DNA from: Candidatus Roslinia caecavium
Lineage (GTDB): Bacteria; Bacillota; Clostridia; Monoglobales; Monoglobaceae
Length of the DNA: 52,439 bases
NCBI GenBank assembly: GCA_904419955.1
Contig: CAJFTO010000018.1
Coordinates: forward strand, 1-52,439
Direction: 5' to 3'
This document shows, in pieces, positions 1 to 52,439 of the stretch; position 1 is the first letter of the stretch, and the number at the start of each line of letters is the position of its first letter. The notes beneath the pieces are model-generated. The model did not search any database. It had not been told where the DNA came from and saw only the letters and a program-made list of their open reading frames with translations. The position numbers and the translations under genes are program-made.

Positions 1-1
1 C

Positions 2-1285
2 AACGGCATCTCGATGGAAAACCTGAATTCAGTCATGAACGGTTTTTCAAAGAGCAGTAATACGCATATAATAGTCACGGACGCAAACGGAGAGATATTG
101 GTCAATACAAGCGACAGCGGGTATCTCAGTTCCAACAAGAGTTCTATTTCGAGCGAGTACCTAAAAGACGTGCTCGGCGGGAAAATGACCTCGGTGGTCG
201 GTTCGTTCGGCGGTCTGTTCAACGAGACGATGTTCACTTTAGAGGTTCCTATAACCAACAGCGAGATAGGAGACGCCGTGCTCGGCTCGGTCTTGATATC
301 GACGCCTGTGCCGGAGCGGCAAAAAATGCTGATGGAGCTGTTTAAGATATTGATTTTCTCGGTCGTTGTTGTTATAATAGTGTCGTTTGTGATGTCTTAT
401 ATGCTGTCCAAGATGCTATCCAACCCGATCAACCGTATCGGCAAGACGGCGAACGAATTCGCCTCCGGAAAGCTGGGATCGAGGGTCGAGCTGTCCGACA
501 GCGACGAGAACGTCAAGGAGATAACCGACTTGGCGGATACGTTCAACAATATGGCGTCTGAGTTGGAGAAGTCGGAGAATATACGCGACAGCTTTATATC
601 CGACGTATCTCACGAGCTGAGGACGCCGATGACTACTATAGGCGGATTCGTGGACGGTATCTTAGACGACACCATCCCGCCCGAAAAACAGAAGTACTAT
701 CTTCAGATAGTCCGCGACGAGGTGACGAGACTTTCGAGGCTTGTCAATACATTTTTGGACTTGACCAGAATAAAGTCCGATAAGCTTGAACTGAATATTT
801 CAAGCTTCGATATAAACGAGGTGGTGCGCCTTTTGATAATAGGCGTCAGCCCCAAACTCGAAGAAAAGAATATAAACGTCGATCTCGAGTTCGAGACCGA
901 TAAATGTTACGTTAAAGCCGACGAGGATAAGATCAAGATGGCGCTTACAAATCTTATCGACAACGCGATAAAGTTCACCTACCCCGGCGGGGATATAACG
1001 ATAAAGACCGCGCCCAAGGGCGGCGAGATATTCGTTTCCGTGAAGAACGACGGCGTGGGTATTCCCGAGGACGAGCAGAAGATGATCTTCGAAAGGCTCT
1101 ATAAGGTGGACAAATCGAGAGGCGTTAACAAGGAAGGCACGGGAATAGGTCTGCATATAGTTAAGGGGATGCTCGCCGCGCACCATAAGGAGATCAAGGT
1201 GAGAAGCGTGGAGGGCGAGTACGCGGAATTCTATTTTACGCTCGACAAGGGCAAACCTGAAAGAGGTAAAAAGCCGACCCCATAA
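2..1285 (+). CDS. Sensor histidine kinase, 5' end cut by window edge
   Basis: The frame is open to the left edge (four sense codons precede the ATG at 14), so this is very probably the 3' part of a longer gene that has lost its first membrane helix. Seen, numbering from the ATG at 14: an extracytoplasmic sensor remnant (residues 1-110), one membrane helix (about 112-135), a HAMP linker (about 136-190), a HisKA dimerisation helix with the phospho-acceptor in SHELRTP (His200), and a HATPase domain with the N box (NLIDNAIKF), a G1-like GVGIPEDE and a G2 box GTGIGLHIVK. This is the standard membrane kinase of a two-component pair; its response regulator would be expected upstream, outside the window. 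The signal is unknown. A strong hairpin without a U-tract follows at 1348-1371. Confidence 0.92.
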   Translation, partial: NGISMENLNSVMNGFSKSSNTHIIVTDANGEILVNTSDSGYLSSNKSSISSEYLKDVLGGKMTSVVGSFGGLFNETMFTLEVPITNSEIGDAVLGSVLISTPVPERQKMLMELFKILIFSVVVVIIVSFVMSYMLSKMLSNPINRIGKTANEFASGKLGSRVELSDSDENVKEITDLADTFNNMASELEKSENIRDSFISDVSHELRTPMTTIGGFVDGILDDTIPPEKQKYYLQIVRDEVTRLSRLVNTFLDLTRIKSDKLELNISSFDINEVVRLLIIGVSPKLEEKNINVDLEFETDKCYVKADEDKIKMALTNLIDNAIKFTYPGGDITIKTAPKGGEIFVSVKNDGVGIPEDEQKMIFERLYKVDKSRGVNKEGTGIGLHIVKGMLAAHHKEIKVRSVEGEYAEFYFTLDKGKPERGKKPTP

Positions 1286-1445
1286 TCCGCAAATCGGGTT
1301 TTGGTTTGACTTAGGCGTATAAGCCGGGCGATCGCGGCTAAAATATCTGCGGAAGGCGTTCGTCTTCCGCAAAGTCATGTCTTATGAGAAAAATATATCA
1401 ATTTAATATAAATAATTACACACGCATAACTTACGGAGGGTTATA

Positions 1446-4385
1446 ATGAAGAAGAGCAGAAGGTATTTGGAAAAGCTTGTTGAAGCGGCTGAAAGGGAGA
1501 TCGAAAAGAACCGCGAATTTTATACCGAGGGCAATATTTTGGCGCTCGAATATATGATAAACGAGGCGGTAAAGGCGCTCGAGGGAGAGGGAACTATCCC
1601 GTTTGTCCGCTCGCGCGAGTGCGTAAGTTCGGCCGAGACCGACCCGATCAGTTTCGCGACCAAGCGCTACACCATGGTCGGCAGCTACGATATGCACGAG
1701 TACGGACTCGAGACCTCGTTTAAATGGTTCAAGGGCACGCATATAATGAACAGGCTTGACGAGACGCTCGCTCTCGCGCTGGAGCGGTGCAAGAAGATAT
1801 GCGCCACCCCGACCGACGGAAGCGTCGGGAGCCTCGATCCCAAGCGGGTCGAGGACGTTAAACAGGCGATCGAGAACACCAAAGACAAACAGGGCGAGGA
1901 ACTTGGCAAGGCGACCGTGAAGCTTTTGAACGCTATAAGAAGCGCGCGGCTGTCTAAGAAACTCAGAAGCGATTATGAGAAAAATTTCAACCTGTTTATG
2001 AGCGAGGACGAGACGGAACAATTTATAGAGAGGGTCGAGAGCGACCCCGTTTTAAGAGGCGAGCTGGATAAGATAAAAGGCTTTTCCGACACGTTTACGC
2101 CGGAGCAGATCGAAGCTACCAAACTGATGATGGTAAAGGATATCGACTACGAAAGAGTCAACAAGGATTTCTACGTGTGGAGAAGTACCGAGAAAGTGGT
2201 CACGTTCATGTCGCCGGAGAAGGCCGAGTACGCGCGCATCCGTTTCGTTCTGCCGCCGTCCGAGAACGAGGAGAGCGGCATAGGCCACGTCTGGATCGAT
2301 AACCTGAGCGTATTCCCGTCGGAAGGCCGGGATTGGGACATCAAAAACGGCGGCTTTGAAGAAGGCGACGAGCTCCCGTATCACTGGACGCCGGTAGCCG
2401 TCGAGGGCGAGCCGGTCATGCGCTGGGAGGATAAATACCCGTTCTGCGGCAGTCAAAAGAGATCGATATATATCGAAAACCCGACCGTAGAGGACAGCGG
2501 AGCGTGGGTATACGACGAGGATATCCCGATCGACGGCGGAGTCAACAACACCTTGTTCTTCGACGCGAAACTGGACGGGAAAGGCTATCAGGGACTGAGG
2601 TTCGAGATAGAATTTTTAGATAAAGATAAGAAAAACGTAGGCGGCTTTACGCATTTCTTCAACAAAAAGGCCGTGGCGGCCGCGGGACAGTTCCTATTGA
2701 CGTGTCAGGCCGACGCGATAATGTATATGTTTACCAAAGAGCGCAAATACGCGCTTAAGGCGAAACAGCAGATACTCTACATATTGAACGATTTCTGTCA
2801 GGGCATAGAGCATTGGCTGATTTTCGACGAGAGACCGGAGGGCTCGGACGCGTACGGCGCGGTGCAGGGCGGAAGAGTGCTCTGCTCGATAATGAGCGCG
2901 TATAATCTCATCAAAGGCGCCGAGGCGTTCAGCCTCAGAGAACGCCATAAAATGATGGAGCTTTTGGAATATTTCCTGCCGTACATGCTCGACCTGCGCG
3001 ACAGGACTGAGCTGAGCGAGAGCGATATGCAGTCGTATGCGGGCAACTGGCAGACGGATATGGCGGCCGGAGTATTGTTTACGGTATTCGCTATGCCGGA
3101 GATGGAGCTCGCCGCATGCTGGCGAGAGATCGCGCTCAAATTCCTGCGCAGTCAGCTAAGAGTAAACGTCGGCGCGGACGGTTCCTGGCCGGAATCTATA
3201 AGGTATCACTTCGCGTCGCTGACCCGGTTCGCGGTTGTCGCGAAAGTCGTTAAAAACTGTACCGGCGAGGATTGGATGAAAGACGAATGCATAGGTAAGA
3301 TGTTCCGCTACAGCATCTATATGCAGACGCCGGCATATGAAATGTTCGATAACAGAATATCCACAATACCGTTTGGGGATCACCATCTGGACAGCGGCGA
3401 ATGCTACGCGCCGCTCGGCATATACTGCGCGGATATCGCGGAGTTCGACCCGAAGCTCGGCGATATGATGTACTATACCTGGGAGAAAGCCGGAAAGCCT
3501 ATGGGACATTACTGGGGCGAGGCGATCGCGTTCGAGAACCTTTTAGGGCCCGGAAGTTCTTATGTTCCCAGCGGCGCCGAGAGACCTAAGCTGACCTCGA
3601 CCGGGGAATTTAAGGACTCCGGTATATACGTATTCCGCAATAACTACGGCGTCGCCGGCAAGGAGAGCATGTTTGCGATGATGGCGCCGTATAAGAAGAT
3701 AGGGCACGGACACTACGACGAGGGATCTTTTGTGATATACAAGGACAACGTCTTGGTGGTAAACGACCCGGGAATAGAGGGGTATTTTGACAGTACTAAG
3801 GACTGGTACGTCAGCTCCACGGCGCACGGCTGTCTGATGTTCGAGCGCCGCGGCGGCAAGAAGACGAATCCGGATCCGTTCTCGATCAATTTGGAGAAGA
3901 CCGAATACAGCGCGGTACGGGGCTGGAACGACACGCCGAGAACTACGGAGGTAACCGAGTTCAAGACTTCGGACGAGCTGGACGAGATGACCGTCAGGAT
4001 TGAGAATATCGAAGGCGGGACGCATACGAGAAACGTAAAATATTATAAGAAAGACGACGTATATCTGATACGCGACACCGTCGAGGATTTCGACGGCCGG
4101 ATAAGGTTCAGCCTGCCGACCGCGATGAAGGAATGCGAGATCGACGGGAACGCGGTTCGCTGCAAGGGCTACTACGACGTGGATATGGACGTGTATTTCC
4201 TGGGCGGAGGAGAGCCGGATATCAAGGTAGACAAGGGTAGATCGCTGAAGAATTTCCCCTGCGAGGGAACGCCGATGACCAACATAATAAGAGCGGTCGC
4301 GGACGCCAAGGACGGCTTTACGACCCTGATATATCCCAAGAACAGGAACGCCGCCGAGGTCGATGTGTCGGTATACGGGGTATAG
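1446..4385 (+). CDS. Heparinase II/III-like polysaccharide lyase family protein
   Basis: A 979-residue protein with a GGAGG ribosome site 8 nt before the ATG. The C-terminal third holds the heparinase II/III-like beta domain: around residues 751-790 lies GHGHYDEGSFVIYKDN followed by a conserved DPGIEGY, typical of the family. The middle (about 400-700) looks like the alpha/alpha-toroid helical region, and residues about 255-400 resemble a beta-sandwich carbohydrate-binding module. The family cleaves uronic-acid polysaccharides or oligosaccharides by beta-elimination. No signal peptide is visible, so it probably acts in the cytoplasm on imported oligosaccharides. It follows the kinase gene after 160 bp and is closed by its own terminator, so it is likely monocistronic. 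The exact substrate cannot be told; the family assignment is fairly secure. Confidence 0.8.
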   Translation: MKKSRRYLEKLVEAAEREIEKNREFYTEGNILALEYMINEAVKALEGEGTIPFVRSRECVSSAETDPISFATKRYTMVGSYDMHEYGLETSFKWFKGTHIMNRLDETLALALERCKKICATPTDGSVGSLDPKRVEDVKQAIENTKDKQGEELGKATVKLLNAIRSARLSKKLRSDYEKNFNLFMSEDETEQFIERVESDPVLRGELDKIKGFSDTFTPEQIEATKLMMVKDIDYERVNKDFYVWRSTEKVVTFMSPEKAEYARIRFVLPPSENEESGIGHVWIDNLSVFPSEGRDWDIKNGGFEEGDELPYHWTPVAVEGEPVMRWEDKYPFCGSQKRSIYIENPTVEDSGAWVYDEDIPIDGGVNNTLFFDAKLDGKGYQGLRFEIEFLDKDKKNVGGFTHFFNKKAVAAAGQFLLTCQADAIMYMFTKERKYALKAKQQILYILNDFCQGIEHWLIFDERPEGSDAYGAVQGGRVLCSIMSAYNLIKGAEAFSLRERHKMMELLEYFLPYMLDLRDRTELSESDMQSYAGNWQTDMAAGVLFTVFAMPEMELAACWREIALKFLRSQLRVNVGADGSWPESIRYHFASLTRFAVVAKVVKNCTGEDWMKDECIGKMFRYSIYMQTPAYEMFDNRISTIPFGDHHLDSGECYAPLGIYCADIAEFDPKLGDMMYYTWEKAGKPMGHYWGEAIAFENLLGPGSSYVPSGAERPKLTSTGEFKDSGIYVFRNNYGVAGKESMFAMMAPYKKIGHGHYDEGSFVIYKDNVLVVNDPGIEGYFDSTKDWYVSSTAHGCLMFERRGGKKTNPDPFSINLEKTEYSAVRGWNDTPRTTEVTEFKTSDELDEMTVRIENIEGGTHTRNVKYYKKDDVYLIRDTVEDFDGRIRFSLPTAMKECEIDGNAVRCKGYYDVDMDVYFLGGGEPDIKVDKGRSLKNFPCEGTPMTNIIRAVADAKDGFTTLIYPKNRNAAEVDVSVYGV

Positions 4386-4425
4386 GCCGAATAAAACGCG
4401 CTTAAATCAAGTTGTTATTGAAATC

Positions 4426-4454
4426 GGGAGCGGATATTTATACCGCTCCTTTTT
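4426..4454 (+). terminator. Intrinsic terminator after heparinase gene
   Basis: A GGAGCGG/CCGCTCC stem (4427-4433 with 4443-4449), a 9-nt loop, and a T-run to 4454. It separates the heparinase gene from dpaA. Confidence 0.85.
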
Positions 4455-4515
4455 CTATGTCCGACCGTTATTAAATAACGGCGGCGTTTCGCTTTGCTGG
4501 AGATATAATTCGGTT

Positions 4516-4543
4516 CACCAAATCCGTACTTTTTCATAGATTG
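4516..4543 (+). promoter_or_regulatory. SigK-like promoter of dpaAB
   Basis: CACC at 4516-4519, a 15-nt spacer, then CATAGATTG at 4535-4543, close to the SigK pattern (an AC-containing -35 element and CATAnnnTA). Known: spoVFAB (dpaAB) of Bacillus subtilis is transcribed by SigK in the mother cell. The match is one base short in the -10 element, so this is an inference supported by gene function. Confidence 0.45.
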
Positions 4544-4563
4544 GTAGTACAGAGGTGTTTGAA

Positions 4564-5445
4564 TTGAACAAATTATTGACTTTTTCATTTATAGGCGGAG
4601 ACCTGAGACAGCTTCGCGTTATGACCTCTCTTGCGGAGGATGGATATAGAGTAAAAGTTTTCGGATTTTCCGGGGATCGGATCGGCGAGACTTCGGATAT
4701 ATACCTCGCGCGCGATCTGGAGGATTGTTTGACCGGAGCGGATATAGTAGTCTTTCCGGTTCCCTACAGCGACGGCGGGGAATGCGTAAACGCGCCGTTT
4801 TCGGATACCCCTATATTCGTGTCCGAAGTCGTCAGAAAGATGAACGACGAGCAGATATTGCTTGCGGGCAGGATAGATGCGCGCCTTGAAACGATAACCG
4901 AGCTGTATAACGTCCATGCGATAGATTATATGGAGAGGGAAGAGCTCGCCGTATTGAACGCGATCCCGACCGCCGAAGGAGCGATAGAGATAGCTATTTC
5001 GGAGACTCCGTTTACTATCCACGGCGCTCCGTGTCTTGTGATAGGCTACGGACGCATAGGCAAGGTTCTTTGCAGATCGCTGGCGGGAATGGGCGCCGAC
5101 GTCTGCGCCGCCGCGAGAAAGTATGGCGATCTTGCGTGGATCAAGGCCAATTCGCTTAGGGGTATCCGTATAAAAGACCTTGGCGAGAATATCGGAAAAT
5201 TCAGGCTCATATTCAATACCGCTCCGGCGCCGATACTGGATTTTAAAACGCTTTCAAAGGTCAGAGACGACTGCCTGATCATAGACCTCGCCTCAAGGCC
5301 GGGCGGCGTGGATTTTGAATCCGCTAAGGAGCTGGGCAAAAAAGTCGTTTGGGCGCTCTCGCTCCCCGGAAAGGTCGCGCCGGAAGGAGCCGGAGACATC
5401 ATGAAGGACGCCGTCTTAAATATACTCGAGGAGTTGGGGGTGTGA
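4564..5445 (+). CDS. dpaA: Dipicolinate synthase subunit A
   Basis: Makes dipicolinic acid, the Ca-DPA precursor of the spore core, from dihydrodipicolinate together with DpaB, in the mother cell. Seen: an N-terminal segment FSFIGGDLRQLRVM, matching the start of SpoVFA, and a second Rossmann motif VIGYGRIGKVLCRSLAGMGA near residue 160, with a dehydrogenase-like fold throughout. The start is set at TTG 4564, six bases after AGAGGTG (4551-4557). The in-frame GTG at 4555 overlaps that ribosome site and would add only three residues. The protein has 293 residues, close to the family norm. The stop codon lies 2 nt before the dpaB start, so the two are translationally linked. The pair sits apart from dapA/asd genes. 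Confidence 0.93.
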   Translation: MNKLLTFSFIGGDLRQLRVMTSLAEDGYRVKVFGFSGDRIGETSDIYLARDLEDCLTGADIVVFPVPYSDGGECVNAPFSDTPIFVSEVVRKMNDEQILLAGRIDARLETITELYNVHAIDYMEREELAVLNAIPTAEGAIEIAISETPFTIHGAPCLVIGYGRIGKVLCRSLAGMGADVCAAARKYGDLAWIKANSLRGIRIKDLGENIGKFRLIFNTAPAPILDFKTLSKVRDDCLIIDLASRPGGVDFESAKELGKKVVWALSLPGKVAPEGAGDIMKDAVLNILEELGV

Positions 5446-5447
5446 GA

Positions 5448-6023
5448 ATGGACGGTAAGATAAAACTGGGCTTTGCGCTCACCGGATCGTACTGTACCTT
5501 TTCAAAGGTCCTGCCGCAGATCGAAACGCTTATCGAGCGGGGAATGGAGGTCTTTCCCATAATGTCCGAAAACGCGGCGGCGACGGATACGAGGTTTGGG
5601 AGCGCCGCGGAATACAAGAGCAAGATCGAGGCGATAACCGGCAAGAGCCCGATAACCACGATCGCCGAGGCGGAGCCGATAGGGCCTAAAAAGGCGCTGG
5701 ACATTCTGGTAATAGCTCCTTGCACGGGAAATACGCTGGCGAAGCTGGCGAACGGGATAGCGGATACGACAGTTACGATGGCGGCGAAATCCCATTTGAG
5801 AAACAACCGTCCGGTGGCGATAGCGGTGTCGTCAAACGACGGTCTGGGCGCGAACGCCAGAAATATCGGCGTACTGCTGGGCAGAAAGCACATATATATG
5901 GTTCCGTTCGGACAGGACGACTGCATAAAAAAGGAAAACTCGCTGGTTGCGGATTTTACCCGGATACCTCAGACCGTGGAGGCGGCTTTAGAGGGAAAGC
6001 AGTTACAGCCGCTGCTTCTTTAG
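5448..6023 (+). CDS. dpaB: Dipicolinate synthase subunit B (flavoprotein)
   Basis: The second subunit of dipicolinate synthase, of the flavoprotein (UbiX/HFCD-like) fold. Seen: GFALTGSYCTFSK at the N terminus, VIAPCTGNTLAKLANGIADTTVTMAAKS in the middle (the flavin-binding PCTGNT segment), and a C-terminal VPFGQDD. The ATG at 5448 follows GGGGGTG and starts 2 nt after the dpaA stop; longer upstream extensions of this frame run back through dpaA and are not credible. The product is 191 residues, the usual length. A terminator at 6068-6119 closes the operon. Production of dipicolinate implies that the organism makes true endospores. Confidence 0.93.
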   Translation: MDGKIKLGFALTGSYCTFSKVLPQIETLIERGMEVFPIMSENAAATDTRFGSAAEYKSKIEAITGKSPITTIAEAEPIGPKKALDILVIAPCTGNTLAKLANGIADTTVTMAAKSHLRNNRPVAIAVSSNDGLGANARNIGVLLGRKHIYMVPFGQDDCIKKENSLVADFTRIPQTVEAALEGKQLQPLLL

Positions 6024-6067
6024 AGAACGCTAATGCGGCAAAAGAGCGCGATTTAATTAAATATAGG

Positions 6068-6119
6068 AGAGCTTTGCGGAAACGGTTCGCTTGAGGCGGA
6101 CGTTCAAAGCTCTTTTTTT
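6068..6119 (+). terminator. Intrinsic terminator after dpaAB
   Basis: An AGAGCTTTG/CAAAGCTCT stem (6068-6076 with 6105-6113), a loop of about 28 nt that may itself fold, and a seven-base T-run. Confidence 0.8.
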
Positions 6120-6189
6120 GTCTGAGCGCGTAGTTATCCGCAATTTTCATAACCATTCTCGCGTCAAAATATATATATCCATGCGGCGT

Positions 6190-7047
6190 TCAGTCTTTTT
6201 CCTCCCTATATTGGCTCGGCGACACGCCGTATTTCTTTAAGAAGGTCTTGGAAAAAGCGGAGTTATCGGAAAATCCGCACAGGTACGCTATCTCGGTAAG
6301 AGTCGCGTCCGTCGAGCGTATCAGGAGCCGGGCGTGATCGACGCGGCAGTTTATGATATACTGCGCCGGAGAAATCCCATATACCTTTTTGAAAAGTCTG
6401 GAATAATGTCTCTCGGAAAGACATGCGATCTCTGAAAGCTCCGCGATCGAGATCTTCTTATTGAAGTTCTCCTCGATGTATTCGACGCTTTGAATGATCT
6501 TTTCTATCGCTTCCGGAACGCTCTCTTCGTCCGAGACATAAATATTTGATATATACGCCAGAAGGGTTGTGAAATAAGTCTTAACGAGTATTTTATATTC
6601 CGGAGATTTGCTTTTGAACTCTTTATATATCAGCTCGCATACGGCGGACGTAAATTCAAATTGTTCGTCGTCTAAGACCATCTGACCGATAAATTTGCGC
6701 CGGTACCGCATCTGCGGCAGCGTCTCAAAGAACAGTCTGAACCCCTTTAGCTTTTTGAGTCCGTTTTCAAGCAGGGCGAACGAGCCGACGTCGAACATAA
6801 AGTTATAATGCTCAAGGTTATCCACGTCTTTATATTCATGTGCGAAGCATGGGTTTACCGACATGACGCTTCCCTTGCGTATAGGATATTCAAGACCTTC
6901 AACGACATGGGTAGCGGAGCCGGAGGTCACTATGGTGAGCTCGGTGAAATCGTGGTAATGACTCGGGAAATCGGCCGTATGCACGCCTTTGTCGACCGAG
7001 ATCATAAAGTCGGCGTTTGAAAATGAGTTTAATTTATATGTGATCAT
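6190..7047 (-). CDS. AraC-family transcriptional regulator
   Basis: A 285-residue regulator: an N-terminal cupin-like sensor (residues about 15-110, HTADFPSHYHDFTEL then an SGSATHVV turn) and a C-terminal pair of helix-turn-helix motifs (SIAELSEIACLSERHYSRLFKKVYGISP and LTEIAYLCGFSDNSAFSKTFLKKYGVSPSQYR). Regulators of this build usually bind a sugar and activate neighbouring carbohydrate genes, so the divergent GH95 gene is the natural target (inference). The start is set at ATG 7047. A longer TTG start at 7065 would overlap the -10 box of the promoter seen at 7057-7085. That promoter would start transcription about 3 nt before this ATG, and no ribosome site fits between them. Confidence 0.88.
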   Translation of the reverse strand: MITYKLNSFSNADFMISVDKGVHTADFPSHYHDFTELTIVTSGSATHVVEGLEYPIRKGSVMSVNPCFAHEYKDVDNLEHYNFMFDVGSFALLENGLKKLKGFRLFFETLPQMRYRRKFIGQMVLDDEQFEFTSAVCELIYKEFKSKSPEYKILVKTYFTTLLAYISNIYVSDEESVPEAIEKIIQSVEYIEENFNKKISIAELSEIACLSERHYSRLFKKVYGISPAQYIINCRVDHARLLIRSTDATLTEIAYLCGFSDNSAFSKTFLKKYGVSPSQYREEKD

Positions 7048-7056
7048 GATGTCCGT

Positions 7057-7085
7057 ATTATACAACAGAATGTCGCAAAAGTCAA
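7057..7085 (-). promoter_or_regulatory. SigA-type promoter of the AraC gene
   Basis: On the minus strand TTGACT (7085-7080), a 17-bp spacer, and TATAAT (7062-7057). The predicted start is near 7050, which leaves almost no leader before the ATG at 7047. Confidence 0.7.
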
Positions 7086-7104
7086 TGAGTATAGAGCGGG
7101 GAGT

Positions 7105-7113
7105 TGATATAAT
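7105..7113 (+). promoter_or_regulatory. Possible extended -10 promoter of the GH95 gene
   Basis: TGATATAAT fits the extended -10 pattern TGnTATAAT; no good -35 is seen. It lies about 20 bp from the AraC promoter and diverges from it, consistent with activation by the AraC protein. A leader of about 120 nt would follow. Confidence 0.45.
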
Positions 7114-7238
7114 TTGAGTATGGGCGGGCGCGAGGAGTTTTTTATTGGCGCTAAAATCCGGTTTCGTTCTTTCGGCGAAAGCGGGGCGTTTGCCGCAATA
7201 CTTTATAAAAATATATTAACAGCGGGAGGTAAGCCGGG

Positions 7239-10200
7239 ATGAAAAAAGAAGATCTAAACGGAAAAAGAAAATTTGCAGGAAGGCTGGTTTGGTTGATTAT
7301 GGCGTTCGTAGGTTTGTCAGTTATAAATTCGGCGGCGGTTTTCGCAGAAGCTTATGCGCCGAGCGGCGCCGAGATAACGTATTACGAGGCGGAGGACGCC
7401 GCGCGCGAAGGCAATCTGTGGGAGGGCTCTTATTCCCTTGCGTCGGGAGGAAAGGTCGTAACTCAGATAAGCGTCGGAAACTCTCTGACCTTTACGGTGG
7501 ACGTACCCGAGGCGGGAGATTACGACGTGCAGGTGCATTACGCTACTTACAACAACTATACTTTTAAATTTATAGTTAACGGGGATACTCAAAATCCGGT
7601 CAGCTTTGAATGTCCGTCCAACTATTCCTGGGGCGAGAGTACGTTCGGGACGATAACGACGACGGTAAGACTGGATCGGGGCGCGAACGAACTCAAGCTC
7701 GCAAGCGACGAAACGAATTATACGGACACCCGATTCGACAGGATAGGCGTGTATAAAGCGAAGGATAGATATAACGATAGGATAACGTTTGGAACGGACG
7801 CCGAGGCTCCGTCAAATCCGAATACGATATGGTACAGGACGCTCGCCGAGAAATGGGCGGAATCGGTTCCGCTCGGCAACGGTCGCATCGGCGCGATGAT
7901 CTGGGGCGGCGTATATGAAGACGAGGTCTCGCTAAACGAGGTAACCTGCTGGTCGGGCGAGGATCACGCGGATAAAGGGCTTGACAATCCGGACGGTCCC
8001 GAATACCTCGGCATAATACAAGACGAGTTTCAGAAAGAGAATCCGAATAGAACGCTGATCGCCGAGTATTTCAATCTGATGGGCGGCGAGACGAACGACG
8101 GATTCGGAACAAGCCGTCCGTTTGGCAAACTGAAATTCAACTACGCTTACGCCGGAGACGAAGTAGACGGATATATACGCAGGCTCGATCTGAACGAATC
8201 GATCTCTTATGTAAACTATAGCGTGGACGGAACGAATTACAGCCGCGAGGCGTTCGTAAGCAATCCGGCTCAGGTCATGGTAATGAAGTACTCGGCCGAT
8301 CAAGGCGGCAAGATCGCGTTCGACGTCAACTTCGCGTTAGAGGAACCGGCCGGCGGCAGCGGCGTAGTTACCGTAGACGGCGAGTCGCTTGCGTTCGACG
8401 GTATCCCGGCGGCGAAATCGGAGATACGGACGCACGCCCGACTTAAAGCCGTAACCGAGGGCGGAAGCGTGGTATACGACGAATACGGAATACATATAAC
8501 CGGAGCGGACGAAGCGACGCTTATACTTGCGCTCGGAACCACTTTCGACAATCCGGACGTTAAGCAGGAGTGTTCGCAGCGGCTCGAAGCGGCGCTCGCT
8601 AAGGATTACGAGACTCTGAAAAACGAACATATATCCGACGTCAAGCCGAGATTCGAGCGTATGAGTATCGACCTCGGCGGCGCGGACGCGGAGAACATCC
8701 CGACCGACGAGAGGGTCGAGAACATCAGGAACGGGGCGGAACTGGACGCCGGCTTTACCGAGCTGTGGTATCAGTACGCGAGGTATTTAACGCTTGCCGG
8801 GTCGAGAGAGGATTCGCCGCTGCCAATGCATCTTCAGGGTATCTGGAACGACAACGTGTCGTGTAATATGATATGGAATTGCGACTACCATCTCGATATA
8901 AATATCCAGATGAATCAGTGGATGTCGAACGCGTCCAACCTCTCGGAGGGCGAACTCCCGATATTCAAATTCATGAACGAGTATCTGATACCGAGCGGTA
9001 AGGAGACTGCGAGAATACAATACGGAAAAGACGGCTGGACTGTGGGGATCGTCACAAACCCGTGGGGATATTCCGGAAACACAGGGACGGTCGGAGCGTG
9101 GGAAGGCAGTACCACGAGCGGCGCATGGCTGGCTCAGGAGATAATGAATTATTTCGACTATACTTGGGATACCGAATTTTTGGAGACCGAGGGTCTGCCT
9201 ATGCTCAAGGAGACCGCCGACTTTTTCCTCGATTATCTGGTGGAATATTCCCAGGACATAAATCCTGCCGACGGCAGAGGCTACTTAGTCACGATTCCGG
9301 GCAGCTCGCCCGAGAACGGCGACCTCGAAGTCATGCCCGCGTATGACAGGACTATAATATACGACATATTTTATCAGGTATTAAGGTGTTATGATATTTT
9401 AGACATGCCGCGCGACGAATACTACGACCGGGTGAAATCCTCTATGGACAGGCTCGCGCCGTATAAGATAAGCAAGTTCGGACAACTTGCCGAGTGGCCG
9501 TATAACGATTATACGGACGGCGCGTCCGAACACAGAACGACCTCAAATCTGCTCGGGGTGTTCCCTTACGATCAGATAACGCCCGACAAAACGCCCGATC
9601 TGGCGAGGGCGGCGCTTCTTTCGATGAACAGGAAGTTCGAGCTTGACGCGTTCGAGCATACCGAATGGACCTGCGTCAACGCGCAGGGAATGTACGCGAG
9701 ATTCAAGGACGGCGAAAAGGCTTTCGATTATTTAAAACGGCTCGCGGTATCGTTTACCTGGCCTAACCTTTTGAGCATATCTCCCGAGGGCATCGGCGGA
9801 GCGGAGACGGACGTTTATATTATAGACGGCGTTCTCGGTATGGCGGCCGGAGTCAACGAAATGCTTCTGCAAAGCCACAGCGAAAGACTGGAGTTCGTTC
9901 CGGCTCTGCCCGAGGCGTGGGATAACGGCTCGATAAGCGGGATGAAGGCGAGAGGCGCGTTTGAAGTCGATTTCTCGTGGGAGGATTATAAGCTGAAAAC
10001 GGCGAAGATAGAGTCGCTGGCCGGAAATACCTGCCGCATATACAAAAACGCCGGCGCGAATTGGACGAACGTTTCGGTCTTCCTTGAAAACGGCGAGGAG
10101 CTGGTCCCGGTCGAGACTTCTTTGGAGGACAACTGCATAGTATTTGAAACGGAAGTCGGGGGCGTATATCTACTTAAGACCAACGGCGGCGAAGACCTTA

Positions 10201-13109
10201 CGCAGGGATATATGATAAACGACACCGATCCGAGGATCGTATGGAACGGCTTTACGCCGAGCGCTTCGAGAGGACTCGGCGACTATCTTGACGACGTCCA
10301 TTTCGCGAACGGCGCCGGAGCTTCGTTTGAACTTGAGTTTACCGGGACCGGAATAGACGTTTTGACCGAGAGACACGGATACGGTCAGAAAGTTGAGATA
10401 TTTATCGACGGCGAGTCGCAGGGCGTATATTCGGCCAATACTTCGGATACCGACAGAGACGTTCAATATCCTATATTTTCCATAAACGGCCTTGAATACG
10501 GCCGTCATACGATAAGCGGAGTTACCGTTTCGGAAAACGAAAACGAGCAGTATTTAGAGCTGGACGCTTTCGTAGCGCACGGTTTCTACGCTCCGGTTCA
10601 GAATGACGACAGCCCGCAGATTACATATACCGGTTCATGGCAGGTATTTAAGGACAGACATCAATATAATATCAATAATTATTACGACGATATCCACTAT
10701 ACTAACGCGGTCGGCGACAGCGCGGTATTCGAGTTTGAAGGCACGGGCGTGGAGCTTGTCGGCGAAAGATATGTTGGAGGCGGAACGGCCGACGTCGCAA
10801 TAGACGGGATAAACGTCGGCGAGATAAACTTCGGCGCCCCGTCGAACGGCGCGAGAGACGTCATGACAAGCGTATATTATACGGACGGACTCGCGAATAC
10901 CAAGCACACGCTCGAGATAACCTCAAAGGGCGGAGACGTTATCATAGACGCGTTTATCGTCAAGAATTCGGGCGAGGACTATTTTGAAGACGGAGTATAT
11001 GAAATAGGCGGCCTGCAGGACGGCGGACTCCTGACCGACGAAGACGGCGCCGCGGTATCCTCAGCGAAGCTGGGCGGATATAATCAGAAGTGGTATGTGG
11101 AGACGATAGACGACACGTATTGTCATATAATCAACGCGAACAGCGGATTACTGCTCGGAACGAACGAACTCGGCTATTCGGTAGAGCAGGAGGCGAGATG
11201 GGACGGCAGTCAGGAATGGAATATAATGCCGTCGTACAGGACGGACGGATATTTTGTGATAGAAAACAAAAAGACCGGGAAATATCTCCAGGTGGACGCG
11301 GGTTGGCCGTACGACGGGGCCGGCGTCAGTCCCTACGAGTATTCGAGACAGGATCATTACGAATGGAAATTAAACGACAGCGGCGACTTTATCACGCTCC
11401 AGAGAAATTTGAACGATAGCATAATAGAAATAGTCGTCGACGAGAACAGCGCGTCTAAGGGGCGAGCGTTGATAAACCCGCTAAGCGCCGGAGAGGAGCA
11501 GAAATGGCGGATCGAGAGCTTGGAAAACGGCGAGTTTATGATAACGAATATTCAGACGGGCCGGGTTTTGGGCTATAGAGACAGCGAGGTAATAACTTCG
11601 CCGCAGGAGGATCTTCCTTCAAACAGATGGAGGATAGAATCCACAGTAGAGAACGCCCAAGCGTGCTACGCGATCTATAACGTAGAAAGCGGAGCTTGGC
11701 TGTACGACGCGAACTGGAGCCTTACCAAAACGACCGCCTCAAGCTCCGGAGCGAATACGCCGGCGGCGTTCGCCCATGATTTAAAGATCGACGGAGACGT
11801 AAGGCCGGGCGGAGTCGTAAGCTTTTCCTACGAATATAAGAACGCGGCGGATATACCCGAGGGCGACAGCGAATATAGCGTATACGCGCTCAAAAATTCA
11901 AGCGAGAGCATAGACGGTAAAACCCCGTTCGCTTCCGGTAAAATAAAAGCGGGCGAGGCGGTCGAGATCGCGATACCCGACGATCTTGCCGCGACCGACG
12001 TATTGCTTTTCGAGGCCGCGCCGAAGAGCGCGGACGGATCGGGCGCCAAGGCCTATAAATTGGCCGCCCGCCAAGACGTCGAGTCCTTTAGGGTAAGTTC
12101 GATCTTATACAGGCAGGATTTCGATTCGGGGATTACCGCCGCGGAGATACAGAATCAGCAAAACGGCTGGTATCATAACGAATCCGGAAACGGCGCGCGC
12201 TCCGAGTTTGTAATAGCCGAAAACGGAGGCGACGGAAACAGTCTCGGCTTTATCGCCAAGGATACCTGGTACGCAAACGCGTCGGTCGGCCTTAAGTTCG
12301 ACGCCTTAGGACTGGATCCGTCCGAAGACCTCGGCGGCAAAGTATATATAGGGTTTGACGCGACGTTTACAAGGGAAGACGATTTCGATCCTAATTCCAC
12401 GCCTTATATAAACCTGCTCGGCGAGGGCGACGGCAATCGTTTCGCAACGATACGGCTCAGAGATTTCAGTCTCGACGTCATAGGCTTAAACGACGCCGGA
12501 AACGAGAATGTGAAGTATAATATAGGCTCGACGCTGGACGAGATATACGGAAAGCGCTACAGAGTAGAGATGTATGTAGACGTTGAAAATAATACGTACT
12601 CGGTAAAGATAAACGGCGAGTTTGTCAAGACACTGCACGGCTCAGAGATCTCGGCGAGCGGCTCCACAATTCTCGGCAACGCGGCTCCAGCGTCTATCGG
12701 GAGCGTGACCGGGATAGAGCTGAATCAGGACTGGTACTCGCGCGACGGCGGTATCTGGCTGGATAATTTGGAGATCGGCAAATACTCGATTCAAGCCTGG
12801 GAGACGACCTCTTTAAAGAGCGTAAACGACGAGATCGCGCCCGGACTTAACGAGTTCGAGATCGAGGTAGTCCAAAATGAGCCGATAGACGGCGGCGGTA
12901 TATATATCGGGCTGTTTAAAGACGGAACGCTTATAGACTTTAAGCAATATACCGACGTCGATTTTGACGAGAACGGACTTTTTATGCAGAACTTCAGCTT
13001 AGATATACCCGACTCTCCCGGAGAATATACGGCGCGCGCGTTCTTATGGAGAGATAATATGCAGGATATATCCGCGGCACCGCGCGAGTATAGCTTTAGC
13101 TTAGAATGA
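7239..13109 (+). CDS. Secreted multidomain GH95 alpha-L-fucosidase-type enzyme
   Basis: A 1956-residue exported protein. Signal peptide at about 1-37 (cleavage near AVFA/EAY). Residues about 45-178 form a CBM6/35-like module beginning YYEAEDA. Residues about 187-980 form the GH95 catalytic region: VPLGNGRIGAMIWGG, then DYHLDINIQMN with Asp553 and Asn555, then IPGSSPENG with Glu692 as the likely general acid. Two related beta-sandwich modules follow (about 990-1125 and 1127-1245), a ricin-type beta-trefoil region with QKW/QEW/YEW repeats (about 1250-1500), a concanavalin-like module (about 1622-1850) and a C-terminal segment. GH95 enzymes release alpha-1,2-L-fucose or L-galactose from glycans. 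No SLH or sortase signal is seen, so the binding modules probably hold it to substrate. A GGGAGG site precedes the ATG; the divergent AraC gene is a likely regulator. Confidence 0.87.
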   Translation: MKKEDLNGKRKFAGRLVWLIMAFVGLSVINSAAVFAEAYAPSGAEITYYEAEDAAREGNLWEGSYSLASGGKVVTQISVGNSLTFTVDVPEAGDYDVQVHYATYNNYTFKFIVNGDTQNPVSFECPSNYSWGESTFGTITTTVRLDRGANELKLASDETNYTDTRFDRIGVYKAKDRYNDRITFGTDAEAPSNPNTIWYRTLAEKWAESVPLGNGRIGAMIWGGVYEDEVSLNEVTCWSGEDHADKGLDNPDGPEYLGIIQDEFQKENPNRTLIAEYFNLMGGETNDGFGTSRPFGKLKFNYAYAGDEVDGYIRRLDLNESISYVNYSVDGTNYSREAFVSNPAQVMVMKYSADQGGKIAFDVNFALEEPAGGSGVVTVDGESLAFDGIPAAKSEIRTHARLKAVTEGGSVVYDEYGIHITGADEATLILALGTTFDNPDVKQECSQRLEAALAKDYETLKNEHISDVKPRFERMSIDLGGADAENIPTDERVENIRNGAELDAGFTELWYQYARYLTLAGSREDSPLPMHLQGIWNDNVSCNMIWNCDYHLDINIQMNQWMSNASNLSEGELPIFKFMNEYLIPSGKETARIQYGKDGWTVGIVTNPWGYSGNTGTVGAWEGSTTSGAWLAQEIMNYFDYTWDTEFLETEGLPMLKETADFFLDYLVEYSQDINPADGRGYLVTIPGSSPENGDLEVMPAYDRTIIYDIFYQVLRCYDILDMPRDEYYDRVKSSMDRLAPYKISKFGQLAEWPYNDYTDGASEHRTTSNLLGVFPYDQITPDKTPDLARAALLSMNRKFELDAFEHTEWTCVNAQGMYARFKDGEKAFDYLKRLAVSFTWPNLLSISPEGIGGAETDVYIIDGVLGMAAGVNEMLLQSHSERLEFVPALPEAWDNGSISGMKARGAFEVDFSWEDYKLKTAKIESLAGNTCRIYKNAGANWTNVSVFLENGEELVPVETSLEDNCIVFETEVGGVYLLKTNGGEDLTQGYMINDTDPRIVWNGFTPSASRGLGDYLDDVHFANGAGASFELEFTGTGIDVLTERHGYGQKVEIFIDGESQGVYSANTSDTDRDVQYPIFSINGLEYGRHTISGVTVSENENEQYLELDAFVAHGFYAPVQNDDSPQITYTGSWQVFKDRHQYNINNYYDDIHYTNAVGDSAVFEFEGTGVELVGERYVGGGTADVAIDGINVGEINFGAPSNGARDVMTSVYYTDGLANTKHTLEITSKGGDVIIDAFIVKNSGEDYFEDGVYEIGGLQDGGLLTDEDGAAVSSAKLGGYNQKWYVETIDDTYCHIINANSGLLLGTNELGYSVEQEARWDGSQEWNIMPSYRTDGYFVIENKKTGKYLQVDAGWPYDGAGVSPYEYSRQDHYEWKLNDSGDFITLQRNLNDSIIEIVVDENSASKGRALINPLSAGEEQKWRIESLENGEFMITNIQTGRVLGYRDSEVITSPQEDLPSNRWRIESTVENAQACYAIYNVESGAWLYDANWSLTKTTASSSGANTPAAFAHDLKIDGDVRPGGVVSFSYEYKNAADIPEGDSEYSVYALKNSSESIDGKTPFASGKIKAGEAVEIAIPDDLAATDVLLFEAAPKSADGSGAKAYKLAARQDVESFRVSSILYRQDFDSGITAAEIQNQQNGWYHNESGNGARSEFVIAENGGDGNSLGFIAKDTWYANASVGLKFDALGLDPSEDLGGKVYIGFDATFTREDDFDPNSTPYINLLGEGDGNRFATIRLRDFSLDVIGLNDAGNENVKYNIGSTLDEIYGKRYRVEMYVDVENNTYSVKINGEFVKTLHGSEISASGSTILGNAAPASIGSVTGIELNQDWYSRDGGIWLDNLEIGKYSIQAWETTSLKSVNDEIAPGLNEFEIEVVQNEPIDGGGIYIGLFKDGTLIDFKQYTDVDFDENGLFMQNFSLDIPDSPGEYTARAFLWRDNMQDISAAPREYSFSLE

Positions 13110-13237
13110 TAGCCGTTCGGATACGAGTATTCCGGTCTTGCGCGCGGCATTAAAATAAAGCGGCGCTTTAAACGCCGATACGGCTTTGGATTCGGCGGCG
13201 CCGACCGTGATCGGAGCTGAAAAATTATATTTTATCG

Positions 13238-13275
13238 CAGTCCTTTCGCTTAGGCGGCGAAGGGACTGTTTTATT
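13238..13275 (+). terminator. Intrinsic terminator after GH95 gene
   Basis: A 12-bp stem (13238-13249 with 13257-13268, one U-G pair), a 7-nt loop, and a T-rich tail. Confidence 0.85.
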
Positions 13276-13332
13276 TTGCTAAGGATCGCGATCTTGAAAA
13301 TATGAACAAACTTTAAACTTTTATATCAGCCC

Positions 13333-13363
13333 TTGACATGAAGTGAACTTCATGCGCTATATT
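13333..13363 (+). promoter_or_regulatory. MerR-type promoter with perfect dyad (site A), upstream of the DUF362 gene
   Basis: TTGACA (13333-13338), a 19-bp spacer, and TATATT (13358-13363). The spacer region carries CATGAAGT-GA-ACTTCATG (13337-13354), a perfect 8+2+8 palindrome. A 19-bp spacer with a central dyad is the hallmark of promoters bound by MerR-family activators, which untwist the DNA. The core GAAGT/ACTTC resembles the AAAGT/ACTTT core of sites at 18103 and 38301. Confidence 0.7.
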
Positions 13364-13636
13364 TGAATTAAGATAATAAGATCGGGCGGAAATAACTTAT
13401 TAAGTTATTTGCAAAGACGAGCTGATTTGCTCCGCGCCGAACGGAAATATTTAGTTAAGGGAGAGCCGATAGTTCGGACGACGAGCCGCGGCGGGAGAAT
13501 CCCGCGTTAAACGCGTCATTTTACGCTTCGTTTAATTTATGCTAAAGATAGGATTCAATCGACCGGCGTAAGCATGCGCGGTCGATAATGATATAAATTT
13601 TTATAAGTCAAAAATAAAACGTAAGGAGGCTAAAAA
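13364..13636 (+). other. Long structured 5' leader of the DUF362 gene
   Basis: About 265 nt with no gene. It contains a perfect 9-bp hairpin AAATAACTT-ATT-AAGTTATTT (near 13391-13411) and ATCGACCG...CGGTCGAT (about 13557-13587). No known riboswitch was recognised. AAGGAGG precedes the ATG at 13637. Confidence 0.4.
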
Positions 13637-15070
13637 ATGCATAAGACGGTAAATTTAAAAAAAGGCGTCGCCTTTGTCGTCGCGATAGTTATGGTCTGCG
13701 CCGTGTTCGCGGGGATAGCTGTCTACAACAGCAGGACGGAGGACGCTTTCGCAGCTGAGGAAACGGTCATAGTACTTCAGATCGACAACCCGATAATGAC
13801 CGTTGGCGGCGAAGAGGCCGAGATAGACCCCGGACGCGGAACGACTCCGCTGATAGTGGGAGACAGGACGCTCGTCCCGATACGCGCGATAATCGAGGCG
13901 GCGGGCGGAGAAGTGGAATGGGACGACGCGGCTCAGCAAGTTACGCTGACCTATAACGGAGACGTTATAAGGCTCGTGATCGACAGCGCTACAGCGTATC
14001 TAAACGACGCGGCTTCGACTCTCGACGTAGCGCCGACGACGATAAACGACCGCACGATGCTGCCGATAAGGTATATAGCAGAGAGCTTTGAGTTTTCGGT
14101 AAACTGGGACGAGAGCGCTCGGACTGTGACGATAACGATCCCGGGCGACGGCGGTTCCGGAAGCGAGAACATGACGGCGGTGACTCCGCAGGCGTCCGAG
14201 CAGGCGCCGACGGTCTATATGACCGGAGAGATCACGCCGGAGTCGCTTGTGAACGTCTATAACATGCTCGGATTTACTCCGGAGGGCGCCGTTGCGATAA
14301 AGCTGTCCACGGGAGAACCTCCGGCGAGCAATTACCTTGACCCGAATTTGATCAAGGATCTGGTTCAGTCCGTAAACGGGACCATAGTCGAGTGCAACAC
14401 AGCATACGGCGGCTCGCGTTCCTCGACCGCTATGCACAGACAGGTGGCCGAGGATCACGGCTTTACCGCGATCGCGAACGTGGATATAATGGATGAAGAG
14501 GGATATATGTCTATCCCGGTGACCGGCGGAACCGTCCTCACGGAGAACTTCGTCGGAACGCATCTTGCAAACTACGACTCGATGATAACCCTTTCGCATT
14601 TTAAAGGTCACGCGATGGCGGGTTTCGGCGGCGCGATAAAGAATATGTCGATAGGCGTCGCGTCAAGAGAGGGCAAGAGTTGGATACATTCGGGAGGAAC
14701 GTCGATGGAGAACCCCTGGGGCGGCGATCAGGATAGATTCCTTGAATCGATGGCAGAGGCGACGAGCGCCGTTATCGATTACATGGACGGCAAGATCGTA
14801 TACGTAAACGTTATGAATAATCTTTCGGTGGACTGCGACTGCGACGGGAATCCCGCGGAGCCGGATATGCACGATATAGGTATACTTGCGTCGACCGATC
14901 CGGTGGCGCTCGATCAGGCTTGTATCGATCTTGTATACGCTCAAGCGGACGGCGACGGCGCGTCGCTCGTAGAGAGAATAGAGAGCCGGAACGGGCTCCA
15001 CACCTTAGAACACGCGGCTGAGATAGGTCTCGGCAGCCGCGAATATAATCTGGTAAGTATTGACGGCTGA
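13637..15070 (+). CDS. Secreted stalk-domain plus DUF362 protein
   Basis: A 477-residue protein. A signal peptide or anchor (about 1-40, ending DAFAAEE) is followed by a copper-amine-oxidase-like N-terminal stalk domain in two halves (about 50-170: RTLVPIRAIIEAAGGEVEWDD and RTMLPIRYIAESF), then a DUF362 domain (about 190-470). DUF362 marks are TLSHFKGHAMAGFGGAIKN, CDCDGNPAEPDMHDIGIL and TDPVALDQAC. DUF362 proteins often accompany iron-sulfur or oxidoreductase functions, but their reaction is unknown; this copy has no ferredoxin motif. Export with a stalk domain implies a cell-surface role. A MerR-type promoter lies 270 bp upstream, so induction by a stress or metabolite is plausible. The AAGGAGG site supports the ATG. 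Confidence 0.85.
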   Translation: MHKTVNLKKGVAFVVAIVMVCAVFAGIAVYNSRTEDAFAAEETVIVLQIDNPIMTVGGEEAEIDPGRGTTPLIVGDRTLVPIRAIIEAAGGEVEWDDAAQQVTLTYNGDVIRLVIDSATAYLNDAASTLDVAPTTINDRTMLPIRYIAESFEFSVNWDESARTVTITIPGDGGSGSENMTAVTPQASEQAPTVYMTGEITPESLVNVYNMLGFTPEGAVAIKLSTGEPPASNYLDPNLIKDLVQSVNGTIVECNTAYGGSRSSTAMHRQVAEDHGFTAIANVDIMDEEGYMSIPVTGGTVLTENFVGTHLANYDSMITLSHFKGHAMAGFGGAIKNMSIGVASREGKSWIHSGGTSMENPWGGDQDRFLESMAEATSAVIDYMDGKIVYVNVMNNLSVDCDCDGNPAEPDMHDIGILASTDPVALDQACIDLVYAQADGDGASLVERIESRNGLHTLEHAAEIGLGSREYNLVSIDG

Positions 15071-15675
15071 GCCGTATAATACTAAATATATCCCGCACGA
15101 CATAATAAACTAATGCGGGTCTAAAAAGCGCAACAGCTTTTAAGACGCGGACGTATATAAAAATAAAGCGGCGTAATACCGCATATCGGATACGTTCGCG
15201 CCGCCTTGAGCCGGACGGGAGACCCGCTTCATTGCATGCGATAATCCTATAGTTTTTTATTGCTCGGCGGATTGACGTAAAACCTCTGAGACGCGCTTAT
15301 CAGCGCGGGAAAGATAATTATATCGATCGTCGATCGACGCCGTCCTTTCTTCTGTTAAAAATCCCGTCGTCCGGCTCAAGGCGGCTTGCGTTTATTAAAG
15401 CGGTTAACTTAAGCGGCTCCGCTATGCGGAACCGCTTTTTGTGAAATATTAAACTTTAAACTGCCGAGCGTTTGAGTACGATACGGCGCTTTGCGCCGAG
15501 GGTCTCGGCGACAAATAATATGTTAATTTTGAAAAGCTTAGGAGCAGGGGCGACGCGATATAGCTCGATACGGGATGTTTTATCGCGCCGCGCGCTTTAA
15601 GGCCGGAGCTACTCCGGTTTGGATACTGAATATAGACATAACGGCGGCTGACGCCGCGTTGTAGGAGGAAAACGT
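15071..15675. other. 605-bp intergenic region with terminator and palindromes
   Basis: No gene is seen. It contains a weak hairpin CCCGCA...TGCGGG after the DUF362 gene, a 15-base palindrome TCGATCG-T-CGATCGA (15323-15337), a clear terminator (15411-15440), and a short CCGGAG-CTA-CTCCGG hairpin (about 15603-15617) in what would be the larC leader. I found no recognisable NiCo or other riboswitch. Confidence 0.5.
15411..15440 (+). terminator. Intrinsic terminator in larC upstream region
   Basis: An AAGCGG/CCGCTT outer stem with TCCGC-TAT-GCGGA inside, one mismatch, then a T-run. It could end the DUF362 transcript or an unrecognised RNA. Confidence 0.75.
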
Positions 15676-16980
15676 ATGAGAACTTTATATTTTGAATGTA
15701 ACATGGGCGCCGCGGGAGATATGCTTATGTCCGCGCTGCTCGAGATTTGTCCCGATCCGGACGGGTTTATCGAAAGACTTAACAATATAGGCATACCCGA
15801 CGTAAAGGTCGTAAGACGCAATGTTTTAAAATGCGGCATACAGGGAACGGGCGTGGACGTGCTCATAGGCGGCGTAGAGGAAGACGAGCATATGTACGAG
15901 CTCAGCCATGAGCATGATCATAACCGCAACCGCAACCACGATCACAACAACGATCACGAGCATAACCGCGATCACAGCCATATCCACGAACGCGATCATG
16001 AACACGGTCATGGCCACGAGCACGGCGGTCACAGCCACACGGGAATGGACGAGATACGCGGAGTTATAAACGGGCTCGGAATATCCGACAAGATCAAAGC
16101 CGACGTTCTCGCGGTATATAACCTGATAGCCGAGGCGGAGAGCCGGGCGCACGGGCGGAGCGTCGAGCAAATACACTTCCACGAGGTGGGCGCGATGGAC
16201 GCGGTAGCCGACATAACCGGCGTCTGCATGCTAATAGACGAGCTTAAGCCGGACAGGATAGTAACGTCTAAGATCCACGTAGGCTTCGGACGCGTAAGAT
16301 GCGCGCACGGACTTCTCCCGGTTCCAGCGCCCGCGACGGCGTATATCCTGCGCGGGGTTCCGACCTACGGCGGCGCGGTGGAGGGCGAGCTTTGCACCCC
16401 GACCGGGGCGGCTCTGCTCAAGTATTTCACCGACGAATTCGCGGATTTAGGCGCTATGAGCGTTAGCAAGATAGGTTACGGAATGGGGAAGCGCAGCTTT
16501 TATACGGAAGGCGGCGTGGAGATACTGTCGGCGGTCAGAGTTATGCTCGGCGAGTCTGAGGATAAGACGGATAATGTTATAATGCTTTCCTGTAATATAG
16601 ACGATATGACAGGCGAACGCGCGGGTTTCGCTGTGGAGCGGATATTGGCGGGCGGAGCGCTCGACGCTTATACCGCGCCGATATATATGAAGAAAGGCCG
16701 CCCGGGGATCCTGCTTACCGTGATTTGCGACGAACGGACAAAAGACGATATGGTAAGGTTGATTTTTAAACACACTACGACGCTCGGGATACGCGAGCTA
16801 AGGGTCGGAAGATACGTTTTAAGCCGCTCCGAGGAGATAGTAAAAACGGAGTACGGAGACGTCAGAGTAAAAAAATCGTTCGGTTACGGCGTAACGAAGC
16901 TTAAGGCGGAAGACGACGACCTTAAAAGGCTGGCGGTGGAAAACGACTTAGCCATTACGGATATCGAAGATAAACTTTAA
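15676..16980 (+). CDS. larC: LarC-type nickel insertion protein
   Basis: LarC uses CTP and nickel to finish the nickel-pincer nucleotide cofactor of lactate racemase-type enzymes. Seen: the N-terminal ECNMGAAGDMLMSALLE signature, a long His/Asp/Asn-rich loop (residues about 72-121, 18 histidines) fit to bind nickel, IHFHEVGAMDAVADITG, CTPTGAALLKYF, and a C-terminal domain with NIDDMTGE and MKKGRPG. It is 434 residues in one uninterrupted frame; the Lactiplantibacillus plantarum gene instead needs a ribosomal frameshift between larC1 and larC2. AGGAGG lies before the ATG. No larA, larB or larE is present in the window. A permease follows 14 nt downstream and is probably co-transcribed. Confidence 0.9.
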   Translation: MRTLYFECNMGAAGDMLMSALLEICPDPDGFIERLNNIGIPDVKVVRRNVLKCGIQGTGVDVLIGGVEEDEHMYELSHEHDHNRNRNHDHNNDHEHNRDHSHIHERDHEHGHGHEHGGHSHTGMDEIRGVINGLGISDKIKADVLAVYNLIAEAESRAHGRSVEQIHFHEVGAMDAVADITGVCMLIDELKPDRIVTSKIHVGFGRVRCAHGLLPVPAPATAYILRGVPTYGGAVEGELCTPTGAALLKYFTDEFADLGAMSVSKIGYGMGKRSFYTEGGVEILSAVRVMLGESEDKTDNVIMLSCNIDDMTGERAGFAVERILAGGALDAYTAPIYMKKGRPGILLTVICDERTKDDMVRLIFKHTTTLGIRELRVGRYVLSRSEEIVKTEYGDVRVKKSFGYGVTKLKAEDDDLKRLAVENDLAITDIEDKL

Positions 16981-16994
16981 AGAGGGGAAACGGT

Positions 16995-17900
16995 ATGATC
17001 TGGGAAACGATCCAACGCGAGTTGATATACATATGGTACTATTTTGAGGTGCAGCTTCAGCAGATAGTCGGATACTGGGCGCTCGGTATACTGATAGGCT
17101 CGGTCATTTCGGTGTTCGGCAAACAAAAGATAAACTCTCTTATGGTCTGGATACAGGATAAAGGGCTCGGCGCGTTCGGGATCATTCCGGCGAGCCTTAT
17201 AGGGATAGCCTCGCCGCTTTGTATGTACGGGACTATCCCCATAGCGGCGTCCTTCTCCCAAAAAGGGATTCGCGACGACTATCTCGCGGCGTTTATGATG
17301 AGTTCGGTCCTGTTGAATCCGCAGCTTCTCATATACAGCGCCGCGCTCGGAACGTTCGCGCTTTGCGTAAGGTTTATCTCCTGTTTTCTTTGCGGGATAG
17401 CGGCCGGACTTTTGATAAGAGCGTTTTACAAAGATAAACGATTCTTTAACTTCGAGGGCTTTTCGGAGCGAGCGAGCCGGGATGTCGATCCCAACCCTCT
17501 GCTCAGACTTATCAAAAACATCGGCAGAAACATAAAAGCGACCGGACCCTGGTTCTTAGTCGGCGTTCTGCTGTCGGCGCTGTTTCAAAGATACGTACCG
17601 GCGGACGCGTTCGCGAGCCTGTTTGTGAATAACCGAGGCTTCGGTCTGCTGATGGCCGCGACTATAGGAGTTCCGCTCTACGCCTGCGGCGGCGGCACGA
17701 TACCGCTTCTGCAGCAGTGGTTGGCGAGCGGGATGAGTATGGGCTCCGCGTCGGCGTTTATGATAACCGGTCCCGCTACCAAGATAACCAACCTCGGCGC
17801 GCTGAAAATAGTTCTCGGGATAAAGAATTTCCTGCTGTATCTGGCTTTTGTAATGTTATTCGCGCTTCTGAGCGGATTTATAGTAAATCTGATAGCCTGA
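16995..17900 (+). CDS. ArsP-like permease (DUF318 family)
   Basis: A 301-residue membrane protein with eight or more predicted helices in two related halves. The family marks are seen twice: ASPLCMYGTIPIA in the first half and VPLYACGGGTIPLL plus TGPATKITNLGALK in the second, each with a conserved Cys. ArsP relatives export trivalent organoarsenicals, but many members are of unknown substrate. Tight linkage to larC (14 nt) makes metal or cofactor transport worth considering, which is inference only. AGAGGGG precedes the ATG. No terminator is obvious after the stop. Confidence 0.78.
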   Translation: MIWETIQRELIYIWYYFEVQLQQIVGYWALGILIGSVISVFGKQKINSLMVWIQDKGLGAFGIIPASLIGIASPLCMYGTIPIAASFSQKGIRDDYLAAFMMSSVLLNPQLLIYSAALGTFALCVRFISCFLCGIAAGLLIRAFYKDKRFFNFEGFSERASRDVDPNPLLRLIKNIGRNIKATGPWFLVGVLLSALFQRYVPADAFASLFVNNRGFGLLMAATIGVPLYACGGGTIPLLQQWLASGMSMGSASAFMITGPATKITNLGALKIVLGIKNFLLYLAFVMLFALLSGFIVNLIA

Positions 17901-18102
17901 TCCGGACGCGGCCGAAGACGGCGCTAATCAAACGGCGGTATGCTTCGATTTGAAATGGCTCCGCGCGGGATCAAGGCTGCGGTCTGCGCGCGCCCGCCGT
18001 GTTTAAAATAATAGAAAAGAACCCATTTTTAAGCGATTATTAGAAATATTTTGCGAATATGTATATAAATTGTGAACAAATTTTTAATTTTCAAATAACC
18101 TA

Positions 18103-18133
18103 TTGACATAAAGTTAACTTTAAGTGTTATACT
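18103..18133 (+). promoter_or_regulatory. MerR-type promoter with dyad (site B)
   Basis: TTGACA (18103-18108), a 19-bp spacer, and TATACT (18128-18133). The spacer holds the perfect 14-base palindrome TAAAGTTAACTTTA (18109-18122). This closely matches site C at 38301. The nearest downstream gene is a MerR regulator 350 bp away, with a terminator in between. Confidence 0.8.
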
Positions 18134-18139
18134 TTTATT

Positions 18140-18429
18140 GAAGATGAGGATTGAAACAGGAGGTTAAAAACCTTCGTTTTAACAGATTTGAAAACTATAA
18201 AAATGATCGATCTAAGACAGGGGTATTTTTTACAGTAAAAATTGATTTTAATCGACCAACTCAGTATTTAAGCGTACACAGTCGCACGTTCTTTAATAAA
18301 AAAAGGACGTCTGTGTTTACATATATAAGATGTGTATAAATCCATGGTTATACACACAAAAAACTCTCCAGACCCGGCAGTCTATACGCAACCAACCAAC
18401 CCTTAACACCTGCTGCCGGGTATTATTTT
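18140..18429 (+). ncRNA. Candidate structured RNA or leader under MerR control
   Basis: The transcript predicted from site B has no convincing protein gene but clear folds: ACACAG-tcgc-ACGTTCTTT pairs with AAAGGACGT-CTGTGT (18276-18316, 15 bp with a 4-nt bulge), GTGTATAA/TTATACAC (18332-18355), and a terminal stem. An AGGAGG at 18158-18163 is followed by no start codon at usual spacing. A 62-codon frame from TTG 18151 exists (Lys/Asn/Phe-rich, no recognised family) and is the main alternative. It could be an independent small RNA, an attenuated leader of the MerR gene, or the remnant left after loss of a MerR-controlled gene. Confidence 0.45.
18372..18429 (+). terminator. Terminator-like hairpin before the MerR gene
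   Basis: ACCCGGCAG (18372-18380) pairs with CTGCCGGGT (18413-18421) over a 32-nt loop, followed by a T-rich run. The loop is unusually long for a simple terminator. Confidence 0.6.
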
Positions 18430-18482
18430 TTACTTAATATTGTATGAATGCGATATGATAGGCGAAGAAGAGGTGAATTAAT

Positions 18483-18869
18483 ATGACGATCGCCGAGGTG
18501 AGCAAAAAGTATGAACTTTCGACGGATACGCTCAGATATTACGAACGAGTCGGTTTGATACCTCCGGTTCCGCGAACAAAGAGCGGGATCCGCGACTACA
18601 ACGAGGAAGCGTGCGGTTGGGTCGGATTCGCCAAATGTATGAGAGACGCGGGGATACCGGTGGAAGTTCTTGCAAAATACGTCGCCCTGGTCAAAGAGGG
18701 CGATAGGACCCAAGCCGACCGTATAGCGATACTTAAGGAGCAAAGAGACCTTCTGGCTCGGCGCATAGCCGATATGCAGGAGACTCTTAAAAGATTGGAT
18801 CACAAGATAGAAAACTATAATTCAACCATGGCCGACGCCGAACACAAACTCGGCGAGTCGGCGATCTAA
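18483..18869 (+). CDS. MerR-family transcriptional regulator (AdhR/NmlR-like)
   Basis: A 128-residue regulator. The N-terminal winged helix (about 1-70) reads MTIAEVSKKYELSTDTLRYYERVGLIPP, with the family's RYYE turn, followed by a dimerising coiled coil (about 80-118). No metal-binding cysteines occur at the C terminus, so it is not a mercury- or copper-sensing type; it resembles the AdhR/NmlR branch that responds to aldehydes or electrophiles (family knowledge). Site B upstream fits an autoregulated or nearby target promoter. The ATG follows AGAGGTGAATTAAT. A terminator at 18887 closes the gene. Confidence 0.88.
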   Translation: MTIAEVSKKYELSTDTLRYYERVGLIPPVPRTKSGIRDYNEEACGWVGFAKCMRDAGIPVEVLAKYVALVKEGDRTQADRIAILKEQRDLLARRIADMQETLKRLDHKIENYNSTMADAEHKLGESAI

Positions 18870-18886
18870 AACAATTTAAATGAAGT

Positions 18887-18926
18887 CGGGGATATTCGTA
18901 TCGAGTATCCCCGTTTTAATTTTTTC
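18887..18926 (+). terminator. Intrinsic terminator after MerR gene
   Basis: CGGGGATA (18887-18894) pairs with TATCCCCG (18906-18913), with an inner TCG/CGA pair, then two T-runs. Confidence 0.88.
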
Positions 18927-19002
18927 TAATAATGAATTACGATTGCGTCGGACCCGGGCGCGGCTCTAAAACAATATGGCCTACCAACGTTATCCCGGCG
19001 GC

Positions 19003-19881
19003 CTATGCGAATACCGCCATGACCAGCGTTCCGGCTATCATGAGGATCAGACCGAGCAGAGCCTTCTTCGACAGCCTTTCTCCAAATACAAAGAACGAGA
19101 ATACTATCGATACGATCACGCTCAGTTTATCTATGGGAACTACGACGCTGACCACGCCGTTTTGGATCGCGTAATAGTAGCAGAGCCAGGACGCGCCGGT
19201 AGCTATACCCGAAAGAATGATAAACAGAAGCTCTCTTCGGTCTATATTCTTCGCCTGAGCCCCCTTGCCTCTGAAAAGAACGATCCCCCACGCCATGATC
19301 AGAACGACGCAGGTGCGCACGGCCGTTCCGAGATTCGATTCTACGCCGTCTATGCCGATCTTTGCGAGTATGGACGTCAGAGCCGCGAAAATCGCCGACA
19401 GCGCCGCGTATATCATCCAGCGTCGGTTTTGTTTGGCCGTAGTAGCTACGCCGCTCTCGGCCTTTTTTTCGATCATTAAAAACGTTCCCGTCGCTATCAA
19501 GACCGTGCCGATAAGTTTTGCGGCGAGGTTATTCGTCTCGCCGAGTACGATCACGGCGAACAGAACGGTCAGGATAACGCTTGATTTATCGACCGGTACG
19601 ACTTTGTTCACGTCGCCGAGCGACAAGGCCTTAAAATAGCAGATCCAGGACGCGCCGGTCGCCGCGCCGGATAAGATCAAAAAAACGAACGAGCGCGGCG
19701 CAATAGACGTTATGGAGCCGAACGAGCCGACGACGGCGACCATGATCCAGGAAAAGATCAAAACGACGACGGTGCGGATCGCAGTCGCGACGTCCGAATC
19801 CGTCTTACGTATCCCGCATTTCGCCAAGATCGCCGTAACGCCCGCAAAAAACGCCGACAACCCGGCCATTATTATCCACAT
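19003..19881 (-). CDS. EamA-family (DMT) transporter
   Basis: A 292-residue membrane protein of two EamA halves (about 1-140 and 152-292), ten predicted helices in all. Internal duplication is visible: both halves contain AILAK(C/I)GI..., a (T/R)xxVV(L)I segment, SGxATGASW(I/L)CYxxA and VPVDK/VPIDK-S. Members export or import small metabolites; the substrate cannot be inferred. The ATG is preceded by GAAGGG at 6-nt spacing. It stands alone between the MerR terminator and the metallo-beta-lactamase gene. Confidence 0.87.
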   Translation of the reverse strand: MWIIMAGLSAFFAGVTAILAKCGIRKTDSDVATAIRTVVVLIFSWIMVAVVGSFGSITSIAPRSFVFLILSGAATGASWICYFKALSLGDVNKVVPVDKSSVILTVLFAVIVLGETNNLAAKLIGTVLIATGTFLMIEKKAESGVATTAKQNRRWMIYAALSAIFAALTSILAKIGIDGVESNLGTAVRTCVVLIMAWGIVLFRGKGAQAKNIDRRELLFIILSGIATGASWLCYYYAIQNGVVSVVVPIDKLSVIVSIVFSFFVFGERLSKKALLGLILMIAGTLVMAVFA

Positions 19882-19972
19882 ATAAAACCCTTCTATCCGT
19901 AAATTAAATTAATAAGCGGTATTTATATTACCGCCGTATAAGAGTTTTTAAGAGCTTTTATATATACGCTAT

Positions 19973-20845
19973 CTAGTCTATAGTATAATCGCCGCTCTTG
20001 TTTCCGGTTACGACTATAGTCCCATCCAGATCGGTACGGTGAACGGTAACCCCGTACTTATCAAGCGTTTCAAGCGTCTTTTTCGACGGATGTCCGTATT
20101 CGTTATCCGCGCCGCAGGATATGACCGCGTGTATCGGACTGACCGCGGCGATAAACGCGTCGCTCGACGAGGTCTTGGAGCCGTGATGCCCTACCTTTAA
20201 TATATCCGAGTCTATGTCTTGACTTAAAAGCCCGCTTTCTATCTCGGCCTCCGCGTCGCCCATGAATAAAAACGACGCTTCGCCGTAGTCGAGCTTTACG
20301 ACTGCGGATACGTTGTTAAGGTCGGAACCGCTTACGTCCGACGGCGAAAGAATAGATATGTTCAGATCTCCGTCCGAGAGGATACTAACGCCCGTCTCGG
20401 CCGCGTTTAGAGATATGTTTTTGTTTTGAATAACTGTAAGCATATCCTCAAAAGTCTTGGACGTGTGCGATTTCCTTGGCATGTATATCTTTCCTATTTC
20501 AAACCGATCCAATACCTCCGCCATGCCGCCTATATGGTCGGCGTGCGGATGGGTCGCGACAACGTAATCGATAGCGTCGTAGCCCAGCGCGCTAATGTAG
20601 CCGATAACGTCGTTTTCAGTACCGTTGTCCCCGGCGTCTATCAGCATGGTCTGTTCGTTTGGAAGTTCTATAAATTCGCAGTCGGCCTGTCCGACGTCTA
20701 AAAAGTGGACGCGCACGGAATCCGGCGGAAGACTGCTCGCGTTAGGGAGTATTGTTTCGCAGCCGGTAAATACGGCGACCGCCGCGGCGACGACCAGCGC
20801 TAAAACAATAAAGACGCCGATCCTTGATTTAAAATATTTTCGCAT
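19973..20845 (-). CDS. Secreted metallo-beta-lactamase-fold lipoprotein (ComEC C-terminal-like)
   Basis: A 290-residue protein. A lipoprotein signal (about 1-28) ends VFTGC, so Cys is likely lipidated. The metallo-beta-lactamase domain has VHFLDVGQADC, THPHADHIGG (metal-binding HxHxDH), LDYGEASFLFMGDAEAE, and KVGHHGSKTS, and ends SCGADNEYGHPS. This matches the nuclease-like domain of ComEC standing alone, without the channel. It probably hydrolyses phosphoester bonds outside the cell (nucleic acid or nucleotide), by family. The start is set at ATG 20845 behind AGGAGGG; 28 upstream in-frame residues lack a ribosome site and would disrupt the signal peptide. Confidence 0.87.
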   Translation of the reverse strand: MRKYFKSRIGVFIVLALVVAAAVAVFTGCETILPNASSLPPDSVRVHFLDVGQADCEFIELPNEQTMLIDAGDNGTENDVIGYISALGYDAIDYVVATHPHADHIGGMAEVLDRFEIGKIYMPRKSHTSKTFEDMLTVIQNKNISLNAAETGVSILSDGDLNISILSPSDVSGSDLNNVSAVVKLDYGEASFLFMGDAEAEIESGLLSQDIDSDILKVGHHGSKTSSSDAFIAAVSPIHAVISCGADNEYGHPSKKTLETLDKYGVTVHRTDLDGTIVVTGNKSGDYTID

Positions 20846-21052
20846 TTTTCCCTCCTGTATACTCTTTTTATTTATGTTTTGAAAAGTATTTCCAAACTGC
20901 ATTATATCATAAGCCGAGGATTTTTTCAATAAATAGGTAAAATTGACGGGAGGTTTATGCTTATCTTGCGTTTAGCGATTATTTTTTTGGATGAAATAAA
21001 TTTGAGACCTATAAATCAGAAAAGAGTAAGCGGAAGTTTTAAGTAAAATAGT

Positions 21053-21083
21053 TAAAAAAATAAAACCGCCCTTTTGAGGCGGT
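21053..21083 (-). terminator. Terminator of the tRNA gene
   Basis: Read on the minus strand, ACCGCC and GGCGGT pair (21083-21078 with 21070-21065) around TCAAAAG, followed by a T-rich run. Confidence 0.8.
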
Positions 21084-21093
21084 CTTGTTAAAA

Positions 21094-21170
21094 TGGTGGG
21101 CCTTCAGGGACTCGAACCCCGGACCTACCGGTTATGAGCCGGTTGCTCTAACCAACTGAGCTAAAGGCCC
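21094..21170 (-). tRNA. tRNA with CAU anticodon (elongator Met or lysidine Ile)
   Basis: A 77-nt cloverleaf with encoded CCA. Acceptor stem GGGCCTT/AAGGCCC, D arm GCTC-AGTTGGTTA-GAGC, anticodon arm ACCGG-CTCATAA-CCGGT, T arm with TTCGAGT. The paired first base excludes an initiator tRNA. The 5' part (CCTTTAGCTCAGTTGGTTAGAGC) resembles Firmicute tRNA-Ile2(CAU), which is read as Ile after TilS modification, so Met versus Ile is left open. Confidence 0.95.
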
Positions 21171-21386
21171 TAAACAGCAACAAACCTATTATAGTACAAA
21201 TTTATCGCGTTGTCAAGAGTTTTTTCAAATTTTTCATATTAATTTTTATTTTTGATCTAACTCTTAATTACATCATATGAATACATTCTGTTTTACCTCG
21301 CCGCGCGGCGTTCTTTTCCATAGCGTTAGGTATAAATACGGACGATCCGGATCGTTCGACCGTCCGCGTTCAGCCTATGCAATTTT

Positions 21387-21629
21387 TTAATCGAGTACGG
21401 CGTACATACTCGCCGCGTCCTCTTTTCTCACATTGTCCTTTACGACGAGAGCCTTTATTTTCAGCGTTTTAGCGCCGAAGGTTATCTCTATCTCGTCGTC
21501 CGGCTTAACGTCGTAGGAAGCCTTTACGGGTCTGCCGTTGACCGATACTCTGCCGGCGTCGCAGGCTTCGTTAGCCACCGTCCGCCTTTTTATTATTCTT
21601 GAAACTTTTAAATATTTATCTAATCTCAT
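21387..21629 (-). CDS. rqcP: RqcP, S4-domain ribosome quality control protein
   Basis: An 80-residue S4 RNA-binding protein very close to B. subtilis YabO/Rqc[44 protein letters not shown] and the tail [11 protein letters not shown]. RqcP works with RqcH on the stalled 50S subunit to move tRNA-Ala and add poly-alanine tails that mark proteins for decay. It lies 23 nt after mazG on the same strand, the yabN-yabO order of Bacillus. yabP/yabQ, which usually follow, are absent; the tRNA gene lies there instead. GGAG is present 8 nt before the ATG. Confidence 0.93.
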
Positions 21630-21652
21630 ATATTATCTCCGTCTACTTTATA

Positions 21653-22330
21653 TTACTTGCCGTTTTCGAACGTTTCAAATTCGTCGATAAATTTTTCGGT
21701 ATAGGCCGCGAGAGCAAGCTCGGGATCGACCCCGCCTTCCCTGCAGAGCCTTACCGCTTCGAACAACAGACGTCCGCAGTCCTCTTCGTTGGCGGCCGAA
21801 GTATCCAGCGTTATTTCCGCGTCGCCGAAATCATAGCCCGCCTTAGCCGCCTTCTTTTGTATCTTCTCGCATCTCATAAGCGCAGGCAGGAATTTGGATA
21901 CTCCTCTGATCTCCGCCGCGACCGTATCCTGATCTCTGTCCGCGCGCTTTATCGCGTCCCAGTTTTTGAGTACCTCTCCGGCGGTATCGGCTTCGACGTC
22001 CCCGAACACGTGCGGATGTCTGTGCACCAGTTTTCTGCAGATCGCGTCGCTTACGTCGTCTATGTCGTATTCGCCGTTATCTTTGGCTATGACCGCGTGA
22101 AAAACGACCTGCAAAAGCATATCGCCGCTCTCGTCGGCTATCTTTTCGGGGGCGCCGCCGTCTATAGCCTCGACCAGTTCGTAGGCCTCCTCGACGAGAT
22201 TCTTCTTTATACTTTCGTGCGTCTGCTCTCTGTCCCACGGACAGCCGCCCGGAGCGCGCAGCCGCTCTACCAGCGCTACCAGATCTTGGTACGAGTATTT
22301 CTCCGATTTATCTTTTATTTTAAATTCCAT
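21653..22330 (-). CDS. mazG: MazG nucleoside triphosphate pyrophosphohydrolase
   Basis: A 225-residue MazG. The N-terminal half has RLRAPGGCPWDREQTHESIKKNLVEEAYELVEAID, the metal-binding EExxE helix, and ESGDMLLQVVFHA with the second acidic motif. The protein is a full two-domain length, though the C-terminal half is shorter than in Bacillus YabN and lacks its N-terminal methylase domain. MazG hydrolyses (d)NTPs to monophosphates and lowers ppGpp or removes abnormal nucleotides. It lies between spoVB and rqcP on the minus strand, probably co-transcribed with rqcP. Confidence 0.93.
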   Translation of the reverse strand: MEFKIKDKSEKYSYQDLVALVERLRAPGGCPWDREQTHESIKKNLVEEAYELVEAIDGGAPEKIADESGDMLLQVVFHAVIAKDNGEYDIDDVSDAICRKLVHRHPHVFGDVEADTAGEVLKNWDAIKRADRDQDTVAAEIRGVSKFLPALMRCEKIQKKAAKAGYDFGDAEITLDTSAANEEDCGRLLFEAVRLCREGGVDPELALAAYTEKFIDEFETFENGK

Positions 22331-22509
22331 ATTTAAAACCTCTGCAACAATAATATCTTTTGTAACCTTTTAGATCCGACCGAACTGATTCCGCCAAGCG
22401 CCGCGTTCGTCGCAAATCCTTTAAATCCCGGCGGAAGTTCGGCTTTCCCCGCCGCTCGGCCGTTTAAACGCTTCTTTGTATCCGTCCGTATTTTGGACGA
22501 ACGCCGCCG

Positions 22510-24270
22510 CTATTTTAGCAGCTTGAATCTTGTGAGAAGCTCGGCGATCTTTTCGCCTTTCGGCAGATTAAGAACGTCTTCGCGTTTTACCGCTCTTACA
22601 ATAAATATCGACACTGCATATACCGCGCCGCCGATACATATTTGAATTATGGTCATAAGCCTGCTCGCGGGCATGAACAACGTCGTTAAGTATACGACTA
22701 CGCCCATTATACAGCCGGCGGCTATCGGCTTGATCAAGAAGTCGAGCCAGCTGAACCTCATGCCGGATACCCTTACTATGCCTATTATATTGAGGACGGC
22801 TATTATGGTATAGCATATGCCGGTACCTATCGGCGCGCCGTCGATGCCTAAGTACGGTATACAGAAATAGTTAAAGAGCACCTTGACCGCGCCGCCGATC
22901 AGCATATTTATGACAGGATAGTAGACCTTTCCGTACGCTTGAAGTATCGAGTTGGTGACCGATACTATAGCTACGGGTATTATAGCTATCGCCAGTATGC
23001 TGAGCACGACTTTTGCATTATCGTCTCCGAAGAGCAGATTGAGCACGCCGCTTGAGAGAACCGACATACCTATCGCGCAGGGCGCCGCGAAAAGGACGGC
23101 TATCCTTATCGAACTCTCGGTTATCCCGCGAGCGCCGAGCTTATTACCCTTGGCCATAAGCGACGATATAGCGGGAACGACGCTCGTGCCCAGGGCTACG
23201 ACGAGCGTCAGAGGGAGATTGAACATAGTGAGCGCTTTGCCGGTATACATGCCGTAGAGCGTGGACGCCATCTGCGTGTACAGTTCGGTTCCGCTCCAGC
23301 CTTCTTCGATCGATTTCTGGAAAAATTCCGTGCCTTCTCGGAACATGAAGCCGTATTCGTCGAACACCGCGGGATTGATGACAAGTCTCCTGCTTATCGT
23401 ACCCATATCTATGAGCGTCGTCAGGCTCGACACCGAGGCGCCTATCGTTATAGGAATAGCGATCAAAATCAATTCCTTTAATATACTTTTCCTCGGACGC
23501 AGTTTTTCATGCGCGGCGACCGTGGGGCCGACCTTGGTCTTTAGACGGCGCATGGAAAAGAACACGCATACGTATATCGTACCGAGAAGCAAAAACGAAA
23601 GTATCGTACCCGACGTTACGCCGAAAATAGCTCCGACTGAGGCGAACACCGTTCTCTCATGCGTAGACGCGACCTCGCTTGCGCCGAGGTTTATCCCCGA
23701 ACCAAGATCCGGGTTTATCGACATATTAACTACTATGTACGCCAATACGAGACCGACCGCCATTTTTGCCGTAGCCTCTATGACCTCAGAACCTGCCGTC
23801 GGGAACATATTTTGTTGTCCTTGAAAATAACCTCTTATGACCGAGGCCATGGATATAAAGAATACCGCCGGAGCGATCGCCTTTATACCCGGCGCCGCGT
23901 CCGGTATGTTTACCAACTGCGCGAGCTGTTCGTTAAATAAGAACAATATCGCGGCTCCCACAAAACCTATGATCGATAAGAGCATGAACGCGGTCGTAAA
24001 CACGCGGTCGGCGTCTTTTTTGTTTCCGCGGGCTATGCTCTCCGCCACCATTTTCGAGATAGCGACGGGAAAACCGGCGGTCGCTATTATAAACATGAAC
24101 GTATAGATCTGATACGCTACGTTGAAATACCCCATTCCGTCGTCGCCTATCAAATTGATAAGAGGTATCTTAAAGAACGCTCCTATCAGCTTAACGATAA
24201 GACTCGCTATACCGAGTACTAAAGCTCCCTTTAGGAATCCTTTGCCGGAACCCTTTTTTGTCTTGTCCAA
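22510..24270 (-). CDS. SpoVB/YabM-like polysaccharide flippase (MOP superfamily)
   Basis: A 586-residue MurJ-like membrane protein with about 14 helices; the N-terminal region GFLKGALVLGIASLIVKLIGAFFKIPL is typical of the SpoVB/YabM/YkvU group of the MOP flippases. These move lipid-linked oligosaccharide across the membrane; SpoVB itself serves spore cortex formation. The order flippase-mazG-rqcP matches yabM-yabN-yabO. The start is set at TTG 24270, 8 nt after AAGGAG (24284-24279); the ATG at 24291 is upstream of that ribosome site and would add only seven residues. Whether it serves cortex synthesis or another wall polymer is not decided by sequence alone. Confidence 0.9.
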   Translation of the reverse strand: MDKTKKGSGKGFLKGALVLGIASLIVKLIGAFFKIPLINLIGDDGMGYFNVAYQIYTFMFIIATAGFPVAISKMVAESIARGNKKDADRVFTTAFMLLSIIGFVGAAILFLFNEQLAQLVNIPDAAPGIKAIAPAVFFISMASVIRGYFQGQQNMFPTAGSEVIEATAKMAVGLVLAYIVVNMSINPDLGSGINLGASEVASTHERTVFASVGAIFGVTSGTILSFLLLGTIYVCVFFSMRRLKTKVGPTVAAHEKLRPRKSILKELILIAIPITIGASVSSLTTLIDMGTISRRLVINPAVFDEYGFMFREGTEFFQKSIEEGWSGTELYTQMASTLYGMYTGKALTMFNLPLTLVVALGTSVVPAISSLMAKGNKLGARGITESSIRIAVLFAAPCAIGMSVLSSGVLNLLFGDDNAKVVLSILAIAIIPVAIVSVTNSILQAYGKVYYPVINMLIGGAVKVLFNYFCIPYLGIDGAPIGTGICYTIIAVLNIIGIVRVSGMRFSWLDFLIKPIAAGCIMGVVVYLTTLFMPASRLMTIIQICIGGAVYAVSIFIVRAVKREDVLNLPKGEKIAELLTRFKLLK

Positions 24271-24291
24271 AAATCTCACTCCTTGATCCAT

Positions 24292-24556
24292 ACAATCCGT
24301 AATCTGTTTAGTTTAGTCCCGCATATATATCGCGACTGATAAGTTTAAGAAAAATCTGCCGCGCTTTCGGCCGGACATATTCGTCTTATTATTATATACT
24401 ACATATATTATTTATATATGTACTCTACCTTAAAATTCTGTTAACGCGTTCGTTGTTATGGCGTCCCCTATACTGAAAAGAGCCGCCGGGCGGAATAAAC
24501 GCCGCAGTCTTAGCGCATATCCGGATATTACGCCCGCGTTTCAGTTAAAACGCTTT
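24292..24556. other. Intergenic region with AT-rich palindrome
   Basis: No gene. A perfect inverted repeat TACATATA...TATATGTA (about 24400-24422) lies upstream of the flippase gene on its promoter side and could bind a regulator. No clear promoter was assigned. Confidence 0.3.
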
Positions 24557-25516
24557 TTACGCTTCATCTCTCTTTAAATATGTCTCGACGATAAATCTCG
24601 GTCTCGCCTTGACTTCTTTATATATCTTACCTATATATTCGCCGATAACGCCGACTGATATCAACTGCACGCCGCCCAGGAACCAGATAGAACACATCAG
24701 CGACGCCCAACCGTCGGTCGAATAACCGAAGAACTTGCTTATTATTACGTATATCGCCGCGAGGATCGCTGCGAGACAAACCACTATACCCACCGACCAA
24801 AGCATCTTTATCGGCTTGACGCTGAACGAAGTGATCCCGTCGAACGCGAACGCGAGCATCTTTTTGAGCGGATATTTGCTCTCTCCCGCGAATCTTTCGG
24901 CTCTCTCATAGTAGACGCAGTCGCTCTTGTAGCCGATAAGCGGAACGATCCCTCTTAAAAACAGGTTTACTTCTTTAAAATTGGCGAGCGCGTCTAAAAC
25001 GCGTTTGCTCATCAGCCTGTAATCCGCGTGGTTGTATACGACGTCTACGCCCATAGCCGACATAAACTTATAAAACCCCTGCGCGGTCGTGCGCTTGAAG
25101 AATGTGTCGGTCTTTCTGTCGCTGCGCACGCCGTATACCACGTCGCAGCCATCGTCGTATTTTTTCACCATCTCGGCTATGGCGTTTATGTCGTCCTGAA
25201 GATCGGCGTCGATCGAGATCGCGCAGTCGCATTCGTCCTTTACCGTCATAAGTCCGGCGAGCACGGCGTTTTGATGTCCCGCGTTATGAGCCAGTTTTAT
25301 CCCCCTGAATATGCCGTTTTCCTTGCAGAGCGAATCGATTATGCTCCAAGTTTTATCCTTACTGCCGTCGTCGACGAACACTACCCTGCTTTCCGGACTC
25401 AAAAGTCCGTCGGAGACCATCTTAGCGAACAGCTTATCGAGCCGCGACGAGGTCTCGCCGAGAACCTCTTCCTCGTTGTAACAAGGAACGACGACAAACA
25501 ATTTCGTATCTTTCAT
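24557..25516 (-). CDS. GtrB-like polyprenyl-phosphate glycosyltransferase (GT2)
   Basis: A 319-residue family 2 glycosyltransferase. Seen: FVVVPCYNEEEVL at the N terminus, VVFVDDGSKDKT, ISIDADLQDD (the DxD-type metal site), a KFMSAMGVDV-NHADYRLMSKRV segment typical of the DPM1/GtrB subgroup, and two C-terminal membrane helices (about 232-258 and 270-292) ending GEYIGKIYKEVKARPRFIVE. This subgroup moves a sugar from UDP-sugar to undecaprenyl phosphate for wall or surface glycan decoration. AAGGAG lies 8 nt before the ATG. It is next to the flippase gene but 265 bp apart. Confidence 0.92.
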   Translation of the reverse strand: MKDTKLFVVVPCYNEEEVLGETSSRLDKLFAKMVSDGLLSPESRVVFVDDGSKDKTWSIIDSLCKENGIFRGIKLAHNAGHQNAVLAGLMTVKDECDCAISIDADLQDDINAIAEMVKKYDDGCDVVYGVRSDRKTDTFFKRTTAQGFYKFMSAMGVDVVYNHADYRLMSKRVLDALANFKEVNLFLRGIVPLIGYKSDCVYYERAERFAGESKYPLKKMLAFAFDGITSFSVKPIKMLWSVGIVVCLAAILAAIYVIISKFFGYSTDGWASLMCSIWFLGGVQLISVGVIGEYIGKIYKEVKARPRFIVETYLKRDEA

Positions 25517-25663
25517 ATTCTTCTCTCCTTTTGTTGTTTTTATTAATCGCGTATAAGCGTCTGGATAATTCGGTAAAAAATAATTACGTCGCCGTATTTT
25601 TTCGGCGTCGTTATAAATTGATTTTATTTTAAAGCTAAGCGTTTTACGTGAAGACCTATATAA

Positions 25664-25691
25664 ACAAAAAGGCGGACGCCCCCCGTCCGCC
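25664..25691 (-). terminator. Terminator of secG
   Basis: GGCGGACG/CGTCCGCC stem (25671-25678 with 25684-25691), T-run on the minus strand. Confidence 0.88.
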
Positions 25692-25713
25692 GTAATTATC
25701 GATATTATCAGCT

Positions 25714-26322
25714 TTATTCAGCCGCCGCTTCGTCAGCCGGAGCGTCTTCGGCCGTCGTTCCGTCGTCAGCCGCAGCTTCGTCGGTAGTAGTTCCGTCCGC
25801 AGCCGCCGCGTCCGTTGTATCTTCCGCCGCCGCGTCTTCAGCGCCGGTCGTATCCTCGGCTGCCGCGCCGTCCGCAGTCGTTGCGTCGGTAGCGCCGTCC
25901 GTCGTTGTTCCGTCGGTGGTCGTACCGTCTTCAGTCGTACCTGCCGCCGCTTCCTGAGCCGCCATATCCTCGGCGGTCATAACGATGTTGCCGTTTTCGT
26001 CGACGAGATTACCGTTCTCGTCCATGGTGACGTTCATAGTCTGACTTCCGTCGGTCGTCGAACCCGCGTTCTCAGCGTTATACGTATGCATCGTAACAGC
26101 GGTAAGGACTACCGAAGAAACGACGAACAGGATAGCCATGACCGCGGTGACCTTTTTGAGCATCGCGTCTATCGTTCTGCCCTTGTTCTTACCAAAAAAC
26201 GTCTCGGCGCCGCCGGCTATCGCGCCGGATAATCCTTGCTGCTTACCATGCTGCATAAGTACGATAGCGGTGAGTACGACCGCTATTATCGCATGGATGA
26301 TAACCAAAATTGTTTCCAACAT
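25714..26322 (-). CDS. secG: Protein translocase subunit SecG with long acidic tail
   Basis: Residues 1-75 are a normal SecG: a first helix (MLETILVIIHAIIAVVLTAIVLMQ), the loop HGKQQGLSGAIAGGAETFFGKNKGR, and a second helix (about 57-77). SecG sits beside SecYE and eases SecA-driven export. From about residue 85 to 202 there is an extra tail of roughly 118 residues made almost only of Ala, Thr, Asp, Glu and Gly, opening with NVTMDENGNLVDENGN. Usual SecG is about 75-80 residues. With both ends of SecG outside the membrane (known topology), the tail should lie on the outer face. AGGAGGAAGCAAGTA precedes the ATG. Confidence 0.93.
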   Translation of the reverse strand: MLETILVIIHAIIAVVLTAIVLMQHGKQQGLSGAIAGGAETFFGKNKGRTIDAMLKKVTAVMAILFVVSSVVLTAVTMHTYNAENAGSTTDGSQTMNVTMDENGNLVDENGNIVMTAEDMAAQEAAAGTTEDGTTTDGTTTDGATDATTADGAAAEDTTGAEDAAAEDTTDAAAADGTTTDEAAADDGTTAEDAPADEAAAE

Positions 26323-26475
26323 TACTTGCTTCCTCCTAAAATCTCTCTTAAACTTAAAGCGCGCCTAAACAGACCGCCAATACGCCTGTCCGGCCATAGT
26401 TTACCTATACATAATATAGTTATCCGGGTCTTATATCGCGCTACTGATACAAAACTCGGATAACCAGCGGGCTTA

Positions 26476-26504
26476 ATTATATCACACCATAACAAAAATT
26501 TCAA
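26476..26504 (-). promoter_or_regulatory. SigA-type promoter of secG
   Basis: Minus strand TTGAAA (26504-26499), 17-bp spacer, TATAAT (26481-26476). The leader of about 145 nt contains a TTATCCG/CGGATAA pairing. Confidence 0.75.
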
Positions 26505-26839
26505 GTATTTTTTATATTAAATTTTAATTAAAATGTTTATTTTTGTAGTCTCCGATTTATATTAAAGCGACAAAAGCGTTGTACGCGTTAGAGTCGGGGA
26601 TCGCGATTATGAAAAAATGTCGCTTATGTCAAACCTAAACTGCGTATAGCGGAAAACAAAACGACCGCGTTTCGCGGTTAGATCCGTTTTAAATAAATTA
26701 AGAAACTTTTCGATCCCGCGCCGGCGCCTATAAGTTTAAGTTTTGCGTTCATATTTTCGAGCTGCGATCGCCGAGATTTGCTTTGCGGCGCTTGACTTGA
26801 AGCCGATAATATCGTGAATGGATCGTCTTTGGCTCCGGT
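26505..26839. other. Intergenic stretch, no gene seen
   Basis: I see only a CCGCG-TTT-CGCGG hairpin (about 26669-26682) without a T-tract of terminator quality and no convincing reading frame. Confidence 0.4.
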
Positions 26840-26993
26840 AGGCTTGTTAACAATTAATTAAATATCTCTTTACAGTTTATTCACCCATATTTCTAAAAAG
26901 GCGCTATAATAATAAACGTAGCAAGGAATTAATTGTTACAAAGTTTAAACATAACTCCCTCCCTTATAGGCCGTCCCCCAACGGCCTTTTTTT
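26840..26993 (+). repeat. Tandem repeat unit 1 (small RNA gene with promoter)
   Basis: A unit of about 154 bp recurs at 27165-27312. Both begin AGGCTTGTT(A/C)ACAATTAATT and end with the same terminator. Conservation covers promoter region, transcript and terminator; the 171 bp between copies is unrelated, so whole RNA genes were duplicated. Confidence 0.85.
26917..26993 (+). ncRNA. Small RNA, copy 1 (C-rich, anti-Shine-Dalgarno-like)
   Basis: The -10 TATAAT lies at 26905-26910; the start is predicted near 26917. The 5' hairpin GTAGCAA/TTGTTAC encloses a GGAATTAA loop; an unpaired stretch follows with ACTCCCTCCCTTA; the terminator is AGGCCGT-CCCCCA-ACGGCCT plus seven T. No reading frame. The CUCCCUCCC run can pair with GGGAGG/GGAGG ribosome sites, as C-rich loops do in known Firmicute regulatory RNAs such as RsaE/RoxS and FsrA. 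No good -35 box is visible, so an activator may be needed. Confidence 0.7.
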
Positions 26994-27164
26994 GTAGAGA
27001 TTAAGGCGTAGGATATGTTTGACGCCTGCGTTTGCGAATTCGTAAGCGGAATACTTTTCATAATAATTTATTCATATTTAGGGTTTAAAATCGGCTGAAA
27101 ATCAGCTTGCAATATTTTTATTTAACGCCGCGGACGCCGCAGAAACGCTGTTTTCAGACAAAAT

Positions 27165-27312
27165 AGGCTTGTTCACAATTAATTAAATATTTCTTCACAG
27201 TTTATTAACCCATGTTAAAAAAAACATGATATAATAATAACTGTAACAAGGAATTGTTACAAAGTTTAAACATAACTCCCTCCCTTAGGCCGTCCCCCAA
27301 CGGCCTTTTTTA
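27165..27312 (+). repeat. Tandem repeat unit 2 (small RNA gene with promoter)
   Basis: The second copy of the unit at 26840-26993, with single-base changes and short indels. It carries an extra CATGTT...AACATG inverted repeat just upstream of its -10 box (27211-27228). Confidence 0.85.
27242..27312 (+). ncRNA. Small RNA, copy 2
   Basis: -10 TATAAT at 27230-27235. The 5' hairpin is GTAACAA-GGAA-TTGTTAC, a 7-bp stem on a GNRA tetraloop. Copy 1 keeps the stem by a G-U pair and has a longer loop, so structure is conserved despite sequence change. The 22-nt single-stranded region with ACTCCCTCCCTTA is identical in its core, and the terminator AGGCCGT/ACGGCCT is identical. Length is about 71 nt. 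Confidence 0.7.
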
Positions 27313-27345
27313 TTGCATAAAATCAGCCCGTATTTACGCGGCGGT

Positions 27346-27374
27346 TTGACACATCGCCGCCGTCGTGATATAAT
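27346..27374 (+). promoter_or_regulatory. SigA-type promoter of the GHL10-SLH gene
   Basis: TTGACA (27346-27351), a 17-bp spacer, TATAAT (27369-27374). It leaves a leader of about 170 nt. Confidence 0.8.
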
Positions 27375-27548
27375 GCGTTAGCAGAAATTTTTGCGGGAAA
27401 TTCTGTAAAAACGTATTTAGCGGCGTCCGGGAATACGCGCATAAAAAACTTCCGGGATTTCCGCCGCGTTATAATACGGATCCGGGCTACATATATTATT
27501 ATGTACAAGCAATGCGCTAACGAAATAAAGAGTAAGGAGATACTAAAC

Positions 27549-29543
27549 ATGAAAAGTATTACAAAGCACGATTTCATTCTAAAGGTTCTCGTTATAATCG
27601 TATGTGCGGCAATATCGATCAATATCTTTTATATCGGAGATTCGGAAGTGGTCGAGGCCGACGACGGCGCTACTGAGATGCGCGCCGTTTGGGTTTCGAC
27701 GGTCGCGAACTTAGACTATCCGAGCTACGGAACGACCGACGGTTACGTTTTGAGAACCCAACTCGACACGATCTTGGACAACTGCGCGGATATGGGCTTT
27801 AACACCATATTCTTTCAGGTTCGTCCGGCATGCGACGCGTTCTATAACTCGAGCATATTCCCCTGGTCGAGATACCTCACCGGAACGCAGGGAGTTGCGC
27901 CGGTAGATTTCGACCCATTGACATACATATGTCAGGAGGCTCACAAACGCGGGATGCAGCTTCACGCGTGGATAAATCCCTACCGAGTTACCAACTCGGC
28001 GAGCGATAACGATAGACTCGCCGCGAACAACCCCGCGGTTTTGAGACCCGACCTGGTCATGACCGACAACACCGGGAAGATGTATCTAAATCCGGGCGAG
28101 GCCGATTCAATCGATCTTATAGTTAACGGAGTTCGCGAGATCGTCGAGAACTACGACGTCGACGGTATCCATTTCGACGACTATTTCTATCCGAGCGACG
28201 GCGGCTTCGACGATTCGGCGGCGTATTACAAGTATCAGGATCAATATCCGAACAAGGCCGACTGGCGCAGATCTATGGTCAACACCCTCATCCGCTGCAC
28301 GCAGGAGGCTATCAAGGAGATCGATCCGACCTGTATGTTCGGCGTAAGTCCGAGCGGTATTTGGGCTAACGCGAGCAACACGCCCGGCGGCAGTAATACC
28401 AACGGCAACAGTTCTTATCACAATCTCTACGCCGACACCAAATATTGGGTCGAGCAGGAATGGATAGACTATATAATGCCTCAGCTCTACTGGTACGTAG
28501 GTCAGAGCGGCGCCGATTACGACACGCTCCTCACATGGTGGGCGAGCGTCTGCGCTCCGACAAACGTTAAGCTGTATATAGGAGAAGCGGCGTATAAGGC
28601 GGCCGGGGACTACGATCACTGGAGAGGAGCTCAGGGGATAAACGAACTTAAGACGCATGTTTCAATGATAAGAAACAGTCCTTACGCGGACGGCTACAGT
28701 ATGTTCACCTACGGCTCGTTCCGGGACGACTCCGATCTTGTCAATATGATTAAGGAATTGAATTCGACGCCGGCCGCGGCTCCTACGTTAGGAGGAAGCG
28801 GTAATACGGCGACCGAAAGCGAACCCGATCCGGAGCCTACTCAGGCTCCGGCGGCCGAACCGACCCAGGTCCCCGATATAACTGAGGAACCGACGGAAAA
28901 TCAAGCTCCGACCGAGGCTCCGGCTCCGACGCAGGCTCCGAACCAAACTACGACGGGGACCGACGCCAGTCGGTTTACCGATATGGGCGAGTACGAGTGG
29001 GCGATGGACGCGATAAACGAGCTTACCAGCGAAGGGATAATCCGCGGCATAAGCGACACAGAATTCGGACCGGATATGGAAGTGACCAGAGCTGACTGCA
29101 CCGCGTTGTTGTTTAGGGTTCTTGGAAACACGGACGTCGGCTTTACCGATAATTTCAGCGACGTGACGCCGGACAAGTACTACTACGAGGAGATAGGCAT
29201 GGCGAAAGCGCTCGGCATAGCGTACGGAGTCGGCAATAATTTGTTTAACCCCGAAGGCAAGGTGCTGCGTCAGGATATGGCGACCATGACCTACCGCGTT
29301 CTTCGCGATAACCAGATCTTGACGGCGATACCAAACACCGCTAAGGCACTCAACAATTACTCAGACTGGACGCAGATAGACTTTTACGCAAGAGACGCCG
29401 TCGCGGCCTGCGTTGAAAACAACCTGATGGGCGGTTACGGCGACGGAACGATCAACCCGCAGGGACACGCCACCCGTATCGAGGTCGCGCTGTTTATGCA
29501 AAGGGTCAAAACCCTTATAGACAATCGCCAGACGGCGGAATAA
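27549..29543 (+). CDS. SLH-anchored GHL10/DUF187 glycosidase-like surface protein
   Basis: A 664-residue exported protein. N-terminal signal or anchor helix (about 10-34). Residues about 45-410 form the GHL10 (family-10-like, PF02638) barrel: MRAVWVSTVANLDYPS, MGFNTIFFQVRPACDAFYNS, MQLHAWINPYR, VDGIHFDDYFYP and MPQLYWYVGQ. A Pro/Thr/Gln/Ala-rich linker (about 420-480) leads to three SLH repeats (about 480-660) with the marks VTRADCTALLFR, VLRQDMATMTYR and ATRIEVALFMQR, which bind pyruvylated wall polymer. GHL10 proteins are thought to act on peptidoglycan-type or acidic glycans. The start is at ATG 27549 behind AAGGAG; 16 upstream in-frame residues lack a ribosome site. Confidence 0.9.
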   Translation: MKSITKHDFILKVLVIIVCAAISINIFYIGDSEVVEADDGATEMRAVWVSTVANLDYPSYGTTDGYVLRTQLDTILDNCADMGFNTIFFQVRPACDAFYNSSIFPWSRYLTGTQGVAPVDFDPLTYICQEAHKRGMQLHAWINPYRVTNSASDNDRLAANNPAVLRPDLVMTDNTGKMYLNPGEADSIDLIVNGVREIVENYDVDGIHFDDYFYPSDGGFDDSAAYYKYQDQYPNKADWRRSMVNTLIRCTQEAIKEIDPTCMFGVSPSGIWANASNTPGGSNTNGNSSYHNLYADTKYWVEQEWIDYIMPQLYWYVGQSGADYDTLLTWWASVCAPTNVKLYIGEAAYKAAGDYDHWRGAQGINELKTHVSMIRNSPYADGYSMFTYGSFRDDSDLVNMIKELNSTPAAAPTLGGSGNTATESEPDPEPTQAPAAEPTQVPDITEEPTENQAPTEAPAPTQAPNQTTTGTDASRFTDMGEYEWAMDAINELTSEGIIRGISDTEFGPDMEVTRADCTALLFRVLGNTDVGFTDNFSDVTPDKYYYEEIGMAKALGIAYGVGNNLFNPEGKVLRQDMATMTYRVLRDNQILTAIPNTAKALNNYSDWTQIDFYARDAVAACVENNLMGGYGDGTINPQGHATRIEVALFMQRVKTLIDNRQTAE

Positions 29544-29591
29544 AAAGTCGGTCGCAATACGGACAAGCTTGTTTAAAAAATTTAGATTTAC

Positions 29592-29621
29592 AGCGGAAGT
29601 GTTTGAGGCTTCCGCTTTTTT
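29592..29621 (+). terminator. Terminator after GHL10-SLH gene
   Basis: AGCGGAAG/CTTCCGCT stem (29592-29599 with 29609-29616) and a T-run. Confidence 0.88.
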
Positions 29622-29711
29622 ATTTCACACCGACCTATACAACCAAATAATATTTTTCAGTCTGTAACAATAAGAGTTAATAAAATTATAATTTTCGTAA
29701 AAAATGAAGTA

Positions 29712-29742
29712 TTGACAAATAGTCATAGTGTGATAGTATAAT
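29712..29742 (+). promoter_or_regulatory. Promoter of radical SAM gene with 19-bp spacer
   Basis: TTGACA (29712-29717) and TATAAT (29737-29742) are 19 bp apart, too far for unaided SigA. The spacer has three ATAGT repeats rather than a MerR-like dyad. A second TATAAT overlaps at 29742-29747. Confidence 0.55.
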
Positions 29743-29785
29743 ATAATGTCAGTTTAATAAATAACGGCGATTTGGAGATGATATA

Positions 29786-30391
29786 ATGATAATAACATAC
29801 GAACTTCACAACAGTCTATACGTCAACCTGACAAATCGATGTTCAAACGCGTGCACATTCTGCGTGAGGACAAAGCATGACAACGTAAACGGCGAGGACG
29901 ACCTCTGGCTCGAGCGCGAGCCTACGCTGGACGAGATCAAGGCGGACTTTGAGAAGCGGGATCTCGATAAATACGACGCCGTAGTATTCTGCGGCTTCGG
30001 CGAGCCGACCGAGCGATTCGACGATTTGATCGCGGTTGCGAAATGGCTTAAATCGAAATATCCCGGCGTCAGCATAAGGATAAACACCAACGGACAGGCT
30101 AATCTCATATGCGGCCGCGACGTCACGCCCGAGATGGAGGGCGTTATAGACTGCGTTTCGATAAGCCTTAACGCGGAAAACGCGGAGAAATATCAAAGCC
30201 TTTGCCGCAGCAGATTCGGGGAGGTCGCGTTCGAGGCTTTGCAGGAATTCGCTAAGCTTTCTAAGCGTTACGTTCCCGAGGTGGTTTTCTCGGTAGTGGA
30301 TAAGACCATGCCGGACGAGGAGATCGAGAACTGCCGTAAGATCGCGGAGGATTGCGGAGTGAAGTTTAGGGTGAGGGCGTATATAGAATGA
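29786..30391 (+). CDS. Radical SAM protein, TatD-associated type
   Basis: A 201-residue short radical SAM enzyme. The iron-sulfur motif CSNACTFC sits near residue 20 in NLTNRCSNACTFCVRTKHD, followed by VVFCGFGEPTERFD (the GGE-like SAM-binding segment) and IRINTNGQANLI. This wording matches the small family usually found beside tatD (TIGR04038-type); no tatD is present here. Its reaction is unknown. The ATG is preceded by GGAGATGATATA. It appears monocistronic, 150 bp before the DUF2156 gene. Confidence 0.85.
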   Translation: MIITYELHNSLYVNLTNRCSNACTFCVRTKHDNVNGEDDLWLEREPTLDEIKADFEKRDLDKYDAVVFCGFGEPTERFDDLIAVAKWLKSKYPGVSIRINTNGQANLICGRDVTPEMEGVIDCVSISLNAENAEKYQSLCRSRFGEVAFEALQEFAKLSKRYVPEVVFSVVDKTMPDEEIENCRKIAEDCGVKFRVRAYIE

Positions 30392-30544
30392 TCGATCGGC
30401 GGGAAGCGTGAATTTATAGGAAAACCGAATTTACATAAAAGGTTTAGCCTTATCTGATCGCGGTCCCGCTATAATAGCGCCGATTAAGGAATAAGAACGC
30501 TCGGCGGCGCATAGCCGCAAGCGAATAATATAACGGAGGATAAA

Positions 30545-31456
30545 ATGCTCGAATTACAGGATATAAAGATTGACGATAAGGAGCTGTTTAATAAATATCT
30601 TAAACGTAAGTGCAGCAAGAATTCGGAGTTTACGTTTACAAATTTCTATATGTGGCGCAAGAGCTACGACATGAAATACGCGATAATCGACGATATGCTC
30701 TGTATAATGCCACAGCACGCGGGAGGACCGAGGAGCGCCACGTTCCCGATAGGATTTATAGGCGAAGACGGTAAGGAGCGGGACGTGAAGCCGGTTATCG
30801 AGCGGCTCATGCGGTATTTTGAGGAAACGAACCAGTCGCCGCTGCTTAGGTTGTACGACGAACAGACCGTGCAAAAGCTTATCCAGGCTTTTCCCGGCAG
30901 ATTTCTGATCACCGAGGACGTCAACTATGAGGATTACGTCTACGACGTTCAGCAGCTTATAAATCTGAGCGGAAAGAAATTCCACGGCAAAAAGAATCAC
31001 GTCAATAAATTCAAGAAGACCTACGACTGGGAATACCAGCGGATGACGCCCGATAACAAAGAAGAATGTCTCGAACTCTTCGACGCATGGAGCAAAAATA
31101 AAGAGATATACGATGAAAAGGGCTTCGAGGAGGAGCTTGAGGCCGTGCATGAATTGATAAACAATTGGGAGAAGCTGGATATTGTAGGCGGATGTATACG
31201 CGTAGGCGGGGAGATGGTCGCGTTTTCGTTCGGCGAACCGCTGTGCAAGGATATGGCGGTCATTCATCTCGAACATGCAAATACAGACTATCAGGGGTCG
31301 TTTGCGATAATGAATCAGCAATTTCTCGAACACGAGTGGTCTGAGTATAAATATGTCAACCGCGAGGAGGACATGGGTATCGAGGGGCTCAGAAAGGCGA
31401 AGCAAAGCTATCGTCCGGTAATGATGGTGAAAAAATACGTGGCGACGCCAATATAG
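30545..31456 (+). CDS. DUF2156 (phosphatidylglycerol lysyltransferase C-terminal-like) protein
   Basis: A 303-residue soluble protein of the GNAT-like DUF2156 family. Seen: SEFTFTNFYMWRKSYD near the N terminus, LSGKKFHGKKNHVNKFKK near residue 145 (a hallmark of the family), VGGEMVAFSFGE, and VNREEDMGIEGLRKAKQSYRP at the C terminus. These are aminoacyl-transferase-like folds without the MprF membrane part; the substrate is not known. CGGAGG precedes the ATG. A TATAAT occurs at 30470-30475 without a clear -35. Confidence 0.87.
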   Translation: MLELQDIKIDDKELFNKYLKRKCSKNSEFTFTNFYMWRKSYDMKYAIIDDMLCIMPQHAGGPRSATFPIGFIGEDGKERDVKPVIERLMRYFEETNQSPLLRLYDEQTVQKLIQAFPGRFLITEDVNYEDYVYDVQQLINLSGKKFHGKKNHVNKFKKTYDWEYQRMTPDNKEECLELFDAWSKNKEIYDEKGFEEELEAVHELINNWEKLDIVGGCIRVGGEMVAFSFGEPLCKDMAVIHLEHANTDYQGSFAIMNQQFLEHEWSEYKYVNREEDMGIEGLRKAKQSYRPVMMVKKYVATPI

Positions 31457-31628
31457 GGATCGGCGGTTAGCGAATAGCGAATGGGAGCGTTTGCGGCGGC
31501 AGTGTTTGGACGGCGGCTTTGGCGGGGTTGGAAAACGACGTATCTTCCTTCCGCTTAAAAGCCGTTTAGCGCTACAGAGATGAATTTTGCTCCGAAGTTC
31601 TCTTTTTGTTAGGAGCGCGGAGGTTTAC

Positions 31629-31691
31629 GTGCCGATAAAAAGGAGGAGCGGGAGAAAGAGGAAAACAAAGAGTTCCATTTTGCATACATAG
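31629..31691 (+). CDS. Possible 20-residue very basic small protein
   Basis: GTG start 5 nt after GGAGG (31619-31623); the product is MPIKRRSGRKRKTKSSILHT, with nine Lys/Arg in 20. A 7-bp hairpin followed by GTTTTG comes just after the stop. No family is recognised and the frame is short enough to be chance. Confidence 0.25.
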   Translation: MPIKRRSGRKRKTKSSILHT

Positions 31692-31700
31692 AGGTTACGG

Positions 31701-31728
31701 GCGGCGCTGTCTCATAAGCGCCGCGTTT
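31701..31728 (+). terminator. Terminator-like hairpin before GH140-like gene
   Basis: GCGGCGC/GCGCCGC (31701-31707 with 31718-31724), loop of 10, weak T-tract GTTTTG. It lies only 25 bp before the next gene, so it could also act as a leader hairpin. Confidence 0.45.
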
Positions 31729-31748
31729 TGAGGTTATAGAGGTTAAAT

Positions 31749-33074
31749 ATGAAGTTTTGGGAATATGGAAAATTAAAAGTTGGGAAAACGGGGAGATACC
31801 TTGTAAACGGCGATAAGCCTTTTTTCTGGTTGGGCGACACCGCTTGGCTGTTGTTTCAAAAGTGCGGCTTGGAGGAGAGCCGTATATATCTGAAGAACAG
31901 GCGGGATAAAGGATTTACGGTGATACAGGCGGTTTTGATCCCGTCGGTTCCAGAGGCGAGTATTAGATCCGGGATCTCGGCAGACGAGCTTGACGTCAGG
32001 ACCTCGGAGTATTGGGAGCATTGCGACAGGATAATACGAACGGCGGAAGAGCTCGGAATGTATATGGCGCTTCTGCCGGCTTGGGGTTCTTTGGTAAAGA
32101 GCGGTATACTTAACATGGATAATATTGAAGAATATATGCTCTTTCTGTCCGAGAGGTATAAAGATAACCCCAATATAATTTGGCTTTTGGGCGGAGACAT
32201 ACGCGCGGCGGGCTATGAAGAATTATATAATAAGGCGGGGAGAATCTTGAAAGAGCGCAATCCCGACAAGCTTATAGGTTATCATCCGTTTGGACGCACT
32301 TCGTCCTCGATGTGGTTTCACGGCGCAGATTGGCTGGACTTTAATATGTTCCAGTCCGGACACCGCCGTTACGACCAGGCCGATCTCGGGAAGTGGGACG
32401 ATAACAATCGGAGCGAAACATTTTTCGGAGAAGATAACTGGAGATATGTAGACGGAGATCTTAGCCTATCGCCGCTCAAGCCGACGATCGACGGGGAGCC
32501 GTCTTACGAATGGATACCGCAGGGGCTCCACGACCCGAACGAGCCGTACTGGCAGGCCTGCGACGCGCGGCGTTACGCGTATTGGTCGGTATTTCAGGGC
32601 GCGATGGGACATACTTACGGCGATAACGCGATAATGCAATTCTATCGGGGCGGTTCTGATAACGGAAATTACGGAGTTAAGGAAAGCTGGCGCGAATCTC
32701 TGCACCATTCCGGCTCGGGGCAGACGGGTTATCTGAGACGGCTTATGGAGTCGGTCGACTATCAGAGCGGGGCGCCGGCGGAGGAGGCGCTCGCGTCGGG
32801 ACAAAAGGAAAAATACGAACGCGTATCGGTTTTTGCCGGCGAAGATTTCATGTTTGCGTATACGTATTTGGGAAAACCGTTCGAGCTCGATGTAAGCGGG
32901 CTAAAACCCGATCGTTTGGAGACGTACTGGTTCGATCCTTCAACCGGTATATATAGCTACGCCGGAGACATCGAGACCAAAAGCGTCGTAAGGTTTGTTC
33001 CGCCAAAGCGGTATTCGGACGCAAACGACTGGGTCCTGGTCCTGCGTAAGCCGCGCGGGGAAGCGGAGGAATAA
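31749..33074 (+). CDS. GH140-like glycoside hydrolase (DUF4038)
   Basis: A 441-residue cytoplasmic protein of the DUF4038/apiosidase-like family. Seen: GRYLVNGDKPFFWLGDTAWLLFQK at the N terminus, IIWLLGGDIRA, GRTSSSMWFHGADWLDFNMFQSGH, KPTIDGEPSYEWIPQG and ACDARRYAYWSVFQGAMGHTYG (barrel motifs with the acidic residues Asp and Glu expected at the active site). A C-terminal beta domain (about 345-435) resembles the collagen-binding-like module usually joined to DUF4038, with TYWFDPSTGIYSYAG. No signal peptide, so it acts on imported oligosaccharides. AGAGG lies 6 nt before the ATG. Confidence 0.88.
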   Translation: MKFWEYGKLKVGKTGRYLVNGDKPFFWLGDTAWLLFQKCGLEESRIYLKNRRDKGFTVIQAVLIPSVPEASIRSGISADELDVRTSEYWEHCDRIIRTAEELGMYMALLPAWGSLVKSGILNMDNIEEYMLFLSERYKDNPNIIWLLGGDIRAAGYEELYNKAGRILKERNPDKLIGYHPFGRTSSSMWFHGADWLDFNMFQSGHRRYDQADLGKWDDNNRSETFFGEDNWRYVDGDLSLSPLKPTIDGEPSYEWIPQGLHDPNEPYWQACDARRYAYWSVFQGAMGHTYGDNAIMQFYRGGSDNGNYGVKESWRESLHHSGSGQTGYLRRLMESVDYQSGAPAEEALASGQKEKYERVSVFAGEDFMFAYTYLGKPFELDVSGLKPDRLETYWFDPSTGIYSYAGDIETKSVVRFVPPKRYSDANDWVLVLRKPRGEAEE

Positions 33075-33113
33075 GTTTAATCAGAATGTTGCGGTATGAG
33101 CCCGTAAATGAAA

Positions 33114-33152
33114 CGCAGCCGGATCGTTAAATTCCGGCTGCGTTGATTTTTG
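33114..33152 (+). terminator. Terminator after GH140-like gene
   Basis: CGCAGCCGGA (33114-33123) pairs with TCCGGCTGCG (33133-33142), 9-nt loop, then TTGATTTTTG. Confidence 0.85.
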
Positions 33153-33309
33153 TGGAATTTTATACATATTTAACTTACGGAACGCGGAAGACTAATAGAT
33201 CCGGATCGTCTTATAATGCGAGACGACCGATCGCGCGGCGCGTCAAATTTTCGGATATGGCTAAGCCGTAAACTTTGATCGAAGTCCTTGCGTCCGGTTA
33301 TAAATATTC

Positions 33310-34182
33310 CTATTCCGCGCGCTCGTAATCTCCGCCGTCTATCATATCTTGTATCGCGCGTTTTACTTCCGGCATATCCTCGCGGTAGGTCATGCCGTAC
33401 CACTTGTCGTGATTTGGGAGAACCTTAACGCTTATTTTCTCCTCGGCTATCATGTCTCCGACCGCCTCGGGGAGCAGGTATTCGCCCTTGCTCAGATCGC
33501 CGGTATCCAAAAACTTTTTAAATCCTACCTCCAGCTCGTCGAATATCATAGGCGTGAATCCCCAGATATTCATCGAAACAACGGTGTCCTCGGGCAGTTT
33601 CGTCCATGTCGCGCCGTCGTCCTCGGTAAAGCTCATATCTTTGATTTTCTTTCTTTCGACGATACTCTTGAGCATACCGTCCTCGATCTCGCATATGCCT
33701 CGCGCTACGGTTCCGTTTTCGGAAAGCGTGTTTTTAAGGTCGTAGCAGACCATTGCGAATTCGTTCGGGGCGCAGTTTAAAAGATGCTCATGCAGGCCGC
33801 CGAACGCGTTTTTGCCATAGTAGTCGTCGGCGTTTATTATCGCGAAAGGTTCGTTTATTACGTTCCTGCAGCAGAGCAGAGCCTGACCCGTGCCGAGCGG
33901 CTTGACTCTGTCCGCCGGCAGTCCGGCTATTCCCTCCATAGTCTGGAACACGTATTCAACTTCGACGCCTTCGGGAACGCGTTTTCCGATCGTTTCGGAA
34001 AACGTCTTGTACATTTCCGGTTTGATAATGAAAACGACTTTGTTGAATCCCGAACGCACGGCGTCCTCGACCGAGAAATCAAGCAGGACTCTACCGCCCG
34101 GTTCTACCGCCTCCATTTGCTTTAAGCCTCCGAACCTCGAGCCCATACCGGCCGCAAGTATTACAAGCGTTATTTTCTTCAT
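33310..34182 (-). CDS. Sugar nucleotidyltransferase family protein
   Basis: A 290-residue NTP-transferase-fold protein. Seen: LVILAAGMGSRFGGLKQM (nucleotide-binding signature), EPFAIINADDYYGKNAF with the metal Asp pair, VVSMNIWGFTPMIFD, and a SKGEYLLPEAV segment. The family joins NTP and sugar phosphate to make NDP-sugars, but the AAGMGSRFGGLKQM variant occurs in a subgroup of unproved substrate. AAGGAG precedes the ATG at 8 nt. It stands alone, 120 bp after rny on the same strand. Confidence 0.88.
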   Translation of the reverse strand: MKKITLVILAAGMGSRFGGLKQMEAVEPGGRVLLDFSVEDAVRSGFNKVVFIIKPEMYKTFSETIGKRVPEGVEVEYVFQTMEGIAGLPADRVKPLGTGQALLCCRNVINEPFAIINADDYYGKNAFGGLHEHLLNCAPNEFAMVCYDLKNTLSENGTVARGICEIEDGMLKSIVERKKIKDMSFTEDDGATWTKLPEDTVVSMNIWGFTPMIFDELEVGFKKFLDTGDLSKGEYLLPEAVGDMIAEEKISVKVLPNHDKWYGMTYREDMPEVKRAIQDMIDGGDYERAE

Positions 34183-34255
34183 TTTGTTTCACTCCTTTTG
34201 GGATAAGCGTGGATATTTTTAAGATAATAAATAAATATGAACAAATTAATATAAA

Positions 34256-34287
34256 CAAAAAACGCCGCACAATAAAATGCGCGGCGT
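34256..34287 (-). terminator. Terminator of rny
   Basis: ACGCCGC/GCGGCGT stem (34262-34268 with 34281-34287) and a T-run on the minus strand. Confidence 0.85.
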
Positions 34288-34300
34288 CGTAATAGCAAGT

Positions 34301-35881
34301 TTATTTCGCGTATTCTATAGCTCTGAGTTCGCGTATTACATTAACTTTTATCTGACCGGGATATTCCATGCTGTTCTCGATCTTTTTAACGATCTCTTTC
34401 GCCATCAATACCGTCTCGTCGTCGTTTACAACGTCCGCTTTGACCATGATCCTTACTTCGCGTCCCGCCTGGATCGCGTATGAACGTTCTACGCCCTCGA
34501 ACGAATTGGAGATCTCCTCAAGCTGTTCGAGTCTCTTGATATAACTCTCTAAGTTCTCGCGTCTCGCCCCCGGTCTCGCCGCGGAAATTCCGTCGGCCGC
34601 CTGAACGAGGCAAGCTTCTATCGAGTTAGGTTCGATATCGCCGTGGTGCGCGAGTATCGCGTGAACGACCTTGCCGTTTTCTTTATATTTCTTAGCTATA
34701 TCGCCGCCGATAGTCACGTGCGAACCCTCGACCTCGTGGTCTACGGCCTTACCGATATCGTGAAGCAGTCCGGCGCGCTTTGCAAGAGCCACGTCCGCGC
34801 CGAGCTCAGCCGCCATCAAGCCGGCTATATGAGACACCTCGATCGAATGTTGAAGGACGTTCTGCCCGTAGCTGGTCCTGTATTTAAGTCTTCCCAGCAG
34901 CTTTATAATCTCGGGGTGCAGTCCGTGTACGTTAGTCTCAAACGCGGCCTTTTCGCCTTCCTGCTTGATTATCTGGTTTACTTCTTTCTTGGATTTTTCA
35001 TACATCTCTTCGATCCTGCCCGGATGTATTCTTCCGTCGGCGATCAGCTTTTCGAGAGAGCGTCTCGCTATCTCGCGCTTTACGGGATCGAAGCCCGACA
35101 GAACGACGGCCTCCGGAGTATCGTCGATTATAAGGTCGATGCCGGTAAGCGTTTCAAGCGTTCTTATGTTTCTGCCCTCGCGGCCTATTATGCGGCCTTT
35201 CATCTCGTCGTTAGGCACTTGCACGACGGATACGGTTGTCTCGGTGACGTGATCCGCGGCGCAGCGCTGGATAGCTCCGGTGATTATGTTCTTGGCCTTC
35301 TGTTCGGCCTCTTCCTTAGCCTGTTCCTCGACGCTCTTGATAAGCAGAGCCGCGTCGTGCTTGACGTCGTTTCTTACCTCGTCGAGCAGCATATCCTTAG
35401 CCTGAGACGCGGTCATTCCGCTTATCTTCTCAAGCTGGGCGATCTGAAGTTTTTTTACGCGCTCGACCTCGGCCAATTCCTCCTCGGCTTGGTTCAGCTT
35501 TTTGTGGATCTGCTCTTCTTTTCTCTCGAGCAATGAGTTCTTTTTATCTATTGTATCCTCTTTTTGCTGTACTCTTCTCTCCTGCCTCTGCAGTTCGTTC
35601 CTTCTGTCCTTGATCTCTTTTTCCAGTTCATTTCTTGATTTATGTATTTCTTCTTTTGCTTCCAAAAGTTTTTCTTTTTTTATGTTCTCGGAATCTTTTT
35701 CCGCCTTGTCGTTCGCTTCGTCTATGATACGCTGAGCTTCTTCTTCCGCGCTGCCTATCTTGAGCTCGGCGAACTTTTTCCTATATGAATAGCCGTATCT
35801 GAAAGAAAGAAACGACGCGGCCGCCGCTACTATCAGCATAGCTATCACTATTAATACAACACCTAAAGTACCTATATTCAA
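34301..35881 (-). CDS. rny: Ribonuclease Y
   Basis: A 526-residue membrane-anchored endoribonuclease that starts decay of many mRNAs in Firmicutes. Order: a membrane helix (about 7-28), a long coiled coil (about 35-200), a KH domain with [17 protein letters not shown] (about 228-245), and an HD domain with [13 protein letters not shown] (about 371) and a following AILAHHGD. Length is typical. The start is TTG at 35881, with GGGAGG only 3 nt upstream, so the exact start is not certain; GTG or ATG codons a few residues inside are alternatives. A TTGACT-17-TATAAT promoter lies at 36037-36065, back to back with the large RNA promoter. Confidence 0.96.
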
Positions 35882-36036
35882 GCGCCTCCCATCCTAATTA
35901 TTTATACTTGAAACTCTTAAATTTTAAACCCGTCAGGCCGATTTAACCCATTCAAGTACATTGAAAAATATATATCTGAAAACATACAAGTATCAAGAAA
36001 CTAAGAGTGAATAGTAAAGCATAAATTCACGATTTA

Positions 36037-36065
36037 ATTATACACAGTTTTTGCTTAAAAGTCAA
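36037..36065 (-). promoter_or_regulatory. SigA-type promoter of rny
   Basis: Minus strand TTGACT (36065-36060), 17-bp spacer, TATAAT (36042-36037). A leader of about 150 nt follows. Confidence 0.82.
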
Positions 36066-36381
36066 TATATTTGTATACAAATCATTGAAATTGATACGCA
36101 AACGTAAATTTGATAAAAAATCACTGAATTTCAATAACGAAAATTGATCTTGCGTTTCCGGGGCGAAGCCGAAAGTTAAGCGCTTATCGGCGTTTTCTCG
36201 TGGAGCGCAAGAAGCTTGCGGAGAGAGGGCGATTTTTGCGATATCTATAACTTATTGCTAAATGTTCATAGGCGTGTAGGGTTTTTAAAATACGATTTAT
36301 AGAATAGAAATCCGAGCGTTTTGGGAAAATAGATGTTTTTTAAAATTCCAAAATTTTTTATAAAAAATCTACAAAAAAGTC
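36066..36381. other. Intergenic stretch between divergent promoters
   Basis: About 315 bp with no gene, RNA or clear regulatory dyad that I recognise; AT-rich near 36330-36380. Confidence 0.4.
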
Positions 36382-36410
36382 TTGACAATTAAAAAGAAAG
36401 CTGTTATAAT
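36382..36410 (+). promoter_or_regulatory. SigA-type promoter of the large RNA
   Basis: TTGACA (36382-36387), 17-bp spacer, TATAAT (36405-36410): both boxes and the spacing match consensus. The start is predicted near 36417. Confidence 0.88.
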
Positions 36411-36668
36411 GTAATCACAAAGAAGAAAGGTAAGTAAACACAGATATAATAATAAAAATTATATTTCTTTACTTAACAAGTATTTTTTGTAAGGCTTATA
36501 ACAAAAAGATATTGCTGTTTGTAAAATGCGCTTTATCTTTCGTCGTAAGCTAATATAAAACACTTTGAGACGTTTTCCTTAAAGGCCGTTATTTTATGAC
36601 GTGATTTACTAAAAAGGTCAGGTTTAACGTATCGGCGGAGGAAAGTATTTTAACTGGAGGTGGTCGAA

Positions 36669-36725
36669 GTGTTTTATGATGAATCAGAAACGCCGCTCCA
36701 CCTTAACTTCAGCTACTTGGCGTAA
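36669..36725 (+). CDS. Possible 18-codon micro-ORF inside the large RNA
   Basis: GTG start 5 nt after GGAGGTGG, encoding MFYDESETPLHLNFSYLA. The ribosome site can pair with CCACCT inside the frame (36698-36703), and the start lies in an RNA hairpin, so it would be occluded when folded. No family is recognised. It may be chance or a translated element that senses or refolds the RNA. Confidence 0.25.
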   Translation: MFYDESETPLHLNFSYLA

Positions 36726-37642
36726 GCTGTATTTACAAAGTGAGCCGGATTCATGAGAACAACTTACAATTCGGTATATAAGCTTATACGAGAACAACTC
36801 CAAGCTATAGAATGTATCGCTGTTATATACGGCTAAAGAGCAGTTAGACTGGAAAGTTTAAAAACGTATATAATATGTTTTTAATTATAGAAACTGGCTT
36901 TAAAAAGCGCCGGGTTTCGGAAGTGGACGTAGATTCGAGAGTTTTGCTAAAGAGAAAGGCAAAATGATAAGCATGTTTAAGGTATATTAAGTAATATGCC
37001 AAAACAGGGATGTTTGATTACGAGGTTTGGTTTGAGATAGGATTTTAAATACTTACAGGGGTCGCTTGTAAAGTTTAAAATAACGACGATGATCCAAAGA
37101 ATCGATGATAAGAGATCGAAATGCAGCGGTTATCGTAATCTCGAATTAAAGATTTATTCTAAATAAGTCCGCGGTGCGTTGGAAATATAAAAACGTATGC
37201 TATGCGCGGATCGTAATAAATATCCTGCGAAACTATAATATATAGAAGTAGCGGTTTAATAGAATTTACAAAGGTTTTGGCAGTGAAGATGGTAAGTAAA
37301 TACCATGTATTTCAGATTCAGAGTTATTGATTACCTTTAAAAGGAAACTCGGGATAGAATATATATCTAACGATGATATATATTTGACAGAATTATATGG
37401 ATGTTGTATTGAGGATAAAGAATATAAGATAAAGAGGTTCATATAATACATTCTAAAGTTTCCGTATTGAGTATCTTTATTGTAAGGTAGAGAGTGAGAT
37501 AAATACAAAATGAGTTGTATTGTGAGACAATAAACGATACGTTTGACGTTCCGGATAATATAGTTTTCGGAAATGGATAATCTGAGTTATAGAAGTACAA
37601 AGATCACTGTTTAGCGAGTGGTAATTCAAGAATTCATTATAT

Positions 37643-37671
37643 GAGACGGCTGATTTAGCCGTCTCTTTTTT
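37643..37671 (+). terminator. Terminator of the large RNA
   Basis: GAGACGGCT (37643-37651) pairs with AGCCGTCTC (37657-37665) on a GATTT loop, followed by six to seven T. Confidence 0.92.
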
Positions 37672-37729
37672 GATCAAATAACTCGACCGGCGCGCAAAAC
37701 TTGACGTTCGTCGCGGCGGAGCTGTAAAC

Positions 37730-37775
37730 TAAAAAAAATAAAGCGGATCTCGATTAAAACTCGGATCCGCTTTTT
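37730..37775. terminator. Bidirectional terminator between large RNA and MerR gene
   Basis: AAGCGGATC (37741-37749) pairs with GATCCGCTT (37764-37772); a T-run follows on the plus strand and an A-run precedes it, so it also serves the minus-strand MerR gene. Confidence 0.82.
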
Positions 37776-37784
37776 ATAAACAAA

Positions 37785-38243
37785 TCAATCTTCGCGATGC
37801 ATTCTTTTGAGGCTCTCGCACGCGGCGCGAAGTTCCTCGGGGACGTCGCTAATGTCCATATCGCGCATGACGTCGGTCGTTCCGGCTTCCTTGGCGGTTT
37901 GGTAATACCAGCATTTGTAGTCGAGTATGTCGAGCGTGTTTTGAAGCTGACGCATCTGCTCTTTAACGTTTTCGCGGCGCTTTAAAAACAGCTCCAAACG
38001 TTCGTCTATCGTCTCGTCGCCCTTTAAGGCCATATCGATAAACCGTTTTATATCCTTTATCGGCATACCGGTTTTTTTAAGGCAGTCTATCACAAACAGC
38101 CATTCGAAATCTTTTTCCTGAAACATTCGTATCCCGCCGCCCGATCTCTCGACGAACGGGAGCAGTCCTTCTTTATCGTAGTACCTTATAGTTGAAGGCG
38201 CGACGCCCAAAACTTTGGCGGTTTCGCCGACCGTATAAACCAT
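37785..38243 (-). CDS. MerR-family transcriptional regulator
   Basis: A 152-residue regulator: a winged helix YTVGETAKVLGVAPSTIRYYDKEGLLPF (about 2-30), a wing with GGIRMFQEKDFEWL, and a dimerisation coiled coil (about 75-125). It lacks metal-site cysteines apart from single ones at Cys64 and Cys115 (approximate), so thiol or aldehyde sensing is possible. It is divergent from an iron alcohol dehydrogenase with a MerR-type promoter between them, the AdhR-adhA layout. The start is ATG 38243 behind GGAGG (38259-38255); a longer frame adds 14 residues without a ribosome site. Confidence 0.9.
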   Translation of the reverse strand: MVYTVGETAKVLGVAPSTIRYYDKEGLLPFVERSGGGIRMFQEKDFEWLFVIDCLKKTGMPIKDIKRFIDMALKGDETIDERLELFLKRRENVKEQMRQLQNTLDILDYKCWYYQTAKEAGTTDVMRDMDISDVPEELRAACESLKRMHRED

Positions 38244-38300
38244 ATATCCGTATACCTCCGTTTCTGAGCAAATAAAAATAAACATTTTCTATAAAAGTTC

Positions 38301-38331
38301 TTGACTTAAAGTTGACTTTAACTATTATAAT
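38301..38331 (+). promoter_or_regulatory. MerR-type promoter (site C) of the alcohol dehydrogenase
   Basis: TTGACT (38301-38306), 19-bp spacer, TATAAT (38326-38331). The perfect dyad TTAAAGT-TG-ACTTTAA spans 38306-38321. Position between a MerR gene and its divergent neighbour makes this the best-supported MerR target in the window. Confidence 0.88.
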
Positions 38332-38408
38332 AATATCGAACTTACAAATATATTGTAAAGCATCAGAGAGAAAAAGTCAAGCCAAGAAGAATGGAGGAGA
38401 ATATTATT

Positions 38409-39581
38409 ATGGAAAAATTCAATTATTTCGTACCCACGCAGGCTCTGTTCGGCAGCGGACGGCTGAATGAACTTAGCAAGCAGGAGATGCCCGGCAAAAA
38501 AGGACTTATCGTTATATCAAACGGAAAATCTATCCGCAAGAACGGGTATCTGGCTCGGGTCGAAGAGCAGCTTAAGCTGGCGGGGATAGAATACGCGGTA
38601 TTTGATAAAATACAGGCTAATCCGCTTAAAGATACGGTTATGGAAGGCGGAGCTATCGCTCGTGAAAACGGATGCGATTTTATCGTGGCTCTCGGCGGAG
38701 GCAGCGTGATGGACGCTTCAAAGGGGATCGCGGTCGTCGCGGTAAACGACGGGGATCTTTGGGATTATATCGGATCCGGTACGGGAAAAGGCAAGGGGAT
38801 TAAAAACGCTCCGCTTCCGATAATAGCGATCACAACCACGGCGGGAACCGGTTCCGAGACCGACTGCGGCGGAGTTATTACGAACGCGGATACAAACGAA
38901 AAGACGGGGCTGGTGCATCCGTCACTGTTCCCAAAGCTTGCGATAATAGATCCAGAACTGATGAAGAGCGTTCCGCCTAAGTTTACCGCTTATCAGGGAT
39001 TTGACGCGTTGTTCCACAGCGTGGAGGGATATATTTCAAAAACGGCGAACCCAATGAGCGACATGGTCGGTTCGACCGCTATAAAGAATATAGGAAAATA
39101 TCTCGCAAGAGCGGTCAAAGACGGAAACGATATGGAGGCGAGAGAACATGTAGCTTTTGCCAATTATTTGTCAGGAATAGAAATGTGCGTAGGCTCGACG
39201 TCGAGTCAACATTCGCTCGAACACGCTATGAGCGCATATCATCAGGAGCTTCCGCACGGAGCCGGATTGATCATGCTGAGTAAGTCGTATTTTTCATTCT
39301 TTATAGATAAGCATGAGTGCGACGACAGATTTATAGAGCTCGCGAAGTTTTTAGGCATGGAAGAGGCCGAAAAACCAGAGGATTTTATTGCTGCGCTTAC
39401 CAAGCTTCAAAACGATTGCGGCGTCGGCGATCTGAATATGTCGGACTACGGAATAACGCCCGACGAGTTTGAGAAGATGGCGAAGAACGCAATGGATACG
39501 ATGGGCGGGCTGTTTATGTGCGATAGATATTCGCTTACTCTTTCGGATTGTGTTGAGATCTATACTAAAGCGTATAAATAA
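38409..39581 (+). CDS. Iron-containing alcohol dehydrogenase
   Basis: A 390-residue family III dehydrogenase. Seen: LFGSGRLNEL and GGGSVMDASKGIA (NAD(P)-binding), TTAGTGSETDCGGVIT, FDALFHSVEGYIS and SSQHSLEHAMSAYHQELPHGAGL, which carry the Asp and three His ligands of the family's metal site. It interconverts an alcohol and an aldehyde or ketone with NAD(P)H in the cytosol. The start is ATG 38409 behind GGAGGAG; an ATG at 38391 precedes that site. Under the adjacent MerR promoter it probably removes toxic aldehydes (inference from the AdhR system). Confidence 0.93.
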   Translation: MEKFNYFVPTQALFGSGRLNELSKQEMPGKKGLIVISNGKSIRKNGYLARVEEQLKLAGIEYAVFDKIQANPLKDTVMEGGAIARENGCDFIVALGGGSVMDASKGIAVVAVNDGDLWDYIGSGTGKGKGIKNAPLPIIAITTTAGTGSETDCGGVITNADTNEKTGLVHPSLFPKLAIIDPELMKSVPPKFTAYQGFDALFHSVEGYISKTANPMSDMVGSTAIKNIGKYLARAVKDGNDMEAREHVAFANYLSGIEMCVGSTSSQHSLEHAMSAYHQELPHGAGLIMLSKSYFSFFIDKHECDDRFIELAKFLGMEEAEKPEDFIAALTKLQNDCGVGDLNMSDYGITPDEFEKMAKNAMDTMGGLFMCDRYSLTLSDCVEIYTKAYK

Positions 39582-39640
39582 TATCATATAAACGAAGCCC
39601 GGCGGGCTATTTCGGGCGGCGATAAAAACAGAATATGAAA

Positions 39641-39676
39641 AACCGCCGCGGTATAAAACGTTCGCGGCGGTTATGT
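39641..39676. terminator. Bidirectional terminator between adh and ispE
   Basis: AACCGCCGCG (39641-39650) pairs with CGCGGCGGTT (39663-39672) with T-runs possible on both strands. Confidence 0.82.
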
Positions 39677-39687
39677 TTTTGGTTCAA

Positions 39688-40482
39688 TTAAAATATTCCG
39701 AATACGCTCGTTCCGCTGCCGCTCATCATAGCGATCCTGGCGCCCTTTTCCATAAGCCGCGCCTTGTATTCGGCTACGATCGGGTATGCCGGGATCGTCA
39801 CGGTTTCGAGAATGTTGCCCATATGCGAGATCATTTCGTCAAGGTTTGCGTTCCTGATCCCGGACACGATCCCGTCGATATCCAGTCCGTCCGGCTTCTT
39901 GGTATAGTCGAGACGTTCGTATACCCATTTGGTGGATACGGATACGTTCGGCTTCATTATTTCGTATTTGAACTCGGGCGGATCGGGAAGAGGGGTAAGT
40001 ATCTCGCCTATGCCCTCGGCCAGAACGCAGCCGCCGTGTATGCAAAACGGTATGTCGGCGCCGTATCTGCAGCCAAGTTCCATCTTGTCGGCTAAGCTCA
40101 GCGGAGAGGCGAGAAGTTCGTTGAGTCCGTCGATAACTCCCGCGGCGTCGGCGCTGCCGCCGGCCATTCCGGCGCCCATAGGTATGCGCTTTTCGATACG
40201 GATGTCCGCGCCGAACGGACTACCGACTTCGTCCAAAAACGCCCTCGCGGTCCTGTACGCAAGATTATCCGCGCCGAGCGGCATATCGGAATCTCCCGAT
40301 ATATTTATTACGCCGTCATCGCGCAGGCTAACGGTTACGATATCCGACATATCGACCTGCATCATGACCATGCGCACGTCGTGGTAGCCGTTCTCGCGTT
40401 TGCCGATAACGTCTATGCCGAGGTTTATCTTAGCTTTGCAGTTTAGCTTTATCTTATTTTCTGTTTTCTCTAAAATTTGCAT
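39688..40482 (-). CDS. ispE: 4-diphosphocytidyl-2-C-methyl-D-erythritol kinase, shortened C terminus
   Basis: A GHMP kinase of the MEP isoprenoid route: it phosphorylates the 2-hydroxyl of CDP-ME. Seen: CKAKINLGIDVIGKRENGYHDV, IEKRIPMGAGMAGGSADAAGVI (ATP loop), GADIPFCIHGG and MMSGSGTSVFGIF. The frame stops directly after this last motif at 264 residues, whereas relatives known to me continue for about 20-30 residues; the stop is followed within 20 nt by a terminator, so no lost exon-like remainder is visible. ATG follows GAGGGAG. It runs 50 bp after the cyclophilin gene on the same strand. Confidence 0.93.
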   Translation of the reverse strand: MQILEKTENKIKLNCKAKINLGIDVIGKRENGYHDVRMVMMQVDMSDIVTVSLRDDGVINISGDSDMPLGADNLAYRTARAFLDEVGSPFGADIRIEKRIPMGAGMAGGSADAAGVIDGLNELLASPLSLADKMELGCRYGADIPFCIHGGCVLAEGIGEILTPLPDPPEFKYEIMKPNVSVSTKWVYERLDYTKKPDGLDIDGIVSGIRNANLDEMISHMGNILETVTIPAYPIVAEYKARLMEKGARIAMMSGSGTSVFGIF

Positions 40483-40531
40483 TTTCTCCCTCGCAGGTAT
40501 CCGGACGCGCCGTATTTTTGTTAACGAAAGT

Positions 40532-41104
40532 TTAGATCCTTTTAGCTTCTTTTATAACGATCGGGGTCGAAGGATATCCGGAGCTGTTTCTCTCTATCTC
40601 CAAAAATCCGTCGACGGTCTCCATTCCCTCGGTCACTTTGCCGAATACGGCGTACTGTCCGTCGAGCTGAGGCAGGTCCGTGTAGCAGATATAGAACTGA
40701 CTGCTCGCCGAGTCCGGGTCGCTAGATCTCGCCATAGCTACGGAACCGCGCTCGTGCGTAAGCGTGTTTTGAGTGAACCCGTTACTCGAAAATTCGCCCG
40801 GTATGGTCTCGTCGCTTCCGCCCGTGCCGTTGCCGTTAGGGTCGCCGCCCTGGGCTACGAAATCGTCTATGACTCTGTGGAAGGTCAGCCCGTTATAAAA
40901 GCCTTCGTCGACCAGCTTTAAGAAGTTGGCGCAGGTCTCGGGAGCTTGATCGGGATATACTTCTACCGTGAACGTCTTTCCATCTTCCATAGTGAATTGC
41001 ACGGTGTTGGAATCCGCGGTCCCGGTCTGAGAACAGCCCGTAAATACGCAGGCCGCGACGAGAGCCAGAAACAGCGACATGGTTTTTAAAAGTTTGGTTT
41101 TCAT
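40532..41104 (-). CDS. Cyclophilin-type peptidyl-prolyl isomerase lipoprotein
   Basis: A 190-residue protein with a lipoprotein signal (about 1-24, ACVFTGCSQ) and a cyclophilin domain: EVYPDQAPETCANFLKLVDEGFYNGLTFHRVIDDFVAQGGDP, then RGSVAMARSSDPDSASSQFYIC, LDGQYAVFGKVTEGM. It should isomerise Xaa-Pro bonds of exported proteins at the outer face of the membrane. A TTGACA-16-TATAAT promoter lies upstream at 41221-41248 (minus strand). AAAGG precedes the ATG at 41104. Confidence 0.93.
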   Translation of the reverse strand: MKTKLLKTMSLFLALVAACVFTGCSQTGTADSNTVQFTMEDGKTFTVEVYPDQAPETCANFLKLVDEGFYNGLTFHRVIDDFVAQGGDPNGNGTGGSDETIPGEFSSNGFTQNTLTHERGSVAMARSSDPDSASSQFYICYTDLPQLDGQYAVFGKVTEGMETVDGFLEIERNSSGYPSTPIVIKEAKRI

Positions 41105-41220
41105 ATCGTTTTTTTCAGCCTTTCTGTCCGCATATTATTGTTATTCGTATGATTCGGTATCCTGCGGATCCGGATACCGACCCAAAGCAAGCCGGTCTTA
41201 GACCCGCTTCGAATATTTTT

Positions 41221-41248
41221 ATTATACATTATATAAAAATTATGTCAA
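41221..41248 (-). promoter_or_regulatory. SigA-type promoter of the cyclophilin gene
   Basis: Minus strand TTGACA (41248-41243), 16-bp spacer, TATAAT (41226-41221). A GGTATCC/GGATACC hairpin (about 41157-41179) lies in the leader. Confidence 0.7.
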
Positions 41249-41482
41249 TAATATTCAGTAAGATATACCCGCCAAGATATATCCGCCGGGCGCGGAAACG
41301 ACGGAGGAGAGGGGAAATCGGAACCTTTCGCGTGCCGCGGCGAATGACGCTCTGCAAATGAAACTTTGTTTCGGTTCGGCGGATGCGGCGACGATTCGCG
41401 TATTCGGATATAGACGTACATTTTGCGCTGCTTTGTTTTAAAATCTTATTAAGAATGTTAATAGAAAATTTACATAAAAATC
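41249..41482. other. Intergenic stretch upstream of ftsH promoter
   Basis: No gene, repeat or clear regulatory site recognised. Confidence 0.35.
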
Positions 41483-41511
41483 TTGTATTTACAAAAGAAT
41501 TATGCTATAAT
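41483..41511 (+). promoter_or_regulatory. SigA-type promoter of ftsH
   Basis: TTGTAT (41483-41488), 17-bp spacer, TATAAT (41506-41511). Confidence 0.75.
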
Positions 41512-41517
41512 CTATTT

Positions 41518-41768
41518 TTAGTTTAGCCGTTGAACCGAGCTAACGTATTACGCGGCGAGTTTGACAGTACGCCGATAGAGTCGGCTTTGATAATAGCGGA
41601 AGAGATAGCGCGATATGTCGGGTTCGAGTTAGGCTGCGGGACGGTTTTGCGGCGAAACATGGCTAAGACTTAAATTAACGTATGCGGCTGTTTGGGCGCC
41701 GCAAACATTTTGAGAATAGACTGCGTATGATTTCAATTTATAGATAGAGCTGAATAGGAGGCGAAGGA
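41518..41768 (+). other. Long structured 5' leader of ftsH
   Basis: About 250 nt. Hairpin GCCGA/TCGGC near 41570-41586, and a 9-bp long-range stem TTTGCGGCG (41646-41654) with CGCCGCAAA (41697-41705). No known riboswitch or thermosensor was recognised. Confidence 0.4.
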
Positions 41769-43736
41769 GTGAATAAATATTTAAAGGGGTTTGGTTTTTA
41801 TTTTTTGCTGTTCGCGGTTATAATTGTGGTATTCGCGCTTACAAATATACCGAGCCAGGAGACTAAAGAGATTTATTCTGACCTTGTAGTAAAAATTCAA
41901 AATCATGAGGTAAAAGAACTTAGTATAGTAGACGACGTCGCTACCGCTACGTTAAACGACGATTCGGAGATAACGGTCGAGGTGCCGAGCTACGAGACCC
42001 TCAAGGAGGACGTCGGCTCTACGATGGACGATCAGATAAGAGACGGATCGCTCAAAGTCGAGACGCCGCTTCCCTACAGTCCGCCGTGGTGGCTCACGCT
42101 GTTGCCGTCGGTCGGCTTGGTGATACTTCTGCTGGTATTTTGGTTCGTGTTTATGCAGCAGGCAGGCGGCGGCGGAGGCGGCGGCCGAGGCGTTATGAAC
42201 TTCGGCAAGAGCAAGGCTAAGCTCACCACCGATCCTAAGCACAAAAAGACGTTTGACGACGTGGCGGGAGCGGACGAGGAGAAGGAGGAACTCAAGGAGA
42301 TCGTAGAGTTCCTGAAATCCCCAGAGAGATTCCGTCAGCTCGGCGCGAGAATACCTAAGGGCGTGCTGCTCGTAGGTCCGCCGGGAACGGGTAAAACTTT
42401 GCTCGCCAAAGCCGTGGCGGGCGAGGCGGGCGTTCCGTTCTTCTCGATATCGGGTTCGGACTTCGTGGAGATGTTCGTCGGAGTCGGCGCGTCGCGAGTC
42501 AGAGACTTATTCGATAACGCTAAGAAAAATTCGCCGTGTATAATATTCATCGACGAGATCGACGCGGTCGGACGCCACAGAGGCGCGGGCCTTGGCGGCG
42601 GTCACGACGAGAGAGAGCAGACGCTCAATCAGTTGCTCGTAGAGATGGACGGCTTCGGCGTGAACGAGGGAATAATCATAATCGCGGCTACTAACAGACC
42701 GGATATCCTCGATCCGGCGCTCTTAAGACCGGGCAGATTCGACAGGCAGGTCGTGGTAGACGTGCCGGACGTAGCGGGAAGAGAGGCGATACTCAAGGTC
42801 CACACCAGAGGCAAGCCGCTCGGCCGCGACGTAAGACTGGACGTTTTGGCTAAGACCACGATCGGATTTACCGGCGCCGATCTTGAAAATCTTGTTAACG
42901 AGGCGGCTCTGGCAGCGGCGAGACAGAACAAGACCGAGATATCGATGCGCGATCTTGAAGAGTCGATCATGAAGGTCGTAGCCGGACCTGAGAAAAAGAG
43001 CAAAAAGATCACAGACCGCGAGAAGAAGCTCACCGCGTTTCACGAGGCGGGTCACGCGGTCGTATCCAAGATGCTGCCGACTCAGGACAGAGTCCATCAG
43101 GTGTCTATTATACCGAGAGGCCGCGCGGGCGGATATACGCTGTCTTTGCCTAAGGAGGATTCGAGCTACAACTCCAAGACCGAGATGATAGAGGAGATCG
43201 TAGTCCTGCTCGGCGGAAGAGTAGCAGAGCAGCTCGCTTTGGGCGATATAAGCACGGGAGCCTCCAACGACTTAGAGCGCGCTACAAAGATCGCCAAGTC
43301 CATGGTCATGAAGTACGGCATGAGCGAGAAGCTCGGCGCAAGGACTTTCGGCGGTCAGAATGAAGAGGTGTTCTTGGGGCGCGACTACGGTCACACCATA
43401 GACTACAGCCAGGAGACCGCGGCTTTGATCGACGAGGAGATACACGACATCATAACCGATTGCTATAAGCGGTGCGAGAGCATTCTGACCGAGAAGAAGG
43501 ATAAGCTCGAGACCGTAGCTAACCTCCTGCTTGAGAAAGAGAAGATAGAGGCCGACGAGTTTGATATGATATTTGTAGATAACGACGCCAACGTTGAAAA
43601 AACGGAGGACGGCGGCGAAGCGAATACTACCGGCGGCGAGGAAACGGCCCCGGAGACCGGAGTTGACGAGTCGAACACTAAAGACGACGCGTCGAGACCG
43701 GTAAGCGGAAACGCGGAGTTTAAGAAGGAACCGTAA
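41769..43736 (+). CDS. ftsH: ATP-dependent zinc metalloprotease FtsH
   Basis: A 655-residue membrane AAA protease that removes misfolded or unassembled membrane proteins and regulators. Order: helix 1 (about 8-27), an extracytoplasmic domain, helix 2 (about 107-130), a Gly-rich linker, Walker A GPPGTGKT (about 204), Walker B IIFIDEID, second region of homology [18 protein letters not shown], and zinc motif HEAGH (about 426) with a later acidic ligand. A C-terminal acidic low-complexity tail (about 610-655) is species-specific. GTG start behind AGGAGG. It has its own promoter and a long structured leader. Confidence 0.97.
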
Positions 43737-43770
43737 GTTTAATAGAGTCTGTTTTGGACGTATATAATTA

Positions 43771-43810
43771 CCGCCGTCTGAGCGAGCGCCGCCCGGACGG
43801 CGGCGTTTTG
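43771..43810 (+). terminator. Terminator of ftsH
   Basis: CCGCCGTC (43771-43778) pairs with GACGGCGG (43796-43803), then CGTTTTG. Confidence 0.75.
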
Positions 43811-44008
43811 TCTTAGACTCTCCGAGAGTCGGCGTTTAACCCTACGGAGTACGGTGAAAGTCAGTTATGGGATGCGTATCGACCGAGCCTGCCAAGCGGC
43901 GCGAGAGAGGCGATATTCGTTAAGGGGTTTAGTCTCCGCTCGACCGATTGTAATGCGATTGAATAATTATTCTGCCGAAACGGGGCGGATTTTTAGTTAA
44001 AGGTTATG

Positions 44009-44071
44009 TTTACAAGCATGAACATATGTGTTACAATATCACTGACACGGATAACGCGTGTCTATTTTTTT
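44009..44071 (+). promoter_or_regulatory. typA promoter with start-proximal hairpin
   Basis: TTTACA (44009-44014), 17-bp spacer, TACAAT (44032-44037). At the predicted start lies GACACG/CGTGTC (44044-44049 with 44057-44062) followed by TATTTTTTT, so transcription could stop after about 28 nt or the hairpin could cap the 5' end. The other 150 bp of the region from 43811 hold nothing recognised. Confidence 0.5.
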
Positions 44072-44169
44072 GGAAGTTTGTACTACTCAGGACGGGACAG
44101 GCTTTTAGGATATAATAATATACGAACATATTTTTATAAGCGATAACATATTGAAAGGATGATATAGGG

Positions 44170-45987
44170 ATGGTAAGAGAGGATTTGCGAAACATTGCGA
44201 TAATCGCCCACGTCGATCACGGCAAGACCACGCTGGTAGACGAGATGCTCAAGCAGGGCGGTATATACAGGGAGAATCAGGTCGTTGAGGAACGAGTTAT
44301 GGATAACAACGACTTAGAGCGCGAGCGCGGAATTACGATCCTTGCAAAAAATACTTCGGTCTATTATCAGGGCATTAAGATGAATATAATCGACACGCCG
44401 GGACACGCGGATTTCAGCGGCGAGGTAGAGCGTATCCTTAAAATGGTCAACGGCGTAATCCTGCTTGTGGACGCCGCGGAGGGACCGATGCCTCAGACCA
44501 GGTTCGTGCTCCAGAAGGCGCTCGAGATGAATCACAGGGTCATAATAGTCGTAAATAAGATAGACCGTCCCGACGCCAGATTGGATGAGATACCGGACGA
44601 GATACTCGACCTGCTTATAGAGCTCGACGCGAACGACGAACAGCTTGAAAGTCCGATCATTTTCTGTTCGGGCAGAGCGGGAACCGCCTCGCTGTCCCAG
44701 TACGAGCCGGGCAAGGACCTGACGGTCTTGTTTGAGACGATAAAGAACTATATCCCCGCGCCCGAGGGCGACGAGAGAGGCCCGTTCCAGATGCTGGTAT
44801 CCTCGATAGACTACAACGACTACGTCGGCCGTATCGGCATAGGACGCATAGAGCGGGGAATGGTTAAGCAGGGGCAGGAGGTGAGCGTCTGCGAATACCA
44901 CGACAAGCACGAGCCGTATAAGGCTAAGGTCGTAAATATCTATCAGATAGACGGTCTGGGCAGAACCCAGGTGGACGGCGCCATGGTCGGCGACATCGTT
45001 TGTTTTTCGGGTATCCCGGACATAACCATAGGAGATACGGTCACGGCGGTGGACAATCCGGAGCCGCTGCCGTTCGTTAAGATCTCGGAGCCTACTATCG
45101 AGATGACTTTTTCGGTAAACGACAGTCCTTTCGCCGGCCGCGAGGGCAAGTTCGTCACGACCCGACAGATAAGGGACAGGCTTATGCGCGAGACGCTCAA
45201 AGACGTGTCGCTCAGAGTTGAGGACGGCGATAACACGGACAGTTTCAGGGTCGCCGGCAGAGGAGAGATGCATATATCGATCCTGATAGAGACGATGCGC
45301 CGCGAGGGCTACGAGTTCTCGGTAGGCACGCCGAGGGTGTTGTATAAGGAAAAAGACGGCGTGAGATACGAGCCGATCGAGAAAGTGACGATAGACGTTC
45401 CCGAGGATCAGATGGGCTCGGTCATGGAGAAGTTGGGTTCCAGAAAGGGAGAGCTTGTCAGCATGGCTCCGCAGGGGAGCAGGATGCGGCTCGAATATTT
45501 GATACCGGCGCGCGGTATGCTCGGCTACAGAAGCGAATTTTTGACAGATACAAGGGGCGAGGGCGTGCTGAACTCGGTGTTCTACGACTACGAGCCGTAT
45601 AAAGGCGATATACAGAGAAGACATACCGGCTCGCTGGTGGCGTTCGAGACCGGAGAAGCCGTGGGCTACGGACTGTTTAAGGTCCAGGACAGGGGCGCGT
45701 TGTTTATCTCGCCCGGAACTCAGGTATACGAGGGCATGGTCGTAGGTCAGTCGCCTAAGGCGGAGGATCTGAACGTAAACGTCTGCAAGAAGAAGCAGCT
45801 CACTAATACGCGAGCGTCCGGAAGCGACGAGGCGCTCAAGCTGACGCCGCCGATCAACATGAGTCTCGAGGCCTGCCTCGAATTTTTAGCGGACGACGAG
45901 ATACTCGAGGTGACCCCTGAGAATTTGAGGATAAGAAAGAGGATTCTCAATAATCAGCAGAGAGCCAAGGCGAGGAACTGGAAATAA
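44170..45987 (+). CDS. typA: Translational GTPase TypA/BipA
   Basis: A 605-residue ribosome-associated GTPase of the EF-G family, used in 50S assembly and stress or cold response. Seen: G1 [10 protein letters not shown]2 RGITI, G3 DTPGHADF, G4 NKIDR, then domain II, an EF-G-like domain III with [20 protein letters not shown] (typical of BipA), and the BipA-specific C-terminal domain ending ANNxxR-like [15 protein letters not shown] at 44170; AAAGGATGATATAGGG precedes it. It is monocistronic. Confidence 0.97.
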
Positions 45988-46111
45988 GACGGGCTTAGGA
46001 CGGACAAACCGCGTATAGCCGGGATTTTTTCATAATACCGAAAAAGATGAGGTAATTTTCGGCAAAGTTTGTGTAGATTATATAAGATTGAGAATAGCGC
46101 AAATTTTGGTA

Positions 46112-46140
46112 TTGACATATAATATTATAAGCGCTATAAT
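46112..46140 (+). promoter_or_regulatory. SigA-type promoter of amtB-glnB
   Basis: TTGACA (46112-46117), 17-bp spacer, TATAAT (46135-46140), followed at once by a terminator-type hairpin. Confidence 0.85.
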
Positions 46141-46146
46141 GCAGTT

Positions 46147-46194
46147 GTTGAACAAAGAGGTTCATGGCTAGAGAAGCCGTGGACCTCTTTTTTT
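46147..46194 (+). ncRNA. Promoter-proximal terminator (attenuator) of amtB-glnB
   Basis: The predicted transcript meets, within about 8 nt, a 16-bp hairpin (46154-46169 with 46075-type partner at 46175-46190, G-U pairs included) on an AGAGA loop, then a seven-T run. Unless terminated, transcription continues to amtB. It is therefore either an attenuator needing an antiterminator or a separate 48-nt RNA. Confidence 0.65.
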
Positions 46195-46197
46195 ATT

Positions 46198-46226
46198 CGC
46201 TGAAGAAGGGCATACCTTCTGAAGCG
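46198..46226 (+). other. Hairpin with tandem GA mismatch in amtB leader
   Basis: CGCT-GA-AGAAGG-GCATA-CCTTCT-GA-AGCG: two stems separated by opposing GA dinucleotides that can form sheared G-A pairs, a common RNA recognition element. It follows the attenuator directly. Confidence 0.55.
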
Positions 46227-46293
46227 TTGATAAGCTTATCGTCGCACAGCGCAAAAACTAAGATTATTTTATGTTATTAGGAGGAGATTAGTT

Positions 46294-47541
46294 ATGATCG
46301 ATTCGGGAAACACTGGTTTCGTGCTTATCTGCGCGGCTCTGGTATTCTTTATGACGCCGGGCTTAGCGTTATTCTACGGCGGCCTGGTAAGAAGGAAAAA
46401 TGTTGTTAATACCATGATGTCTTCGGTATTCCTTATCGGCGTGGCAATGGTATTATGGGTTTTGTTTGGTTATTCACTTTCGTTCAGCGGCAATGTCGGA
46501 GGTATTATAGGAAACCTCGACTGGTTTGGTTTAAACGGCGTTGGAATGGAACCGGGACCGTATTCCGATACAATTCCGAATCTATGCTTTGCGGCGTTCC
46601 AAATGATGTTCGCAGTTATAACCCCGGCGCTTATCACCGGTGCGACGGCGGGCAGAATGAAGTTTAAAGCGCAGTTTATCTTTATGGTACTCTGGTCGTT
46701 TATAGTATACTACCCGATGGCTCACATGGTCTGGGGTACTGACGGATTCCTAGGCTCCGGGTTCTTACACTCGGTAGACTTCGCCGGCGGTAACGTCGTA
46801 CATATCAGTTCGGGCGTGAGCGCTCTGGTTCTTTGTATAATCCTTGGCAAGAGAAAGGGTTACGAGACCCAGTCGTACAGAACGCATAACATTCCTATGG
46901 TAGCGTTCGGCGCGTGCGTTCTCCTGTTCGGATGGTTCGGATTTAACGCGGGCAGCGCTCTTGCGGCGGACGGTCTTGCGGCTCACGCGTTCATGACCAC
47001 GGCGGCGTCTTGCGCGGCTGCTATAGTAACTTGGATGCTCATAGACGTTATAAAGACGGGAAAGCCGACCCTTATAGGCGCGTCTACCGGTATGGTAGCG
47101 GGTCTGGTCGCAATAACGCCGGGCGCCGGTTTCGTACCCGTTTGGGCGGCCGTTATAATCGGTATAGTTGTATCCCCGCTCTGCTATTTCATGATCTCGT
47201 TCGCTAAGAAGAAGCTCGGTTACGACGACGCTCTCGACGCGTTCGGATGTCATGGTATCGGCGGTATCTGGGGCGGAATCGCTACAGGTTTGTTCGGTCT
47301 CAGCTCGATCAACAGCGCCGCGGAGTGGAACGGACTGTTCTTTGGAGACGTTCATCTGTTCCTGGCTCAGCTCGCGAGTATCGTCATCACTATTGCGGTA
47401 GCGGTCGTTGGAACCTTGATCTGCGTTGGTATAACGAGAATATTCACAACTCTCCGCGTTACGCCGAGAGAAGAACAGATCGGCTTGGACGCTTCGGAGC
47501 ACAACGAGAGCGCGTATCCGTCGTTCAACGGTTTGGATTAA
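46294..47541 (+). CDS. amtB: Ammonium transporter AmtB
   Basis: A 415-residue ammonium channel with 11 helices and no cleaved signal. Seen: LFYGGLVRRKNVVNTMM near the N terminus, ITGATAGRMKFKAQ, VVHISSG with the first pore His (about 163), and DAFGCHGIGGIWGG with the second pore His (about 313). It brings ammonium into the cell and is blocked by its PII partner. AGGAGGAGATTAGTT precedes the ATG. Operon with glnB (24 bp apart) is the usual pairing, which marks this as nitrogen-regulated. Confidence 0.96.
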   Translation: MIDSGNTGFVLICAALVFFMTPGLALFYGGLVRRKNVVNTMMSSVFLIGVAMVLWVLFGYSLSFSGNVGGIIGNLDWFGLNGVGMEPGPYSDTIPNLCFAAFQMMFAVITPALITGATAGRMKFKAQFIFMVLWSFIVYYPMAHMVWGTDGFLGSGFLHSVDFAGGNVVHISSGVSALVLCIILGKRKGYETQSYRTHNIPMVAFGACVLLFGWFGFNAGSALAADGLAAHAFMTTAASCAAAIVTWMLIDVIKTGKPTLIGASTGMVAGLVAITPGAGFVPVWAAVIIGIVVSPLCYFMISFAKKKLGYDDALDAFGCHGIGGIWGGIATGLFGLSSINSAAEWNGLFFGDVHLFLAQLASIVITIAVAVVGTLICVGITRIFTTLRVTPREEQIGLDASEHNESAYPSFNGLD

Positions 47542-47565
47542 TAGGAACGGGAGGTTAGATTTCAT

Positions 47566-47922
47566 ATGATCAAAATAGAAGCAATAGTTAGAGAAGAGAG
47601 TATGGAAGACGTTAAGCAGGCGCTTCAAGACATCAACGTGCACGGTATAACCGTATACCAGGTCATGGGCTGCGGTACGCAGAAAGGCTATACCGAGTAT
47701 GTAAGAGGTCAGAAGGTCGATATCAATATGCTTCCTAAAATAAAATTCGAGATAGTCGTCTCGTCAGAGGAATGGGAAAAGAAGACGATCGACGCTATAC
47801 AAAAGGCCGCGTATTCGGGCGCGCCGGGAGACGGTAAGATATTCTCATACGAGCTTAAGAGCGCTATGAGGATCAGAACCAAGGAGACCGGCTACGACGC
47901 GATCCAACCGCGCGACGAATAA
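47566..47922 (+). CDS. glnB: PII nitrogen regulatory protein (GlnB/GlnK-type)
   Basis: A 118-residue PII signal protein that senses ATP/ADP and 2-oxoglutarate and blocks AmtB when nitrogen is ample. Seen: the T-loop region GCGTQKGYTEYVRGQK, the B-loop SGAPGDGKIFSYEL and the C-terminal IRTKETG. In the T-loop the uridylylated Tyr51 of enterobacterial PII (ELYRG) is replaced: here the order is TEYVRG, with Val at that place and Tyr one position earlier. Covalent uridylylation is therefore unlikely, as in other Firmicutes. GGGAGG precedes the ATG. Pairing with amtB suggests a GlnK role. Confidence 0.95.
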   Translation: MIKIEAIVREESMEDVKQALQDINVHGITVYQVMGCGTQKGYTEYVRGQKVDINMLPKIKFEIVVSSEEWEKKTIDAIQKAAYSGAPGDGKIFSYELKSAMRIRTKETGYDAIQPRDE

Positions 47923-47962
47923 ATAAGCCTAAACAGTTTTAACTGCCCAAATATATTGCATT

Positions 47963-47997
47963 GGAGAGGGCCTGCGCAGGTCCTCTCCTCCTTTTTA
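47963..47997 (+). terminator. Terminator of amtB-glnB
   Basis: GGAGAGGGCCT (from 47963) pairs with AGGTCCTCTCC (to 47988) with a T-rich tail. Confidence 0.88.
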
Positions 47998-48049
47998 TTC
48001 TGTACGCGGTCGCCGGATACCGGACGCGCGGGCGCGTTTCGTCTAAGAA

Positions 48050-48075
48050 ATTGATATTTTCCACAAAGATCGCGC
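48050..48075 (+). repeat. 26-bp direct repeat, copy 1
   Basis: Matches 48235-48260 with three differences. It lies upstream of the promoter at 48128. Confidence 0.7.
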
Positions 48076-48127
48076 GCTTGTTTCTCAAACCTTTCATTAA
48101 TGTCATTAATTGATATGGTTAAACATC

Positions 48128-48157
48128 TTGATAATTTATTATTTTTTTGAGTATAAT
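48128..48157 (+). promoter_or_regulatory. Promoter of short RNA between glnB and serC
   Basis: TTGATA (48128-48133), 18-bp spacer, TATAAT (48152-48157). Confidence 0.65.
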
Positions 48158-48163
48158 AATATT

Positions 48164-48216
48164 AACAGAACCCGACGCGCATACTGGCGATGCGGACCGC
48201 GTCGGGGAGTTTTATT
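48164..48216 (+). ncRNA. Short transcript ending at a strong hairpin
   Basis: CCCGACGCG (48171-48179) pairs with CGCGTCGGG (48198-48206); the 18-nt loop can form CGCAT/ATGCG. A weak T-tract follows. About 53 nt, no reading frame. It is either a small RNA or an early terminator for serC. Confidence 0.5.
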
Positions 48217-48234
48217 TCTCCGAAAGTCGGAGCG

Positions 48235-48260
48235 ATTGATATTTTTCACAAAGATTGTGC
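48235..48260 (+). repeat. 26-bp direct repeat, copy 2
   Basis: The copy nearest the serC promoter contains CACAA-AGA-TTGTG, an inverted repeat that copy 1 keeps only in part; a possible operator. Confidence 0.6.
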
Positions 48261-48291
48261 ATTTTTTAACGATATAATTGTTAATAAAATA

Positions 48292-48320
48292 TTGACGATT
48301 TTAGATTTAAGGTATATAAT
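48292..48320 (+). promoter_or_regulatory. SigA-type promoter of serC-serA
   Basis: TTGACG (48292-48297), 17-bp spacer, TATAAT (48315-48320). The 275-nt leader begins with AATAAGA/TCTTATT and contains no T-box sequence that I can see. Confidence 0.75.
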
Positions 48321-48600
48321 GAATAAGATGTTGAATAAATCTTATTTAAAATGAAGGAGTTTTGTTATTCAATACGGCTGTTTTTAAGTAATCATCCCCG
48401 TTTAAATATGTAAGAAAAGGCGTAATTACTTTTAAGGAGAATCGTTTCTTATTTCCGGGCGGCGGATAGTCTATCGGCTGCGGACGCGGTTGCGGCTATT
48501 GTCGGCGGCGCGGATCCGGACGCAAACGACTTCATGGACTTATTATAACATGAAAAGCTTATTATAAATTTTAAGTATAAAACATTTGGAGGTATTAGAA

Positions 48601-49680
48601 ATGAGCAGAGTGTACAACTTTTCGGCCGGACCGTCGATGCTTCCGGTAGAAGTACTCGAAAGAGCGCAGAAGGAGATGCTGGAGTACGGCGACAGCGGCC
48701 AGTCGGTAATGGAGATGAGCCACAGAAGCGCGGAGTATAAAGAGATAATCGACAGAGCCGAGGCGACTCTCCGCGAGATCATGAATATTCCCGATAACTA
48801 TAAGGTAATGTTCCTTCAGGGCGGCGCGTCTACGCAGTTCGCTATGGTTCCTATGAATCTTGGAAACAAGACCAAGACCGCCGACTATATCACCACGGGT
48901 CAATGGGCTAAGAAGGCGCTTGCCGAGGCTAAGCATTTTGTTACGGCTAACGAGATAGCTTCAAGCGCGGATAAGACGTTCAGCTATATCCCCGAGGTGG
49001 ATAAGAGCATGCTCACGCCCGGCGCCGACTATGTACATATCACATACAACAACACCATATACGGCACGCACTATAACACAATGCCCGATTTCGGCGACGC
49101 GGTAGTCGCTGCGGATATGTCGTCGAGTATCCTCTCCGAGGAAGTGGATATAAATAAATTCGGTTTGATATACGCGGGCGCTCAGAAGAACATGGGGCCC
49201 GCGGGCGTCACTGTCGTTATAATGAGAGACGACCTCATAGGCGACGCTATGGACATAACCCCGACCATGCTGAAATATGAGACTCATTCCGAGAACGGCT
49301 CGATGTACAACACCCCGCCGACGTACGGCATATATATCTGCGGCCTTGTATACGAGTGGATAAAGGATATGGGCGGCGTAAAGGTGATGCATGAGAAGAA
49401 CGTCAAGAAGGCGGAGCTTTTATACGACTTCCTCGACAACTCGAAGATGTTTAAGGGCACGGTAGTTCCCAAGGACAGATCCCTGATGAACGTGCCGTTC
49501 GTGACCGACTCCGACGATCTCAACGCTAAGTTTATAAAAGAAGCTAAGGCGGCGGGTTTTGTTAACCTCAAAGGTCACAGAACGGTCGGCGGTATGCGCG
49601 CGAGCATCTATAACGCTATGCCTTACGAGGGCGTTAAGGCCTTAGTGGACTTCATGGCTAAGTTCGAGAAAGAAAATTAA
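48601..49680 (+). CDS. serC: Phosphoserine aminotransferase
   Basis: A 359-residue PLP enzyme that makes phosphoserine from 3-phosphohydroxypyruvate and glutamate, the second step of serine synthesis. Seen: VYNFSAGPSMLPVEVLE at the N terminus, MFLQGGASTQFAMVPMNL, AGAQKNMGPAGVTVVI with the PLP lysine, and a C-terminal GHRTVGGMRASIYNAMPYEGV. The start is ATG 48601 behind GGAGG; an upstream TTG at 48586 overlaps that site. serA follows 37 bp later and is co-transcribed. Length is typical. Confidence 0.97.
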   Translation: MSRVYNFSAGPSMLPVEVLERAQKEMLEYGDSGQSVMEMSHRSAEYKEIIDRAEATLREIMNIPDNYKVMFLQGGASTQFAMVPMNLGNKTKTADYITTGQWAKKALAEAKHFVTANEIASSADKTFSYIPEVDKSMLTPGADYVHITYNNTIYGTHYNTMPDFGDAVVAADMSSSILSEEVDINKFGLIYAGAQKNMGPAGVTVVIMRDDLIGDAMDITPTMLKYETHSENGSMYNTPPTYGIYICGLVYEWIKDMGGVKVMHEKNVKKAELLYDFLDNSKMFKGTVVPKDRSLMNVPFVTDSDDLNAKFIKEAKAAGFVNLKGHRTVGGMRASIYNAMPYEGVKALVDFMAKFEKEN

Positions 49681-49717
49681 TGCAGGCCGGCAGGCTTTAT
49701 GAAAGAAGGTAATTTTT

Positions 49718-50881
49718 ATGTATAATATATTGACGCTCAATAAGATCTCCAAGGTCGGTCTTGGAAAATTAGGAAATAAATATAACGTTTCGGACGAATG
49801 TTCCAACCCGGACGGTATAATACTGAGAAGCTATAAGATGCACGATATGGAACTTCCCGAATCGCTGAGAGCGGTAGCGAGAGCCGGCGCGGGAGTAAAC
49901 AACATACCTATCGAGAAGTGCAGCGAAAAGGGTATCGTAGTGTTCAACACCCCGGGCGCGAACGCTAACGCGGTCAAGGAGTTGGTTATCTGCGCCCTGC
50001 TGTTGTCTTCAAGAAAGATAGTTCAGGGCATAGAATGGGCTAAGACTTTGATCGGCGAGGGCGACAACGTTGGTTCACTGATCGAGAAAGGCAAGTCGAA
50101 CTTCGTCGGTCCCGAGATAGAGGGCAAGACGCTCGGCGTCGTCGGTCTGGGCGCTATCGGCGTTAAGGTAGCGAACGCGGCGCATCATCTCGGTATGAAC
50201 GTGGTCGGTTTCGATCCGTTCCTGTCGGTCGACGCGGCGTGGAACCTCACGAGATTCGCAGAGAGAGCGAACAGCCTCGACGAGTTGCTAACCAAAGCGG
50301 ACTACGTGACCATACACGTTCCGGCTACACCGTCGACTAAGGGTATGTTCGATTCGGAAGCCTTCGCTAAGATGAAGAAGGGCGCGAGACTGATCAACTT
50401 CTCGAGGGATTCTCTGGTAGACGAGGCGGACGTTCAGGCGGCGCTCGAGAGCGGCGACCTCAGCGCGTACGTGACCGATTTCGCGAGCGAGGCTCTGCTT
50501 AAGAACGACAAGGTAATTTGCATGCCTCACTTGGGCGCTTCGACTCCCGAGAGCGAGGAGAACTGCGCGGTCATGGCGGCGGAGGAGATCAGCGATTTCC
50601 TGGAAAACGGAAATATCAAGAACAGCGTTAACTTCCCGAACTGCGACATGGGCGCTCTCGGCGCGGGTAGCAGGATCACGATAATGCATAAGAACGTTCC
50701 GAATATGATAAACGCTATCACCGACGCGATCGCTAAAAAGGGCATGAACATCGAGCATATGCTCAATAAGAGCAAGGGCGATTACGCGTACACGATCTTG
50801 GATATCGCGACCAAGATAGACCCGGCGTTCGGCGGCGAGCTCGAAAAGGCCGAGAATGTAATCAAGGTGACGATCCTCTAA
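49718..50881 (+). CDS. serA: D-3-phosphoglycerate dehydrogenase
   Basis: A 387-residue dehydrogenase of the first serine-synthesis step. Seen: RAGAGVNNIPIEKCSEKGIVVFNTPGANANAVKEL, the NAD motif GVVGLGAIGVKVANAAH, ARLINFSRDSLVDEADVQ and HLGASTPESEENCAVMAAEEISDFL, plus a C-terminal ACT domain (about 318-387) that may bind serine for feedback. It is shorter than the E. coli type by its compact form. AAGAAGG precedes the ATG. Together with serC it gives phosphoserine; a serB-type phosphatase is not in the window. Confidence 0.95.
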   Translation: MYNILTLNKISKVGLGKLGNKYNVSDECSNPDGIILRSYKMHDMELPESLRAVARAGAGVNNIPIEKCSEKGIVVFNTPGANANAVKELVICALLLSSRKIVQGIEWAKTLIGEGDNVGSLIEKGKSNFVGPEIEGKTLGVVGLGAIGVKVANAAHHLGMNVVGFDPFLSVDAAWNLTRFAERANSLDELLTKADYVTIHVPATPSTKGMFDSEAFAKMKKGARLINFSRDSLVDEADVQAALESGDLSAYVTDFASEALLKNDKVICMPHLGASTPESEENCAVMAAEEISDFLENGNIKNSVNFPNCDMGALGAGSRITIMHKNVPNMINAITDAIAKKGMNIEHMLNKSKGDYAYTILDIATKIDPAFGGELEKAENVIKVTIL

Positions 50882-50963
50882 TAGAAATTAGATTTCGCCG
50901 TATATACGCGTGGGATTCCGCGGCGGAATACGGAGACTAAGCAAATATAAAATAGCTAAAATA

Positions 50964-51310
50964 TGGAGCGTGGTAGATGGTTGCGCGCGTCCGTTTTGGG
51001 CGCGTGAGGAAAGTCCGAGCTCCGCAGGGCAGGGTGCAAGCTAACGGCTTGTGGAGGCGACTCTAAGGAAAGTGCAACAGAAAGATACCGCCGCGGGATC
51101 TAGCCCGCGGTAAGGGTGAAAAGGCGAGGTAAGAGCTCACCCGCCTCTATGGAGACATAGGGGCGCTGTAAACCCCACCCGGAGCAACGCCTGACCGGGA
51201 GACTAAGCTTGCCCGGCATCTCCCAAGATTGGCGGCTGGAGGCGCGCGGCGACGCGCGTCCAAGATAGATGACCATCCTAATGACAGAACTCGGCTTATT
51301 CCACGCTCCA
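50964..51310 (+). ncRNA. rnpB: RNase P RNA (class A)
   Basis: The terminal helix P1 TGGAGCGTGG (50964-50973) pairs with CCACGCTCCA (51301-51310). Conserved elements are seen in order: GAGGAAAGTCCGAGCTCC, AGGGTGC, ACAGAAAGATACCGCC, GTAAACCCCACCCGGAGCAACGC, and TAGATGACCATCC followed by ACAGAACTCGGCTTA. It is the catalytic RNA of tRNA 5' processing. Length about 347 nt, class A type rather than the Bacillus B type. Confidence 0.96.
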
Positions 51311-51410
51311 AACGTAGATGTTAGGGATTATGTATTAGAAGTTAGGCGGTGAAACGAGCCGCTTTAACGCCGAACTCTAACGTTTGTAAAATGGAATAAT
51401 TTGAAATCCT

Positions 51411-51435
51411 AAACGGCTTATAGGCCGTTTTTTTG
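51411..51435 (+). terminator. Terminator of rnpB
   Basis: AACGGCT (51412-51418) pairs with GGCCGTT (51423-51429) on TATA, followed by a T-run. It lies 100 nt past the RNA 3' end. Confidence 0.8.
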
Positions 51436-51515
51436 TTTACGGAAACATGTTAGGCTTCTAATCGCTACGCTCAGGCGGTTGTTTCCCACGCCTGAATAAA
51501 GGGGACGACATACTT

Positions 51516-51578
51516 ATTGATTTAGATTTAATAATTGGATTGCTGATTATTATTGTAATTCTGGATATTTTAAAGTAG
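51516..51578 (+). other. Possible hydrophobic micro-ORF or its remnant
   Basis: A frame reading IDLDLIIGLLIIIVILDILK, one membrane helix, preceded by AAAGGGG (51498-51504) but with no ATG, GTG or TTG; only ATA, ATT or CTG could start it. A perfect TCAGGCG/CGCCTGA hairpin (51471-51495) covers the ribosome-site approach. The size and character resemble type I toxin peptides. The missing start suggests decay or a rare start codon. Confidence 0.25.
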
Positions 51579-51664
51579 ATAAAGAGATAGCCGCCCTCTG
51601 ATATAGGACGACTATCTTAGTCTTTGTTCATATTGGGGAAACAATTGTTTGTCTTTTCCTTGTT
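51575..51664 (-). ncRNA. Candidate antisense RNA converging on the micro-ORF
   Basis: Minus-strand promoter TTAACG (51699-51694), 17-bp spacer, TATAAT (51676-51671). The transcript would end in AGATAGTCGTCCT/AGGGCGGCTATCT (51617-51605 with 51597-51585), a 13-bp stem with two U-G pairs on this strand but two mismatches on the other, so it is shaped as RNA from the minus strand. It overlaps the 3' end of the micro-ORF. Confidence 0.4.
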
Positions 51665-51874
51665 ATATCTATTATAACACTTAAATCGTTAGGCGTTAAG
51701 AGGTGATTTTGCGACGGCTGAAAATTCGCAAACAAGAGCCTAAAATAAATATTGTCTGCGAAAAGAAACACTCTGTTTTCCTAAACGTTACAGTCGCCGT
51801 TTTTAACGCCATAGAAGCGTTTTCAGCCTCTAATAATCCCTAATGATTAATCTCTAATCCCTAATCCTTTATCT

Positions 51875-52439
51875 CTACGTTGCCGGTACGATCAGCGGTT
51901 TTATATTGTCCTCCGAATCCCAGATAAACACTTTTACGGTCTCGTTGTCCGCGGCGCCTCTGTCGATTACGTATACGACTTCGGAGCCGGTCGCAGTTTC
52001 GTGAGATATGGTTCTGGTTCGGACGTCGGTCAGCGTTCCGTTCTCGCCGTAGTAGGCTATTATGATCGCGTCGTCGTCCGCCGCGTCCATGTTCTTGGTT
52101 ACGGTAAAGGTCGTCTCGGTATCGGTCGCCGAAAGCCCGCTTATCGTATACGGCTCCTGCGGCGCGGTATATCTCTCAAACTTAGCCGCGCAGAATCTCG
52201 CTTTTGAGCCGTCAAGATAGAAGTAGTAAGTCTTTCCGGCCTCAAGCTCGACCTGACACTGGATAGGTACGCTTGAACCTACGCATTCCTGTACGTATAT
52301 ATTCTCGGTAGTCGGATCCGCCGCGCCCTCCGGAACAACGTAGAACGTCTTAGTGTTCGATACGGAATATGCGTATAACGTAAACACGCCGTTCTCGGGA
52401 GCGGTATACTTGAGCGCGGTACCGACGGCCGTTCCGGAC
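51875..52439 (-). CDS. C-terminal part of a large secreted protein, cut by right edge
   Basis: An open frame runs from the right edge to a stop at 51875 (188 residues visible), so the gene starts outside the window. Two beta-sandwich segments are seen: an N-terminal one with APENGVFTLYAYSVSNTKTFYV and a GKTYYFYLDGSKARFCAAKFE turn, as in pre-peptidase or carbohydrate-binding modules, and a C-terminal one ending VKVFIWDSEDNIKPLIVP, a tail common at the end of secreted Clostridial carbohydrate-active proteins; the GH95 protein here has a related AFLWRDNMQ tail. Catalytic function cannot be inferred. Confidence 0.75.
   Translation of the reverse strand, partial: SGTAVGTALKYTAPENGVFTLYAYSVSNTKTFYVVPEGAADPTTENIYVQECVGSSVPIQCQVELEAGKTYYFYLDGSKARFCAAKFERYTAPQEPYTISGLSATDTETTFTVTKNMDAADDDAIIIAYYGENGTLTDVRTRTISHETATGSEVVYVIDRGAADNETVKVFIWDSEDNIKPLIVPAT

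What the first reader, a model, noticed from the sequence alone, without database searches (positions are those of the whole stretch)
36382..37671. A 1.25-kb structured non-coding RNA between rny and a MerR gene
A promoter with consensus boxes and 17-bp spacing (36382-36410) and a strong terminator (37643-37671) bracket about 1255 nt with no protein gene. More than fifteen perfect or G-U helices are readable by eye, including nested long-range pairs: 37270-37275/37333-37338 encloses the hairpin 37289-37306, and 37343-37348/37458-37463 encloses two long hairpins. GNRA-type loops and short repeated words (GAGAACAACT at about 36755 and 36790; GGTAAGTAAA at 36429 and 37291; AAAAACGTAT at about 36861 and 37190) suggest loop contacts. 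C is rare relative to G (two C in 37381-37440), fitting G-U rich folding. It is longer than OLE (~600), ROOL (~580) and GOLLD (~800) as known to me, and lacks their gene context, so it may be a new class of giant bacterial RNA.
Basis: partly seen in the sequence, partly recalled or inferred. Interest (0 to 1): 0.92.

Follow-up and report, generated by a model that had tools for sequence, protein, structure and literature searches.

The report
Orphan 1.25-kb structured noncoding RNA gene
A bacterium related to the gut genus Monoglobus appears to carry a stand-alone gene for a very large, tightly folded RNA that makes no protein and matches no catalogued RNA family, but no relative of it was found, so its role is still a guess.

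Summary
Between a consensus promoter (36382-36410) and an intrinsic terminator (37643-37665) lie about 1.25 kb without a credible protein gene. The + strand folds far better than chance: -321.0 against -255.2 ± 7.3 kcal/mol, z = -9.1, 0 of 60 shuffles. It is also unusually well defined: 274 pairs at P > 0.9 against 56-153 in 15 shuffles, mean positional entropy 0.48 against 0.80-1.45. Three of four energy sets give nearly the same fold. The model is a closing stem around three domains, with three hairpin elements in front. Rfam gives nothing.

No relative was found by BLAST, two single-sequence covariance models or exact patterns, in 37 other family genomes, wider samples, phages, plasmids or viral contigs. 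Covariation, the decisive test of a new RNA class, could therefore not be run.

Verdict: very probably a real giant structured RNA gene, an orphan so far, most likely an RNA or RNP scaffold like OLE, ROOL and GOLLD but not recognisable as any of them. Function is inferred, not shown.

The parts
36382..36410 (+). sigma70-type promoter, TTGACA-17-TATAAT with TG before the -10 box; A/T tracts directly upstream may be an UP element (inference)
   Evidence: 12 of 12; sequence; but five 12-of-12 sites in the window
36417..37671 (+). predicted transcript, about 1255 nt (start site inferred from the promoter, not measured)
36417..36490 (+). 5' hairpin element 1: stacked helices 36417-36424/36483-36490, 36430-36438/36468-36477, 36442-36450/36458-36466
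   Evidence: mean P 0.87-0.97; elements 1 and 2 together (36417-36551) z -4.5, 0 of 200 shuffles
36493..36551 (+). 5' hairpin element 2
   Evidence: mean P 0.97 and 0.95 for the two main helices
36557..36675 (+). domain I, a 119-nt self-contained hairpin domain
   Evidence: z -3.1, 0 of 200 shuffles
36677..36698 (+). 5' strand of closing stem P1 (36677-36685 with 37630-37639; 36692-36698 with 37616-37622), span over 900 nt
   Evidence: mean P 0.86 and 0.99
36706..36924 (+). domain II, branched, holds the twin AACAA-loop hairpins
   Evidence: sub-domain 36725-36834 z -2.45, 3 of 200 shuffles
36744..36806 (+). twin adjacent hairpins (36744-36775 and 36781-36806), each with the word GAGAACAACT forming a short stem with loop AACAA; of the repeated words, the one I noticed in the same structural setting twice
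36925..37269 (+). domain III, closed by 36929-36936/37262-37269, with a long arm 37007-37226
   Evidence: mean P 0.97 for the closing helix; sub-domain 37026-37150 z -4.6, 0 of 200
37279..37611 (+). domain IV, closed by 37279-37286/37604-37611, with 37343-37349/37457-37463 enclosing two hairpins
   Evidence: sub-domain 37343-37463 z -3.7, 0 of 200
37616..37639 (+). 3' strand of closing stem P1
37643..37671 (+). intrinsic terminator, 10-bp stem and T run
   Evidence: mean P 0.96
36660..36725 (+). weak small-ORF candidate (GTG at 36660 or 36669, 21 or 18 codons, GGAG/GGAGG upstream); not thought to be real
   Evidence: no Pfam match at E <= 1

Best explanation
The segment is a stand-alone noncoding RNA gene. 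RNA polymerase starts just after 36410 and stops at about 37671, giving one RNA of about 1255 nt. The RNA folds into a single well-defined multi-domain body: stem P1 (36677-36698 with 37616-37639) brings two distant stretches together around domains II, III and IV, with two hairpins and domain I in front. The product is the RNA itself, most likely a stable scaffold that works as a particle, alone, as a homo-oligomer or with proteins, in the manner of the large ornate RNAs OLE, ROOL and GOLLD. Shown here: promoter and terminator signals, absence of a credible ORF, and fold strength and order far beyond shuffled sequence. Inferred: transcription, the start site, the exact fold, stability in the cell, and the scaffold role (about 0.4 given that it is an RNA gene; the RNA gene itself about 0.9).
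For: Promoter and terminator face the same way and bracket the region. No sense ORF of 40 aa or more. z = -9.1 on the + strand against -3.7 on the - strand, 60 shuffles each. 274 pairs with P > 0.9 against 56-153, and entropy 0.48 against 0.80-1.45, in 15 shuffles. Helices spanning over 200 nt have mean P 0.86-1.00, including one spanning over 900 nt. The fold is nearly the same under Turner 2004, Turner 1999 (274 of 275 confident pairs) and Andronescu 2007 (270 of 275). Five isolated sub-domains tested: z -2.5 to -4.6. The next gene on the 3' side, merR, is on the opposite strand, so the RNA is not a leader of it. G/C ratio 1.74, and GC 33% against 49% for the window, mark it off from its surroundings.
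Against: No homologue, so no covariation. BLAST gave nothing convincing in sets of 100 relatives, 51 order, 391 class and 398 phylum genomes (each count includes the own genome), nor in two further samples of 270 and 239 (the sets overlap). The - strand also beats all 60 of its shuffles (z -3.7). The Langdon 2018 energy set keeps only 155 of 275 confident pairs and 24 of 59 with span over 200 nt. Folding with 200 nt of flank on each side keeps 192 of 275, though another extension keeps 258 of 275. The number of pairs spanning over 500 nt (14) is within the shuffle range of 0-53. Local windows are unremarkable in places. The last 600 nt (z -3.3) lie inside the range of 26 control windows (-3.9 to +2.2). 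The full-length z was not computed for other 1.2-kb loci. There are no transcription data. Nothing here shows oligomers, protein partners or abundance.
Confidence: 0.55

Rival explanations
1. A functional structured RNA, but a regulatory one: it acts by base pairing with mRNAs or by sequestering a protein, perhaps with a small ORF of 18-21 codons as a dual-function RNA.
For: Stand-alone transcription unit; a GTG start with GGAGG eight bases upstream opens 18 codons at 36669; several A-rich loops.
Against: A frame of 18 codons is unremarkable (judgement, no test run); no Pfam match; a closing stem spanning over 900 nt and three large domains are more than a pairing regulator needs (judgement). 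No target was sought.
Confidence: 0.22
2. A very divergent member, or a decayed remnant, of a known large RNA: OLE, ROOL, GOLLD, or an ORF-less group II or group I intron.
For: Similar ornate layout, and a size above but nearest to these (OLE and GOLLD sizes from the listing and a passage).
Against: cmscan of all 4227 Rfam families at E up to 10 gave only four sub-threshold matches, none to these; nothing in this region at gathering thresholds. No reverse transcriptase, transposase or phage family among the 34 window ORFs scanned with Pfam (not every ORF was scanned). A decayed RNA should not keep so ordered an ensemble (inference).
Confidence: 0.1
3. An AT-rich intergenic spacer with chance structure, bracketed by an unrelated promoter and terminator.
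For: No homologue in what was searched; consensus promoters are common in this window; GC is low.
Against: 0 of 60 dinucleotide shuffles reach the folding energy and 0 of 15 approach the ordering; the signal is much stronger on the strand read from the promoter (z -9.1 against -3.7).
Confidence: 0.04
4. RNA of a mobile or retro-type element recently acquired by this lineage, serving the element rather than the cell.
For: Not found in 37 other family genomes at the thresholds used; the rny neighbourhood differs from relatives (merR and ADH matched in 0 of 25 loci at E <= 1e-20); composition differs from the surroundings; an AT-rich 13-nt inverted pair, 92% complementary, lies outside the two ends (36354-36366 and 37771-37783).
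Against: No integrase, transposase or reverse transcriptase family among the 34 window ORFs scanned with Pfam; single copy in the genome; the 13-nt pair is low-complexity and could be chance; no match in phage, plasmid or viral collections.
Confidence: 0.09

Closest known systems
GOLLD RNA
   Same: Giant, ornate bacterial/phage RNA of unknown function; many members exceed 800 nt (passage of PMC12286853).
   Different: No Rfam match. [quoted passage not shown] here the neighbours are rny, merR and a Fe-ADH gene, and the only tRNA that the Rfam scan of the window found is at 21097-21170. About 450 nt longer than 800.
ROOL RNA
   Same: Large, ornate RNA of unknown function (passages).
OLE RNA
   Same: Large ornate RNA of Bacillota; part of an RNP and an RNA-only dimer in vitro (abstracts, passages).
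   Different: No Rfam match; about 600 nt (abstracts); the immediate neighbours are RNase Y and MerR genes, not the OLE-associated protein gene that I recall as its usual neighbour.
Group II / group I introns
   Same: Long, multi-domain autonomous RNA folds (recalled).
   Different: No Rfam intron match at E up to 10; no sense ORF of 40 aa or more inside.

Membership tests
GOLLD | matches the Rfam covariance model | tested here: not met
GOLLD | phage/prophage or tRNA-island setting | tested here: not met
   neighbouring ORFs match RNase Y, MerR, Fe-ADH, GHMP kinase and cyclophilin families; no phage family among the 34 ORFs scanned; one tRNA, at 21097-21170
ROOL | matches the Rfam covariance model | tested here: not met
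OLE | matches the Rfam covariance model | tested here: not met
OLE | neighbouring OLE-associated membrane protein gene (recalled) | tested here: not met
   immediate neighbours only: RNase Y and MerR by Pfam; the gene was not sought elsewhere in the genome
Group I / group II intron | catalytic core recognised by Rfam | tested here: not met
   E up to 10
Large ornate bacterial ncRNA (kind, not family) | stand-alone transcription unit without a protein gene | tested here: met
   sequence signals only; transcription not measured
Large ornate bacterial ncRNA (kind, not family) | extensive single defined secondary structure | tested here: met
   single-sequence prediction; one of four energy sets disagrees
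Large ornate bacterial ncRNA (kind, not family) | homologues with covarying helices | tested here: inconclusive
   no homologue found, so covariation could not be counted
Large ornate bacterial ncRNA (kind, not family) | homo-oligomer or RNP particle | not testable with these tools
   needs cryo-EM, mass photometry or pull-down

The most novel reading that the evidence does not exclude
The first member of an undescribed class of giant bacterial RNA, about 1.25 kb and so longer than the sizes seen here for GOLLD, ROOL and OLE, with an architecture (closing stem around three large domains plus a three-element 5' arm) and a function (an RNA-only or RNP machine in a Monoglobus relative) unlike any described class.
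Probability: 0.35. Interest if true: 0.92.

Novelty: new variant of a known kind. Interest (0 to 1): 0.7.

Why it matters
Large bacterial ncRNAs of unknown function are called rare in a 50-genome survey (PMC11109978, passage), and three of the best known were reported in 2025 to form ordered RNA-only complexes (PMC12286853, abstract and passages). A longer, unrelated, single-copy example in a chromosomal setting would widen that set. It would also show that comparative screens, which need homologues, can miss giant RNAs confined to a narrow lineage. The single-sequence ordering statistics used here are a way to look for more such orphans.

Tried and rejected
Homologue searches that led nowhere. 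BLAST of the RNA against the own genome: self, plus six short matches at E 0.14-0.88, 34.6 bits or less. Against 100 genomes (own plus 99 relatives): two other matches at E <= 1e-3 (G069, G067), one in an AT-rich stretch beside what look by eye like tRNA genes, one inside a 413-aa stop-to-stop frame. Order, 51 genomes: self only. Class, 391: one other match, 44 bases, E 2.2e-6, to the AT-rich 5' hairpin; a 146-aa stop-to-stop frame covers it, and apart from two weaker short pieces the alignment does not extend. Phylum 398: self only; two other samples of 270 and 239: none at E <= 1e-5. Searches contained no genome in which the query is known to match. No positive control for divergence (such as RNase P under the same search) was run. 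Phages and plasmids: none at E <= 0.01; sub-domain queries at E <= 10 gave short matches only.

Single-sequence covariance models of domain II (R1) and the domain III arm (R2): R1 on 391 class genomes, self only at E <= 0.01 (stricter filters). R1 and R2 on 38 family genomes, own included: besides self, seven matches at E 0.09-0.88. On the 80 rny loci: eight matches at E <= 5, best 0.11. Of these 15 weak matches I looked at four (L073, L142, L145, L146); all four lie in stop-to-stop frames of 108-924 aa. On viral loci (R1 on 100 of 203, R2 on 80 of 203): best E 0.33.

Patterns: the twin word GAGAACAACT in viral contigs gave 16 stretches, each overlapped by a stop-to-stop frame of 119-641 aa, several of them protein repeats. 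A stricter twin pattern in genome contigs gave 0. Four further viral patterns gave 0. Three 14-15-mers gave 222 stretches; 203 were held as loci L149-L351 (74 + 49 + 80; the third answer counts 99 but lists 80). On those 203 nhmmer gave nothing at E <= 10, and blastn only short pieces, best E 0.012.

Position: the rny upstream regions of 29 other family genomes (up to 1.5 kb, two shorter) gave no nhmmer match and three short blastn pieces at E 0.004-0.53; 80 genome-contig loci gave no nhmmer match at E <= 1 and two short blastn pieces at E 0.079.

Rejected ideas: G-U-rich folding as a signature; promoter rarity; repeated words as loop contacts (marginal); kissing loops (no complementary pair of hairpin loops noticed by eye; not computed); unpaired A enrichment (0.512 against 0.490 ± 0.015 in 20 shuffles: not notable); a decayed protein (no Pfam match for three of the four antisense ORFs and E 0.013, under the cut-off, for the fourth).

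Failed or discarded computations: timed out; crashed; the energy-set rows are void because the parameter change did not take effect, and were replaced.

Full report
WHERE IT IS. The window is a contig of an unnamed species, the only one of its genus in the held set, in a family of 38 held genomes, own included. Its RNase Y protein is 81-85% identical (best segments) to those of Ructibacterium gallinarum and uncultured Monoglobus MAGs, the nearest named records, so the host is a relative of Monoglobus; that this means the gut is an inference from those names. The region lies between rny (34301-35881, - strand; RNase Y domains) and a merR gene (37785-38285, - strand), followed by an iron alcohol dehydrogenase gene.

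THE GENE. A 12-of-12 promoter with 17-base spacing and TG before the -10 box lies at 36382-36410, and a 10-pair terminator hairpin with a T run at 37643-37665. No sense ORF of 40 aa or more lies between them. The four antisense ORFs of 52-80 aa in the transcript were scanned: no Pfam match at E <= 1 for three, and E 0.013, below the curated cut-off, for the fourth. A perfect promoter is not rare here: five 12-of-12 sites occur in the window. Because merR reads the other way and the terminator intervenes, the RNA is not a leader of a downstream gene (reading).

IS THE STRUCTURE REAL? Without the terminator (36415-37642, 1228 nt) the + strand folds at -321.0 kcal/mol against -255.2 ± 7.3 for 60 dinucleotide shuffles, z -9.1, none as low. 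The other strand gives z -3.7, also below all 60 of its shuffles. The ensemble is ordered: 274 pairs with P > 0.9 against 56-153 in 15 shuffles, and mean positional entropy 0.476 against 0.80-1.45. Pairs spanning over 200 nt are 59, against 0-53 in the shuffles; pairs spanning over 500 nt are 14, against 0-53. So the number of very long pairs is not special, while the total order and energy are. Turner 2004, Turner 1999 (274 of 275) and Andronescu 2007 (270 of 275) agree; Langdon 2018 keeps 155 of 275. Adding 200 nt on each side keeps 192 of 275 pairs; another extension (36015-37771) keeps 258 of 275; trimming to 36677-37642 keeps 205 of 205.

Against this: 200-nt windows inside the region are mixed (11 windows, z -6.4 to +0.1; 250 background windows, mean -0.5, sd 1.4; 16 shuffles each). 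At 600 nt the first and last parts give -4.7 and -3.3, while 26 control windows range from -3.9 to +2.2 (12 shuffles each) and the window's own RNase P (349 nt, 30 shuffles) gives -4.6. I did not compute the full-length statistic at other loci.

ANATOMY. Two 5' hairpin elements (36417-36490, 36493-36551); domain I (36557-36675); closing stem P1 (36677-36685/37630-37639 and 36692-36698/37616-37622); inside it domains II (36706-36924), III (36925-37269) and IV (37279-37611); then the terminator. Domain II carries two neighbouring hairpins, each built on GAGAACAACT with loop AACAA, the only two copies of that word in the window. Their like structural setting suggests a repeated module (inference).

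WHAT IT IS NOT. Rfam release 15, 4227 families: nothing in this region at gathering score and only four chance-like matches at E up to 10. Hence it is not recognisable as OLE, ROOL, GOLLD, an intron or another catalogued RNA. No phage, transposase or reverse transcriptase family was seen among the 34 window proteins scanned, which are not all of its ORFs.

RELATIVES. None found. The searches and their misses are listed under Tried and rejected. The rny neighbourhood is rearranged in relatives: of 25 of the 80 loci, with flanks up to 6 kb and some cut by contig ends, merR or ADH matched near rny in 0 at E <= 1e-20. The collection searches say that records very near the window's genome may be left out, so congeners, where homologues are likeliest, may be hidden. 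Without homologues there is no covariation test, and 'class' is not earned.

HOW IT MOST LIKELY WORKS. Supported here: signals of a transcription unit, no credible protein, an ordered multi-domain predicted fold. Inferred: the RNA is the product, and a body of this kind serves as a scaffold or particle. OLE, ROOL and GOLLD, the nearest known things in size and style, form RNA-only complexes (abstract and passages of PMC12286853). I put 0.9 on an RNA gene and about 0.4 on a scaffold given that; the regulatory reading is the main rival.

NOVELTY. Searches of the paper library for large ornate RNAs and for Monoglobus with noncoding RNA showed no description of it in what was listed (30 of 103, 20 of 57, 15 of 142, 3 of 3 and 10 of 11 papers; listings and starts of abstracts only; passages read in PMC12286853 and PMC11109978). 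The library holds only open-licence papers, so this is not proof. Among the sizes I saw there, none reaches 1.25 kb: many GOLLD members exceed 800 nt, OLE is about 600 nt, and a 'large' motif of the 50-genome survey is over 350 nt.

Noticed in passing
window 36148-36220: A strong GC-rich hairpin (CUUGCG...CGCAAG) read on the + strand between the rny promoter and the RNA promoter; 36140-36240 gives z -2.1 (5 of 200 shuffles) on + and -0.05 on -; the surrounding 235 bases match only themselves in the genome at E <= 0.01. Function unknown.
   Followed up: partly
window 36037-36065, - strand: An 11-of-12 promoter facing rny, which would give rny an untranslated leader of about 150 nt (inference).
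   Followed up: no
window 18815-18960, + strand: Stretch with two stable hairpins at and after the end of a second MerR-type ORF (18483-18869), z -3.5 (1 of 200 shuffles); part of it may be a terminator.
   Followed up: partly
window 46015-46214, both strands: Lowest local folding z of the 200-nt background windows (-6.0 and -5.9, 16 shuffles), but its first 146 nt give only -1.3 and -1.5, so probably small-sample noise or a wider element.
   Followed up: partly
window 36802-36817 and 37446-37461: Nine perfect complementary bases (AGAATGTAT / ATACATTCT) link a junction of domain II with domain IV, a possible pseudoknot; chance not excluded.
   Followed up: no
window 36354-36366 and 37771-37783: An AT-rich 13-nt inverted pair, 92% complementary, flanks the whole unit; low complexity, probably chance.
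   Followed up: no
window 27346, 36382, 41248, 46112, 21216: Five 12-of-12 sigma70 promoter sites in 52 kb: this lineage may use consensus promoters often.
   Followed up: no
window 50965-51313: Bacterial RNase P class A RNA, 290.6 bits.
   Followed up: no
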